NCBI GenBank assembly: GCA_948435375.1
Contig: CAOJGQ010000008.1
Span: 1 to 41,916 of the forward strand
From: an uncultured Candidatus Saccharibacteria bacterium
GTDB lineage: Bacteria > Patescibacteriota > Saccharimonadia > Saccharimonadales > Saccharimonadaceae
Direction of reading: 5' to 3'
DNA length: 41,916 bases
Below the pieces are notes generated by a model. The model was not told the origin of the DNA. It did not search any database and was given only the letters and a program-made list of their open reading frames with translations. Shown here in pieces: positions 1 through 41,916 of this stretch (positions are counted from its first letter, which is position 1; each line of letters begins with the position of its first letter). The position numbers and the translations under genes are program-made.

Positions 1-53
1 TTAAGTCGTAACAAGGCATCGGTACGAGAACGTGTCGATGGATTACCTCCTTT
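1..53 (+). rRNA. rrs: 16S ribosomal RNA, 3' end (partial)
   Basis: The first bases contain the universal AAGTCGTAACAAGG segment and the 3' terminal GGATTACCTCC with the anti-Shine-Dalgarno core CCTCC at 46-50. The gene enters from the left edge; the exact 3' end is estimated from the usual three or so bases after CCTCC. No tRNA and no 23S follow; instead a hairpin terminator lies about 190 nt downstream. Confidence 0.97.
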
Positions 54-237
54 CTTGAGAAGGATTTGATGCGGATATGGAGCGAAGGAAACTGAAGCTT
101 CTATCTAGCTAGGTCGGTCGTGAATTGTGCTGCTATCGCAAGATGGCGCAAGCTTGAAGTACAATTTTGCCTGTTCGCAGGCCGCGACAAAACAAGCTTT
201 GACTTTCGATGAATTGCACAACTAAGTTGTTAAAAAT

Positions 238-267
238 AATATCACCAGTGAAAGCTGGTGATATTTA
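238..267 (+). terminator. Terminator of the 16S transcript
   Basis: An 11-bp perfect stem (AATATCACCAG at 238-248 with CTGGTGATATT at 255-265) around a 6-nt loop, ending in T-rich sequence. It closes the 16S transcript before any 23S gene. The preceding 54-237 is a precursor spacer with several short inverted repeats, probably for RNase III-type processing, but I cannot define the arms. Confidence 0.8.
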
Positions 268-307
268 TGTGGGCTGGGAATGGGGATGATAGGATGGACG
301 AGTTTGG

Positions 308-350
308 GCTGGTGGACTTGGGCTGGTGGACTTGGGCTGGTGAACTTGCG
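308..350. repeat. Short tandem repeat, three 14-nt units
   Basis: The unit GGGCTGGTGGACTT occurs three times in tandem (the last with one change) between the rrs terminator and the promoter at 374. No coding function is evident. Confidence 0.7.
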
Positions 351-373
351 AAATTTGAGAGTTATGGTAATGC

Positions 374-402
374 TTGCAATTTGCTCGGGGGGGGGGTATA
401 CT
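374..402 (+). promoter_or_regulatory. Promoter with G10 tract in its spacer
   Basis: TTGCAA at 374-379 (four of six matches to the -35 consensus), a 17-nt spacer, and TATACT at 397-402. The spacer contains ten consecutive G at 387-396 directly next to the -10 box. It would drive the gene at 539 through a leader of about 130 nt. Slippage in the G run would change the spacer length, so the promoter is a candidate for phase variation. Confidence 0.55.
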
Positions 403-538
403 TAAAGGGATTGGTGGGAGTACGTTAATTTTTTGGTATTATCTTGCCAGAAGTACTTCACTAAAATGAATGGCTAAAATGCAAGGTTGAATTTTGTAAC
501 TCGTGGATGTATGCAGAGATTGGAAGGAGGCGACAGAT

Positions 539-1786
539 ATGTCACAAGAGAGCATACGGGGACGATTGATGGGTGAGTTGAAAAAGGCTATGAGACACCT
601 GGATCGACCGAATATTACTCAGGAAGAAGCGGTAATGTATTCTGATCTGACTAATACGAATGATTTAGCGTTTTATTACGGTTCGTTCGAAAAAGCGCGC
701 CAAGAAGCTTGGTCGGAGATTCAGCGGGAGAAAGCTGCGGAAGCTGAGCCATCAGATGAGGCGGCGGACAAGCAAAAGCGCATTCAGCAGTCAGCGGCGA
801 AGATGAGACGGGAAGCTTTGATTGAATGGCTGATCAACGAGGAACGAAAAGTGGGAAGGAAGCTTTCGCCGATTAGTGATGTCAAGAAAAAGTACTCGGA
901 AAAGTATAAGGCGATCTTGGATGAGTTTGGTATGTGGGCGCATGTGGAGACCGCGATGTTGGAGGAAAAGCGACGTCAGAAAGAAGCACAATCTTCCAGA
1001 GACGAAGGAACTCCGGATACGACATTGTTGGGTGTAACAAGACGGAATGTTGGTGAAGCCCAAGACGAGGCTAAAGATGAAGCTAAAGACGAAGTTGTAG
1101 TCGAAGAGGTCAAAAGCGAAGATGTCGTGGCTGAAAAGGTTGAGGTTGAAGAGAGTGTGGGCGGAAGGCCTACTACGGATACAGAGCAGAAACCAAAGAG
1201 GCGTCGTCGATCCACGCCACAAGTGGAGGAGTTGGTGGCTTATCTGATACGCTTGGAGGCCGAATTGGGCACAATACCTAATCAGGCTCAGCTGCTCGAA
1301 TACGCGAAAACGCATGATGACGGTTACGCTTATGCCACTTTGGTGCGATATTTGGGACCAAAGAGAGAGTGGCCGCTATTGGTGCGCGAGGCACGTTTGA
1401 AGCCTGAGAAGGAGCAGGAGGTGGCTGAGCATGATCAGGAAGTAGTCGACTTAGACCAGGATGAGCCTGATCACGATGCGTTTGACCAGGAAGCGGCTTG
1501 GGAAACGAGTGAAATCTTGGGCGCGGCCGAGGATGAAGTGGCGAGCTCGGAGCTCAGGCAAGCGACCTCTGAGGCGGAAACAAGTCTGGAGGAAGTTGAA
1601 GTCTCTGGGGAACCAAGTCTGGAGGACGTTGAAACTTCTGTTGAATCGAGCTTGAAGGAAGTTGAAGCCCAGGACGGCGTGAAGCGAATTGAAATCACTC
1701 TGGGTCGGAAAAACATGGCTTTCAGGGTGGAGCTGGATGGGCAGAAGTATGAAATTGTGCTTAATTTGGCGGAAGATAATGCGTGA
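539..1786 (+). CDS. Unknown protein with HNH_repeat-like helical repeats
   Basis: 415 aa, function unknown. The start at 539 is chosen over an upstream in-frame ATG at 503 because AAGGAGG (524-530) is correctly spaced from it. Two helical units are visible, near residues 85-140 (ending FGMWAHVETAM) and about 230-285 (ending YLGPKREWPLLV). They resemble the homing-endonuclease-associated repeat (HNH_repeat), a DNA-binding helical module, but divergently. Between and after them lie long acidic, Glu/Asp-rich low-complexity stretches. The C-terminus is a short hydrophobic beta-hairpin-like segment (VKRIEITLGRK..FRVELDG). The protein at 2025 has the same plan, including the LGPKxxW motif and a similar C-terminal strand pair. 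Its promoter carries a G10 run. A DNA-associated role is an inference only. Confidence 0.75.
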   Translation: MSQESIRGRLMGELKKAMRHLDRPNITQEEAVMYSDLTNTNDLAFYYGSFEKARQEAWSEIQREKAAEAEPSDEAADKQKRIQQSAAKMRREALIEWLINEERKVGRKLSPISDVKKKYSEKYKAILDEFGMWAHVETAMLEEKRRQKEAQSSRDEGTPDTTLLGVTRRNVGEAQDEAKDEAKDEVVVEEVKSEDVVAEKVEVEESVGGRPTTDTEQKPKRRRRSTPQVEELVAYLIRLEAELGTIPNQAQLLEYAKTHDDGYAYATLVRYLGPKREWPLLVREARLKPEKEQEVAEHDQEVVDLDQDEPDHDAFDQEAAWETSEILGAAEDEVASSELRQATSEAETSLEEVEVSGEPSLEDVETSVESSLKEVEAQDGVKRIEITLGRKNMAFRVELDGQKYEIVLNLAEDNA

Positions 1787-1790
1787 AAGG

Positions 1791-1817
1791 AAAATCCCTG
1801 AGGAATCGGGGATTTTT
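1791..1817 (+). terminator. Terminator after the 539 gene
   Basis: AAAATCCC pairs with GGGGATTTTT around a short loop, just after the stop codon. The same AATCCC/GGGGATTTTT style recurs after the genes ending at 3113, 5988, 14458 and 37112. Confidence 0.8.
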
Positions 1818-1870
1818 GCTGGGAGAAAATCGTCAAAAGTTCGAGAAGGCTGATTTTGGCGCTCTGGAGC

Positions 1871-1899
1871 TTGACTTTTTTCGCTATGTGTGCTATAAT
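1871..1899 (+). promoter_or_regulatory. Strong promoter with extended -10, leader to 2024
   Basis: TTGACT at 1871-1876, a 17-nt spacer, TATAAT at 1894-1899 preceded by GTGTGC (extended -10). It is one of a family of near-identical promoters in this window (4131, 12992, 34390 and inside ileS at 40639). The transcript leader of about 120 nt contains the hairpin GGCTTA...TAAGCC at 1943-1963. Confidence 0.85.
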
Positions 1900-2024
1900 G
1901 GAGGTATGGGGGTAGAACTTTAACACCCTCTGTAATATTTTGATGGCTTAAAATAAACTTAAGCCAGACAAGCAATTTTGAACAGGAAGTTTGAACGGTC
2001 TGCGAAAAGGAAGGGGATGGTAGA

Positions 2025-3113
2025 ATGCAGACAATGGAAAGCAGCGCCATAATGCTGTATCCTGTGGAGAATGATTTTTTGGAAACGACAGAGACGAATC
2101 GCAAGGCGGGGAGGCGAAAAAAGACTGAAGCGCAGAAGCTGCTCGAGGAGAAGCGGATGCTGGGTTGGCTGTTGAAGATGTATGATGAACGGGGGAGGAT
2201 GCCACTTTGGAACCAGATTCGTCGCGAGTATCCGGAGGAAGCACAGGAAATTCAGCGAATTTTCGGGTTTTGGGAATCGGCGAAGACGAAGTTGTCGCTG
2301 ATGATCAAAGCGCGGGAGGAAAAGGAGAAAGAGCTGAGGCTGGCTGAGCAACAACGGTTGGCGCGTCGTACCTACGGTTCGACGTATTCCTTGGAGGATT
2401 ACCTCCAAGGAATACTGCTTGTTCAGGAGCACTTGAAGATTAAGCGGATGCCGTCGCTGCGGGAAATCGATAGCGTGGCGAAAGAATTAGGATTGCCATC
2501 TGGAATTTCTTTTTCGCGGAAGCTTTTTCATAAGGAATATTGGGCGGGTTTTGTTAATCGTTACAATGAAGCTTCGCGACTGGAACGCGAGGTGGTCTTG
2601 GAAGAGATTGAAGCGGAATTAAATCAGCTGAAGAAGGCTGAGCTACAAGAGACAAAGGCCCAGAAACGAGCTAGAGGTGAAAAAGTGCGACCCGACAAGT
2701 TGGAATATAACCGAGAGGATTGTTTGCGGACACTTTTGCGTATGTGCCAATATTATGGCCGTATGCCATCGAATCGTCAGGTCGAGGAACATAATAGGAT
2801 ATTTAAATCAATTTCAAAGAAAGCATTGCTTCGACATCTTGGACCGAAAGACACCTGGGAACCACAGCTGACGGAATATAAACATCAGCGGTCTATTGAT
2901 GCTTATCTGAGGCGTTGTAATGAGTTGACTAAAGGCGAGCCGATTGATCTGAAGGCGATTGCTGGAATGGTTGAACAGTTTGCTTCGGAAGGGGATAAGC
3001 TGGAGTTTCGGACTTTGCTCGAGAAGCTGGAGAAAGCGACCTTGAAGGCGCCGGCAACGTTTTGCCTAAAACTCGGCGAAAGGAAGTTTGAGATTACAGC
3101 GAAACCGCGCTAG
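2025..3113 (+). CDS. Unknown protein with several HNH_repeat-like units
   Basis: 362 aa, no enzyme domain recognised. At least three divergent helical repeats can be seen: about residues 40-95 (GRMPLWNQIRREYP..FGFWESAK), 120-180 (KRMPSLREIDSVAKELG) and 230-280 (YGRMPSNRQVEEHN..LLRHLGPKDTW). Each has the pattern 'leucine-rich helix, GR/KRMPS, helix, aromatic pair' of HNH_repeat-type DNA-binding modules. The C-terminus (CLKLGERKFEITAKP) is a short beta-hairpin like that of the 539 protein. The start at 2025 has GGAAGGGG upstream. It follows a strong extended -10 promoter and a 120-nt hairpin-containing leader, and ends at its own terminator, so it is a single-gene unit. The 539 and 2025 genes are probably paralogues; their biological role is unknown. 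Confidence 0.78.
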   Translation: MQTMESSAIMLYPVENDFLETTETNRKAGRRKKTEAQKLLEEKRMLGWLLKMYDERGRMPLWNQIRREYPEEAQEIQRIFGFWESAKTKLSLMIKAREEKEKELRLAEQQRLARRTYGSTYSLEDYLQGILLVQEHLKIKRMPSLREIDSVAKELGLPSGISFSRKLFHKEYWAGFVNRYNEASRLEREVVLEEIEAELNQLKKAELQETKAQKRARGEKVRPDKLEYNREDCLRTLLRMCQYYGRMPSNRQVEEHNRIFKSISKKALLRHLGPKDTWEPQLTEYKHQRSIDAYLRRCNELTKGEPIDLKAIAGMVEQFASEGDKLEFRTLLEKLEKATLKAPATFCLKLGERKFEITAKPR

Positions 3114-3135
3114 CAGAGTGAGTGGTGATAGAGGG

Positions 3136-3170
3136 AATCCCTTGAGGCGAGAGCTTCGGGGGATTTTTTT
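3136..3170 (+). terminator. Terminator after the 2025 gene
   Basis: AATCCC at 3136 pairs with GGGGGATT before a T7 run. The -10 box of the next gene (TATAAT 3178-3183) follows immediately. Confidence 0.8.
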
Positions 3171-3192
3171 ATTATGTTATAATGGAAAGAAG

Positions 3193-4053
3193 ATGAAAAA
3201 AGTGGAGAAAAAGGCGAAAAAAGAGCAGAATGCGGCGGTTTTTCGGCAGACTTTTGATCGGCGGGGACGGCTTTTGCAGTGGTTCCACGAAGTAAATATG
3301 CAATATCCGTGGCTAAAGGTGGCGTTAGTGGTTTTGATGATTCTTTTGCCGCTGAATGAGGCGGCGCAGGCGCAAAAAGTGGAGGAAGCGAGGGCGCCGA
3401 CGCGGGCGGTAGCGCTGAATTTGAAGGCGCCGGCGAGAAAGCGGAGTTTGGAAGGGAAGAAACTGGTGGCGCTGACGTTTGATGATGGGCCATTGGCTGC
3501 GACAACGCCGCAACTACTCGATATTCTGAAGAAAAAACAAGTGCCAGCGACTTTTTTCGTGGTGGGGACAATGGCGGAACGGGCGCCGGAAGTTTTGAAA
3601 CGAGAGCAGAAAGAAGGACACGAAGTCGGTAGCCATACGACGGCGCACCGGAGCCTGGCGACGATGTCGGCGGGGGAGATTCAGGCGGAGAAGCAGCAGA
3701 TGAATAGCATCGTGGAGCGGATAACAGGGAAGGGGGTGAGTTTGGTGCGGCCGCCGTATGGGGCTTTGAGCGATACAGTGAGGGGGACGATGGGGCAGGC
3801 GATGATTTTGTGGTCGGTGGATCCGGAGGATTGGCGCGACCGGAAGGCAGAGACGGTGCGGACACGAGTGCGAGAAATGGCGCACGACGGAGCGGTGATT
3901 CTGCTGCATGACATTCATCCGACGACAGTGGAGGCGGTGCCAGGGATTATTGATGACCTGAGGGCGGATGGGTATGAATTTGTGACGGTCTCGGAGCTGG
4001 CGGAGGCGAAAAAGGTAAAGCTGGAGTCAGGGAAGGTTTATCGAAGTTTTTAG
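3193..4053 (+). CDS. Membrane-anchored polysaccharide deacetylase (NodB domain)
   Basis: 286 aa. A carbohydrate esterase family 4 enzyme, expected to remove N-acetyl groups from peptidoglycan or another surface glycan outside the cell. All five NodB motifs are visible: TFDDGP (metal Asp pair), HTTAHRSL (metal His pair), RPPYG, DPEDW, and ILLHDIH. A hydrophobic segment near residues 38-55 (LKVALVVLMILLP) after a basic N-terminus acts as signal anchor. The start at 3193 is preferred over the longer in-frame extension because TATAAT lies at 3178-3183, so the transcript would begin only a few bases before this ATG. The upstream extension also runs through the terminator of the preceding gene. The substrate is inferred; cell-wall modification fits the parasitic or epibiotic lifestyle of Saccharibacteria. 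Confidence 0.93.
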   Translation: MKKVEKKAKKEQNAAVFRQTFDRRGRLLQWFHEVNMQYPWLKVALVVLMILLPLNEAAQAQKVEEARAPTRAVALNLKAPARKRSLEGKKLVALTFDDGPLAATTPQLLDILKKKQVPATFFVVGTMAERAPEVLKREQKEGHEVGSHTTAHRSLATMSAGEIQAEKQQMNSIVERITGKGVSLVRPPYGALSDTVRGTMGQAMILWSVDPEDWRDRKAETVRTRVREMAHDGAVILLHDIHPTTVEAVPGIIDDLRADGYEFVTVSELAEAKKVKLESGKVYRSF

Positions 4054-4130
4054 GACAAGACGATCTTAAGGTTAACCTCTGTTATACTATAAAGATTTCT
4101 GGATTTTTTGTAAAATAGGCATAAAAGGTA

Positions 4131-4159
4131 TTGACATTTTTGGTCATGTGTGCTATAAT
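4131..4159 (+). promoter_or_regulatory. Strong extended -10 promoter
   Basis: TTGACA at 4131-4136, a 17-nt spacer, TATAAT at 4154-4159 preceded by GTGTGC. This drives the leader and gene that follow. Bases 4148-4181 match 40656-40689 inside ileS at 28 of 34 positions. Confidence 0.9.
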
Positions 4160-4165
4160 GGAAGT

Positions 4166-4632
4166 ATAAGCTTGGTGAAGGACCTAGAGCTTGAAGCGAA
4201 AGGATAAGAAATCTTCATCAAGGAGCAAGTTAGCTCCCATTAAGGCTTAGGGAAGAAAAATCGGTTATATTCATATAACCCCTAGTTCTGGCGAACTAGG
4301 TTCCAGGTCTTAAAGGTTTACGCACATTAAAAGCGAGAACGAAAGTGTGGATTTGGCACTTGGACTTGAGTGGCCTTTTGGTTTATCCTTAGGGATGAAC
4401 GAAAAGGCTGCTTGAAGAAGAGTGGCTGAAGGTAATTAGAGGCTGGAACGAGTTATAGAAAAAATAAGTCGCTTGTTCTATACCCGCTTGAGGGTTTGGC
4501 TAAGACTTCATATGGTGCACCGACGCGGAAATTAGGCGATTCGATGCGGTAACTAGTAGTTGGCTCAGCTGAAGGCTGGGCGAGGATCTGAAAAGGAAAG
4601 GAACCCGGTCTGGACCGGGGAAGGTGACAAGT
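4166..4632 (+). promoter_or_regulatory. Long structured 5' leader (about 465 nt)
   Basis: No plausible coding frame covers it. It is packed with local hairpins: GGAGC/GCTCC near 4221-4238, GGTTAT/ATAACC at 4263-4281, an adjacent CCTAGTTC/GAACTAGG at 4282-4302, a long imperfect stem CCTTTTGGTTTATCC with GGATGAACGAAAAGG around 4372-4407, and CCCGGT/ACCGGG at 4603-4618 directly against the Shine-Dalgarno GGGAAGG. It could be a cis-regulatory RNA or an independent small RNA; it matches no riboswitch class I recognise. Confidence 0.6.
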
Positions 4633-5988
4633 ATGAGGAAAATTAACGTGAGCTGGGGCGGCGGTATGAGTGATTTGTTTTTGGATTTGACAGGTAAGAA
4701 GCCGAGAGTACTCGATTTTGAGTACGACGGATCTGAACTGCACGAGAGATGCGGCGGCAAGACGTACTATACGTCTTGTAGCGGGCTTTCGGGAGCAGGG
4801 TATCTGGAGAATCTGGGGACGCTGATGCCACTGGGGCGGTATCGGGTTGATACGGTTACTAATGAGCACCAGAGCTTCGTCCCAATTGGCAAAGCCTGCT
4901 ATAACTACGATATGCACGATGATGTGCTGGTCGCGGTGCCGTATGCGAGCCATGAGGCAGATAAGGCGGAGATCTTGCGAACACATCCAGTGGTCGTGAG
5001 ACTTGGAAGGAAGGTTGTGTATTGTGATTTTTTTGGCAATTTCACAGAGATTTTGAGGATCATTTTTTCCGGTGAAGAGTTGCCAGAGGAATGCGAGATG
5101 GACGGAGCCCGTTTTTTCGGACGGGGATACCGCGATTTGAGCAGGCGGTTTTCTGAGCTTGATCCTTGGGGAGATGCTCGGGCAGTCGATATCAACATAG
5201 AGTTTTACAATTTGTGCTCTATGAATGATGTTCTAAGTCCATGGGAGTTTTTCCGGGATGAGCTGCAACGGTTTACGGTTGAGTGGAGTAGGGAACGGTT
5301 GTTCCATCTCCTTGCCGTGGACAGGTTGCAGGATGGCACGTTTGTTCGGACCAGGAAACTTGTCGGTGGAAACTATCACGGGGAAATCCTGCCGGGTAAT
5401 CCGCTGGAGACTGGCGAGTTGACTGCGGGTTGGCAGAGACTGGCCGATGATGTACTGGTGCGCTTCTATGATGGAAGCAACGAAGTGCATCTGGTGGCGT
5501 ATGCCTCGGCCAAGGCGGCGCACGAAAAGCTGGCGCAGCGATTCGCTTATCGCATGGGCGAGGGAGAGGAGTTTGTCTCTTTTGCTTCCAAGTGCGGCGG
5601 CGAGTACGAGGAATACGAGATCGTTGCGTCGAAGGTGATCTATGCGCTGGATCCGGCTGCACAATTGGCGGAGCTGCGTAGAAAGCTGGCGAACAAGATT
5701 CGTCAGGGCGTAGACGATCGCGTACGGCAGTGGATTGAGGATATGAACGACCAGAAGATTCTGGAGACGATTCCGGATGATCTGGTGGTGACGTTCGATG
5801 ATTCGCTGGAGGCAGGGAACTGTCGTCCGGGCTCGCAGGAGTTCGTGGCGCGATATTTCCCGGGTCAGACGGAAGCCACGGCGAAGGAGTTGAAGGCGTA
5901 TGCTGACAACTATAACGTTATGCGGATTTTCCGTCATTTGGCCGTGATCGGGCGATTCAATTGCGATCTCAGAACCTTCAGTGCATAG
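4633..5988 (+). CDS. Conserved-looking protein of unknown function, 451 aa
   Basis: No known domain recognised. GTG at 4624 is also in frame, but ATG 4633 is preferred because GGGAAGG ends eight bases before it. No signal peptide or clear membrane segment. The middle (about residues 200-340) mixes strands and helices; residues about 350-375 form a charged helix (LAELRRKLANKIRQGVDDRV). The C-terminal 70 residues hold a motif, TFDDSLEAGNCRPGSQEF, followed by YNVMRIFRHLAV. I have a weak recollection of the AGNC-G motif in hypothetical proteins of plasmids and phages, but cannot attach a function. It is a single-gene unit with a strong promoter, a long structured leader and its own terminator. 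Its codon use is more GC-rich at third positions than the adjacent core genes. Confidence 0.75.
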   Translation: MRKINVSWGGGMSDLFLDLTGKKPRVLDFEYDGSELHERCGGKTYYTSCSGLSGAGYLENLGTLMPLGRYRVDTVTNEHQSFVPIGKACYNYDMHDDVLVAVPYASHEADKAEILRTHPVVVRLGRKVVYCDFFGNFTEILRIIFSGEELPEECEMDGARFFGRGYRDLSRRFSELDPWGDARAVDINIEFYNLCSMNDVLSPWEFFRDELQRFTVEWSRERLFHLLAVDRLQDGTFVRTRKLVGGNYHGEILPGNPLETGELTAGWQRLADDVLVRFYDGSNEVHLVAYASAKAAHEKLAQRFAYRMGEGEEFVSFASKCGGEYEEYEIVASKVIYALDPAAQLAELRRKLANKIRQGVDDRVRQWIEDMNDQKILETIPDDLVVTFDDSLEAGNCRPGSQEFVARYFPGQTEATAKELKAYADNYNVMRIFRHLAVIGRFNCDLRTFSA

Positions 5989-6014
5989 TCTGGTTTGTAG
6001 TTCTCGCTTGATTG

Positions 6015-6058
6015 GTCCTCGGTGGAAGCTCGTAAAGAGTGGAAACCGGGGATTTTTC
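6015..6058 (+). terminator. Terminator after the 4633 gene
   Basis: TCCTCGGT pairs with ACCGGGGA across a loop of about 22 nt, followed by TTTTTCTTTTT. Confidence 0.7.
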
Positions 6059-6151
6059 TTTTTGGAGATTGAAGTTGGTTTTTGAGACTTGGTGGTTTCT
6101 TTTTGTTTGGTGGTTGATTTTTGGTGAAGAATGGGTTAGAATGGGAATATT

Positions 6152-6228
6152 GGGGATATAGCTCAGCTGGTTAGAGCGCTAAACTGATAATTTAGAGGTC
6201 TGTGGTTCAAGTCCACATATCCCCACCA
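6152..6228 (+). tRNA. tRNA-Ile (GAU)
   Basis: Acceptor GGGGATA pairs with TATCCCC; D-arm GCTCAGCTGGTTAGAGC; anticodon loop CTGATAA gives GAT; T-arm with GGTTCAAGTCC; discriminator A and an encoded CCA. It is preceded by a possible promoter (TTGATT about 6112, TAGAAT about 6135). Normally this tRNA sits in the 16S-23S spacer. Confidence 0.97.
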
Positions 6229-6379
6229 GTCGACTTGTTATCGTAGCGTATTTTAAGTTCATTCGGCGCTCGCTCGTCGTTTAGACGCGCTTCGCTTGAA
6301 TTCGCTTGAACTACATCTACGCTAACTTTGTCTTTGATTTCGGAAATAACTCGATTTTAGCGCCGAAATCAAGTGTTTT
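6229..6379. other. Intergenic spacer between tRNA-Ile and tRNA-Ala
   Basis: No gene. Contains a stem GATTTCGG / CCGAAATC around 6338-6371 that could act in processing or termination between the tRNAs. Confidence 0.6.
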
Positions 6380-6456
6380 GGGGCAATAGCTCAGCTGATT
6401 AGAGCGCTGCCTTTGCAAGGCAGAGGTCCAGGGTTTGAATCCCTGTTGCTCCACCA
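6380..6456 (+). tRNA. tRNA-Ala (UGC)
   Basis: Acceptor GGGGCAA pairs with TTGCTCC; anticodon stem CTGCC/GGCAG with loop TTTGCAA giving TGC; encoded CCA. The Ile(GAU)-Ala(UGC) order is the classical rRNA spacer pair, here separated from any rRNA gene. Confidence 0.97.
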
Positions 6457-6485
6457 TCACAAGATTTCTAGATGATAGAGGTTTT

Positions 6486-7076
6486 ATGATGGCAGGAACA
6501 CAACAAACATCAACAAAAATGAAGAAAACTACGGGGTCTAGCGGTGCGGCGAAGATGCGTAAGTTGCCAGATGAGCGGACAGTGAAGAAGGTTAGGAATA
6601 ATGAGGCGCGAGGGCAGACGAATGTTACGTTGATTGCTTTGGTGGTGCTTTTGCCAGTGCTACTGTTGGGGGCGGCGATAATGTGGGAGTCCGGAATGCT
6701 GAGCGGAAGCGGAGAGGTCTCGAATCAAAGGGAAGATCGGACAGGGATAGAGGCGGTGTATTATGATTGTGAGGCCTGGGAAAATACCGATGAAAACTAT
6801 ATCAAGATGACTGGGGATGATCTGGTTCTAGTCAGGATTATGATGGATGACATGGCGGAGAAGAAAGGTGCGATGCATTGTATGATTGACGCGCTGGGTG
6901 GAACTGTTGAATTTGATCAAGCGCTGGAGACGACAATTGCGTTTACGACAGTGGGGTTTGATTTTGGTGATTATCGGGGTGTGATGAAGTTGCAGGAGAT
7001 GGACGGGAGAGAGGATGAGGCGTTTTATCTGGCGATTTTTGAGACGGGGGCAGCCGGCGGGGCCGAGGGAAGATGA
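6486..7076 (+). CDS. Small single-pass membrane protein, unknown
   Basis: 196 aa. A basic, Ser/Thr/Lys-rich N-terminus of about 45 residues precedes one transmembrane helix (TLIALVVLLPVLLLGAAIMW, about residues 47-66), then an extracytoplasmic domain of about 130 residues with two cysteines (YYDCEAW and MHCMID) and a motif AIFETG near the end. No family recognised. The in-frame extension to 6435 lies in the tRNA-Ala gene, so the start is placed at the double ATG 6486/6489; no strong Shine-Dalgarno is seen, and transcription may continue from the tRNA or start just upstream. It ends with TGA, showing TGA is a stop codon here. Confidence 0.72.
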   Translation: MMAGTQQTSTKMKKTTGSSGAAKMRKLPDERTVKKVRNNEARGQTNVTLIALVVLLPVLLLGAAIMWESGMLSGSGEVSNQREDRTGIEAVYYDCEAWENTDENYIKMTGDDLVLVRIMMDDMAEKKGAMHCMIDALGGTVEFDQALETTIAFTTVGFDFGDYRGVMKLQEMDGREDEAFYLAIFETGAAGGAEGR

Positions 7077-7134
7077 TTTTATGATTTATCAATATTAGGG
7101 TTGCTATTTTGCTGAAGGAAATATACTTGTTTGG

Positions 7135-7215
7135 TGACTAACTATTAGACTTTTTGGGATGGAGCGCCTCTCGGGCGCAACACCTTTATATCCCAAAAAG
7201 TCTAATAGTTAGTCA
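7135..7215. repeat. Perfect 25-bp inverted repeat before cassette A
   Basis: Arms 7135-7159 and 7191-7215 are perfect complements over 25 bp, with a GC-rich loop that contains GCGCC/GGGCGC. It lies between the 6486 gene and the first variable cassette. It could terminate transcription from either side. A very similar stem at 17806-17861 shares the inner TATCCCAAAAAG. Confidence 0.85.
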
Positions 7216-7275
7216 ATAGATTAAGGTTCATCCTTTGACAAAACCAGAATCATGAACCCAGAAATCGGGATTTGG

Positions 7276-7462
7276 ACCGTAAAGCCGCGCCAACGATCGT
7301 TGTCGTTCGACGGGTAGACGTTGGCGCTAGTGAAATAGAGATAGTACGCAGAGAGCTCTGACGGGTAGGCAGGGATAGCCCAGTAGTAGCCATTGCTGCC
7401 CGCGTCCCTCAAAGAGCCGGTAGTCATATACACGTTCCCGCCACGAGTTAGATATATAGAAT
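7276..7462 (-). repeat. Variable-domain cassette A
   Basis: Read on the minus strand it encodes SIYLTRGG, then TTGSLRDAGSNGYYWA, a variable core, and RWRGFTV. The 5' head (CTATATATCTAACTCGTGG), the GYYW core and the 3' GGCTTTACGGTC are shared with the other cassettes. There is no promoter, ribosome binding site or N-terminal protein part, so I treat it as a silent cassette rather than a gene. Its 3' tail (CCGATTTCTGGG...GATTCTGGTTTT) is shared with cassettes C and J. Belongs with FISUMP / C-type-lectin-like variable domains by motif (GYYW, RWxGFTV). Confidence 0.8.
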
Positions 7463-7572
7463 ATTCTGGAGAAGTATTTTGGTTAGAGATTGTGTGGTAG
7501 TTTTTTAGTTTGGGGCTGTGGGGTGGTTTTGGTTTGGAGCTTTTTGTTTACTCTCAATTTTAAAACATTACC

Positions 7573-7780
7573 GATTCTCCTATACATACTAACTCGTGGC
7601 GGGAATATAGATTTGACACGTGGCTCTTTGTGGCGCACGGGTGGATTTGGTAAATTTTGGGGAGCCACTGCGTATTCGTTAATATCCGATACATATTTTT
7701 TCACTTTTGATAGTGCTACCGTTAATCCATCGTATTACGGTGAACGATGGCTCGGCTTTACGGTTCGGCGAATTATGTGA
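7573..7780 (+). repeat. Variable-domain cassette B
   Basis: Head-to-head with cassette A. Encodes LTRGGNIDLTRGSLWRTG, a divergent core (FWGATAY, TFDSATVNPS) and RWLGFTVRR before a TGA stop at 7778. The head has one extra base relative to the others. Upstream 110 bp are T- and G-rich with no clear promoter. Confidence 0.75.
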
Positions 7781-8290
7781 AACGGGTTGATGGAAGGGAA
7801 TTTTTGGGGTGGTATATCGGTTTAAAATGGCCTTCAGAGCTGTTTGGAGACGATTTGAGGCTGGTGTAGTGCTAAAGATGAGTATATGGCGTTTTAGGAA
7901 AAAGGACGCTGAAACGGCCGGAAAAAGCGAAATAAAGGGTATTTTTAAAGCCTAAATGGGTGGCTTTTGGGTTTTTTGCTGGATGATTTTGGTGTTTGGG
8001 TGGGCAATGGGGGGGGGGGTGGTTTTTAGGAGAAAATGGGGACTTTGGGGGCTGAAAGGGAAATATATCATGAGACGGGTAGAGATAAGCGGAAAGCAGG
8101 AAAATGAAGGGATTTTTGTTCGGGTGAATAAAGTGGAAAATATGACAGAATGTGATGAAAAATGTGTTTTAAAATGTGTTGCAAAGATGGATGAAAAATA
8201 GCGAAAAAATGATTTTTCGGAAAAACAAGAGGGGGATTTCTGGTGATTTTAACGGGTGTGATGAAAAGATTATGACATAATTTTAGCAAA
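7781..8290. other. Gene-poor region with a G11 run
   Basis: About 510 bp without a convincing gene. It contains a run of 11 G at 8009-8019 within G-rich sequence, inside an 81-codon open frame (7956-8201) that lacks a ribosome binding site. Otherwise AT-rich and unremarkable. Confidence 0.5.
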
Positions 8291-8296
8291 AACGTA

Positions 8297-8357
8297 TTGA
8301 CAAAACTGAAGCGGTATGCTATACTGGATATAACATCCTAAAGAAACGCGGGATGTT
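8297..8357 (+). promoter_or_regulatory. Promoter and leader hairpin of the KGG gene
   Basis: TTGACA 8297-8302, a 17-nt spacer, TATACT 8320-8325 with an extended TG. The leader starts with the hairpin AACATCC/GGGATGTT (8333-8357) and runs about 135 nt to the ATG. Confidence 0.85.
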
Positions 8358-8469
8358 TGGACGGATTTTGACGGGAAAAAGTCAAATAGGACAAACTGCG
8401 AGGTCTCGGGTTTCAAGCGAAAAGGGTGGTTAAGTAGAAGGTTAATTGGTGGGCAGAAAAGGAGTTTCT

Positions 8470-8670
8470 ATGGCAGGAACGAAGGCAGGCGGTTTGAAAG
8501 CTGCAGCGACTAATAAAGCGAAATATGGCAAGGAGTTTTACTCTCAGATTGGCCGCAAGGGTGGTCAAAATGGCCACACTGGTGGTTTTGCTGCTAACCC
8601 GGCTCTAGCACGGGTGGCTGGCGCCAAAGGTGGTCGCATTTCGCGCCGTGGTCCAGCGAAAAAGGCGTAA
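8470..8670 (+). CDS. KGG-motif mini-protein
   Basis: 66 aa, very basic and glycine-rich. Two KGG motifs (RKGGQNGHTGGF and AKGGRISRRG) match the short stress-related KGG/GsiB-type repeat. The type is, from memory, common in Saccharibacteria, where its role is unknown. The start at 8470 follows AAAAGGAG with five bases spacing; the upstream in-frame TTG (8446) has no ribosome binding site. It has a strong promoter, a structured leader and a strong terminator, so it is probably highly expressed. Nucleic-acid binding or a desiccation/stress function is inferred from composition only. Confidence 0.88.
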   Translation: MAGTKAGGLKAAATNKAKYGKEFYSQIGRKGGQNGHTGGFAANPALARVAGAKGGRISRRGPAKKA

Positions 8671-8700
8671 GCTAGAACACTTGACAACGGAAAAATGCAA

Positions 8701-8726
8701 AAAAGACGCTCGAGGGGGCGTCTTTT
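8701..8726 (+). terminator. Terminator of the KGG gene
   Basis: AAAAGACGC / GCGTCTTTT stem, an 8-9 bp perfect hairpin. Confidence 0.9.
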
Positions 8727-8770
8727 GCGGTTATGCTCGCGTGATGGGCGATTTTTTATATAATGGGGCT

Positions 8771-9328
8771 ATGATGGAGGTAGAGCGGGAGGGCTCGCAG
8801 GAGAAATTGTTGGCGGATTCGGCGCAATGTGAAGAGGGTTTGTATGGACGGCTTTTGGCGGAGTTGCGGCGGGATTTGCCGGATTTGCGGTTTCGGGTGG
8901 GTCGAAAATTTGCGTTTCGGCCGCCACGGACGATTTTTTATGTGAATACGGAAAATGGTCAGGGTGAGCAAAATTGGGATTTTGGTGAACAAAAAATGTG
9001 GCGAATGCGGATTTTGCACGAGGTGGGGCATGCGGTCCTCGGACACCGGGATTTTGCGACGGATGTGGAGCGGTTGAAGATGGAACGGGCGGCCTGGGAG
9101 AAAGCACGAGAACTATACGGGTATTATCGGGGACGGTTTGAGGCGCAGAAGCAATTTGGTGTGGGAGAGCAGGATTGGGGTGAGTGGGAGGAAGAGGTGG
9201 TGGAGATGGAGCTGGATAGCTATCGGGATTGGCTGCATCAGAGGTCGAAGTGTCCGGAGTGTGGTTTGACACGCTATCAGGCGACGGATGGGAGGTATCA
9301 TTGTCCGAGATGTGAACAATTTTGTTAG
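8771..9328 (+). CDS. Zinc metallopeptidase-like protein with C-terminal zinc ribbon
   Basis: 185 aa. The motif HEVGHAVLGH (about residues 83-92) is the HExxH zinc-peptidase signature with a third His five residues on, close to the ImmA/IrrE-type domain. The C-terminus carries CPECG (C161, C164) and CPRC (C178, C181), a four-cysteine zinc ribbon. No signal or membrane segment, so it is cytoplasmic. TATAAT at 8759-8764 lies six bases before the ATG at 8771, so the mRNA is probably leaderless; a longer open frame from 8630 runs through the KGG-gene terminator and is rejected. In other bacteria such proteins cleave repressors; a target here is not apparent. Confidence 0.85.
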   Translation: MMEVEREGSQEKLLADSAQCEEGLYGRLLAELRRDLPDLRFRVGRKFAFRPPRTIFYVNTENGQGEQNWDFGEQKMWRMRILHEVGHAVLGHRDFATDVERLKMERAAWEKARELYGYYRGRFEAQKQFGVGEQDWGEWEEEVVEMELDSYRDWLHQRSKCPECGLTRYQATDGRYHCPRCEQFC

Positions 9329-9399
9329 ACATGAGGATTTTGTTGCGGTTTTTTGAAAGATTTTGAGTGGGAAAAGGGGAGAAAATTGAACAAAAAATG

Positions 9400-9597
9400 T
9401 AGACAAACAGAGGAAATATTGATATAATAGAGGTAGATTTCGGGTTCGTTCAGGAGGCTGAAATCTAGCGAGCTTGGAGATGGTTTTGTCGGGTCTGAGA
9501 TTTTGGACCACTGCGAGGTGACGAAACTGCTTTGGCTTGGTTGTTGTGGGGTTAGATTTTTCCTGAGCGAACCTGAAGAAAGGATAATATAATAGAT
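9400..9597 (+). promoter_or_regulatory. rpsA promoter and 165-nt leader
   Basis: TAGACA 9400-9405, a 17-nt spacer, TATAAT 9423-9428. The leader contains a long-range inverted repeat (GGTTCGTTCAGGA at 9443-9455 with TCCTGAGCGAACC at 9561-9573, 12 Watson-Crick pairs plus one T-G wobble) that would bring its two ends together just before the start codon. Autoregulation of S1 through its leader is known in other bacteria; here it is an inference. A second TATAAT (9588-9593) lies four bases before the ATG. Confidence 0.6.
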
Positions 9598-10659
9598 ATG
9601 GCAAAAGCCAAATTAACGATGGATGAATTGCTGGCGGGTGCTGATGAAGGCATGCAGCGAGCGATGACCGGGGAGACGGTAACAGGGAAAGTGCTTTCAA
9701 TGCGGAAGCATGAGATTTTGATTGACCTTGGTGCGAGAGGCGTAGGTGTAGTGCCACGCAAAGAGGTCTCTTTTGCGCGCAACCTTGAGGTGGGGGACGA
9801 GGTGACCGCTTCGGTGATTGAATCGGAGATGGATGATGGTAGCGCACTTTTGTCGCTGCGCAAGGCGGCGAAGGAGAAGGGCTGGGATGAAATCCAGGCG
9901 CGGATTGATAATACTGAAGTCATTGAGATTACGCCGTTTGATGCGAACCGCGGGGGGCTTTTGGCGGAATATGAGGGGATTCGGGGATTCTTGCCGGTGT
10001 CGCAGCTTTCGGCGGAACATTATCCACGCGTTGGGAGTGCTGATAAGGATGAGATTCTACAACGTTTGAACTCCTTGGTTGGTCAGCCGATGAAAGTGCG
10101 GATTTTGGATGCGAATCGTCGCGATAATAAGCTAATCTTCTCGGAGAAGGAAGCAATCAAAGATGGTCTCGCGGAGCGGTTTGCTGAACTGCATGTGGGT
10201 GATACTGTGAAAGGTGTAGTGACCGGTGTGGTGGACTTTGGTGCATTCGTGAATGTGGATGGAGTCGAAGGATTAATTCACATTTCAGAGATTTCTTGGG
10301 AACGTGTGAATAACCCAGCAGACTATGTGAAAGTGGGTGACGCCGTAGAGGCGAAGATTATCACGATTGATAAAGAGCGTTTGTCGTTGTCGATGAAACA
10401 ATTGACCGAGGATCCGTGGCTTTCAGAGGTGGAAAACCTGAAGCGGGGTGATGAAATTGAAGGCACAATCACGCGGATTACGCCGTTTGGAGCCTTTGTG
10501 CAGATTTCACCAGCGGTGGAAGCCTTGGTGCATGTTTCGGAGCTTGGCTCGGGGAACGATGCTGATCCGGAAAAAGTGTTCACGCTGAATGAGCGCAAGA
10601 AATTCCGCATCTTGGACATTGATCGAGAAGGTCGGAAGATTTCCTTGACGGTCGCCTAG
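9598..10659 (+). CDS. rpsA: Ribosomal protein S1 (four S1 domains)
   Basis: 353 aa. S1 binds mRNA on the 30S subunit to assist initiation. Four OB-fold S1 domains are visible: about residues 20-85 (TGKVLSMRKHEILIDLGARGVGVV), 100-170 (ending RRDNKLIFSEKEA), 187-257 (GDTVKGVVTGVVDFGAFVNV) and 272-342 (GDEIEGTITRITPFGAFVQI). Domains 3 and 4 are the most canonical. Four domains rather than the six of Escherichia coli fits small-genome and Gram-positive-like versions. Single gene with its own promoter, structured leader and a terminator shared with the convergent gene. Confidence 0.96.
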   Translation: MAKAKLTMDELLAGADEGMQRAMTGETVTGKVLSMRKHEILIDLGARGVGVVPRKEVSFARNLEVGDEVTASVIESEMDDGSALLSLRKAAKEKGWDEIQARIDNTEVIEITPFDANRGGLLAEYEGIRGFLPVSQLSAEHYPRVGSADKDEILQRLNSLVGQPMKVRILDANRRDNKLIFSEKEAIKDGLAERFAELHVGDTVKGVVTGVVDFGAFVNVDGVEGLIHISEISWERVNNPADYVKVGDAVEAKIITIDKERLSLSMKQLTEDPWLSEVENLKRGDEIEGTITRITPFGAFVQISPAVEALVHVSELGSGNDADPEKVFTLNERKKFRILDIDREGRKISLTVA

Positions 10660-10695
10660 GGGAACTGTTGAGGGGTAATGCCGTAAAGGCATAGT

Positions 10696-10735
10696 AAAAA
10701 TAATCCTTGTCTATTGAATGGCAAGGATTATTTTT
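10696..10735. terminator. Bidirectional terminator, rpsA / DUF2726 gene
   Basis: AAAAATAATCCTTG pairs perfectly with CAAGGATTATTTTT. A-tract and T-tract on both sides let it serve both convergent genes. Confidence 0.92.
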
Positions 10736-11264
10736 GTTGGAGTTTGCTGGTTTCGTAGATGACGCGGGAGAATTCGTCGATCACGCGTTGGCGACTAAGA
10801 GAACGAGGGTTGGTGATGCGAACGAAGGGCAGATGGGCGCTCTTGAAGAATTTTTCCATGTCTTTGGGGCGGCTGCCGGGGTTGTTCTCGCTGCCAGTGT
10901 GGGAACCTTCGTCGATTTTGATGGCGCAGACGGGGCGAAGAGTGCGTTTGTTGCAGAAAACGAAATCGACGGTGTTGTCCTTGATAAAACTATAAGCTTC
11001 GTAGCGGTTCTGGCCACCGACTTTGTGACTGAGGAGGGCGGAAACTTCGACGCCAGGGATGATATAGAAAGTTTGGCCGAAAATGTCGTTCAGAAGCTGG
11101 AAACAGTGCTTTTCGGCGCCAACCATGAGTTGTTTCTTTGGCCGGTAACGACAGCGATCCATGGCGTCGCGGCGGTGATTGGCGGCGGAAATGCCAGCTA
11201 GAATCGAGACCACCAAAAAGCCGAGGGAGGCAAGTATGGCAATAAAAATCAAAAATCTATCCAT
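10728..11264 (-). CDS. Membrane-anchored DUF2726-like (nuclease-fold) protein
   Basis: 178 aa from the chosen ATG at 11264. A transmembrane helix occupies residues about 4-24 (FLIFIAILASLGFLVVSILAG). The rest fits the DUF2726 pattern: YRPKKQLMVGAEKHCFQLL, then VDFVFCNKRTLRPVCAIKIDEGSH (the acidic/Lys strand of a restriction-endonuclease-like core) and FVRI. Nuclease activity is not established for this family. A longer start at 11366 or 11282 is possible; none has a good Shine-Dalgarno. The promoter on the minus strand is good: TTGATA, 17 nt, TATAAT around 11339-11367 (plus coordinates). Confidence 0.78.
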   Translation of the reverse strand: MDRFLIFIAILASLGFLVVSILAGISAANHRRDAMDRCRYRPKKQLMVGAEKHCFQLLNDIFGQTFYIIPGVEVSALLSHKVGGQNRYEAYSFIKDNTVDFVFCNKRTLRPVCAIKIDEGSHTGSENNPGSRPKDMEKFFKSAHLPFVRITNPRSLSRQRVIDEFSRVIYETSKLQQK

Positions 11265-11415
11265 AATATAATATTTATTCATCTGGTGATATATCGGCGG
11301 AAAAAGGGAAATTGTCACCGGACGACTTATATTTTCTATTATATCACGTCGTGTGATTTTTATCAATAGACAAAAATAAAAAATATGGAGAAATATGATA
11401 AAAAAGTGGTTTAGT

Positions 11416-11444
11416 TTGACGATAGGGAGAAGGCCAGATATAAT
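11416..11444 (+). promoter_or_regulatory. Promoter of the pyrF-like operon
   Basis: TTGACG 11416-11421, a 17-nt spacer, TATAAT 11439-11444. The ATG at 11493 has AAAGGTGG upstream. Confidence 0.85.
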
Positions 11445-11492
11445 AGAGGTGCCACGCAGGGCGTGAGTATTTTTAAAAAGGTGGTGCTGTGA

Positions 11493-12266
11493 ATGAAATT
11501 TACAGGCAAGATTATCTGGAGTGCGGATAATTTGACAGACAAGGAACTTTTGGAGATCGTGACGGGAGCGGATTTTCCGCGCGAAAAAGTTGCGGTGAAG
11601 CTGGATCGGCTATTCCTGACTAAATATGGGCTAGCGATGATTCGGCGGGTGCAAGAAGAGGCCGGAGTGGCAGTGTTTGCGGACGCGAAGATTGTCGAGA
11701 TTCCGAGTAAAACGCTGGAAATCGTGAAGGTACATCTGGAATATCAGCCTTGGATGCTGAACGTGATGGCAGGAATTTGTAATACTGGGGTGGTGCCGAG
11801 GGTGGTGCTGGTGGACGATGATGAGGTGCCAGACGATGTTTTGTGCGAATTTGCAAAACTCTGTAAGGAGGCAGGGACGAAATCTTGCGCGGTGACGGTT
11901 TTAACCAGTAAGACGAATGAGCTGGCGATGTGGGAATTTGGCCGAGACTCGAATCGACAGGTGATGCGGTATGCGGATTTGGCGCATTATGCGGGCTTGA
12001 CGGATTTGGTTTGTTCGCCGCTTGAAGCAAGGGCGCTGAGTCAGAAGGGTTTGGCGTCAGAAATCGTGTTGAATACGCCTGGTGTGCGTTTGATGACGAG
12101 TAGCCGTGATGATCAGTCGCGGGTGGCAACGCCGCGAGAGGCGCTTGAGGCAGGGGCGAGGCGGCTGGTGATCGGTCGGGATTTGAGTCGGGATGGTCAG
12201 TTCCTGGAGAATTTGGCAAAGATTGAAGCGGATATGGCAGGTGAAACTGTAAAAAGTCCGGTTTAA
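11493..12266 (+). CDS. pyrF: Orotidine 5'-phosphate decarboxylase-like TIM barrel
   Basis: 257 aa. PyrF makes UMP from OMP. Matches to the family: VAVKLDRLFLTKYG (strand with the first Lys region), FADAKIVEIPSKT (the D-x-K-x-x-D/E-I-P active-site loop, here DAKIVEIP), NTPGVR near residue 192, DDQSRVATPREALEAGARRLVIGRDL (the phosphate-binding C-terminal motif). The catalytic loop has Glu where most PyrF have Asp (DxKxxDIP), so activity is not certain; a divergent PyrF or related decarboxylase is possible. It heads a two-gene unit with 12291. No other pyrimidine genes are in the window, consistent with a reduced pathway. Confidence 0.75.
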   Translation: MKFTGKIIWSADNLTDKELLEIVTGADFPREKVAVKLDRLFLTKYGLAMIRRVQEEAGVAVFADAKIVEIPSKTLEIVKVHLEYQPWMLNVMAGICNTGVVPRVVLVDDDEVPDDVLCEFAKLCKEAGTKSCAVTVLTSKTNELAMWEFGRDSNRQVMRYADLAHYAGLTDLVCSPLEARALSQKGLASEIVLNTPGVRLMTSSRDDQSRVATPREALEAGARRLVIGRDLSRDGQFLENLAKIEADMAGETVKSPV

Positions 12267-12290
12267 GAAATTGATGAGGAGGGGTGGAAA

Positions 12291-12836
12291 TTGCAGTTTG
12301 AGCGATTGAGTGAGAGGCTGCTCGCTAATGCAGCGCGGGCGAAGCCGGCGGAGAGATTGTTTGCGGAAATTTGGCAGCATCAATATAAGGTCTGCACGGC
12401 GCCTGAGCTGCCGGCGCCAGAGGTGAAGAATTATATTTTCGAGAATTTGCTGGCGGAGCACACGGAGCAGATAACGGCGGTGATTGTGACGATTCAGGGG
12501 ACGAATTACCTTTACGGTGGGCAGAGCAAGGATATGCGGTATGTGATGTTGCTGAATGCGCGTCTCAAGGAGATTGCTTGGATCTATTACGACGCGTCTT
12601 GGCGCAGAGTGGGCGTGAAAGGGAAGCTCTTGTCGGCGGGAAAATATGATTATTCGGTATCGTATGAGGTGGGCAAAGGTTATTATCGTGATCTTGCGCC
12701 AGAGTTGAGGTGGGACTTAGCAGATCGCGCATCGGGTGGTGTACCGGAAGCACTGAGATATGTGGGCGATGAGGCGGTAATCCAGATTATGGAAGAACGG
12801 TTTTTCGTCTATGAGAAAGGGGGAGTGGCTTATTAA
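12291..12836 (+). CDS. Unknown protein in operon with the pyrF-like gene
   Basis: 181 aa from a TTG start; GAGGAGGGG lies six bases before it, which decides the start. The N-terminal third is helical (LSERLLANAARAKPAERLFAEIWQ), followed by a beta-rich part (ITAVIVTIQGTNYLYGG). No motif recognised. It begins 24 bp after the pyrF-like stop and both end at a strong terminator, so the two are co-transcribed. Confidence 0.75.
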   Translation: MQFERLSERLLANAARAKPAERLFAEIWQHQYKVCTAPELPAPEVKNYIFENLLAEHTEQITAVIVTIQGTNYLYGGQSKDMRYVMLLNARLKEIAWIYYDASWRRVGVKGKLLSAGKYDYSVSYEVGKGYYRDLAPELRWDLADRASGGVPEALRYVGDEAVIQIMEERFFVYEKGGVAY

Positions 12837-12867
12837 GGGTAAACACAAAATACCTGGTATTTTAGAG

Positions 12868-12895
12868 AAGCCCCAGAGGATGACTCTGGGGCTTT
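12868..12895 (+). terminator. Terminator of the pyrF-like operon
   Basis: AAGCCCCAGAG / CTCTGGGGCTT, an 11-bp perfect GC-rich stem followed by T. Confidence 0.95.
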
Positions 12896-12958
12896 GAGAT
12901 GGGGATTAATTGGTATCTATATAAAAGAGTTTACTTTTTTGGTGATACAAGTATTAGC

Positions 12959-13020
12959 AATACTATTTTCATAGAAAATATGAAAATAGTATTGACTTTT
13001 TGGCTAATGTGTGCTACAAT
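12959..13020 (+). promoter_or_regulatory. Promoter preceded by a 15-bp palindrome
   Basis: TTGACT 12992-12997, a 17-nt spacer, TACAAT 13015-13020 with GTGTGC before it. A perfect 15-bp inverted repeat (12959-12973 with 12979-12993) ends inside the -35 box, a position suited to an operator. Confidence 0.8.
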
Positions 13021-13026
13021 GGAAAG

Positions 13027-13573
13027 GTAGGCTTAAGAAAACGAGCTGAATTCGGTGATCTTGATGGACAAAACTATGGATTACTGGGGAAGCAGGGAAA
13101 TTAAAAGCCTAAGGATTTTACGAAAGTGATGCTATAAATTTCTGAGATTCTGACTAGAAATCTCTTAGACTCGGATTAGAAATTTTTCTAGATCCGGGCT
13201 CAAAATTGATAAATACTCGTATTTATGCAATATACGGTTGTATATTGCAACTAGGTTTAGTGGAATTTGTTGGTGGAGTTTGTGAGTAGCGTTTGGCTTA
13301 GGCAAGAGCGTTTGGACGATAAAGGAACGTTTGAGCGACGAAAGTATGCCTGGGTGGGACGCTGCTCATGAAGCTTGAGCTGGCAAATAAAAACTGAATA
13401 TTGTGACGCCCGAAGACGGGTGACGGCAGCCTTGACTAAGAGGCGGGTCTGCCTGGAAGGCGAGCCTAGCTACAAGGTGGGCCGAAAAGATGCCAGAGGC
13501 AAAATACGCCGCAGGCAAAATACGCCGCAGGCAAAATACGCCGCAGGACGGTGATTATAAGGAGGACGAGAGT
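13027..13573 (+). promoter_or_regulatory. Long structured 5' leader (about 545 nt)
   Basis: No coding frame is credible. TAGGCTT (13027) can pair with AAGCCTA (13104). Many local hairpins follow, including AAATAC/GTATTT at 13209-13222 and the adjacent GCAATATA/TATATTGC at 13225-13246, then CGCCCG/CGGGTG near 13408-13422. Just before the gene there are three tandem copies of GCAAAATACGCCGCAG (about 13499-13548). Same architecture as the leaders at 4166 and 34425: strong promoter, hundreds of bases, a pair of adjacent simple hairpins. Confidence 0.6.
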
Positions 13574-14458
13574 ATGAAGAAAGTGAGTTTTGAGACAGTA
13601 AGAGATTTTAGGATGATGACGATCAGGCAGCTGACGAAGGAGGATTTCCATTGGGGAGCGATTTCATTCGCGAGGCTGTATGACGCCTATGATAAGGCCG
13701 AGCGGCTGCAGCTGGTGAGCTTGGATGACATCTTGGCCTGCGAGCAGGCGGATGAGATGTTTGAGGCCTGGATGCGGCGCAACCTGTCCGATGATCAGAT
13801 CACGCTGCTGCGGTTGTTCTATGGTTCGGAGGCGAAGAGCTACGAGTCGTACGAGCTGCGGGCGCACCCGATTTTTGGGCGTGAGCGGCGCGAGAACGTT
13901 GAGGATCTGGGGAATGCCTTGGCTCTCATTGAGTCGCAATTAGGCTTCTTCGGCTATCTTGGGCATGTCCTGACCGGTTTGGGCTTTGGTCGCAAGTATG
14001 ATACTTGGGTGGCGTCGATGCTGTTCGAGAATCAGGCGATACTGAGTGACTGGATGAAGGGCTCGCTCGGGGTCGAATCTAAGGCGAGGATCCTGCATGG
14101 TCGGATCGGAGAGCTGGTGCTCAAGAACATGCGCGGACGGTGCAGCGAAGGGGCTTTACAGGTCTTGTCGTTTGTGCTGACGGGCGTGGCTGAGCTCTGG
14201 CTGGACGGCGATTACCGGATTTTTGGTATGCGGTCGGTCGGCTATACTTCGGATCCGGAGGATTTCTGGCGGGAGTGCTGCGTCGCGATTTTTGACGGCG
14301 ACAGCTTGATCCCGTATGGGGTGCTCTCGCGGGCGATTTATGAAGCCTTGGTTGAGGACGCGATGTATGGTGTAGAGTCGGGCGACGATTCCTGGAAGGA
14401 CGTGGCCGAGGAGCTGTATATTATCGCGCAGTACGAGGCTTTGTGCGCCTATGACTAG
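13574..14458 (+). CDS. Unknown helical protein, 294 aa
   Basis: No family recognised. AAGGAGG at 13559-13565 fixes the start at 13574; the longer frame from 13490 runs through the tandem repeat of the leader. The protein is acidic and mainly alpha-helical (for example DDILACEQADEMFEAWMRR, LSDDQITLLRLFYG, KDVAEELYIIAQYEAL), with no signal peptide. Codon use is GC-rich at third positions (CTG, GCC, GAG), like the 4633 gene and unlike infB or the cassettes. Single-gene unit with promoter, long leader and terminator. Together with 4633 it belongs to the class of long-leader orphan genes. Confidence 0.72.
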   Translation: MKKVSFETVRDFRMMTIRQLTKEDFHWGAISFARLYDAYDKAERLQLVSLDDILACEQADEMFEAWMRRNLSDDQITLLRLFYGSEAKSYESYELRAHPIFGRERRENVEDLGNALALIESQLGFFGYLGHVLTGLGFGRKYDTWVASMLFENQAILSDWMKGSLGVESKARILHGRIGELVLKNMRGRCSEGALQVLSFVLTGVAELWLDGDYRIFGMRSVGYTSDPEDFWRECCVAIFDGDSLIPYGVLSRAIYEALVEDAMYGVESGDDSWKDVAEELYIIAQYEALCAYD

Positions 14459-14506
14459 ATCCTATGGTCTCCAACAAGTCGGAAAGGAGGTTTATAGCAC
14501 GGAAGG

Positions 14507-14557
14507 AATCCTTCTCAAGCGCGCGGCGGCCAGTCGCGAAAAGCTGAGGGGGATTTT
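14507..14557 (+). terminator. Terminator after the 13574 gene
   Basis: AATCCTTCTC pairs with GAGGGGGATT (allowing G-T), then TTTTTG. Confidence 0.7.
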
Positions 14558-14649
14558 TGTTGGAAAAAGTTGTGGAATTTGGAAATATTTGTGGTATAAT
14601 GGGGTAAGCGAGGAGGCTTTTGGCTTCGTCTTGGGCTTCTTTGCGGTGA

Positions 14650-14724
14650 TCCCCGGTAGCTCAATGGTGGAGCAAGAAGCTGTTAACTTCGAGGTTACTG
14701 GTTCGAGTCCAGTCCGGGGAGCCA
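14650..14724 (+). tRNA. tRNA-Asn (GUU)
   Basis: Acceptor TCCCCGG/CCGGGGA; D-arm GCTCAATGGTGGAGC; anticodon loop CTGTTAA gives GTT; T-arm ACTGGTTCGAGTCCAGT; G discriminator and encoded CCA. TATAAT at 14595-14600 is a likely -10. Confidence 0.96.
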
Positions 14725-14843
14725 TGGTTTGGTTTTTGATGTGAAGATAATGTGCCGGTGCTTCTGAACAGAGGTGATCGGCTTTTTTGTTGGTAGATTT
14801 GAGGTTCGAGAAAGTGGAAATGCGGTTCTATTTTTATGTTGAA

Positions 14844-15776
14844 CTATTTGTTTGCGTACTCTAATAAGTAGTTGATGGCGAAATTATCGGCATATTTTTC
14901 GTCCGTCATGTCACGATATTTTTGAGCTTGGAGCCTTCTGAAGTCGTCATAAGTGCCATATTGGGTTGAGTTAGCGAAATATTCGCTTTCGGATGGTATT
15001 AAACTTTCTTCATGCTCTCGGTTTTGTCTTTCGATGTCAAAAATGGACATGAAATCTTCTCCACCATCAAAAGCTGTTATCGCTTCCCAACTGGATAAAA
15101 ATTTGGTTTTTTCTATGCCGTTATAGTTCATGGCGTTTGTAAGAAAATCATGTGCATGTCCGAATTCGTGTAAAAACATTACGGTCTCAAAAAGCTTTTT
15201 GTCTGAAGATACGGTATCATATGGAAGTTTGAGACCTTTTGCGATAGTTTCCATCCAAACTTTAGTGCTTAAGTCTTGCTCTGGATTTGGAGTCTTGGAG
15301 TTTAGTAAATTGAATTTTACGACTGGTATTATACGTTTGCCTGATTGCTTGGAACTAGGAGAAAAACTGCAGCCTTTGTCGTGTACTTTGTTAGCATATT
15401 CGCTACTGTCTTCTAGCTTGATGCATTTCAGATCGGGATATTTCTCGCATAAATTTTGGTAGATTTCTAAGAGTTTGGGGTTCTTGTTTTTCAGCAATTT
15501 TAGGTTGTCGGCACTTTTATCTGAGAAATAATAGTGTATTTCTTCATTACTTACAAAATTTTTATCTTTTTTATAATCTGTTGTGCGATCCAGGGTTTCT
15601 TCGAATTTTTCGCATTTGTCATCGAGTGGAGCGAAAGCTGGTGTCAAGTTAAAGTCGTTTAAAGAAAAGCCAAGATTCACGACATGTTTACCCAAGGTTG
15701 CTGCTTCTTCTCTAGAAAAATCTGGAGATTCCTCTTTGTCTAATGTGCTATTACCTAAAGCTTCAGATTTTGCCAT
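14844..15776 (-). CDS. HExxH zinc metallopeptidase-like protein
   Basis: 310 aa. HEFGHAHDF at about residues 203-211 is a zinc-binding HExxH helix; the preceding LFETVMFL and following region with IPSESEYFANS could supply the third ligand (Glu). No signal peptide, so it may be cytoplasmic or exported by another route. Family not identified. Codon use is AT-rich (AAA, TTT, GAA, TTA), clearly different from the GC-richer neighbours, which hints at a different history or lateral transfer. GGAGA four bases before the ATG and a minus-strand TATAAT (plus 15798-15803) support the start. Confidence 0.78.
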   Translation of the reverse strand: MAKSEALGNSTLDKEESPDFSREEAATLGKHVVNLGFSLNDFNLTPAFAPLDDKCEKFEETLDRTTDYKKDKNFVSNEEIHYYFSDKSADNLKLLKNKNPKLLEIYQNLCEKYPDLKCIKLEDSSEYANKVHDKGCSFSPSSKQSGKRIIPVVKFNLLNSKTPNPEQDLSTKVWMETIAKGLKLPYDTVSSDKKLFETVMFLHEFGHAHDFLTNAMNYNGIEKTKFLSSWEAITAFDGGEDFMSIFDIERQNREHEESLIPSESEYFANSTQYGTYDDFRRLQAQKYRDMTDEKYADNFAINYLLEYANK

Positions 15777-15958
15777 GTTATCTCCATTTGTATTTTTATT
15801 ATATCATATTTCACCAACTGAGTTTCAGTGATTAATTTTGCATGAAGAAACTTGGGCGAATCTAGGAATTATGGTAAAATAGAAGGAGTTATTAATATCA
15901 ACTTAAGCGAGAATTTAGTAGAAAATAAAAAGTTGGATGATGAGGAAAGGAGCTATTG

Positions 15959-17764
15959 ATGGCGGGAAAAACTGATGAGAACACGGACGCGGCGGAAAAA
16001 GTGATTCGGATTGCCGGATCGATTACGGTGGATGAGCTGGCACAGGCGTTGGGGTTGGCGGTGACGACTTTGATTGGTGAATTGTTCAAGAACGGGATCG
16101 TGGCGACGATTAATCAGCGGTTGGATTTTGAGACGGCGGAAATTATGATTCAGGAGCTCGGCATGACAAATGTGCGGTTGGAGCGGAAGAATACGGCGTC
16201 GAAGCTGACGAACGAGACGCGACGAGAATTGAGTAAAGATGCGGTGCCGCGGCCGCCGGTGGTGGCAGTGATGGGTCATGTTGACCACGGAAAGACGACA
16301 TTGCTGGATAATTTGCTGAAGAAGAAAACAGTGGAGAAGGAAGCTGGTGGGATTACGCAGCATATTTCGGCTTATCAGTTGGAACATGAGGGGCGGAAGA
16401 TTACTTTTCTCGATACGCCGGGGCATGAGGCTTTTGCGGCGATTCGGCAGCATGGGGCGATGTTGACGGATATTGTGGTGATTGTGGTGGCGGCGGACGA
16501 TGGCGTGAAACCGCAGACAATTGAGGCGATTAAGTTTGCGCAGGGGGCGAATGCGAAGATAATTGTAGCGATTAACAAGATTGACCGCGAAGGGGCAGAC
16601 ATTGAGCGAACGAAAGCAGGGTTGGCAGAACATGGTTTGATGCCGGAAGAGTGGGGTGGTGATGTGATGATGATTCCGATTTCGGCGAAGACCGGAGAAG
16701 GTTTAGAAAAACTGATTGAGAGTATTCTCCTGGTGGCGGATGTAGAGGAACTGAAGGCGGACGTGAAGATTCCGGCGGAAGGCCTGGTGATTGAGTCGCA
16801 CATGGAAACTGGAAAAGGTTCGGTGGTGAACCTTTTGGTGACGGGGGGAGAGCTGAAGACGGGCGATTTTGTAGCAGCGGGTGGAGCTTATGGTAAGATT
16901 CGGACGATGGTGGACTTTCGGGGGAAACCGAAGGGGAAAGCTTTGCCATCGACGCCGGTGACAGTGACTGGTTTTAAAGAATTGCCGGACTTTGGTGATA
17001 AATTCTTGGAATATGCGGACGAAAAAAGTGCGCGCAAAGCGGCGCTTTTGAATGCGCAGGGGGCGGCGAATGAGATGGCGAGTGCGAATGTGACGAGTAC
17101 GGATTTGCTGAGGATGATGAATGTGGCGGATAATGCGAAAGTGTTCAACGTGATCGTGAAGGGGGATGTGTTGGGATCGGTGACCAGTGTAGTGGATTCG
17201 TTGAAATTGATTGATACGGGTGGCGCGGTAACCTTAAATATCGTGGCGACTGGTGTGGGGGATGTGACGGAGAACGATGTTTATATGGCGGTGGGGGATA
17301 ATACCGTGATTTATGGTTTTAATGTTAATGTACCGGTGAATATTGCGAAGCAGGCGGCGCGTGATGGGGTAGAAGTGCGGACGTTTAAGGTGATTTATGA
17401 ACTTTTGGACGATGCGAAAAATAGCATGGAAGAGTTGTTGGGCGATGAAGTGATTGAAGAAAAAGTGGGTGAAATGGAAGTGATGGGGGTTTTCCGAGTG
17501 ACGAAAAGTGAGCTGATCGCTGGCGGTAAGATGAAGAGCGGAAAGGTAGTGCCGAAGATTTTGGCACGAGTGATGCGCAAGAAGGAGATTTTGGGCGAAG
17601 CGGAAGTCGAGAGCGTGCAAAAGGAGAAAATTGAGACGAAAGAATTGATCGAGGGGGAAGTTGGGGGTTTGGCGTTGAAGACGGAAAAGAAAATTGGGCT
17701 TGAGGTGGGAGATAGGCTGGAGTTCTTTACGCGAGAGGTGAGGAAGAAGAAGCTTGGGGCTTAG
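15959..17764 (+). CDS. infB: Translation initiation factor IF-2
   Basis: 601 aa GTPase that places fMet-tRNA on the 30S subunit and promotes subunit joining. It lacks the long basic N-terminal extension of most bacteria and begins almost directly with the IF2_N domain (about residues 20-75, VDELAQALGLAVTTLIGELFKNG). G domain motifs: GHVDHGKT (106-113), DTPGHEAF, NKID, and SAKTGEG. Then domain II, the IF2 linker helix and the C-terminal fMet-tRNA binding domain (SKSELIAGGKMKSGK..LARVMRKKE). The start at ATG 15959 has AGGAAAGGAG upstream; a TTG one codon earlier is in frame but less likely. Operation with fmt and def nearby covers initiation of protein synthesis. Confidence 0.97.
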   Translation: MAGKTDENTDAAEKVIRIAGSITVDELAQALGLAVTTLIGELFKNGIVATINQRLDFETAEIMIQELGMTNVRLERKNTASKLTNETRRELSKDAVPRPPVVAVMGHVDHGKTTLLDNLLKKKTVEKEAGGITQHISAYQLEHEGRKITFLDTPGHEAFAAIRQHGAMLTDIVVIVVAADDGVKPQTIEAIKFAQGANAKIIVAINKIDREGADIERTKAGLAEHGLMPEEWGGDVMMIPISAKTGEGLEKLIESILLVADVEELKADVKIPAEGLVIESHMETGKGSVVNLLVTGGELKTGDFVAAGGAYGKIRTMVDFRGKPKGKALPSTPVTVTGFKELPDFGDKFLEYADEKSARKAALLNAQGAANEMASANVTSTDLLRMMNVADNAKVFNVIVKGDVLGSVTSVVDSLKLIDTGGAVTLNIVATGVGDVTENDVYMAVGDNTVIYGFNVNVPVNIAKQAARDGVEVRTFKVIYELLDDAKNSMEELLGDEVIEEKVGEMEVMGVFRVTKSELIAGGKMKSGKVVPKILARVMRKKEILGEAEVESVQKEKIETKELIEGEVGGLALKTEKKIGLEVGDRLEFFTREVRKKKLGA

Positions 17765-17770
17765 GATTCC

Positions 17771-17892
17771 GATTCTGGTTTGACATAAGGTATATTTCTT
17801 TTGGTTAATGTTGCTAACTCTAGGCTTTTATATCCCAAAAAGCCTAGAGTTAGCAACATTAGTCATAGCTATAGTTTCTTCAAACCAGAAGC
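17771..17892. repeat. Nested stem-loop between infB and cassette C
   Basis: Inner perfect 24-bp inverted repeat (17806-17829 with 17838-17861) within an outer 13-bp pair (GATTCTGGTTTGA at 17771 with TCAAACCAGAAGC at 17880, 12 of 13). The outer arm sequence is also the 3' tail of cassettes C and A. It begins six bases after the infB stop and can act as terminator. Confidence 0.85.
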
Positions 17893-17913
17893 AGAAATCC
17901 TGGAATCGGTGTG

Positions 17914-18102
17914 GACCGTAAAGCCGAGCCAACGACTGTTGCTGTTCGACGGGTAGACGTTAGCACTATTGAAATCGAGGTCGTACGCATAGAGCGTAGA
18001 CAGGTAGGCAGGGCTAGCCCAGTAGTAGCCAACGAGGCCCGCGTAACTCAAAGAGCCAGTAGTCATATCCATGTACCCGCCACGAGTTAGATATATAGAA
18101 TA
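17914..18102 (-). repeat. Variable-domain cassette C
   Basis: Minus strand: SIYLTRGG, MTTGSLSYAGLVGYYWAS, variable core ending VYPSNSNS, RWLGFTVH. One of the four closest copies (A, C, G, J). No promoter or translation start signals of its own. Confidence 0.82.
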
Positions 18103-18131
18103 TTCTGAGATGATTGAGGTTGGAAATGGAT

Positions 18132-18202
18132 TTTTGAACTTTGAACTTTGTACTTTGAACTTTGAACTTTGTACTTTGAACTTGTAACGGCGTTACAAGT
18201 TC
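18132..18202. repeat. Heptamer tandem repeat followed by a palindrome
   Basis: Seven or so tandem heptamers (CTTTGAA / CTTTGTA) at 18132-18183 run into a 25-bp near-perfect palindrome GAACTTGTAACG-GCGTTACAAGTTC at 18179-18203. The same palindrome (with CC in the centre) lies at 21451-21475; both are in the spacer between two head-to-head cassettes. Confidence 0.8.
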
Positions 18203-18290
18203 AACCTAACTTTGTATCTGTTATTTTTGGGATTTTTGGTTAGGAAAGAGTTTTATCGCCTATTTTAGATATGTTTGAACTAAATTAAGC

Positions 18291-18493
18291 ATCTACTAAT
18301 TCTCCTATATATCTAACTCGTGGCGGGAATGTTGACGCGGAGGCTGGTTCTCTAAGATATGTTGGTAGTGACGGGCTCTATTGGCTGAGAACTGCTTATC
18401 TGTTTGAGCAAGATGCGTACCGTATCGGTTTCAACAATGTTAATGTTCTACCATCGCTCAGTAATACTCGGTGGTTTGGCTTTACGGTTCGGA
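18291..18493 (+). repeat. Variable-domain cassette D
   Basis: Plus strand: conserved head CATCTACTAATTCTCC then SPIYLTRGG, AGSLRYVGSDGLYW, a divergent core (TAYLFEQDAYRIGFNN), VLPSLSNTRWFGFTVR. Head-to-head with C. Intact module but no expression signals. Confidence 0.78.
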
Positions 18494-18525
18494 GAGATAG
18501 TGAGGAGAAAACCAAAACATCTCCG

Positions 18526-18631
18526 AATCTCCTATATATCTAACTCGTGGCGGGAGTTTGTATAATCTGAATGGCTCGTTGTGGGGTGCTGGACAGGATC
18601 TTTCGGTCTGGCTTTACGGTTTGGGCGGATT
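18526..18631 (+). pseudogene. Cassette E, internally deleted
   Basis: Head SPIYLTRGG and GSLWGAG are present, then about 90 bp of core are missing and the conserved GGCTTTACGG end follows in a shifted frame. A decayed cassette, tail-to-tail with F. Confidence 0.78.
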
Positions 18632-18668
18632 TAGCTTGGATGTGTGTTGTAGTTTGCGAAGGATATGC

Positions 18669-18868
18669 TTAACGTTGGACCGCAAAGCCGGCCCAACGTG
18701 CATTGCTGGTTGAAGGGTAAACGTTAGAGTTATAGAAGTCGAGGTCGTAGGCGTAGAATTCGGAGGGGCTGGTGGTAGCTCCCCAGTAGAAGCCATTAAT
18801 GCCTAAAAATCTCAAAGAGCCCGCAGACATGTCTAGGTCTCCGCCACGAGTTAGATATATAGGAGAGT
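18669..18868 (-). repeat. Variable-domain cassette F
   Basis: Minus strand: SPIYLTRGG, MSAGSLRFLGINGFYWGAT, core with YAYDLDFYNSNVYPS, RWAGFAVQR followed directly by a stop. Different synonymous codons from A/C/G/J, so an older branch. Confidence 0.78.
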
Positions 18869-18919
18869 TGGGGATGTGATAATTCTTGTGGTATAATGGA
18901 GTAAAAGAAAGAGGGCGAA

Positions 18920-19210
18920 ATGCGAATTGATGAACAGTTTATGAAGGAAGTGGGGCTGGATAAAATGCCGGCGGCTGAGAAGCAGGCTTTTATGCAGCAT
19001 GCGGAAGAAGAGCTGGAAGTCCGTGTGGGTCAAAGTGTGGGGGCGTATTTGACGGCGGCGCAGCTGGATGAGTTTGAGCAAATTGACGATATTCAGGCGG
19101 CGACTGTTTGGTTAGATAAAAATGTGCCGACTTTTCGGGAGATTGTGAAGGCGGTTTATGATGGTTTTCGGCAAGAATTGATTGCTGAGCGGGCGAGTAT
19201 TTTGGGGTAG
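18920..19210 (+). CDS. DUF5663-like small protein
   Basis: 96 aa helical protein. The pattern 'MRIDEQFMKEVGLDKMP..EKQAFMQHAEEELEVRVG' matches what I recall as DUF5663, frequent in Saccharibacteria and Patescibacteria and of unknown function. TATAAT at 18892-18897 and GAGGGCG before the ATG give a good expression context. Single gene; convergent with fmt. Confidence 0.8.
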   Translation: MRIDEQFMKEVGLDKMPAAEKQAFMQHAEEELEVRVGQSVGAYLTAAQLDEFEQIDDIQAATVWLDKNVPTFREIVKAVYDGFRQELIAERASILG

Positions 19211-19234
19211 TGTAGCAGGGCTGCGGTAAAGGTT

Positions 19235-20110
19235 TTATGCTTGGTTAGTTTTGGATTTGGCGTAGCCGTTCATGAATGCATGAGCGTCCATGGGTTTTTT
19301 GCCTTCGGGCTGGAGACGGTCGATAACGACAAAATTGCGGTCGGCGCATTTGAGCATGAGCGGCGAGGCAGCAGGGTCGATGCCGGCGGCTTCGCAGAGA
19401 ATGTCGGTGACGCGCAGGATGTGAGCTTCGAGAATGATGCAGGTTCTGCCAAAAAAAGTGTATTTGGGCTTAGGGAAGCCTTGGTAGGCGACAATTTGGC
19501 GAAAAATATCTTGAGCGGGAAAATCTTCTGGGCGTAGGAAGCTGAGGCTTTTGTCGAATTTGGTAGTGTAGGTGGCAGCGCTGTCATCTTGGGGCTGAGG
19601 TGCGGGGAGATTATCAAGATTCTTAAGGAGCCACTCTGCTCCGGCGGAAGCGAGAGCGTGATAGATGGCGGGTTTGTCGAGAGGGAGGTTCTTGAGTGTG
19701 GCTTGGTAATAAATCGGTCCGGCGTCCATGGCTTTTGCGAGTTTCATGATCGAATAGCTAAAATCGGTGTCGCCGGCGAGGATGGCGGACTCGATTGGGG
19801 AGGCGCCGCGGAATTTGGGCAAGAGGGAAGGGTGAAGATTGATGATTCCCTCGGGCTCAAAAAGTTCTAAGAGGTTGGATTTGATTAGGACGCCGAAGGA
19901 AGCGAGGATGCCGTGGGCATCGGGGTATTGGTGCTTGAGGGCGGCGGCTTGCTTGAGGTCGGTGGCGGTGCGGGCGTGAAAAATAACTTCGATTGTAGGG
20001 GAATCGCTAAGGACCTTTAGAGTTGTATCGGCCAAGGGGCCGTTGCCGAAAAAGATGATTTTTTCGGGGGGTTGGCTTTGGCTGGAATTTGTGGGGTTAG
20101 GATCCGGCAT
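19235..20110 (-). CDS. fmt: Methionyl-tRNA formyltransferase
   Basis: 291 aa. Adds the formyl group to initiator Met-tRNA from 10-formyl-THF. The N-terminal Rossmann half starts IIFFGNGPLADTTLKVL; the catalytic region reads INLHPSLLPKFRGASPIESAILAGD (Asn-x-His and the downstream Asp loop), followed by MDAGPIYYQ. The C-terminal OB-like domain is about residues 205-285. It overlaps def by one base (TAATG), so fmt and def form one translationally coupled operon, the usual order def-fmt. Confidence 0.96.
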   Translation of the reverse strand: MPDPNPTNSSQSQPPEKIIFFGNGPLADTTLKVLSDSPTIEVIFHARTATDLKQAAALKHQYPDAHGILASFGVLIKSNLLELFEPEGIINLHPSLLPKFRGASPIESAILAGDTDFSYSIMKLAKAMDAGPIYYQATLKNLPLDKPAIYHALASAGAEWLLKNLDNLPAPQPQDDSAATYTTKFDKSLSFLRPEDFPAQDIFRQIVAYQGFPKPKYTFFGRTCIILEAHILRVTDILCEAAGIDPAASPLMLKCADRNFVVIDRLQPEGKKPMDAHAFMNGYAKSKTNQA

Positions 20111-20688
20111 TAGTCATCCTCGGGGAAAAGGTTAGTGTTGCCGGCGACTTCAGTGTCATAATCGAGTGGCTGCATGTTACCCTTGTCGTCGAGGTGGAAG
20201 AAAGCGTCTTTTTTGCCCTTGATGTGGTCGATAAAGAGAATGCCGTTTAAATGGTCGATTTCGTGGAGCAGGGTGCGAGCGAGGTAGCCGTTGGCTTTTA
20301 GGCGGACTTCGTGGCCGTCTTCGAGTAGGGCTTTGACCTTGACTTTGTGCGGACGTTCGACGAGGCCATAGATTTCAGGAACTGAGAGACAACCTTCATA
20401 ATCAGTTTCGAGGCGACCTTCGGTTTTGGTGATTTCGGGGTTAATCAGGGCGGTGAAAGTGGCTTTTTCCTTGTCGGCTAGGTCGTCGCGGACGATAATG
20501 ATGCGCTTGTTAATACCGAGCTGCGGGGCGGCCATAGCAGCGGAAAGTTCATAAGGGTGCTTATTCTCCCAGTCGAGGGAAGCAGAAACCATAGCCGCGA
20601 TAATATCGTGGATTTCATCGGTGATTTTACTGACTTTGGACGAGCGCTCGCGCAGGCGAGGATCAGGGGTGGTGATGATTTTTTCCAT
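20110..20688 (-). CDS. def: Peptide deformylase
   Basis: 192 aa metal hydrolase that removes the formyl group from new proteins. Motifs: AMAAPQLG (motif 1, usually GxGLAAPQ; here Ala-Met), EGCLSVP (motif 2 with the metal Cys), HEIDHLNG (motif 3, two metal His and the catalytic Glu). On the minus strand TATAAT (plus 20696-20701) is seven bases before the ATG, so the def-fmt mRNA is probably leaderless. Confidence 0.97.
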   Translation of the reverse strand: MEKIITTPDPRLRERSSKVSKITDEIHDIIAAMVSASLDWENKHPYELSAAMAAPQLGINKRIIIVRDDLADKEKATFTALINPEITKTEGRLETDYEGCLSVPEIYGLVERPHKVKVKALLEDGHEVRLKANGYLARTLLHEIDHLNGILFIDHIKGKKDAFFHLDDKGNMQPLDYDTEVAGNTNLFPEDD

Positions 20689-20727
20689 ATTATATATTAT
20701 ATCACAAAATTAGGGTGCTGGTTTTCC

Positions 20728-20955
20728 GATTCTGGTTTGACGAAGAAAGTATCATAAGGAAGGCTGTATTTGGTTTGGTCTTTTCTGCATAACATTGGGG
20801 CCGAAGCTCAGGATTTCTGTGGGCCCGCTCCGGGCCGTTTAGGTCAAGTCTTTAGACTCACAGAAAGTCTGAGTGGTTTGGCTGTAGTGATGATAAAAAG
20901 GTAAAAACCTAAGGATAATCTTCATTACTGCGTAATGCTTCATGAAACCAGAATC
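20728..20955. repeat. Long inverted-repeat unit before cassettes G-I
   Basis: Outer arms GATTCTGGTTTGACGAAG (20728-20745) and its complement at 20938-20955 match at 16 of 18 positions. The interior holds smaller stems such as TTTCTGTG (about 20813) with CACAGAAA (about 20859), GGGCCCGCTCCGGGCC and GTCTTTAGAC. No coding frame. Same outer arm as at 17771 and at the right end of the window. Confidence 0.75.
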
Positions 20956-20981
20956 AGAAAGTCATAATATCTAGACATCTC

Positions 20982-21176
20982 GTAGTCTCCTATATATCTA
21001 ACTCGTGGCGGGTTGATATATTTGGAGAATGGCTCTTTGTGGAGCGCGGGTCACGCTGGCTACTACTGGGCTAGCACTGCCTACCCATCAGAGCTTTATT
21101 CGTACCACCTCAGTTTCGATAGCGCTAACGTCTACCCGTCGAACAACAGCCATCGTTGGTACGGCTTTACGGTCTG
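20982..21176 (+). repeat. Variable-domain cassette G
   Basis: Plus strand: SPIYLTRGG, GSLWSAGHAGYYWASTAYPSEL, core, VYPSNNSHRWYGFTVW. Very close to J in the GYYWASTAYPSEL part. Its end forms a 14-bp palindrome with the end of H (21161-21174 and 21177-21190), so G and H are tail-to-tail with a 2-bp junction. Confidence 0.82.
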
Positions 21177-21379
21177 GACCGTAAAGCCGTTCGGACGATA
21201 GCCGTCGTATCCCGCAAATGCTCTGTTTGAATTTAATACATAGGTAAATATGTAATCTGGATAGTAATATGCTGTCGACGACATATAATATCCAGCCTCC
21301 CCCGCATACGCCAAAGAGCCATCCTTAAATATTAGTATCCCGCCACGAGTTAGATATATAGAAGAATTAGTAGATGTTT
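21177..21379 (-). repeat. Variable-domain cassette H
   Basis: Minus strand: head CATCTACTAATTCTTC, SIYLTRGG, DGSLAYAGEAGYYMSSTAYYY, an AT-rich divergent core, RPNGFTVQ. The end lacks the usual RW (NG instead). Head-to-head with I. Confidence 0.75.
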
Positions 21380-21450
21380 GATATAAAGACACAATAAAGA
21401 AACCTTGATAGGCCCAAACTTTCTTCAATCTAACAGAGATGATATCTATT

Positions 21451-21475
21451 TGAACTTGTAACGCCGTTACAAGTT
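21451..21475. repeat. Palindrome between cassettes H and I
   Basis: GAACTTGTAACG / CGTTACAAGTTC, the same palindrome as at 18179-18203 with complementary centre bases. Confidence 0.85.
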
Positions 21476-21544
21476 CAACTCAAAAACCATAATTGATTCA
21501 CATAAGAAGTTCAGCTTAAATCTATAATCCGAAAACTCTCCCAA

Positions 21545-21757
21545 TCTTCCATATATCTAACTCGTGGCGGGAATATGCACCTATCTACCGGTTCTTTGAG
21601 AAGTGCTAATGCTTCTAGTTACTACTGGACTGATACCGTTTATGCATCCTCATCTTATGCATATTATTTCTTTTCTGGTAACACCACCACAGGACCATCA
21701 TATAACGATGGTCGTTGGTATGGCTTTACGGGCCGGGATAGGTCTGGAAGAGAATAA
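21545..21757 (+). repeat. Variable-domain cassette I
   Basis: Plus strand: IYLTRGG, HLSTGSLRSANASSYYWTDTVY, divergent core (SYAYYFFSGNTTTGPS), RWYGFTG. Conserved end is GGCTTTACGGG. The open frame closes 10 bp before the priA stop codon on the other strand. Confidence 0.75.
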
Positions 21758-21766
21758 TGAGATAAT

Positions 21767-23851
21767 TCAGAGGAGGGAGGGAGGGTCGATTTCGATGTGA
21801 TACTGGGAGAAGGGGCGGAGGGCGGCGAGGAGCTGGTTCCTGGAGGTGGATTTGAGGATGATTTGCCAGGTGTAGCCGCGGCCGGTGCGTTCGTGGAAGG
21901 CGGGCATAGGCGGCGAGACGGAGAGCGCGGGGTTTTTCGCGAGAAGAGTGTGGGCGGATTGGATTTTTTTCAGGGTGGTTTGTTCGGTTTTATAGGTGAT
22001 GGCGAGTTTGGCGAGGTAGGTGAAGGGTGGGAGGTGGCTGGCGCGGCGGCGCTTCAGCTCGTAGGTGGCGAAGCTGGGGAAGTCGGCGGCGATGGCGGAT
22101 TTGATGACGGGGTGGTCGGGCTGGTAGGTTTGGAGAATGACGCTGGCGGTGGGGAGGTGGCCGCGCCCGACGCGGCCGATGACTTGGGTGAGAAGTTCGA
22201 ACCCACGTTCTTCGGCCGCGAAGTCGGGCAAGGCCAGCCCTGCGTCGGCTTGGATGATGCCGACGGTCGCGAGGAGCGGGAGGTCGAGGCCGCGCGCCAG
22301 GGTTTGCGTACCGATAAGCAAATCAATTTCGCCGGTTTTGACCGCAGCGTAGAGGTTCGCGAGGCCTTCGGCACGCCGATTGTCGCCATCGAAGCGGGCT
22401 AGTTTGGCTTTCGGAAACAGCTGAGCGAGTTCGGTGGCGAGGAGCTGGGTGCCGATACCCTTATGAATAATGCTGGGATGGTGACACTGCGGGCAGGAGC
22501 TAGGCACTTTAGCGGTATGACCGCAAACATGACAACTGAGCGAATAATCATCAGCGTGCAGAGCGAGCGGCAGATAACATTCGGGACAAAGCGCTTGCCA
22601 GCCGCATTCTTCGCACAGGGTCATAGGGGCAGAACCACGACGATTATGAAAAATGAGAGTTTGATGATGATGCTGAAGATTATTATTGATAGCTGTCAAG
22701 AGTTGATCGGAAAAATAGCGATTTTTGCAAAAATTAGTGCGATCACGCAGATCAATGATGGAAAAATCAGGCGTAATGGCGGTGGATTTAGCTTTTTCGG
22801 AGAGTTCGACAAGGGAATGACGGGTCTTTGCGAGGTGATAATCTACCAAATTAGGTGTAGCGGTGCCCTGAAGGCAGGGGATTTTTAGAGTGCCAGCGAT
22901 AAAACTAGCGAGACGGAGGGCGGAATAGCGCGGTGGGTTTTCTTGATAATAGGCGGATTCGTGGGACTCGTCGATGATGATTTGGCCGAGGTTGCCGACG
23001 GGAGTTAACAGAGCAGAGCGGGGGCCAATAATGATAAGAGGTACACCTCCAGTTTGTAATAGGATGCCGAGCCAGATTTGACGGCGCTGGGCGGGGGTTT
23101 GGCGGGAGTGGATGAGGATGACGCGCTGGCCGAAGGTGGATTCGAAGATTTTGACTAGTTGGCTGGTGAGGGCGATTTCGGGGACGAGGAGGATGGTGGA
23201 TTTTTGCTTCCTGAACGCTTCAGAGGCGAGCTGGAGGTAGATATTGGTTTTACCGCTACCGGTAACGCCTCGGAGCAGAGAAGTGTGTCCTGGGGCCTCT
23301 TTGATGGCTCTGAGGGCATTTTTCTGGGCAGAATTGAGCTCGATGAGGGGTAATTTGAGTTCATTTGACATGAGAGACGTTTTAAGGGTGTTTTTAGGCG
23401 TTTTTTGGCTAGAGGGCTGTGTTATAGCGCTTTTGGTTTTCCGGGTTGAATTGGGGGCATTAGAGGGCCCTAGAGGGCTGTTTTGGTTTTCCTTGTGGTT
23501 TTGGGTGGGTGTAGGGAGGAAGTTTTCGAGGTATTTCGTCGTAGTGCGGGCGGCGAGGCCGGTGGGAATGAAGAGGTTGGCACAGGTGGGTAAGGGGGTG
23601 AGATAATATTCGGAGAGCCAGAAAATGGCTTTTAGGATGTGGCTGGGAATGGGGACAGGGGTGATGAGGCGAGAAATGGGCTTAGTGGGGAAATCGACGG
23701 TCTTGACGCGGCGGAAAACAATGCCGGTAATGGTTTTTTTGCCGAGGGGGATGAGGACGAGTTGACCGGGGAGGAGATTTTGGTCGGAGGAATAAGTTAG
23801 CGTGCCGCTGCCGAGCCGGAAGACTTCTAGTGGTATTACCTCGAAAAACAT
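21767..23851 (-). CDS. priA: Primosomal protein N' (replication restart helicase PriA)
   Basis: 694 aa superfamily 2 DNA helicase that reloads the replisome at repaired forks. N-terminal 3'-end-binding domain (about residues 1-95), a low-complexity Ser/Thr/Asn linker (about 100-165), Walker A GVTGSGKTNIYL, DESHESAYYQE as motif II, then the zinc-binding insertion with CEECGW, CPECYLP, CHVCGH and CPQCHH (eight cysteines), and the C-terminal helicase half (LIGTQTLARGLDLPLL, QVIGRVGRG). TATAAT on the minus strand (plus 23858-23863) lies six bases before the ATG: leaderless. Divergent from the FemAB-like gene. Confidence 0.96.
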   Translation of the reverse strand: MFFEVIPLEVFRLGSGTLTYSSDQNLLPGQLVLIPLGKKTITGIVFRRVKTVDFPTKPISRLITPVPIPSHILKAIFWLSEYYLTPLPTCANLFIPTGLAARTTTKYLENFLPTPTQNHKENQNSPLGPSNAPNSTRKTKSAITQPSSQKTPKNTLKTSLMSNELKLPLIELNSAQKNALRAIKEAPGHTSLLRGVTGSGKTNIYLQLASEAFRKQKSTILLVPEIALTSQLVKIFESTFGQRVILIHSRQTPAQRRQIWLGILLQTGGVPLIIIGPRSALLTPVGNLGQIIIDESHESAYYQENPPRYSALRLASFIAGTLKIPCLQGTATPNLVDYHLAKTRHSLVELSEKAKSTAITPDFSIIDLRDRTNFCKNRYFSDQLLTAINNNLQHHHQTLIFHNRRGSAPMTLCEECGWQALCPECYLPLALHADDYSLSCHVCGHTAKVPSSCPQCHHPSIIHKGIGTQLLATELAQLFPKAKLARFDGDNRRAEGLANLYAAVKTGEIDLLIGTQTLARGLDLPLLATVGIIQADAGLALPDFAAEERGFELLTQVIGRVGRGHLPTASVILQTYQPDHPVIKSAIAADFPSFATYELKRRRASHLPPFTYLAKLAITYKTEQTTLKKIQSAHTLLAKNPALSVSPPMPAFHERTGRGYTWQIILKSTSRNQLLAALRPFSQYHIEIDPPSLL

Positions 23852-23857
23852 GGCTCT

Positions 23858-23899
23858 ATTATAGCATGTCTATCAGAGATGCAAGAGATGTGATATACT
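23858..23899. promoter_or_regulatory. Divergent leaderless promoters of priA and the FemAB-like gene
   Basis: Minus-strand TATAAT at 23858-23863 (six bases before priA ATG) and plus-strand TATACT at 23894-23899 (six bases before the ATG at 23906). The two promoters occupy a 54-bp intergenic gap. Confidence 0.8.
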
Positions 23900-23905
23900 G
23901 GAAAT

Positions 23906-25021
23906 ATGGAATTTGTTGAGCTGGACGTTGAAGAGTTTGGACGGTTGGATTTTGACGGGCAGAGCTTTTTGCAGAGTGTGGAGATGTATCGGCGTTATAA
24001 AGATCTGAACCGGGAGGCGTATCTGGTGGGGGTGGTTTGTGAGTCGACGGATAAGAAGTCGGCGCGGCGAGTTTTGGCGGCGGGGTTGATGTCGGCGCGG
24101 GAATGGCGAAAGGGCTGGAAGATTTTTTCGGTGCCGGGGGGATGGTTGATGAACTATGATAAACAAGCGGAGATTATTGGCGAGCGGATTTGGTCAAGGT
24201 GGGAGATTTTGCGGTTTTTGACCCAGGAGGCGCGGGAGTTTTGTCGCAAAAAGCGAGGAATTATGCTGGAAATTTCGCCGAATATTGTTTCGCAGCCTAG
24301 AGATCGGAAGAATAATGTGGTAGAAGGGCCGGATTATTTGGATGTGAAACGTGATCTAGAGAAATTGGGTTATAAATATTTGGGGGAATGGGGGCAAGTA
24401 AAGTGGGAATATGTTTTAGAGCTTGACGGGAGGGGAAAAAATGAGCTATTTCAAGATTTTCGGACGGACCATCGGCAGCGGATTCGGCGAGCGATGCGCG
24501 AAGGAGTGCGGGTGCGAAAATTAGGGATGGATGAGCTGGGAGTTTTGAAAGAAATTGCGGCGGAGGCGGGTGAACGGCATGGATTCCAGGACCCACAAAT
24601 GGCATATTATCGCTCAATGAAGAAACATTTTGGTGATAAAGTCGAGTTCTACGTGGCGGAGTTGCCGGCGGAGAAGGAAGGTGGCAAGGAAGGGGAGTGG
24701 ATTGCGCTAGCGGCGGCGATGTTTGTCAAGGATAAGCGAGAAATTGTGTATTTATATAGCGGTTCGGTGCGCAAATATCAGAAATATGGTGGGGCGCATT
24801 TGATGCAGTGGGAGATGATTCAGCAGGCGCTCGAGGCGGGGTGCGCGCGCTATAATTTTTATGGGGTGCGACCGGTGGAAGGGGACGGGGTATATAATTT
24901 TAAGCAAGGTTTTCGAGGGCATGTTGAGGAACTTTTGGGGACGTTTGTGCTGCCGATTGGGGTGATTGGTAGAGCTTTGGCGGTGAGGATGAGGAAGCGA
25001 GAATACGGGGAAGTGCACTAG
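23906..25021 (+). CDS. FemAB/FemX-type aminoacyltransferase (peptidoglycan bridge)
   Basis: 371 aa. Family members add amino acids from aminoacyl-tRNA to the peptidoglycan side chain. Two GNAT-like halves are visible; the signature near the C-terminus reads YNFYGV followed by GVYNFKQGFRGHVEELLGTFV, typical of FemABX, and the middle has FRTDHRQRIRRAMREGV (the basic substrate loop). No membrane segment. Leaderless promoter. The specific bridge amino acid cannot be inferred. Together with the deacetylase at 3193 it points to cell-wall modification. Confidence 0.9.
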   Translation: MEFVELDVEEFGRLDFDGQSFLQSVEMYRRYKDLNREAYLVGVVCESTDKKSARRVLAAGLMSAREWRKGWKIFSVPGGWLMNYDKQAEIIGERIWSRWEILRFLTQEAREFCRKKRGIMLEISPNIVSQPRDRKNNVVEGPDYLDVKRDLEKLGYKYLGEWGQVKWEYVLELDGRGKNELFQDFRTDHRQRIRRAMREGVRVRKLGMDELGVLKEIAAEAGERHGFQDPQMAYYRSMKKHFGDKVEFYVAELPAEKEGGKEGEWIALAAAMFVKDKREIVYLYSGSVRKYQKYGGAHLMQWEMIQQALEAGCARYNFYGVRPVEGDGVYNFKQGFRGHVEELLGTFVLPIGVIGRALAVRMRKREYGEVH

Positions 25022-25044
25022 TTTGATTGGTGGTGATCGGGGGT

Positions 25045-25088
25045 TGTTGTAAAAAATACTTGTGAAATGGGCGTGGGGGGAGTATAAT
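25045..25088 (+). promoter_or_regulatory. Promoter with putative operator of the wHTH-recJ operon
   Basis: TATAAT at 25083-25088. TGTTGTAAAAAATAC at 25045-25059 recurs exactly at 28659 and 28724, upstream of map. The ideal form is the palindrome GTTGTA-N5-TACAAC, complete at 28660-28676. Confidence 0.5.
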
Positions 25089-25111
25089 TGGGGTAGGAAA
25101 AGTGAGGTAAG

Positions 25112-25411
25112 ATGCTAGATATTTTTATTACTTCGAGAGTGCGACGGAAGATTATCGTGGTTTTTGCGAAATATCCGGATTTTAAGACGCATGTGCGAGC
25201 GTTGTCGAAGTTGATTAAGGAGGATCCGGGAAATATTCAGCGTGAATTGCAACGCCTCGAGCGGGGGAACTTTCTGATTGTGACGCAGAAGGGGAATACG
25301 AAAATTTATCAAATGAATAAGCAGTTTCCGCTCTTGAAGGAACTGCAGAGTATGGTGATTAAGTCGCAGCAAATGTCAAGAAATAACCGGCCAGATAAGA
25401 CTATTGGATAA
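25112..25411 (+). CDS. Winged-helix transcriptional regulator (ArsR-like)
   Basis: 99 aa. A wHTH domain occupies most of the protein: RALSKLIKEDPGNIQRELQRLERGNFLIVTQKGNTKIYQMN (recognition helix then the wing with GNTKIY). No metal-binding cysteines, so not a metal sensor of the ArsR type. GAGG before the ATG. It is followed by recJ after two bases, so the two are co-translated. It could be the protein that binds the GTTGTA-N5-TACAAC sites, including one upstream of itself; this is inference. Confidence 0.85.
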   Translation: MLDIFITSRVRRKIIVVFAKYPDFKTHVRALSKLIKEDPGNIQRELQRLERGNFLIVTQKGNTKIYQMNKQFPLLKELQSMVIKSQQMSRNNRPDKTIG

Positions 25412-25413
25412 GC

Positions 25414-27069
25414 GTGAGTGAGATTTTTGCGCAACTATTGCGGAAGCGGGAGTTTGGGCAGGATTTTTTGTGTCCGAAGTATGAAGAGACGATTCGGCCG
25501 GAGCTAATGCCGGACCTCAAAAAAGCGGTGGAGCGCCTAGGAGAAGCGCGCGAGAAACACGAAAAAGTGTTGATTTACGGGGATTATGATGTTGATGGCG
25601 TGACGGCGAGTACGGTGGCGGCAGAGATGCTGGAGCGGGCGGGGGTTCAGGTGGTGGAGATTATGCTGCCAAATCGGTTCACTGATGGGTATGGCATGAG
25701 CGGAAAAGTGGTGGCGCGGGCGAAAGAGTTGGGGGTTGGGCTAGTGCTGACGGTGGACTGTGGGAGCCGGAATCACGAGATTATTGAGCAGCTCAGGGCG
25801 GAAGGAATTGAGACGATTGTGACGGATCATCACGAATGTGGGGTGACATTGCCAGAGGAAACATTGATTCTTAATCCGAAGCGGCGAGATGCGCTGCAGG
25901 CGGCAACGGAAGCGAAGGGGGAGGAGCTGACGGATCAGGAAGTGGATGAACTATTAGAGCTGAGAGAATTAGCAGGGGTGGGGGTGGTATTTAAGCTGGC
26001 GCAAGGATTGGTGCAGAAAGGTTTGATACCGGAAGGGCAGGAAAAATGGCTGCTGGATCTGGTGCTGATTGGGACGGTTTGCGATAGTATGAAACTTTTA
26101 GGGGAAAATCGGAGGTTATGTTTTTATGGTTTAAAGGTGCTGGAAAAGACGCGGCGGCCGGGCCTGCAGGAGCTGATGCGTCTTTCGGGAGTGAAGAGGT
26201 TGGATAGTGATGCGATTGGGTTTCAGATTGGGCCGAGACTGAACGCGGCGGGGCGGATGGAAACGGCGGAGAAAGCGCTGGAACTGCTTAGAGCGAAGAC
26301 GCGGATTAAGGCGGCGGAACTGGCGGCGGAGCTGGAACTCTTGAACCAGCAGCGCAAAAAACAGCAAAATGAGGCGGTGGATGAAATTCGGCGGCGAGGA
26401 GTGGGTGAGCAAAAAGTGATTGTGGAGCGGGGGGATTGGCACGAAGGAGTGCTAGGGATTATCGCGGGACGTTTGACGGAGGAATATCATCGTCCAGCCT
26501 TTGCGCTAGCGGAATGTGATGGAATCCTCAAGGGTTCGGGGCGAAGTTTTGGCGATTTTAATTTAGCGGAAGCTTTAACTGTGTGTGAGAAATATATTAT
26601 AGGTGGGGGTGGACATGCGGAGGCTTGCGGAGTGAAACTGGAGCTTGAGCGGTTTGAGGATTTCTGTGAGGCGTTGGAGGAGTATTGTCAGAGTTTGAGA
26701 CTGGAAGACCAGGAGCGGTTTTTTGCGGCGAGGGAGGATTTGGCGATTGAAAAGGTAGAGGAATTGTCGCTGGAGTTGATCGATGAGCTAAAAAAGTTGG
26801 AACCGTACGGGCCGGGGAATGGAGAGCCGGTGTTTTTGCTCAAGAATGCGCGAGTGGTGGAGGTGGCGAAATTGGGGGAAGGCGACCGACATTTGCGGTT
26901 GGTAGTTTGGGATCAGACGGGGAAAAGTTTGAAATTGATGAATTTTTCGGCGCCGAAGGAATATTTGGCGCTTAGTGGCGGGGAGATTGTCGATGTGTGG
27001 TTTACGCTGTGCGAGAATGAGTTTCGGGGGATTCGGAGTGTGGAAGGGAGAGTGGTGAGGATTGGGTAG
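25414..27069 (+). CDS. recJ: Single-stranded-DNA-specific exonuclease RecJ
   Basis: 551 aa, GTG start two bases after the preceding stop. RecJ is the 5'-3' ssDNA exonuclease of mismatch, recombination and base excision repair. DHH-domain motifs: GDYDVDGVTAS (motif I), VDCGSRNH (motif II; Gly-Ser), VTDHHECG (motif III, DHH), then DHHA1 with GSGRSFGDFNLAEAL and GGGGHAEACGVKLE, and the OB-fold C-terminal domain (about residues 430-551). Linkage to a small wHTH gene is unusual compared with other bacteria as far as I know. Confidence 0.96.
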   Translation: MSEIFAQLLRKREFGQDFLCPKYEETIRPELMPDLKKAVERLGEAREKHEKVLIYGDYDVDGVTASTVAAEMLERAGVQVVEIMLPNRFTDGYGMSGKVVARAKELGVGLVLTVDCGSRNHEIIEQLRAEGIETIVTDHHECGVTLPEETLILNPKRRDALQAATEAKGEELTDQEVDELLELRELAGVGVVFKLAQGLVQKGLIPEGQEKWLLDLVLIGTVCDSMKLLGENRRLCFYGLKVLEKTRRPGLQELMRLSGVKRLDSDAIGFQIGPRLNAAGRMETAEKALELLRAKTRIKAAELAAELELLNQQRKKQQNEAVDEIRRRGVGEQKVIVERGDWHEGVLGIIAGRLTEEYHRPAFALAECDGILKGSGRSFGDFNLAEALTVCEKYIIGGGGHAEACGVKLELERFEDFCEALEEYCQSLRLEDQERFFAAREDLAIEKVEELSLELIDELKKLEPYGPGNGEPVFLLKNARVVEVAKLGEGDRHLRLVVWDQTGKSLKLMNFSAPKEYLALSGGEIVDVWFTLCENEFRGIRSVEGRVVRIG

Positions 27070-27076
27070 GTTTTTC

Positions 27077-27232
27077 GATTTGTCTTTTGGTGCTGGACAC
27101 GGAGTCCTTTCATCCCATCTTCGCTAACGCTCAGATTCTCGGGCGTCGTCTCGGAAGAAAGAGTAAACTCTTTCTTCTCTCGACTCCTGGAGATTCGTGA
27201 CGTCCGGAATGGTCCAGCACCAAAAGCAAATC
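27077..27232. repeat. Long inverted-repeat unit after recJ
   Basis: Arms GATTTGTCTTTTGGTGCTGG (27077) and CCAGCACCAAAAGCAAATC (to 27232) pair over about 20 bp. Inside is a perfect 24-bp hairpin GAAGAAAGAGT/ACTCTTTCTTC at 27154-27177. The unit starts within about ten bases of the recJ stop. Confidence 0.8.
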
Positions 27233-27338
27233 AAAAAACCAGAAACAAACAGTCAAAGTTTTGCTGTAGACTTCGTTACATTATAATTCTTCGTTAAACA
27301 GAAGCAGAAACCTAGAAATCGGTGGTTGGGCTTGCGTG

Positions 27339-27532
27339 GACCGTAAAGCCGTACCAACGAGTGAGGTTGTCCGACGGGAGGACGCCAGCGCTATCGAAAG
27401 CGAGGAGGTACGCATAGAGCTCTGATGGGTAGGCAGTGCTAGCCCAGTAGTAGCCAGTAACGCCCGCGTACCTCAAAGAGCCAGTAGTCATACTCACGAT
27501 CCCGCCACGAGTTAGATATATAGGAGATTCAA
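27339..27532 (-). repeat. Variable-domain cassette J
   Basis: Minus strand: SPIYLTRGG, MTTGSLRYAGVTGYYWASTAYPSEL, variable core (LLAFDSAGVLPSDNLT), RWYGFTVH. Its tail (CCGATTTCTAGGTTTCTGC) matches the tails of A and C. Confidence 0.83.
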
Positions 27533-27595
27533 AGATGTATATAATATATAGATATATTGTTAATCTATATTAAAACTATCTCCCAATTTTACCTC

Positions 27596-27668
27596 GTTTT
27601 TAATCGCCCGGTGGTTTATCCGTCGGATTTTAATGTTCGTTATTACGGCTTTACGGTTTGGGCAAGAA
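27596..27668 (+). pseudogene. Cassette K, 3' remnant only
   Basis: Plus strand: FNRPVVYPSDFNVRYYGFTVW. The head and GYYW part are missing. It lies head-to-head with J and immediately before the rpsU terminator. Confidence 0.7.
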
Positions 27669-27698
27669 AAAGATCTCCTGAAAGAATAGGAGATCCTA
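27667..27698 (-). terminator. rpsU terminator
   Basis: On the minus strand GGATCTCCTATT...TCAGGAGATC then TTTTT: a GGATCTCCT/AGGAGATC stem after the rpsU stop. Confidence 0.85.
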
Positions 27699-27716
27699 AA
27701 ATATAATTTGGTTGGG

Positions 27717-27935
27717 TTATTTGAGCCCAAGGCGCATGCGCTCGGCTTTTTCGGCGCGGCGAGCTTCGCGGATGATTGCTTTGCTGCGACGTTCGCGTTT
27801 GGAAATTGGTTTAGAGAAACGCATCTGCGACTTTTTGAGGGGCATAATACCACTCTGAAGAACCTTGCGGTTGAAACGGCGGATGAGGTTTTCATTCGCT
27901 TCGTTCTGATCTTTTCTAGTTACTTTAATAGCCAT
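27717..27935 (-). CDS. rpsU: Ribosomal protein bS21
   Basis: 72 aa, very basic. The S21 pattern is clear: ENLIRRFNRKVLQSGIMPLKK, then FSKPISKRERRSKAIIREARR. bS21 contacts the anti-Shine-Dalgarno region of 16S rRNA. TATAAT on the minus strand (plus 27945-27950) is nine bases before the ATG, so the leader is essentially absent. Longer than the short S21 of about 58 aa. Confidence 0.92.
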   Translation of the reverse strand: MAIKVTRKDQNEANENLIRRFNRKVLQSGIMPLKKSQMRFSKPISKRERRSKAIIREARRAEKAERMRLGLK

Positions 27936-28028
27936 ATTGAGAACATTATAGCAAAACTTCGAAGATCTGGCAAGAGGGGATTTAAGAATAATTATGAGTT
28001 TTGGAAATGTTTATGTTATAATTTAAGC

Positions 28029-28607
28029 ATGATTATTTTGATGGGGCTAGCTGGCTCGGGGAAAAGTACGCAAGGGAAGATTTTGGCGGACAAACTGGGG
28101 CGGGTCTGGTTGTCGGCGGGGCAGGTTTTGCGCGATTCGGGGAAATTTCAGGAAACTTTGGATAAAGGTGAGTTGGTGGATGATACTGTGGCGATCAAAA
28201 TGATGGCCGAAGCGGCGGCGGAAGTGATTAAAGGCGGGAAAAACGTGATTTTGGATGGATTTCCGCGTGACGTCGATCAGGCAGAGTGGATGGCGGAGAA
28301 TATTGCATCGGCGGTGGAATTAATTATTCGAATTGAGGCGCCAAAAAGTGAACTTTGGGAGAGAATTCGCTTGCGCGGGCGGACGGATGATACGGAAGAG
28401 TCGGTCTTGCAGAGGTTTAAGATTGTTGAACAAAATATTTATACAGTTTGCGAAATTTTGGGTAAAACAGGGGTGAAGACAGTAGTGGTGGACGGCTTGG
28501 GGACGCGTGAAGAGGTGACGGGGCGGATTTTAGCTGTTTTAGAACAAGAAGGGATTATTGAACTGGGCGCGAATTTTGGAGCGAAGGTGGAAAGTATGAT
28601 AAAATAG
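28029..28607 (+). CDS. adk: Adenylate kinase family nucleotide kinase
   Basis: 192 aa. P-loop GLAGSGKSTQGKILADKLG at residues about 6-24; NMP-binding region GQVLRDSG; VILDGFPRDVDQAEW (the adenylate-kinase DGFPR signature); LID arginines RLRGRTDD. The LID is short, without zinc cysteines. Converts AMP + ATP to 2 ADP. TATAAT 28017-28022 is six bases before the ATG (leaderless), which rejects the longer frame beginning at 27708 that would overlap rpsU. Adenylate kinase is most likely; another NMP kinase is not excluded. Confidence 0.88.
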   Translation: MIILMGLAGSGKSTQGKILADKLGRVWLSAGQVLRDSGKFQETLDKGELVDDTVAIKMMAEAAAEVIKGGKNVILDGFPRDVDQAEWMAENIASAVELIIRIEAPKSELWERIRLRGRTDDTEESVLQRFKIVEQNIYTVCEILGKTGVKTVVVDGLGTREEVTGRILAVLEQEGIIELGANFGAKVESMIK

Positions 28608-28658
28608 AGATAGAATAGGTACAGCGAGAGGAAGCTGGTAGGAGAGGCTAATAGTGAA

Positions 28659-28739
28659 TGTTGTAAAAAATACAACGACTAGAGGAAAAATGTTGTTAAT
28701 TTTACAGCAGTAAGGGATGAAGGTGTTGTAAAAAATACT
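28659..28739 (+). promoter_or_regulatory. Cluster of operator-like palindromes before map
   Basis: Three sites of the form GTTGTA-N5-TACAAC: perfect at 28660-28676, imperfect at 28692-28708 (GTTGTT..TACAGC) and half-conserved at 28725-28741. Spacings of about 32 bp place them on the same face of the helix. Similar sites at 25045 and 29611. Confidence 0.5.
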
Positions 28740-28755
28740 GAAACAGAGGTAGAGA

Positions 28756-29535
28756 GTGAATAAAAAAATTGTACAGCAGCGAGAAACAGAAGATTTGATG
28801 AAAAAAGTGGCGGCGATGCGGGCTGGTGGGAAGATTTTGGGCGGAGTTCTCAAAGACCTGAAGGACTATGTGAAGCCGGGCATAACTGGCAAAAAGATTG
28901 ATAATTGGGTGCGAGCGGAGATTGAGAAACGGGGGGCAAAGGTAGCGTATGACTATCTTGAGGAGACATTCCCAGGGGCAATTTGTATTTCGGTGAATGA
29001 TGCCTTAGTACATGGTGCGCCGACTGATGAGGTGCTAGAAGAGGGGGATAAGGTGAGTTTTGACTTAGACGTGCTTTATGACGGTTATTATACGGATGCG
29101 GCGTTTACGATGGTGGTGGGCGGAAAAGGCTCGCCGGCAGTAAAAAAGATGATTCGGACGACTGAAGAAGCGATGTGGGCAGGGATTGAAGAGGTGCGAG
29201 CGGGGGCGCGGATTGGTGATATTGGCTATGCGGTGGAAAAGGTGCTAGTAAAGGGGAAATTAGGGGTGATTGAGAATTATGTGGGGCACGGAATTGGGCG
29301 CGAGATGCACATGAAACCGGATATTCCGAATTATGGACGACGAGGGCATGGTTATATTCTTAAGGTGGGGGATACGATTTGTATTGAGCCGATGTCGTGC
29401 CTGGGAAAGCCGGCGAATTACGTGGACCGGGAGAGTAACTGGACGGTGCGAATGAAAGATGGTTCGATTGGCTGTCATTGTGAGCATACGGTGTTGGTGC
29501 TAGAGAATGGATATGAGGTGCTGACGCAAGCGTAG
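28756..29535 (+). CDS. map: Methionine aminopeptidase, type I
   Basis: 259 aa, GTG start with GAGG upstream. Removes the initiator Met after deformylation, so it works after def. Metal ligands visible: SFDLDVLYDGYYTDAAFT (two Asp), YVGHGIG (His), CIEPM (Glu) and EHTVLVL (Glu); the substrate His is in VHGAP. Normal length for type I. Adk-map adjacency is the order seen in many bacterial ribosomal-protein operons, here without the ribosomal genes. Confidence 0.96.
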   Translation: MNKKIVQQRETEDLMKKVAAMRAGGKILGGVLKDLKDYVKPGITGKKIDNWVRAEIEKRGAKVAYDYLEETFPGAICISVNDALVHGAPTDEVLEEGDKVSFDLDVLYDGYYTDAAFTMVVGGKGSPAVKKMIRTTEEAMWAGIEEVRAGARIGDIGYAVEKVLVKGKLGVIENYVGHGIGREMHMKPDIPNYGRRGHGYILKVGDTICIEPMSCLGKPANYVDRESNWTVRMKDGSIGCHCEHTVLVLENGYEVLTQA

Positions 29536-29610
29536 AACTTTACTGGGGTTGTTGGGACTTGTTTATTGTGGGATTTGATGGGTAAAATCGGGAAATTTTG
29601 TCTTGTGTGT

Positions 29611-29631
29611 TTGTAATTTTTACATTATAAT
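29611..29631 (+). promoter_or_regulatory. Leaderless ftsA promoter with operator-like palindrome
   Basis: TGTA-ATTTT-TACA at 29612-29624 ends two bases before TATAAT 29626-29631, which is six bases before the ftsA ATG. Confidence 0.6.
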
Positions 29632-29637
29632 AAGCTT

Positions 29638-30861
29638 ATGGATGAAATCTCGAGATATGCGGTTGGATTAGATGTTGGTACGAGTAATGTGCGAGCGGTG
29701 GTGGCTGGTATTGGCAAAGAAGGCGGGATGAATGTGATCGGGTTTTCAGAAGCAGCGAACTCGGGTATGCGTAAGGGGGTAGTGGCGAATCTTTCGGGGC
29801 CGGCGCAGGCGATTGACCGGATGTTGGGCGAAGTGGAGCGGATGAGCGGCTATGAGGTGAATTCGGCGACGATTTCGATCAATGGGGCGCAGATTTTATC
29901 AACGCGGACGGAGGGGATGATTGCGGCGGGGGCGAATGAACACGAGATTAGTGAGGCGGATCTTTCACGAGTGGAAGATGTGGCGCTCAGGGGTCGGGTA
30001 CCAGCGAATCAGGAGATTTTGCAAGTTGTGCCACTGCAATATTCGTTGGATGGTCAAGGCGGGATTAAGGATCCGTTAGGGATGATGGGCTCGCGGCTAG
30101 AGATGCGAGCGAATGTAGTGTCGGTGATGGTGCAGAATTATGACAATTTGAAACGCGCGGCCGAAGCAGCAAATGTTACGCCGGAACAGATTATACCTAG
30201 TACTGTGGCGGCGGCGCGAGCGGTACTAACGGAGCGACAGAAGGAGAATGGCGTGGCCGTGGTGGATATGGGTGCGGCGACAACTGGGGTGGCGATTTAT
30301 GAGGAAAATGATTTGCAGTATATCGGAGTAGTGCCGATTGGGTCGAATAATATTACGAACGACCTGGCGGTGATGCTGGCAGTGGACACAGAAGTGGCGG
30401 AAGAACTGAAGCGGCGGTTTGCGACGGGGAATTTTGGTGCGAACGATAATCCGGTGGTGATTCGTTGGCGGGGGAAGGATTTGCATTTTGAACGGCGACA
30501 GATTGATGACGTGGTGCGGGCGCGGCTGGAGGAAATTTTGGAACATGTGCGTAAGGAACTGAGGCGGGCACATTATGAGCAGAAATTGCCGGAAGGGATG
30601 GTCTTGACTGGGGGTGGGGCGAAAATGCGCGAGATTGATAAATTTGTACGCGAGACGCTTTTGATGTCGGTGAAAATTGGGACACCGACTGGGCTGAAAG
30701 GAGTGGCGGATGCGATTCAGCGACCGGAATATGCGACGGCAGTGGGATTGATGCTGTTGTCGGCGGATCGGGCGAATGGCGCGCATCAATTTGTGCGCAA
30801 AAAAGCTGGTAAAAAAGGCGAAAAGGTTGGGTTTTTCGGGCGACTTTTTGGGAAAATTTAG
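29638..30861 (+). CDS. ftsA: Cell division protein FtsA
   Basis: 407 aa actin-like ATPase that tethers FtsZ to the membrane. YAVGLDVGTSNVRAVV (phosphate 1), VVDMGAATTGVAIYE (phosphate 2), VLTGGGAKMREI (adenosine loop), 1C-domain between about residues 85-165, and the C-terminal amphipathic membrane helix GFFGRLFGKI after a Lys/Gly linker. Upstream of ftsZ with its own promoter; the gap between them holds a second promoter. Confidence 0.96.
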   Translation: MDEISRYAVGLDVGTSNVRAVVAGIGKEGGMNVIGFSEAANSGMRKGVVANLSGPAQAIDRMLGEVERMSGYEVNSATISINGAQILSTRTEGMIAAGANEHEISEADLSRVEDVALRGRVPANQEILQVVPLQYSLDGQGGIKDPLGMMGSRLEMRANVVSVMVQNYDNLKRAAEAANVTPEQIIPSTVAAARAVLTERQKENGVAVVDMGAATTGVAIYEENDLQYIGVVPIGSNNITNDLAVMLAVDTEVAEELKRRFATGNFGANDNPVVIRWRGKDLHFERRQIDDVVRARLEEILEHVRKELRRAHYEQKLPEGMVLTGGGAKMREIDKFVRETLLMSVKIGTPTGLKGVADAIQRPEYATAVGLMLLSADRANGAHQFVRKKAGKKGEKVGFFGRLFGKI

Positions 30862-30869
30862 GTTCTTGT

Positions 30870-30896
30870 TGTGGATTTTTGGAGGTGTGCTATAAT
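30870..30896 (+). promoter_or_regulatory. ftsZ promoter
   Basis: GTGTGCTATAATG with TATAAT 30891-30896 and a weak -35 (TTGTGG). Followed by a short leader with GAGGAAGG before the ATG. Confidence 0.75.
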
Positions 30897-30922
30897 GAAA
30901 AGAGATAAAGTGAGGAAGGACA

Positions 30923-32248
30923 ATGCCGGAGATTAAGCCAACAGAGGTAGAAAGTTCAGCAAGTATTAAGGTTGTCGGTGTCGGCGGCGCGGGTAATTCA
31001 GCGATTAATCGTATGAAGGAAGTCGGGTTGGCGGGGGTGGAATTCGTCGCGATTAATACAGATGCGCAAGCTTTACATCATTCTTCTTCGGACATAAAAG
31101 TCCACATTGGTCAAGGATTGGGTGCCGGTGGTGATCCGGAAAAAGGTCGTGATGCAGCGGAAGAAGCGCGTGAAGCGATTAGCAAGGCGTTGGACGGTGC
31201 GGACATGGTGTTTGTAACTTTGGGTGCTGGTGGTGGTACTGGTTCGGGTGCTGGTCCGATTGTAGCAGAAGAGGCACGTAATCGAGATATCCTGACCGTA
31301 GGTGTGGCGACTAAACCTTTTACTTTCGAAGGTGCTAAGCGGCGCGAGAACGCCGAACGGGCGATTGATAATTTGTCACGCAATGTGGATGCTTTGATTA
31401 CAATTCCGAATGATCGATTGTTGCAGACGATTGATCCACGAACGCCGTTGCTTGAGACGTTTAAGATTGCGGATGATGTGTTACGTCAGGGTGTGCAGGG
31501 AATTTCGGAACTGATTACGGAGCATGCACTGATCAACTTGGACTTTGCCGACGTGAAGGCGGTGATGAAAAATGCTGGTTCGGCTTTGATGGGGATTGGC
31601 CGGGCGAGCGGTGAGAATCGAGCGGTTTTGGCTGCGCAACAGGCGATTGAATCACCGTTGATCGAAGTGAAGATTGATGGGGCACGTGGCGTGCTGTTCT
31701 CAATTGCTGGCGGTTATGGTATGGCGATGAGCGAGATCCAGGAAGCGGCAGAGGTGATTACTGGTGCGGTGGCGCCGGATGCAAATATTATCTTTGGTGC
31801 GTCGATTCGCCCAGAGCTGGAAGATGAAATTGTGGTTACGGTGGTAGCGACGGGTTTTGATTCAGAATATTATCGAAAGCTGGATCTAAATCAGCCTTTG
31901 AGCTCCTATATGTCAGAACCAACACCAGTGCCGGCAATTCCGGTGGAGCCGGTGATGGAGACTAGTAGCAATGATGCGCCGGTTGATAATGTGAGTTCAG
32001 GAAACTATGGTGGATATGGCAGCTATGGGAATTCGGTGAATACTGGTTCGGCACAGTCGATGGGTGGTAATTCTACGATGGTAAATGTTGGCGGAACGGC
32101 GCCAGTATCGCCGAATCAGCCGAGCAATGATTTTGCAGCGGAGAATCGGACTAATATGTGGGATTCAATCCGCTCGAATGATAATGATGACGATTTGGAT
32201 GTGCCGCCAACCCTGAGGGAACGTTTGCGCGGAAAAGGTCGGGAGTAG
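30923..32248 (+). CDS. ftsZ: Cell division GTPase FtsZ
   Basis: 441 aa tubulin homologue that forms the division ring. VVGVGGAGNSAINRM at the N-terminus, the tubulin signature GAGGGTGSGAGP, TIPNDRLLQ, and the T7 loop NLDFADVKAVM. A Gly/Asn/Ser-rich linker (about residues 345-415) precedes the conserved C-terminal peptide DLDVPPTLRERLRGKG, whose beginning binds FtsA. It continues into nrdR after six bases. Confidence 0.98.
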   Translation: MPEIKPTEVESSASIKVVGVGGAGNSAINRMKEVGLAGVEFVAINTDAQALHHSSSDIKVHIGQGLGAGGDPEKGRDAAEEAREAISKALDGADMVFVTLGAGGGTGSGAGPIVAEEARNRDILTVGVATKPFTFEGAKRRENAERAIDNLSRNVDALITIPNDRLLQTIDPRTPLLETFKIADDVLRQGVQGISELITEHALINLDFADVKAVMKNAGSALMGIGRASGENRAVLAAQQAIESPLIEVKIDGARGVLFSIAGGYGMAMSEIQEAAEVITGAVAPDANIIFGASIRPELEDEIVVTVVATGFDSEYYRKLDLNQPLSSYMSEPTPVPAIPVEPVMETSSNDAPVDNVSSGNYGGYGSYGNSVNTGSAQSMGGNSTMVNVGGTAPVSPNQPSNDFAAENRTNMWDSIRSNDNDDDLDVPPTLRERLRGKGRE

Positions 32249-32254
32249 ATTCTG

Positions 32255-32701
32255 ATGAACACGACTCCGAGGATTGGTAATAGTAAGGTTCTCGAGAGTC
32301 GAGAGACCGAGGATGGGACGACGATTCGGCGACGGCGCGTGGGGGCGGATGGTCGGAGGTTTACGACTTATGAGCGGATTGAATTGCCGCAGCTGATTGT
32401 GCAGAAACGAAGTGGGGGCCGAGAGACTTTTGACCATGATAAGTTAGCGACTTCAGTGCGTCGAAGTGTGGGGAAGTTTTTGGGGTCAGATTTGGAAGTT
32501 GAAGAAGTGGTGAACTTGGTGGAGCGTAAATTACGTGAGCTCGAAAGCGAAGTAGTGACTTCGCAAGATGTAGGTGATACGGTTTTGGATGTTTTGGCAG
32601 GGAAAAACGATGTGGCATATGTGCGATTTGCGAGTGTGTATTTGAAATTTAGGACTTTAGGGGATTTTGAGCAAATTTTAAGAGAGAGGAGAAAGCGTTA
32701 A
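32255..32701 (+). CDS. nrdR: NrdR-type repressor lacking the zinc ribbon cysteines
   Basis: 148 aa. NrdR represses ribonucleotide reductase genes in response to ATP/dATP. The linker RETEDGTTIRRRRV, RRFTTYERIELP and the ATP-cone (VQKRSGGRETFDHDKLATSVRRS ... VAYVRFASVYLKF) are canonical. The first 40 residues align with the zinc ribbon but contain no cysteine: the usual CPFC is TTPRIGN and the second CxxC is VGADG. DNA binding by the usual mechanism is therefore doubtful. GGGAG upstream of the ATG; it overlaps the next gene by one base. Confidence 0.9.
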   Translation: MNTTPRIGNSKVLESRETEDGTTIRRRRVGADGRRFTTYERIELPQLIVQKRSGGRETFDHDKLATSVRRSVGKFLGSDLEVEEVVNLVERKLRELESEVVTSQDVGDTVLDVLAGKNDVAYVRFASVYLKFRTLGDFEQILRERRKR

Positions 32702-32964
32702 TGCGGACAGTATGCATTTGGCGACGGGAAAGTGATTATGGTCGCGGAACGGAAGATTGGATTGCCGAGTATGAGCGGCGGACAGGTCGAGAGGTAGAGA
32801 GTTTTGACCCTGATACACCGGAGGGGGAGGACATTTGTCGAGTGTATGATGTAGTAGAATATCCGACGATTATGGTAATGAATGGCGAAGGTACAGTGAT
32901 GGGGAGTTGGCGGGGGAAGAGCTTGCCACTCTTCGATGAAGTGAGCTACTGGGCGTCAAGATAG
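32701..32964 (+). CDS. Thioredoxin-fold-like small protein
   Basis: 87 aa. Looks like a truncated thioredoxin fold: the segment VVEYPTIMVMNGEGTVMGSWRGK has the cis-Pro loop and the final beta hairpin of thioredoxin. The CxxC active site is missing; a single Cys is at residue 5 (TVCIW). Starts with TAATG overlap on nrdR, so it is in the ftsZ-nrdR operon. A redox role is unproven. Confidence 0.75.
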   Translation: MRTVCIWRRESDYGRGTEDWIAEYERRTGREVESFDPDTPEGEDICRVYDVVEYPTIMVMNGEGTVMGSWRGKSLPLFDEVSYWASR

Positions 32965-33042
32965 GTGATGGGGCAGCGGAGATGGTGATAGAGAATTGAT
33001 AGTAAAAGTGCTTAAGGAGTGAGAAAAGCTATCTTTGCATGA

Positions 33043-33070
33043 AAAAGCTGCCTATTTCTAGGCAGCTTTT
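33043..33070. terminator. Bidirectional terminator
   Basis: AAAAGCTGCC/GGCAGCTTTT, a 10-bp perfect stem with a 7-8 nt loop, between the convergent ftsZ operon and the 33153 gene. Confidence 0.9.
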
Positions 33071-33152
33071 GGGAGGTGCGGAAAGGAGAGATGACGGATA
33101 AGGACGGTGGCGAACAGAAAATAAGGGTAATAGCGAGTATGGAACATTTCAG

Positions 33153-34256
33153 CTAATTGAGGGCGAAGGGAAAGACGCCTTTTTTCGGAGTTTTGGGTCC
33201 GAGGATGAACTCGATGAAGCCAAAATGAAGCTCATGGTTCAAACAGAACTGCACTAGGCTGTCAGGTGCGAAAAAGGTAGTGGGATTGATCGGGTGTTTA
33301 CTCGAGGGTAACTTCGCGTAATGCTCTAACTCGGGGTAAAGAAAGTGGTGAGTCTGGGCTAGAAGACGTTCCTTGGCGCAGCCTTTGACTTGGCCGACGA
33401 GCGTAGCGAAAGAAAGTCCATCGTTGTTCTTGTCGGTAGGAGTCTGCTGAAAGCTGATGTGGTGACCAAAATAGGCGAGATTAAGATGGAAACTCTGGCT
33501 TTTAAAGTTGCCAACGATTTCGCCATCGAGCTTGGTGATGACCGGCACAATTTCATGGCAGAATTCGATAGACCTGGGGTGAGCTGTGGAATCAAGCAGC
33601 GCAAGAAGTTCTTTCGGGTCGATAGGGTCTTTCACTTCAAAAACCAGCTGATGCTGGTCATCATGGCTGATAAGAAAGCCAGTGTGGCGATCAGCTGGCG
33701 GTGTGAAACAGGGAATACTCCAGTTGTTGGAAAACCAATGAGAGATGATTCCCTGAAAGTCGAGGTTGGGATCGCCGGGGATGTAAAACATCTGAAATTC
33801 GTCGTCAGCATCGGGCTTATAGCAAACAACTTCACTCTTCGGCAGATCCTGGAGCTCGGGAACGCGGTAAGTATAAAAATCCTGGTAATCGACAGAGAGC
33901 AGACGAGCCGTGATAACGAATTGCTTACGATGTTTAGCGACATAGATGTTGCTAATAGCCTGGATGTCTTTCACGATGGCTTTACATTTGACGGCGGAAC
34001 TGAATTTGTATTCAGTCAGATTATCAAAGCGCGTGATAAACAAGCATAGTTGCAGATTTAGACGTGAGCCGATGTATTTGACATTGAGCGGTCCTTGGAC
34101 CCGATAGTATGCCTCGAAAAAAGGTGCTTGCCAAGGTTCGCGATCGTCTTTTTGGGCCTTGAGCCAACGTTCGAAATGGGTTTTGTCAAGCTGATTGGTG
34201 TCGCCGGTCTGAATGGTTTTACTGTTCTGTTTTGCTGAATATTTGGATATAGTCAT
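33153..34256 (-). CDS. Unknown protein, 367 aa
   Basis: No domain recognised. Mixed alpha/beta sequence with many aromatic and His residues; no membrane segment or signal. Possibly two similar halves, each with strand patterns (LQLCLFITRFDNL and HLNLAYFGHHISF), but this is weak. GGAG precedes the ATG. The promoter (TTGACA, 17 nt, TACACT with TGTGC before it) is the mirror image of the helicase promoter; a leader of about 95 nt follows. The divergent arrangement suggests it may be co-regulated with the DEAH helicase. Confidence 0.7.
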   Translation of the reverse strand: MTISKYSAKQNSKTIQTGDTNQLDKTHFERWLKAQKDDREPWQAPFFEAYYRVQGPLNVKYIGSRLNLQLCLFITRFDNLTEYKFSSAVKCKAIVKDIQAISNIYVAKHRKQFVITARLLSVDYQDFYTYRVPELQDLPKSEVVCYKPDADDEFQMFYIPGDPNLDFQGIISHWFSNNWSIPCFTPPADRHTGFLISHDDQHQLVFEVKDPIDPKELLALLDSTAHPRSIEFCHEIVPVITKLDGEIVGNFKSQSFHLNLAYFGHHISFQQTPTDKNNDGLSFATLVGQVKGCAKERLLAQTHHFLYPELEHYAKLPSSKHPINPTTFFAPDSLVQFCLNHELHFGFIEFILGPKTPKKGVFPFALN

Positions 34257-34352
34257 ATTTTTCTCCTTTCTGATTGTTAAGTAACAAGCATTACCTCTGT
34301 AAAGGTGATTTTAGGGTATACTCAAAAACGGCACGTGGTGTCGTTAATATTA

Positions 34353-34418
34353 AGTGTAGCACAGATTTTAGCTTTTGTCAATAGGTAGATTGACAATTTT
34401 GGAAAAGTGTGCTACAAT
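34353..34418. promoter_or_regulatory. Mirror-image divergent promoters
   Basis: Minus strand: -35 TTGACA (plus 34376-34381), 17 nt, -10 TACACT (34353-34358). Plus strand: TTGACA 34390-34395, 17 nt, TACAAT 34413-34418. The two -35 boxes are separated by only eight bases, so the polymerase sites must compete or be regulated together. Confidence 0.85.
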
Positions 34419-34424
34419 GAAGGA

Positions 34425-34733
34425 AGAGGTAGCTATTTTTAGCGGTGTGGAGCGAGACTTGCGAAACTGAGAGCTAAGACCCGAAGATTGAGGCCTGAAG
34501 CTTAGGGCTCGTGAAGCGTAGTTAAAAACCTCGATTTGAGAATTTAGTCGGACTAAATTAACCTATTTAAATAAATAGGTTAACATCGGTTTACTGAATT
34601 CTGGTTATTTAAAAAGTTAGTTGCGAAAATGCTTGTTGCGAAAATGCTTCAGTGACTTAAGATTCGAGAGATTTGGAGGCTGAGGACTCGTAAAAATGGA
34701 GATTGAAGAGTAGAGGCAGAAAGGGGGATTTCT
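34425..34733 (+). promoter_or_regulatory. Structured leader of the DEAH helicase (about 310 nt)
   Basis: No coding frame. Contains a GAG-AGCTAAG/CTTAG-GGCTC stem around 34468-34511, two adjacent perfect 9-bp hairpins (AATTTAGT/ACTAAATT at 34541-34559 and AACCTATTT/AAATAGGTT at 34561-34582), and two direct repeats TTGCGAAAATGCTT around 34622-34650. AAAGGGGG precedes the ATG. Confidence 0.6.
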
Positions 34734-37112
34734 ATGAGTAAGAAGAAGCAGTATAAACCATATCCGTATCAGGAGGAATGTCTACAGAAAATCGTGGAGA
34801 CGATGGAGGCGGGTGAATCGCGGGCGCTGGTCGTTATGGCGAGTGGGCTCGGGAAGACGCTGACGGCGGCTTTTGCGGTGGAGCGATTTTTCGCTGGGCA
34901 GAAATTTGGACGGGTGTTGATTTTGTGCCATTCGGAAGAAATTTTAGATCAGACGAAGAAAAAGTTTAAGATTTATTTCGGCGAGGAAAAGAGTTATGGT
35001 ATGTTTACGGGCAGTCATAAAGCGTCGGACGAGGTGAGATTCTTGTTTGCGACTTTTCAGACCATGAAAAAGCATCGGAAGGAGTTTGCGAAAGATGAGT
35101 TTGATTACGTGATCGTTGACGAGGCGCATCATTCGTATGCGACGACTTATTTTCCGACGATTCGGTATTTCAAGCCGAAGTTCCTGCTTGGGCTGACGGC
35201 GACGCCAGATCGGCTGGACGGGCAGGACATCACGGAGATTTATGGCGAGTCAGTGTATGAACTGGACTTCGTGGAGGCGAATGATCGAGAGTTGATGACA
35301 AAATGTGAATATCGGATGCTCCTAGATGATTTGGCGAGGGAAGAACTGGAAGTGTACACGGAAAGTGAGGAAAAGCTGTCGATAAAGCAGCTCAATCGGA
35401 CGCTGTTCGCGCCGAAACGCGACGAGGAAATCGTGCGGATTATGCGGCAAGAAATGGCGAATGTAGATGATCCAAAAATGATAGTGTTTTGTCGGACAAT
35501 TCCGCATGCGCAAAAGATCGCGAAACTGTTGGGCGATGATACAGCATTGGTGCATAACGGTCAGGGTAAAACTGCGAATGATTTGGCGCTGGATGCGTTT
35601 CGGGATGGAAAAATCCGGATAATTGTGTCAGTGCAGATGCTGAACGAGGGGATTGATGTGCCAGATGCGAATATGGTAGTTTTTCTGAGAAACACAGTGT
35701 CGCCGACGATTTTTTATCAGCAGCTGGGGCGGGGAACGCGCTTGGCGAAAGATAAGGAAAAGACGGTGGTGCTGGATTTCGTGGCGAATTGTGAAAGGAT
35801 CAAGATGATTCTGCAGCTGCAGAAGGAAATCGAAGATTTTCGGACGCATAAGCCACAGGACGAACCGATGACTACGAAACTCGGCGATGAGAAGCCAAAT
35901 TTCACGCTCGATATCGCGACGCCCGAATTTGAAACCAAAATGGTGGATATTGTGGAGTTGATTGAGAGGGCGAGTAAGGGCAGAGAGTGGACGAAGGAAG
36001 AGATAATCGTTGCGTTGCAGAGGCTGGCGAAGGAGTTGGGAAGGACGCCGACTATAGCTGACCTTACGGGTCGGGATGATATGCCGAGTGATACTACTGT
36101 TGTGAGACGTTTTGGAAGTTTTTCTAATGCCTTAATTCGGGCTGGATTAATTGTGAACCGGTGGGCGAAACTATCGAAAGAGGAAGCCATTCGTATCATA
36201 ATGGCTAAGTCGGTAGATGGAAATATGCCGCCAAGGAGCGTTTTTGTTGAAGATCCAACGACGCCGTTGCCTTTTACAATTATGCAAGCGCTGGGTGGGG
36301 AAACTTGGGCTGATTGTGCTGAAATACTCGGTTTAAGGGCATACGATTTTAGCAGATTGAATGAAAGCCAGCGAGAAGAAAAGAACTTACATTGCCTAAA
36401 AGCTTATTATAACGAAAGTTTGGCGGCAGGGCGTTGGTTGACTGCTGTAGAAGTAGATGCTAATCCGAGATTAAAGAGCTTCAGTTTTTATCAGCGTTAT
36501 TTCGGAAAAATCCGTAATGTACGAGCTAAAGCGTTGGAGCTGTTTTGTACTTCAGAGGAAGAGAAGGCGATTTTAACGCAAAATGGAAAATTTGCTGGTC
36601 TCTGTCGGCCTAGTGAATCTCTTGCGAAGACTGATGATCAATACATAATTGATGGGCTAATTCGCTTAGTTAAGGAGCTGAGGCGTAAACCTACGGTGGC
36701 GGATGTAGACGCGTGTGATTATTTGCCTGCTTATGCATGCCTGAGAGAGAGGATGGGTGGTTTGGCTAAGATTGATGAAAAGTGCCGATTTGATGAGATT
36801 TTGGAGTCGATAGGTGTTAAAGTTGAGCTTAGGGGTCGTAAAACATATAAGAAGGCTGTGTTTATTCGGCTTCCTGATGGCTCCTTTGAATTGAAAGAAG
36901 ACCGAAAAGTGACTATGCAGAATTTCGTGCGAAGAGCTGGACGTAGGATATGCAGCTATGATTTGGGTCAAAAGAATGGGCTGCCTGGATATACGGTATT
37001 TCGCGTTCGTGGTTTGTCTATGGATGACGTGAATCGGATGATTGGTACAGATGAAATCCTGGCGGAACTCGCAGCGGAACAAGAACAAAAGCAAGAACAA
37101 AAAAGCAACTAA
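34734..37112 (+). CDS. DEAH-box helicase with C-terminal HNH_repeat array
   Basis: 792 aa superfamily 2 helicase of the type III restriction/UvrB-like group. Walker A MASGLGKT at residues 35-42; DEAH at 129-132; TATPDR; motif VI QQLGRGTR near 332-340. From about residue 420 the protein switches to repeats: TKEEIIVALQRLAKELGR..FGSFSNALIRAGL is a classic HNH_repeat (homing-endonuclease-associated, DNA-binding), followed by at least three diverged units (about 485-530, 555-605, 640-690). The C-terminus ends in Glu/Gln/Lys repeats. No nuclease domain is visible. Candidate roles: antiphage defence or DNA repair; neither is shown. Strong promoter and long leader as in the other orphan genes. Confidence 0.88.
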   Translation: MSKKKQYKPYPYQEECLQKIVETMEAGESRALVVMASGLGKTLTAAFAVERFFAGQKFGRVLILCHSEEILDQTKKKFKIYFGEEKSYGMFTGSHKASDEVRFLFATFQTMKKHRKEFAKDEFDYVIVDEAHHSYATTYFPTIRYFKPKFLLGLTATPDRLDGQDITEIYGESVYELDFVEANDRELMTKCEYRMLLDDLAREELEVYTESEEKLSIKQLNRTLFAPKRDEEIVRIMRQEMANVDDPKMIVFCRTIPHAQKIAKLLGDDTALVHNGQGKTANDLALDAFRDGKIRIIVSVQMLNEGIDVPDANMVVFLRNTVSPTIFYQQLGRGTRLAKDKEKTVVLDFVANCERIKMILQLQKEIEDFRTHKPQDEPMTTKLGDEKPNFTLDIATPEFETKMVDIVELIERASKGREWTKEEIIVALQRLAKELGRTPTIADLTGRDDMPSDTTVVRRFGSFSNALIRAGLIVNRWAKLSKEEAIRIIMAKSVDGNMPPRSVFVEDPTTPLPFTIMQALGGETWADCAEILGLRAYDFSRLNESQREEKNLHCLKAYYNESLAAGRWLTAVEVDANPRLKSFSFYQRYFGKIRNVRAKALELFCTSEEEKAILTQNGKFAGLCRPSESLAKTDDQYIIDGLIRLVKELRRKPTVADVDACDYLPAYACLRERMGGLAKIDEKCRFDEILESIGVKVELRGRKTYKKAVFIRLPDGSFELKEDRKVTMQNFVRRAGRRICSYDLGQKNGLPGYTVFRVRGLSMDDVNRMIGTDEILAELAAEQEQKQEQKSN

Positions 37113-37119
37113 CTAACAG

Positions 37120-37156
37120 AAAATTTCCCTCGCGTCGGAAGATGCGGGGGATTTTC
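37120..37156 (+). terminator. Terminator after the helicase gene
   Basis: AAATTTCCCTCGC pairs with GCGGGGGATTTT. Confidence 0.75.
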
Positions 37157-37158
37157 TA

Positions 37159-37187
37159 TTGACTTTTTTGGAGATTTGTGATAGGAT
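37159..37187 (+). promoter_or_regulatory. Promoter of the 37328 gene
   Basis: TTGACT 37159-37164, a 17-nt spacer, TAGGAT 37182-37187 (weak -10). The leader contains GGTCTGCGAAAA (about 37238), also present in the leader of the 2025 gene (about 1997). Confidence 0.65.
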
Positions 37188-37327
37188 AGAGGTAGGAGGA
37201 CGCGAGTTCTCTGGTTGTTGATGCGAAGAAAACCAAAAACGGTCTGCGAAAAATGCAAAACACGAAACGTGAAGGACAAAATGAAGTCAAAAGCAGAACG
37301 TAAAAAGTAAAGCAAGGGGGTAAAACA

Positions 37328-38275
37328 ATGGACTTTAAGAACAAGATTGATGATCTGCGAGTGTCGACGAGCAATTGGCTGTTTGAGGTGAGCGAGAGAT
37401 TTCATCAAAAACAGTATTATGCGCCAGATTTTCGTAAGGCGGAGCAGTCGCTCGAGTACTTGACATGGCTAGCGAGGTTCGCACAAACGATGCATATACC
37501 GGAGGGGAAATTGCGGGAGAAGGCGCTGGTGGACAATAGTTGGATCCAGGAGCTGATCGAAAATACGCAATTTGTGGAACTGTCGGATAGGCAGCGCAAG
37601 GCAAATGAGAAGAAGATCGAAAAACTGGGGTTGCTGCGTCCGATGGAAAAATATTTGCAAAGCCTAAACTTGGCGGATGATCTGATACTGGTGGTCGGGT
37701 TGCTGGAAGAAATACAGGCGCTGGAAAATGCTTGGTGTTGCAAGCGGGTGCGCTGTGAATTTGCGCCAGAGAACAAGGAGCATAATCGACTGGCACGGGC
37801 AATTCAATGCACGGGGGATTGTTTGGAACTGAGGGCGTTCAAGACGATACGGGCAGAATATCGAGATATGATAGACAAAATCGAGTTAACGTATTCTGCT
37901 ACGAGGCGAGAACTGGACGAGATTCGGGAGCAAATGTATAATTTAGCCTTTGAAGATCTAAAGGAAGAGTCTGAATCAACTCGAGAGGTGACGCGAAGCA
38001 TAATGGGATGGTATCTTGCAACACTGAATAATGGTCTGAGCGGATTGCCGTTTTATGCACCAGAAAAGTTTGAACAGACAGTCATCAATCAGCGTAGGTT
38101 GTTAGCGCCGGTACACCGTGCAGACCGAGATGCCTTTTTTGCAGATATTATGCAGACTTATTATCTGAATTCGAGTCAAATTGCGGAGTATCTGAAAGAC
38201 TTCGCGAAGATTGAGGAGACATATCAGTGGAGTTTGAGAGCATTAAAGGATAAATTTGGGCCCACTTTTCGATAG
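37328..38275 (+). CDS. Unknown alpha-helical protein, 315 aa
   Basis: Almost wholly helical and charged, with a possible coiled-coil segment around residues 175-220 (YSATRRELDEIREQMYNLAFEDLKEE). Cysteines cluster near 137-160 (WCCKRVRCEF, CTGDCLE), a potential metal or disulfide site. No family recognised, no membrane segment. GGGGG precedes the ATG. Its last codons and stop lie inside the terminator stem at 38260-38279. Confidence 0.72.
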   Translation: MDFKNKIDDLRVSTSNWLFEVSERFHQKQYYAPDFRKAEQSLEYLTWLARFAQTMHIPEGKLREKALVDNSWIQELIENTQFVELSDRQRKANEKKIEKLGLLRPMEKYLQSLNLADDLILVVGLLEEIQALENAWCCKRVRCEFAPENKEHNRLARAIQCTGDCLELRAFKTIRAEYRDMIDKIELTYSATRRELDEIREQMYNLAFEDLKEESESTREVTRSIMGWYLATLNNGLSGLPFYAPEKFEQTVINQRRLLAPVHRADRDAFFADIMQTYYLNSSQIAEYLKDFAKIEETYQWSLRALKDKFGPTFR

Positions 38276-38279
38276 TGGG
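38260..38279 (+). terminator. Terminator overlapping the stop codon
   Basis: CCCACT/AGTGGG stem spans the stop of the 37328 gene; ileS -10 follows within 15 bases. Confidence 0.7.
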
Positions 38280-38306
38280 TCTATTTTATGCTATAATATG
38301 TCGTAT

Positions 38307-41300
38307 ATGAAATATAAAGCAGGTGAGAGGCGGCGGGCGGCGGAATATGAGAAGGCGCTGGTCGAGTGGTGGAAGAAAAATAAGACGTTTGAGAAATCGG
38401 TGGAACAGAGGCCGATTGATAATTCGTATGTGTTTTATGACGGACCGCCGTTTATTACGGGGATGCCGCACCACGGGACGCTGCTTTCGAGTATCGTGAA
38501 GGACGCGGTGCCGCGGTTTTGGACGATGCGGGGGAAGCGGGTGGAACGACGTTGGGGCTGGGATTGTCATGGGCTGCCGGCGGAGAATTTTGTGGAGAAA
38601 CAGCTGGGGATTACTGATCGGCGCGAGATTGGGACGAAATGGTCGCTGGAAGATTATATCTTGAAGGCGCGGGAGTCGATGGTGGCGAATTCGGAGACTT
38701 GGGAGGGGACGATTGATCGGATTGGGCGCTGGGTGGATTTCAAAGGGGCGTACCGGACGATGAATAAGGATTTCATGGAATCGGTGTGGTGGGCGTTTAA
38801 GAAGCTTTATGAAGCTGGGAAGATTTATGAGGGACGGAAAGTTCTCATGTACGACACGAAGTTTGCGACGCCGGTGTCGAAGTCGGAAGTGACGATGGAT
38901 AATGATGCGTATCAGACGGTAACAGATCCGAGTGCGTATGTGAAGTTTGAACTGTTTGATGATCCCGAGGGACCGACTTATTTCTTAGCTTGGACGACGA
39001 CGCCATGGACTTTGCCGGCGAATATGGCGCTGGCGGTGAATTCAGAGATGGAATATGCGACAGTGCTACTGAAAGATACGGATGAAAAGTTGATCCTGGC
39101 AAAAAGTCGGCTTGAAGCGGTGATGAAGGGGGTGGAGTACGAAATCCTGAGCGAATGCAAAGGGGAGAGCTTGGTAGGGTTGGAATATTGTGGGCTGATG
39201 GGAGAAGCCTTAGTGAACGTCGGTGAACAGGTTAAGGGTAGAGGAAAGGTTTTGGCTGGGGATTTCGTCTCGGACGAAGATGGTACGGGAATTGTGCATA
39301 TTGCGCCGGCGTATGGTGAGGATGACTATCGGATTTGTCAAGAGAGCGGGGTGGGGTTTGTGGATGTTTTGGATGAATATGGATATTACCTACCAGAGGC
39401 GGCGGAGAAGTTGCACGAGATAGGGGTGAGAGATACGGACGAGCGGGGAATTGAGATTTGGGCGGGGAATAAGTTTATCGCGAAATGTCTCGAGGAAAAG
39501 GGAATCGTCTGGAAGATTGAGTATATCAAGCACGAATATCCGTTCAATCCGCGTTCGAAACAGAGGATTATGTATCGGGCGTTTCCGAGTTGGTTTTTCG
39601 ATGTGCAAGGTCAGAAGGAGTTGATGCTGGCGCAGAATGAGAATATTAATTGGTTCCCGGGGTATCTGAAAGAGGGGCGGTTCAAGAAAAATATTGAGCA
39701 GGCGCCGGATTGGAACCTTTCGCGCGATCGGTTCTGGGCGACGGCGATGCCGGTGTGGAAGGGAGATAAGGGAACTGTGAAGGTAGTGGGGAGTTATGCC
39801 GAGTTGAAGGAACTCTCTGGGGTGGAGCTAGAGGATTATCATCGGCCATGGGTAGATGAGATTGAGTTTGATTTACCGGTACAAAGTGCTGGGAAACGGA
39901 CTGATTTGAAGGTGGATGAGAACTCGAAAATTTTGTTTGTTTGCAATACAAATATTGGACGTTCGCAAATGGCAAAAGCGATATATAATAAGTTGATTGG
40001 CGGGAAGAATGCGGAAAGTGCTGGGGTTGATGTAAATTCGCAAGAGGGTGCGACGGTTGCATTGAGAGATCAGAAGTTGGCTGAGAAAATGGGGGTAAAA
40101 GATTATCAGTCAACAGCCCGAAAAGTGATGCTTGATAAGTATGATATTGATATCTCGGATGAACCACGCATGCAGATGGTGCCTGAAATATTAGGGAAGT
40201 ATGACTTAGTGGTTAATATTGCTGAAAAACAACAAACCCCGGACTGGTTGCGTGGTGAAAACGTGATTTGGTGGAATATTAGCGACGCAGGTTTGATAAA
40301 AGATCGAGGCGATAGGCTAAAGGCTTCATGGGGGACGGTGACTGAGGTTGAAAAGCGGGTGCAAGATTTGGTAAATGGAAAAGTAATTGATGATGGAATC
40401 GATAATCCTGTGGAAATGGAGCATTTCAAGCGGATTGAGAAAGTTTTGGATTGTTGGTTCGAGAGCGGAAGTATGCCGTTTGCGCAGTTACATTATCCAT
40501 TTGAGAATAAGGAAAAGTTTGAGCGGAATTATCCGGCGGATTTTATCGTGGAATATGTGGGGCAGGTGCGGGCGTGGTTTTACTATGTACATACAGTGAA
40601 TACGGCGCTGGCGGAGATTGGGGCGTTCGGGGATGATGTTGATAAAAATGATAGTGTGTGCTACAATGAAAGCATAAGCTCTGAGAAGGGTGCTATCTGT
40701 AGTGGGAGAAAACAGCTAAATGCCTTTAAGAACGTGATTACGACGGGGACGTTGGCGGGGAATGATGGGCGAAAAATGAGCAAGTCGCTGGGGAATTATA
40801 CCGATCCGAATGAGTTGATGGATAAGTTTTCGGCGGATGCGTTACGGTTTCTATTATTGAGCAGCCCGGTGCTTTCGGGGGAAGATTTTGCGTTGACGGA
40901 TAAAGATGTTTCGGATGTGAACCGGAAGTTGGCGATGATTTGGAATGTGTATGATTTCTTTACTACTTATGCGGAGGTGGATGGGTGGGAATTTGTGCCA
41001 GGGACTTGCTGTTTGCAACCAGATGAGGTGGAGAATCCGTTGGATAAGTGGATTGTGAGCCGTCTACATGAGTTAAGGGATGAAATAACGACGGGAATGG
41101 AGGAATATAATATTCCGAAGGCGCTTTCTGGGATATTGCCGTTCGTGGATGATTTGTCGAATTGGTTCGTGAGGCGTTCGCGGCGGCGGTTCTGGAAGAG
41201 TGAAGATGACGGTGATAAGGCAGAGGCATATCGGACCTTGCATTATGTTTTGGTGAAGTTGGCGATGCTTTTAGCGCCGTTTACACCGTTCCTTGCGGAA

Positions 41301-41861
41301 GAATTATATCAGAATTTGACGGGTGGGGAAGCTGGTGAGAGCGTACACTTGAAGAATTGGCCGGAAGCAAAGGAGATTGACCAGGAGGTGATTGACCAGA
41401 TGGCACGAGTGCGTGAGGTGATTAACGAAGGTCTGAAACTCAGGATGTATAAGGATGAGCACGAAGAACAGGTGCGAGTGCGACAACCACTGGCGAAGCT
41501 GGTTTATGTGGGGGCGGAATTGCCGGATTGGGGGATTGAGATTGTGAAGGACGAGGTGAACGTCAAAGAGGTTGAACAGGGTGAGAAGGCTTCGATCGAT
41601 AAGACGATTACCGAGGAACTGGGGCGCGAAGGCTGGGCGAGAGAGCTGATTCGAGTGGTGCAAGGTGCACGGAAGAAGGCGGGCCTGAATGTTGACGATC
41701 GGATTCGGCTGAGCGTGAGCCAGGAGATTCCGGCGGAATGGGTGGAGACTGTGAAGCGAGAGGTTTTGGCGGAAGAGCTGAGCCAGGAGGGGAATTATGC
41801 TTATGATGAGATTGTGAAGGTGGTAGGGGAGAATTTGACGGTTAGTCTTGAGAAAATCTAG
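38307..41861 (+). CDS. ileS: Isoleucyl-tRNA synthetase with an inserted phosphatase-like domain
   Basis: 1184 aa from the leaderless start at 38307 (TATAAT 38292-38297; an ATG at 38298 abuts the -10 and is less likely). Class I synthetase: HIGH-region PHHGTLLSS at about residues 54-62, CP1 editing domain, KMSKS at GRKMSKSLGNY, tRNA-binding C-terminal helices. Catalytic-core features (GWDCHGLPAE, DCWFESGSMPFAQLHYP) are normal. Two insertions are notable. At 39930-40382 (residues about 542-692) a domain reading ILFVCNTNIGRSQMAKAIY resembles low-molecular-weight phosphatases/ArsC (C546-x5-R552). At about 40639-40722 a 28-residue insertion lies between NTALAEIGAFG and AFKNVITTG; its DNA looks like a promoter. 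The frame is open throughout. Confidence 0.93.
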   Translation: MKYKAGERRRAAEYEKALVEWWKKNKTFEKSVEQRPIDNSYVFYDGPPFITGMPHHGTLLSSIVKDAVPRFWTMRGKRVERRWGWDCHGLPAENFVEKQLGITDRREIGTKWSLEDYILKARESMVANSETWEGTIDRIGRWVDFKGAYRTMNKDFMESVWWAFKKLYEAGKIYEGRKVLMYDTKFATPVSKSEVTMDNDAYQTVTDPSAYVKFELFDDPEGPTYFLAWTTTPWTLPANMALAVNSEMEYATVLLKDTDEKLILAKSRLEAVMKGVEYEILSECKGESLVGLEYCGLMGEALVNVGEQVKGRGKVLAGDFVSDEDGTGIVHIAPAYGEDDYRICQESGVGFVDVLDEYGYYLPEAAEKLHEIGVRDTDERGIEIWAGNKFIAKCLEEKGIVWKIEYIKHEYPFNPRSKQRIMYRAFPSWFFDVQGQKELMLAQNENINWFPGYLKEGRFKKNIEQAPDWNLSRDRFWATAMPVWKGDKGTVKVVGSYAELKELSGVELEDYHRPWVDEIEFDLPVQSAGKRTDLKVDENSKILFVCNTNIGRSQMAKAIYNKLIGGKNAESAGVDVNSQEGATVALRDQKLAEKMGVKDYQSTARKVMLDKYDIDISDEPRMQMVPEILGKYDLVVNIAEKQQTPDWLRGENVIWWNISDAGLIKDRGDRLKASWGTVTEVEKRVQDLVNGKVIDDGIDNPVEMEHFKRIEKVLDCWFESGSMPFAQLHYPFENKEKFERNYPADFIVEYVGQVRAWFYYVHTVNTALAEIGAFGDDVDKNDSVCYNESISSEKGAICSGRKQLNAFKNVITTGTLAGNDGRKMSKSLGNYTDPNELMDKFSADALRFLLLSSPVLSGEDFALTDKDVSDVNRKLAMIWNVYDFFTTYAEVDGWEFVPGTCCLQPDEVENPLDKWIVSRLHELRDEITTGMEEYNIPKALSGILPFVDDLSNWFVRRSRRRFWKSEDDGDKAEAYRTLHYVLVKLAMLLAPFTPFLAEELYQNLTGGEAGESVHLKNWPEAKEIDQEVIDQMARVREVINEGLKLRMYKDEHEEQVRVRQPLAKLVYVGAELPDWGIEIVKDEVNVKEVEQGEKASIDKTITEELGREGWARELIRVVQGARKKAGLNVDDRIRLSVSQEIPAEWVETVKREVLAEELSQEGNYAYDEIVKVVGENLTVSLEKI
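39930..40382 (+). other. Low-molecular-weight phosphatase/ArsC-like domain inside ileS
   Basis: About 151 codons in frame within ileS, placed between the editing-domain part (VDEIEFDLPVQ) and the catalytic segment with DCWFESGS. Motif VCNTNIGRSQMAKA matches the C-x5-R-S phosphate loop of the LMW-PTP/ArsC family. NVIWWNISDAG may correspond to the general-acid Asp loop, but the usual Asp-Pro is Asp-Ala. Whether it is active is unknown. Confidence 0.75.
40639..40722 (+). other. Promoter-like insertion inside ileS
   Basis: TTGATA 40639-40644, a 17-nt spacer, TACAAT 40662-40667 preceded by GTGTGC. The next bases match the start of the leader at 4148-4181 at 28 of 34 positions. It codes for 28 extra residues absent from what I expect of IleRS in this family. 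Confidence 0.7.
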
Positions 41862-41916
41862 TTTGGTTTTTCGATTCTGTTCTAACGAAGGAGGCGCGCA
41901 GTATTGGAGCTTTGTA
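41862..41916. repeat. Start of another inverted-repeat unit (truncated by window end)
   Basis: Bases 41873-41890 (GATTCTGTTCTAACGAAG) match the outer arm at 20728-20745 closely, again just after a housekeeping stop codon. Another cassette cluster may follow beyond the window. Confidence 0.55.

Follow-up and report, generated by a model that had tools for sequence, protein, structure and literature searches.

Phase variation by repeat slippage has been studied mostly in well-known pathogens. In Campylobacter and Helicobacter, the poly-G/C tracts are mostly intragenic frameshift switches. In Neisseria meningitidis, the expression of porA, whose product is a porin, was reportedly found by van der Ende in 1995 to be set by the spacing between the -10 and -35 elements. 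In fetA (frpB) of Neisseria gonorrhoeae, according to the sections of PMC5320596 that deal with this gene, a poly-C tract between the -10 and -35 elements ranges from C10 to C14 between strains and alters expression. (A table in that article gives gonococcal porA a mixed tract, T8-11 C G6-8.) In a Gracilibacterium, another CPR bacterium, part of PMC6851277 describes a hypervariable repeat gene and names slippage as a possible cause. A paper on oral Saccharibacteria, in the portion that concerns us, ascribes homopolymer differences between assemblies to nanopore sequencing (PMC9600527).

Here we describe a stretch of 41,916 nucleotides (the window) from an uncultured member of the Saccharibacteria, in which a run of ten G lies in the spacer of a putative promoter behind a 16S rRNA gene (Table 1). 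We think it probable that this is a slipped-strand transcriptional switch on an HNH-repeat-like gene, and that it is one of a set of such switches in related Saccharibacteria. In the proposed mechanism, the tract would be the variable part of the spacer in the promoter that drives the gene at 539. Slippage during replication would add or remove G residues and so alter the distance between the -35 and -10 elements. The promoter would be strong near 17 nt, as in the present allele, and weaker at other lengths, and the outcome would be a reversible transcriptional switch (phase variation). In related Saccharibacteria, many promoters, often those of secreted proteins, would be equipped with this device.

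The likeness to fetA is a homopolymeric G/C tract in the promoter spacer (PMC5320596, in the sections cited above). The difference is that the fetA target is an iron-siderophore receptor whose switching has been shown, whereas here the target would be a cytoplasmic-looking HNH-repeat-like protein known from its sequence. The initial annotation had likened the locus to porA. That is fair for the mechanism, as the -10/-35 spacing is the control principle there and would be so here, but the porA tract tabulated in PMC5320596 is mixed and the run here is pure G, and fetA is the closer textbook match. The contingency loci of Campylobacter and Helicobacter, as far as our sources describe them, are similar in that many G/C tracts per genome act as a set; the difference is that a large share of the tracts here lie in promoter spacers. 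The Gracilibacterium case is alike in being repeat-based variation and differs in that, in the part of the article concerned, the repeats are 9-bp coding repeats in one gene, with no promoter tract (PMC6851277). The mechanism is thus known from gonococcal fetA, and the Saccharibacteria are a group for which, as for Patescibacteria, TM7 or CPR, we found no report of promoter-tract phase variation or slippage in the open-access literature.

Table 1. Features of the tract promoter and its surroundings, in window coordinates
Feature	Position	Strand	Basis or remark
16S rRNA gene, 3' end	1-56	+	Landmark common to orthologous loci
14-bp tandem repeat, 3.2 copies	304-348	+	Immediately upstream of the G10 promoter
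-35 element TTGCAA	374-379	+	Sequence; aligned to TTGACT, TTGAAA and TTGATT of orthologous promoters
Fixed, non-repetitive part of spacer (tttgctc)	380-386	+	Orthologs have similar stretches of 4-6 nt ahead of the tract
G10 tract, proposed slippage site	387-396	+	G9-G14 at four homologous loci
-10 element TATACT	397-402	+	Sequence, promoter scan and ortholog alignment
5' leader	403-538	+	Similar to leaders of homologous loci at the GGTGGGAGTA stretch (413-422)
Ribosome-binding site AAGGAGG	524-530	+	Ahead of the ATG at 539
HNH-repeat-like gene (415 aa), proposed switch target	539-1786	+	First long reading frame behind 16S

The initial annotation had placed the ten-G run between TTGCAA and TATACT with 17-nt spacing, and the sequence confirms this: at the present G10 length, the spacer is 17 nt. 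The site at 374-402 matches the promoter consensus at 9 of 12 positions in a promoter scan, with no TG ahead of the -10 element. It combines two features by which slipped-strand transcriptional phase variation is recognized, namely a homopolymeric tract between the -35 and -10 elements and, directly downstream of the promoter, an intact gene with its ribosome-binding site. With a 17-nt spacer, the window allele is predicted to be in the ON state. The first 56 positions are presumably the end of the 16S gene, and of the 174 genomes in the genus, 123 contain a match to the segment 1-66. With Rfam models at gathering scores, the window yielded tRNAs and nothing else. (Downstream of the 16S end, the window has no reported 23S gene; tRNA-Ile and tRNA-Ala, which are frequent in the 16S-23S spacer, lie at 6152-6456, about 6 kb on.)

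The protein encoded at 539 scores 22.4 bits with PF18780 (HNH_repeat), under the Pfam gathering cut-off of 26 bits, and we therefore call it HNH-repeat-like. As the target named in the initial annotation, the gene gains support. HNH_repeat matches occur in three proteins of the window (539-1786, 2025-3113, and 34734-37112), and the match in the helicase at 34734, with 71.4 bits, is the only one above the cut-off. The target gene appears to be poorly conserved: a single-sequence protein search (E ≤ 1e-5) found no homolog in 59 other genomes (60 including its own). Alignment-free modelling of the 415-residue protein gave a poor structure (mean pLDDT 46.5). From its sequence, the protein looks cytoplasmic rather than secreted, and its resemblance to HNH repeats leads us to guess at a DNA-associated role.

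Could the run and the promoter match have come together by chance, with the gene at 539 transcribed from elsewhere? Judged by the window alone, the run does not clearly exceed chance, nor does the promoter match. Runs of at least eight G gave 7 overlapping matches, against a mean of 3.81 in dinucleotide shuffles, and 14 of 100 shuffles reached 7; a run of this kind is not improbable because the dinucleotide content itself readily yields such runs. Scanning 1-9600 for promoters gave 14 sites, where shuffles gave 10.2 ± 3.4; five of the 14 score 10-12 of 12, better than the site at 374-402. More telling than the shuffle counts is the distribution of run lengths, which is bimodal: G runs in the window dwindle to length 6 (7 runs), there are none of 7-9, and then come one G10 and one G11, while A and T runs end at 7. 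(The G11 lies at 8009-8019 on the + strand, within an open frame of 81 aa that begins with a hydrophobic segment and has no Pfam match.) The source genome, 908,884 bases in 30 contigs, has five runs of at least nine G or C. The evidence that the arrangement of tract and promoter is not due to chance comes from the sequences of related genomes. In other species, a tract of G9-G14 occupies the corresponding site with respect to 16S, the promoter elements (-35 and -10) and the gene, and where the tract is missing, in two orthologs, an ordinary promoter stands there; we therefore regard a coincidence as very improbable.

A profile search (E below 1e-30) gave seven closest homologs, including the window: G001, G164, G016, G068, G035, and G081 are the others. 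Six of the seven are linked to a 16S end; the G035 locus has neither tract nor 16S end. Among these six close 16S-linked homologs, four carry a G tract within the promoter, with spacers of 15-17 nt: besides the window (G10, 17 nt), these are G016 (G10, 16 nt), G001 (G9, 15 nt), and G164 (G11, 17 nt). In the other two, G068 and G081, the corresponding site holds an ordinary spacer of 17 nt. Together, these six loci support the promoter position that had been proposed from the window. G171 contributes a 16S-linked homolog that is more distant, with G14 and an 18-nt spacer (counted from the printed sequence); it stands outside the count of four in six because it was spotted through its tract. G001, G164, and G081 have almost identical leaders, and a GGTGGGA stretch is common to the window and G171. 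Similar genes occur with and without the tract (G016 versus G068; G001 and G164 versus G081), which suggests, from gene similarity rather than from a tree, that the tract at this promoter was repeatedly gained or lost.

Beyond these close relatives the tract is uncommon. Only 5 of the 30 homolog loci returned by the profile search, the window included, have a tract promoter. (Sixteen of the 30 lack the motif used to find the gene, and L414-L438 were checked for G runs only.) Among the latter, a G9 in L430 is on the opposite strand and does not belong to a promoter of the HNH-repeat-like gene, and other more distant 16S-linked homologs, such as G033 (L420), showed no tract and no alignable promoter. 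In a survey of 93 post-16S records, runs of at least nine G were found only in the window, G016, G001, and G164. (The records are 90 post-16S loci, where L192 is the window and L194 is the same place as L041, plus L041, L082, and L175.) We also considered whether the position behind 16S is itself the cause of the tract, and rejected this because most post-16S loci carry no tract.

Across the genus, 97 of 174 genomes have a run of at least nine G and 77 have none. These runs form at least 149 distinct tracts, of which 143 are usable and 6 were dropped for short or N flanks. Among the tracts listed, a -10-like hexamer lies within 10 nt 3' of the run for 68 of 143 on the G strand versus 7 on the C strand, and -35-like and -10-like hexamers occur together for 55 versus 6. 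We compared these tracts with runs of 4-6 G at the same loci. (A slightly different flank rule gives 145 tracts here instead of 143.) Among the tracts listed, both elements flank 57 of 145 long runs versus 159 of 1660 short ones (odds ratio 6.1, p 4.6e-19), and in a strict form, with a -10 of at least 5/6 directly behind the run and a -35 of at least 5/6, the counts are 28 of 145 versus 4 of 1660 (p 4.6e-28); related tracts share ancestry, so these p values overstate independence. The loci were picked for their G9 runs, which biases run counts and not the comparison of contexts. The 149 tracts listed divide into 43 that are clearly in promoters, 44 inside an open frame of at least 100 aa, and 62 that belong to neither class.

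The arrangement is also found outside the genus. In the order, G9 followed by TANNNT gave 44 matches in 21 of 246 genomes and 15 genera, versus 3 matches for the reversed pattern. The proposal of length-dependent spacing, made at first for this one promoter, gains support from the recurrence of the arrangement on many promoters of the genus and in scattered genera of the order. An exact scan of a wide genome collection for TTGACA, a gap, G9, and TANNAT also found matches in many other bacteria, including Lachnospiraceae, Bacilli, and Treponema (among the 80 of 118 stretches listed), so the device is not peculiar to Saccharibacteria. (Judging by their titles, the records of these matches, L211-L290, are mostly host-associated.)

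The recurrence of tracts in promoters bears on a second alternative, in which the tract arose by slippage a single time, is now almost constant in length, and plays no part in switching. This would fit with the two orthologs that do without a tract. Also, the lengths that we compared are those of different species or paralogs, and the homologous post-16S loci, which range from G9 to G14, come from one genome per species. A search for mutS1 found it in 0 of 40 Saccharibacterial genomes and in 11 of 14 control genomes; its apparent absence makes slippage plausible, and neutral slippage alone could then produce long runs. A static spacer does not account well for the enrichment of long runs in promoter spacers, above all in the strict form, or for the differences between tracts whose flanks are very similar. 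Among the tracts listed, length differs in 22 of 33 pairs with flanks at least 60% similar (the pair L016/L046 has N flanks and is to be discounted). Pairs that are at least 90% identical on both sides include L117/L166 (12 and 11), L128/L130 (10 and 14), L040/L111 (17 and 16), and L121/L125 (10 and 9), and each of the last three lies within one genome. Between the species or paralogs compared, the tracts thus appear to change faster than their flanks, although lengths in draft assemblies may be miscounted. We consider a static spacer unlikely, and we infer that the tracts slip in living populations and that expression depends on their length.

Third, the tract could be an artefact of assembly or sequencing, such as poly-G base calls. 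Tracts are indeed over-represented near contig ends: among the 300 tract rows listed, 26 start within 100 bases of the beginning of a contig, versus about 1-2 expected by a rough estimate. These look like assembly breaks, and mixed tract lengths or sequencing trouble could be the cause. However, the run in the window has unique sequence on both sides, its position between -35 and -10 elements recurs in independent assemblies, and the C strand is nearly without the arrangement (6 of the 143 tracts listed). An artefact is scarcely credible, and what could be off by one is the exact length of 10. We set aside a role in a G-quadruplex: the usual form has four G runs, and there is one run of ten G here.

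In the 43 tract promoters listed, the spacer ranges from 12 to 35 nt; it is 16-18 nt in 14, 15 nt in 5, and 19 nt, the commonest value, in 8. As only 14 of 43 are near the optimum, either many alleles are weak or off, or some -35 elements are misassigned, or spacing matters less than we propose. The longer spacers would fit weak alleles, and they may instead reflect misassigned -35 elements. Reading frames lie downstream of 41 of these 43 promoters; two have no frame in reach. A hydrophobic stretch occurs within the first 90 residues of 24 of the 41 downstream frames versus 19 of 73 control frames, which differ from the downstream frames in length and completeness. Predicted secreted proteins are the largest group behind tract promoters, and the 539 gene is not among them. 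Pfam matches (E ≤ 0.001) in the 41 downstream proteins include Fib_succ_major (3), HNH_repeat (PF18780; 3, best E 1.5e-13), Listeria-Bacteroides repeats (2), and acetyltransferases (2), with single matches to a papain-like peptidase, a type IV secretion pilin, a cytosine methylase, and a Clp protease.

Three other loci have tracts in different settings. In L007 (983-1531, - strand; C12:26452 in the genome), a C9 close to where an MT-A70-family methyltransferase gene begins is currently in frame and is a candidate translational switch. In L008 (925-1515, - strand; C18:2259), a G11 separates a GtrA-like gene from a NUDIX-domain frame; at the G11 length, the sole upstream ATG seen is not in register with the latter. 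In L011 (about 1501; C23:1644), a G10 precedes the gene for a LiaF-like membrane protein, with a weak promoter fit.

Saccharibacteria live on other bacteria. We tentatively suggest, as a reading about which we are somewhat doubtful, that the set of poly-G switches diversifies secreted proteins and the post-16S HNH-repeat-like gene within a population. On this reading, the uptake of a G tract by the post-16S promoter in several lineages would mean that switching of this gene was repeatedly selected, and any benefit would perhaps lie in encounters with host bacteria or with mobile DNA. The tracts provide testable loci in organisms with little genetics, and they carry a warning that G-tract differences between such assemblies may be biology and not only sequencing error. 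If such switching operates in Saccharibacteria, then their reduced genomes may offset a small gene set by the diversity of the population, and the switched genes would point to what their partners see.
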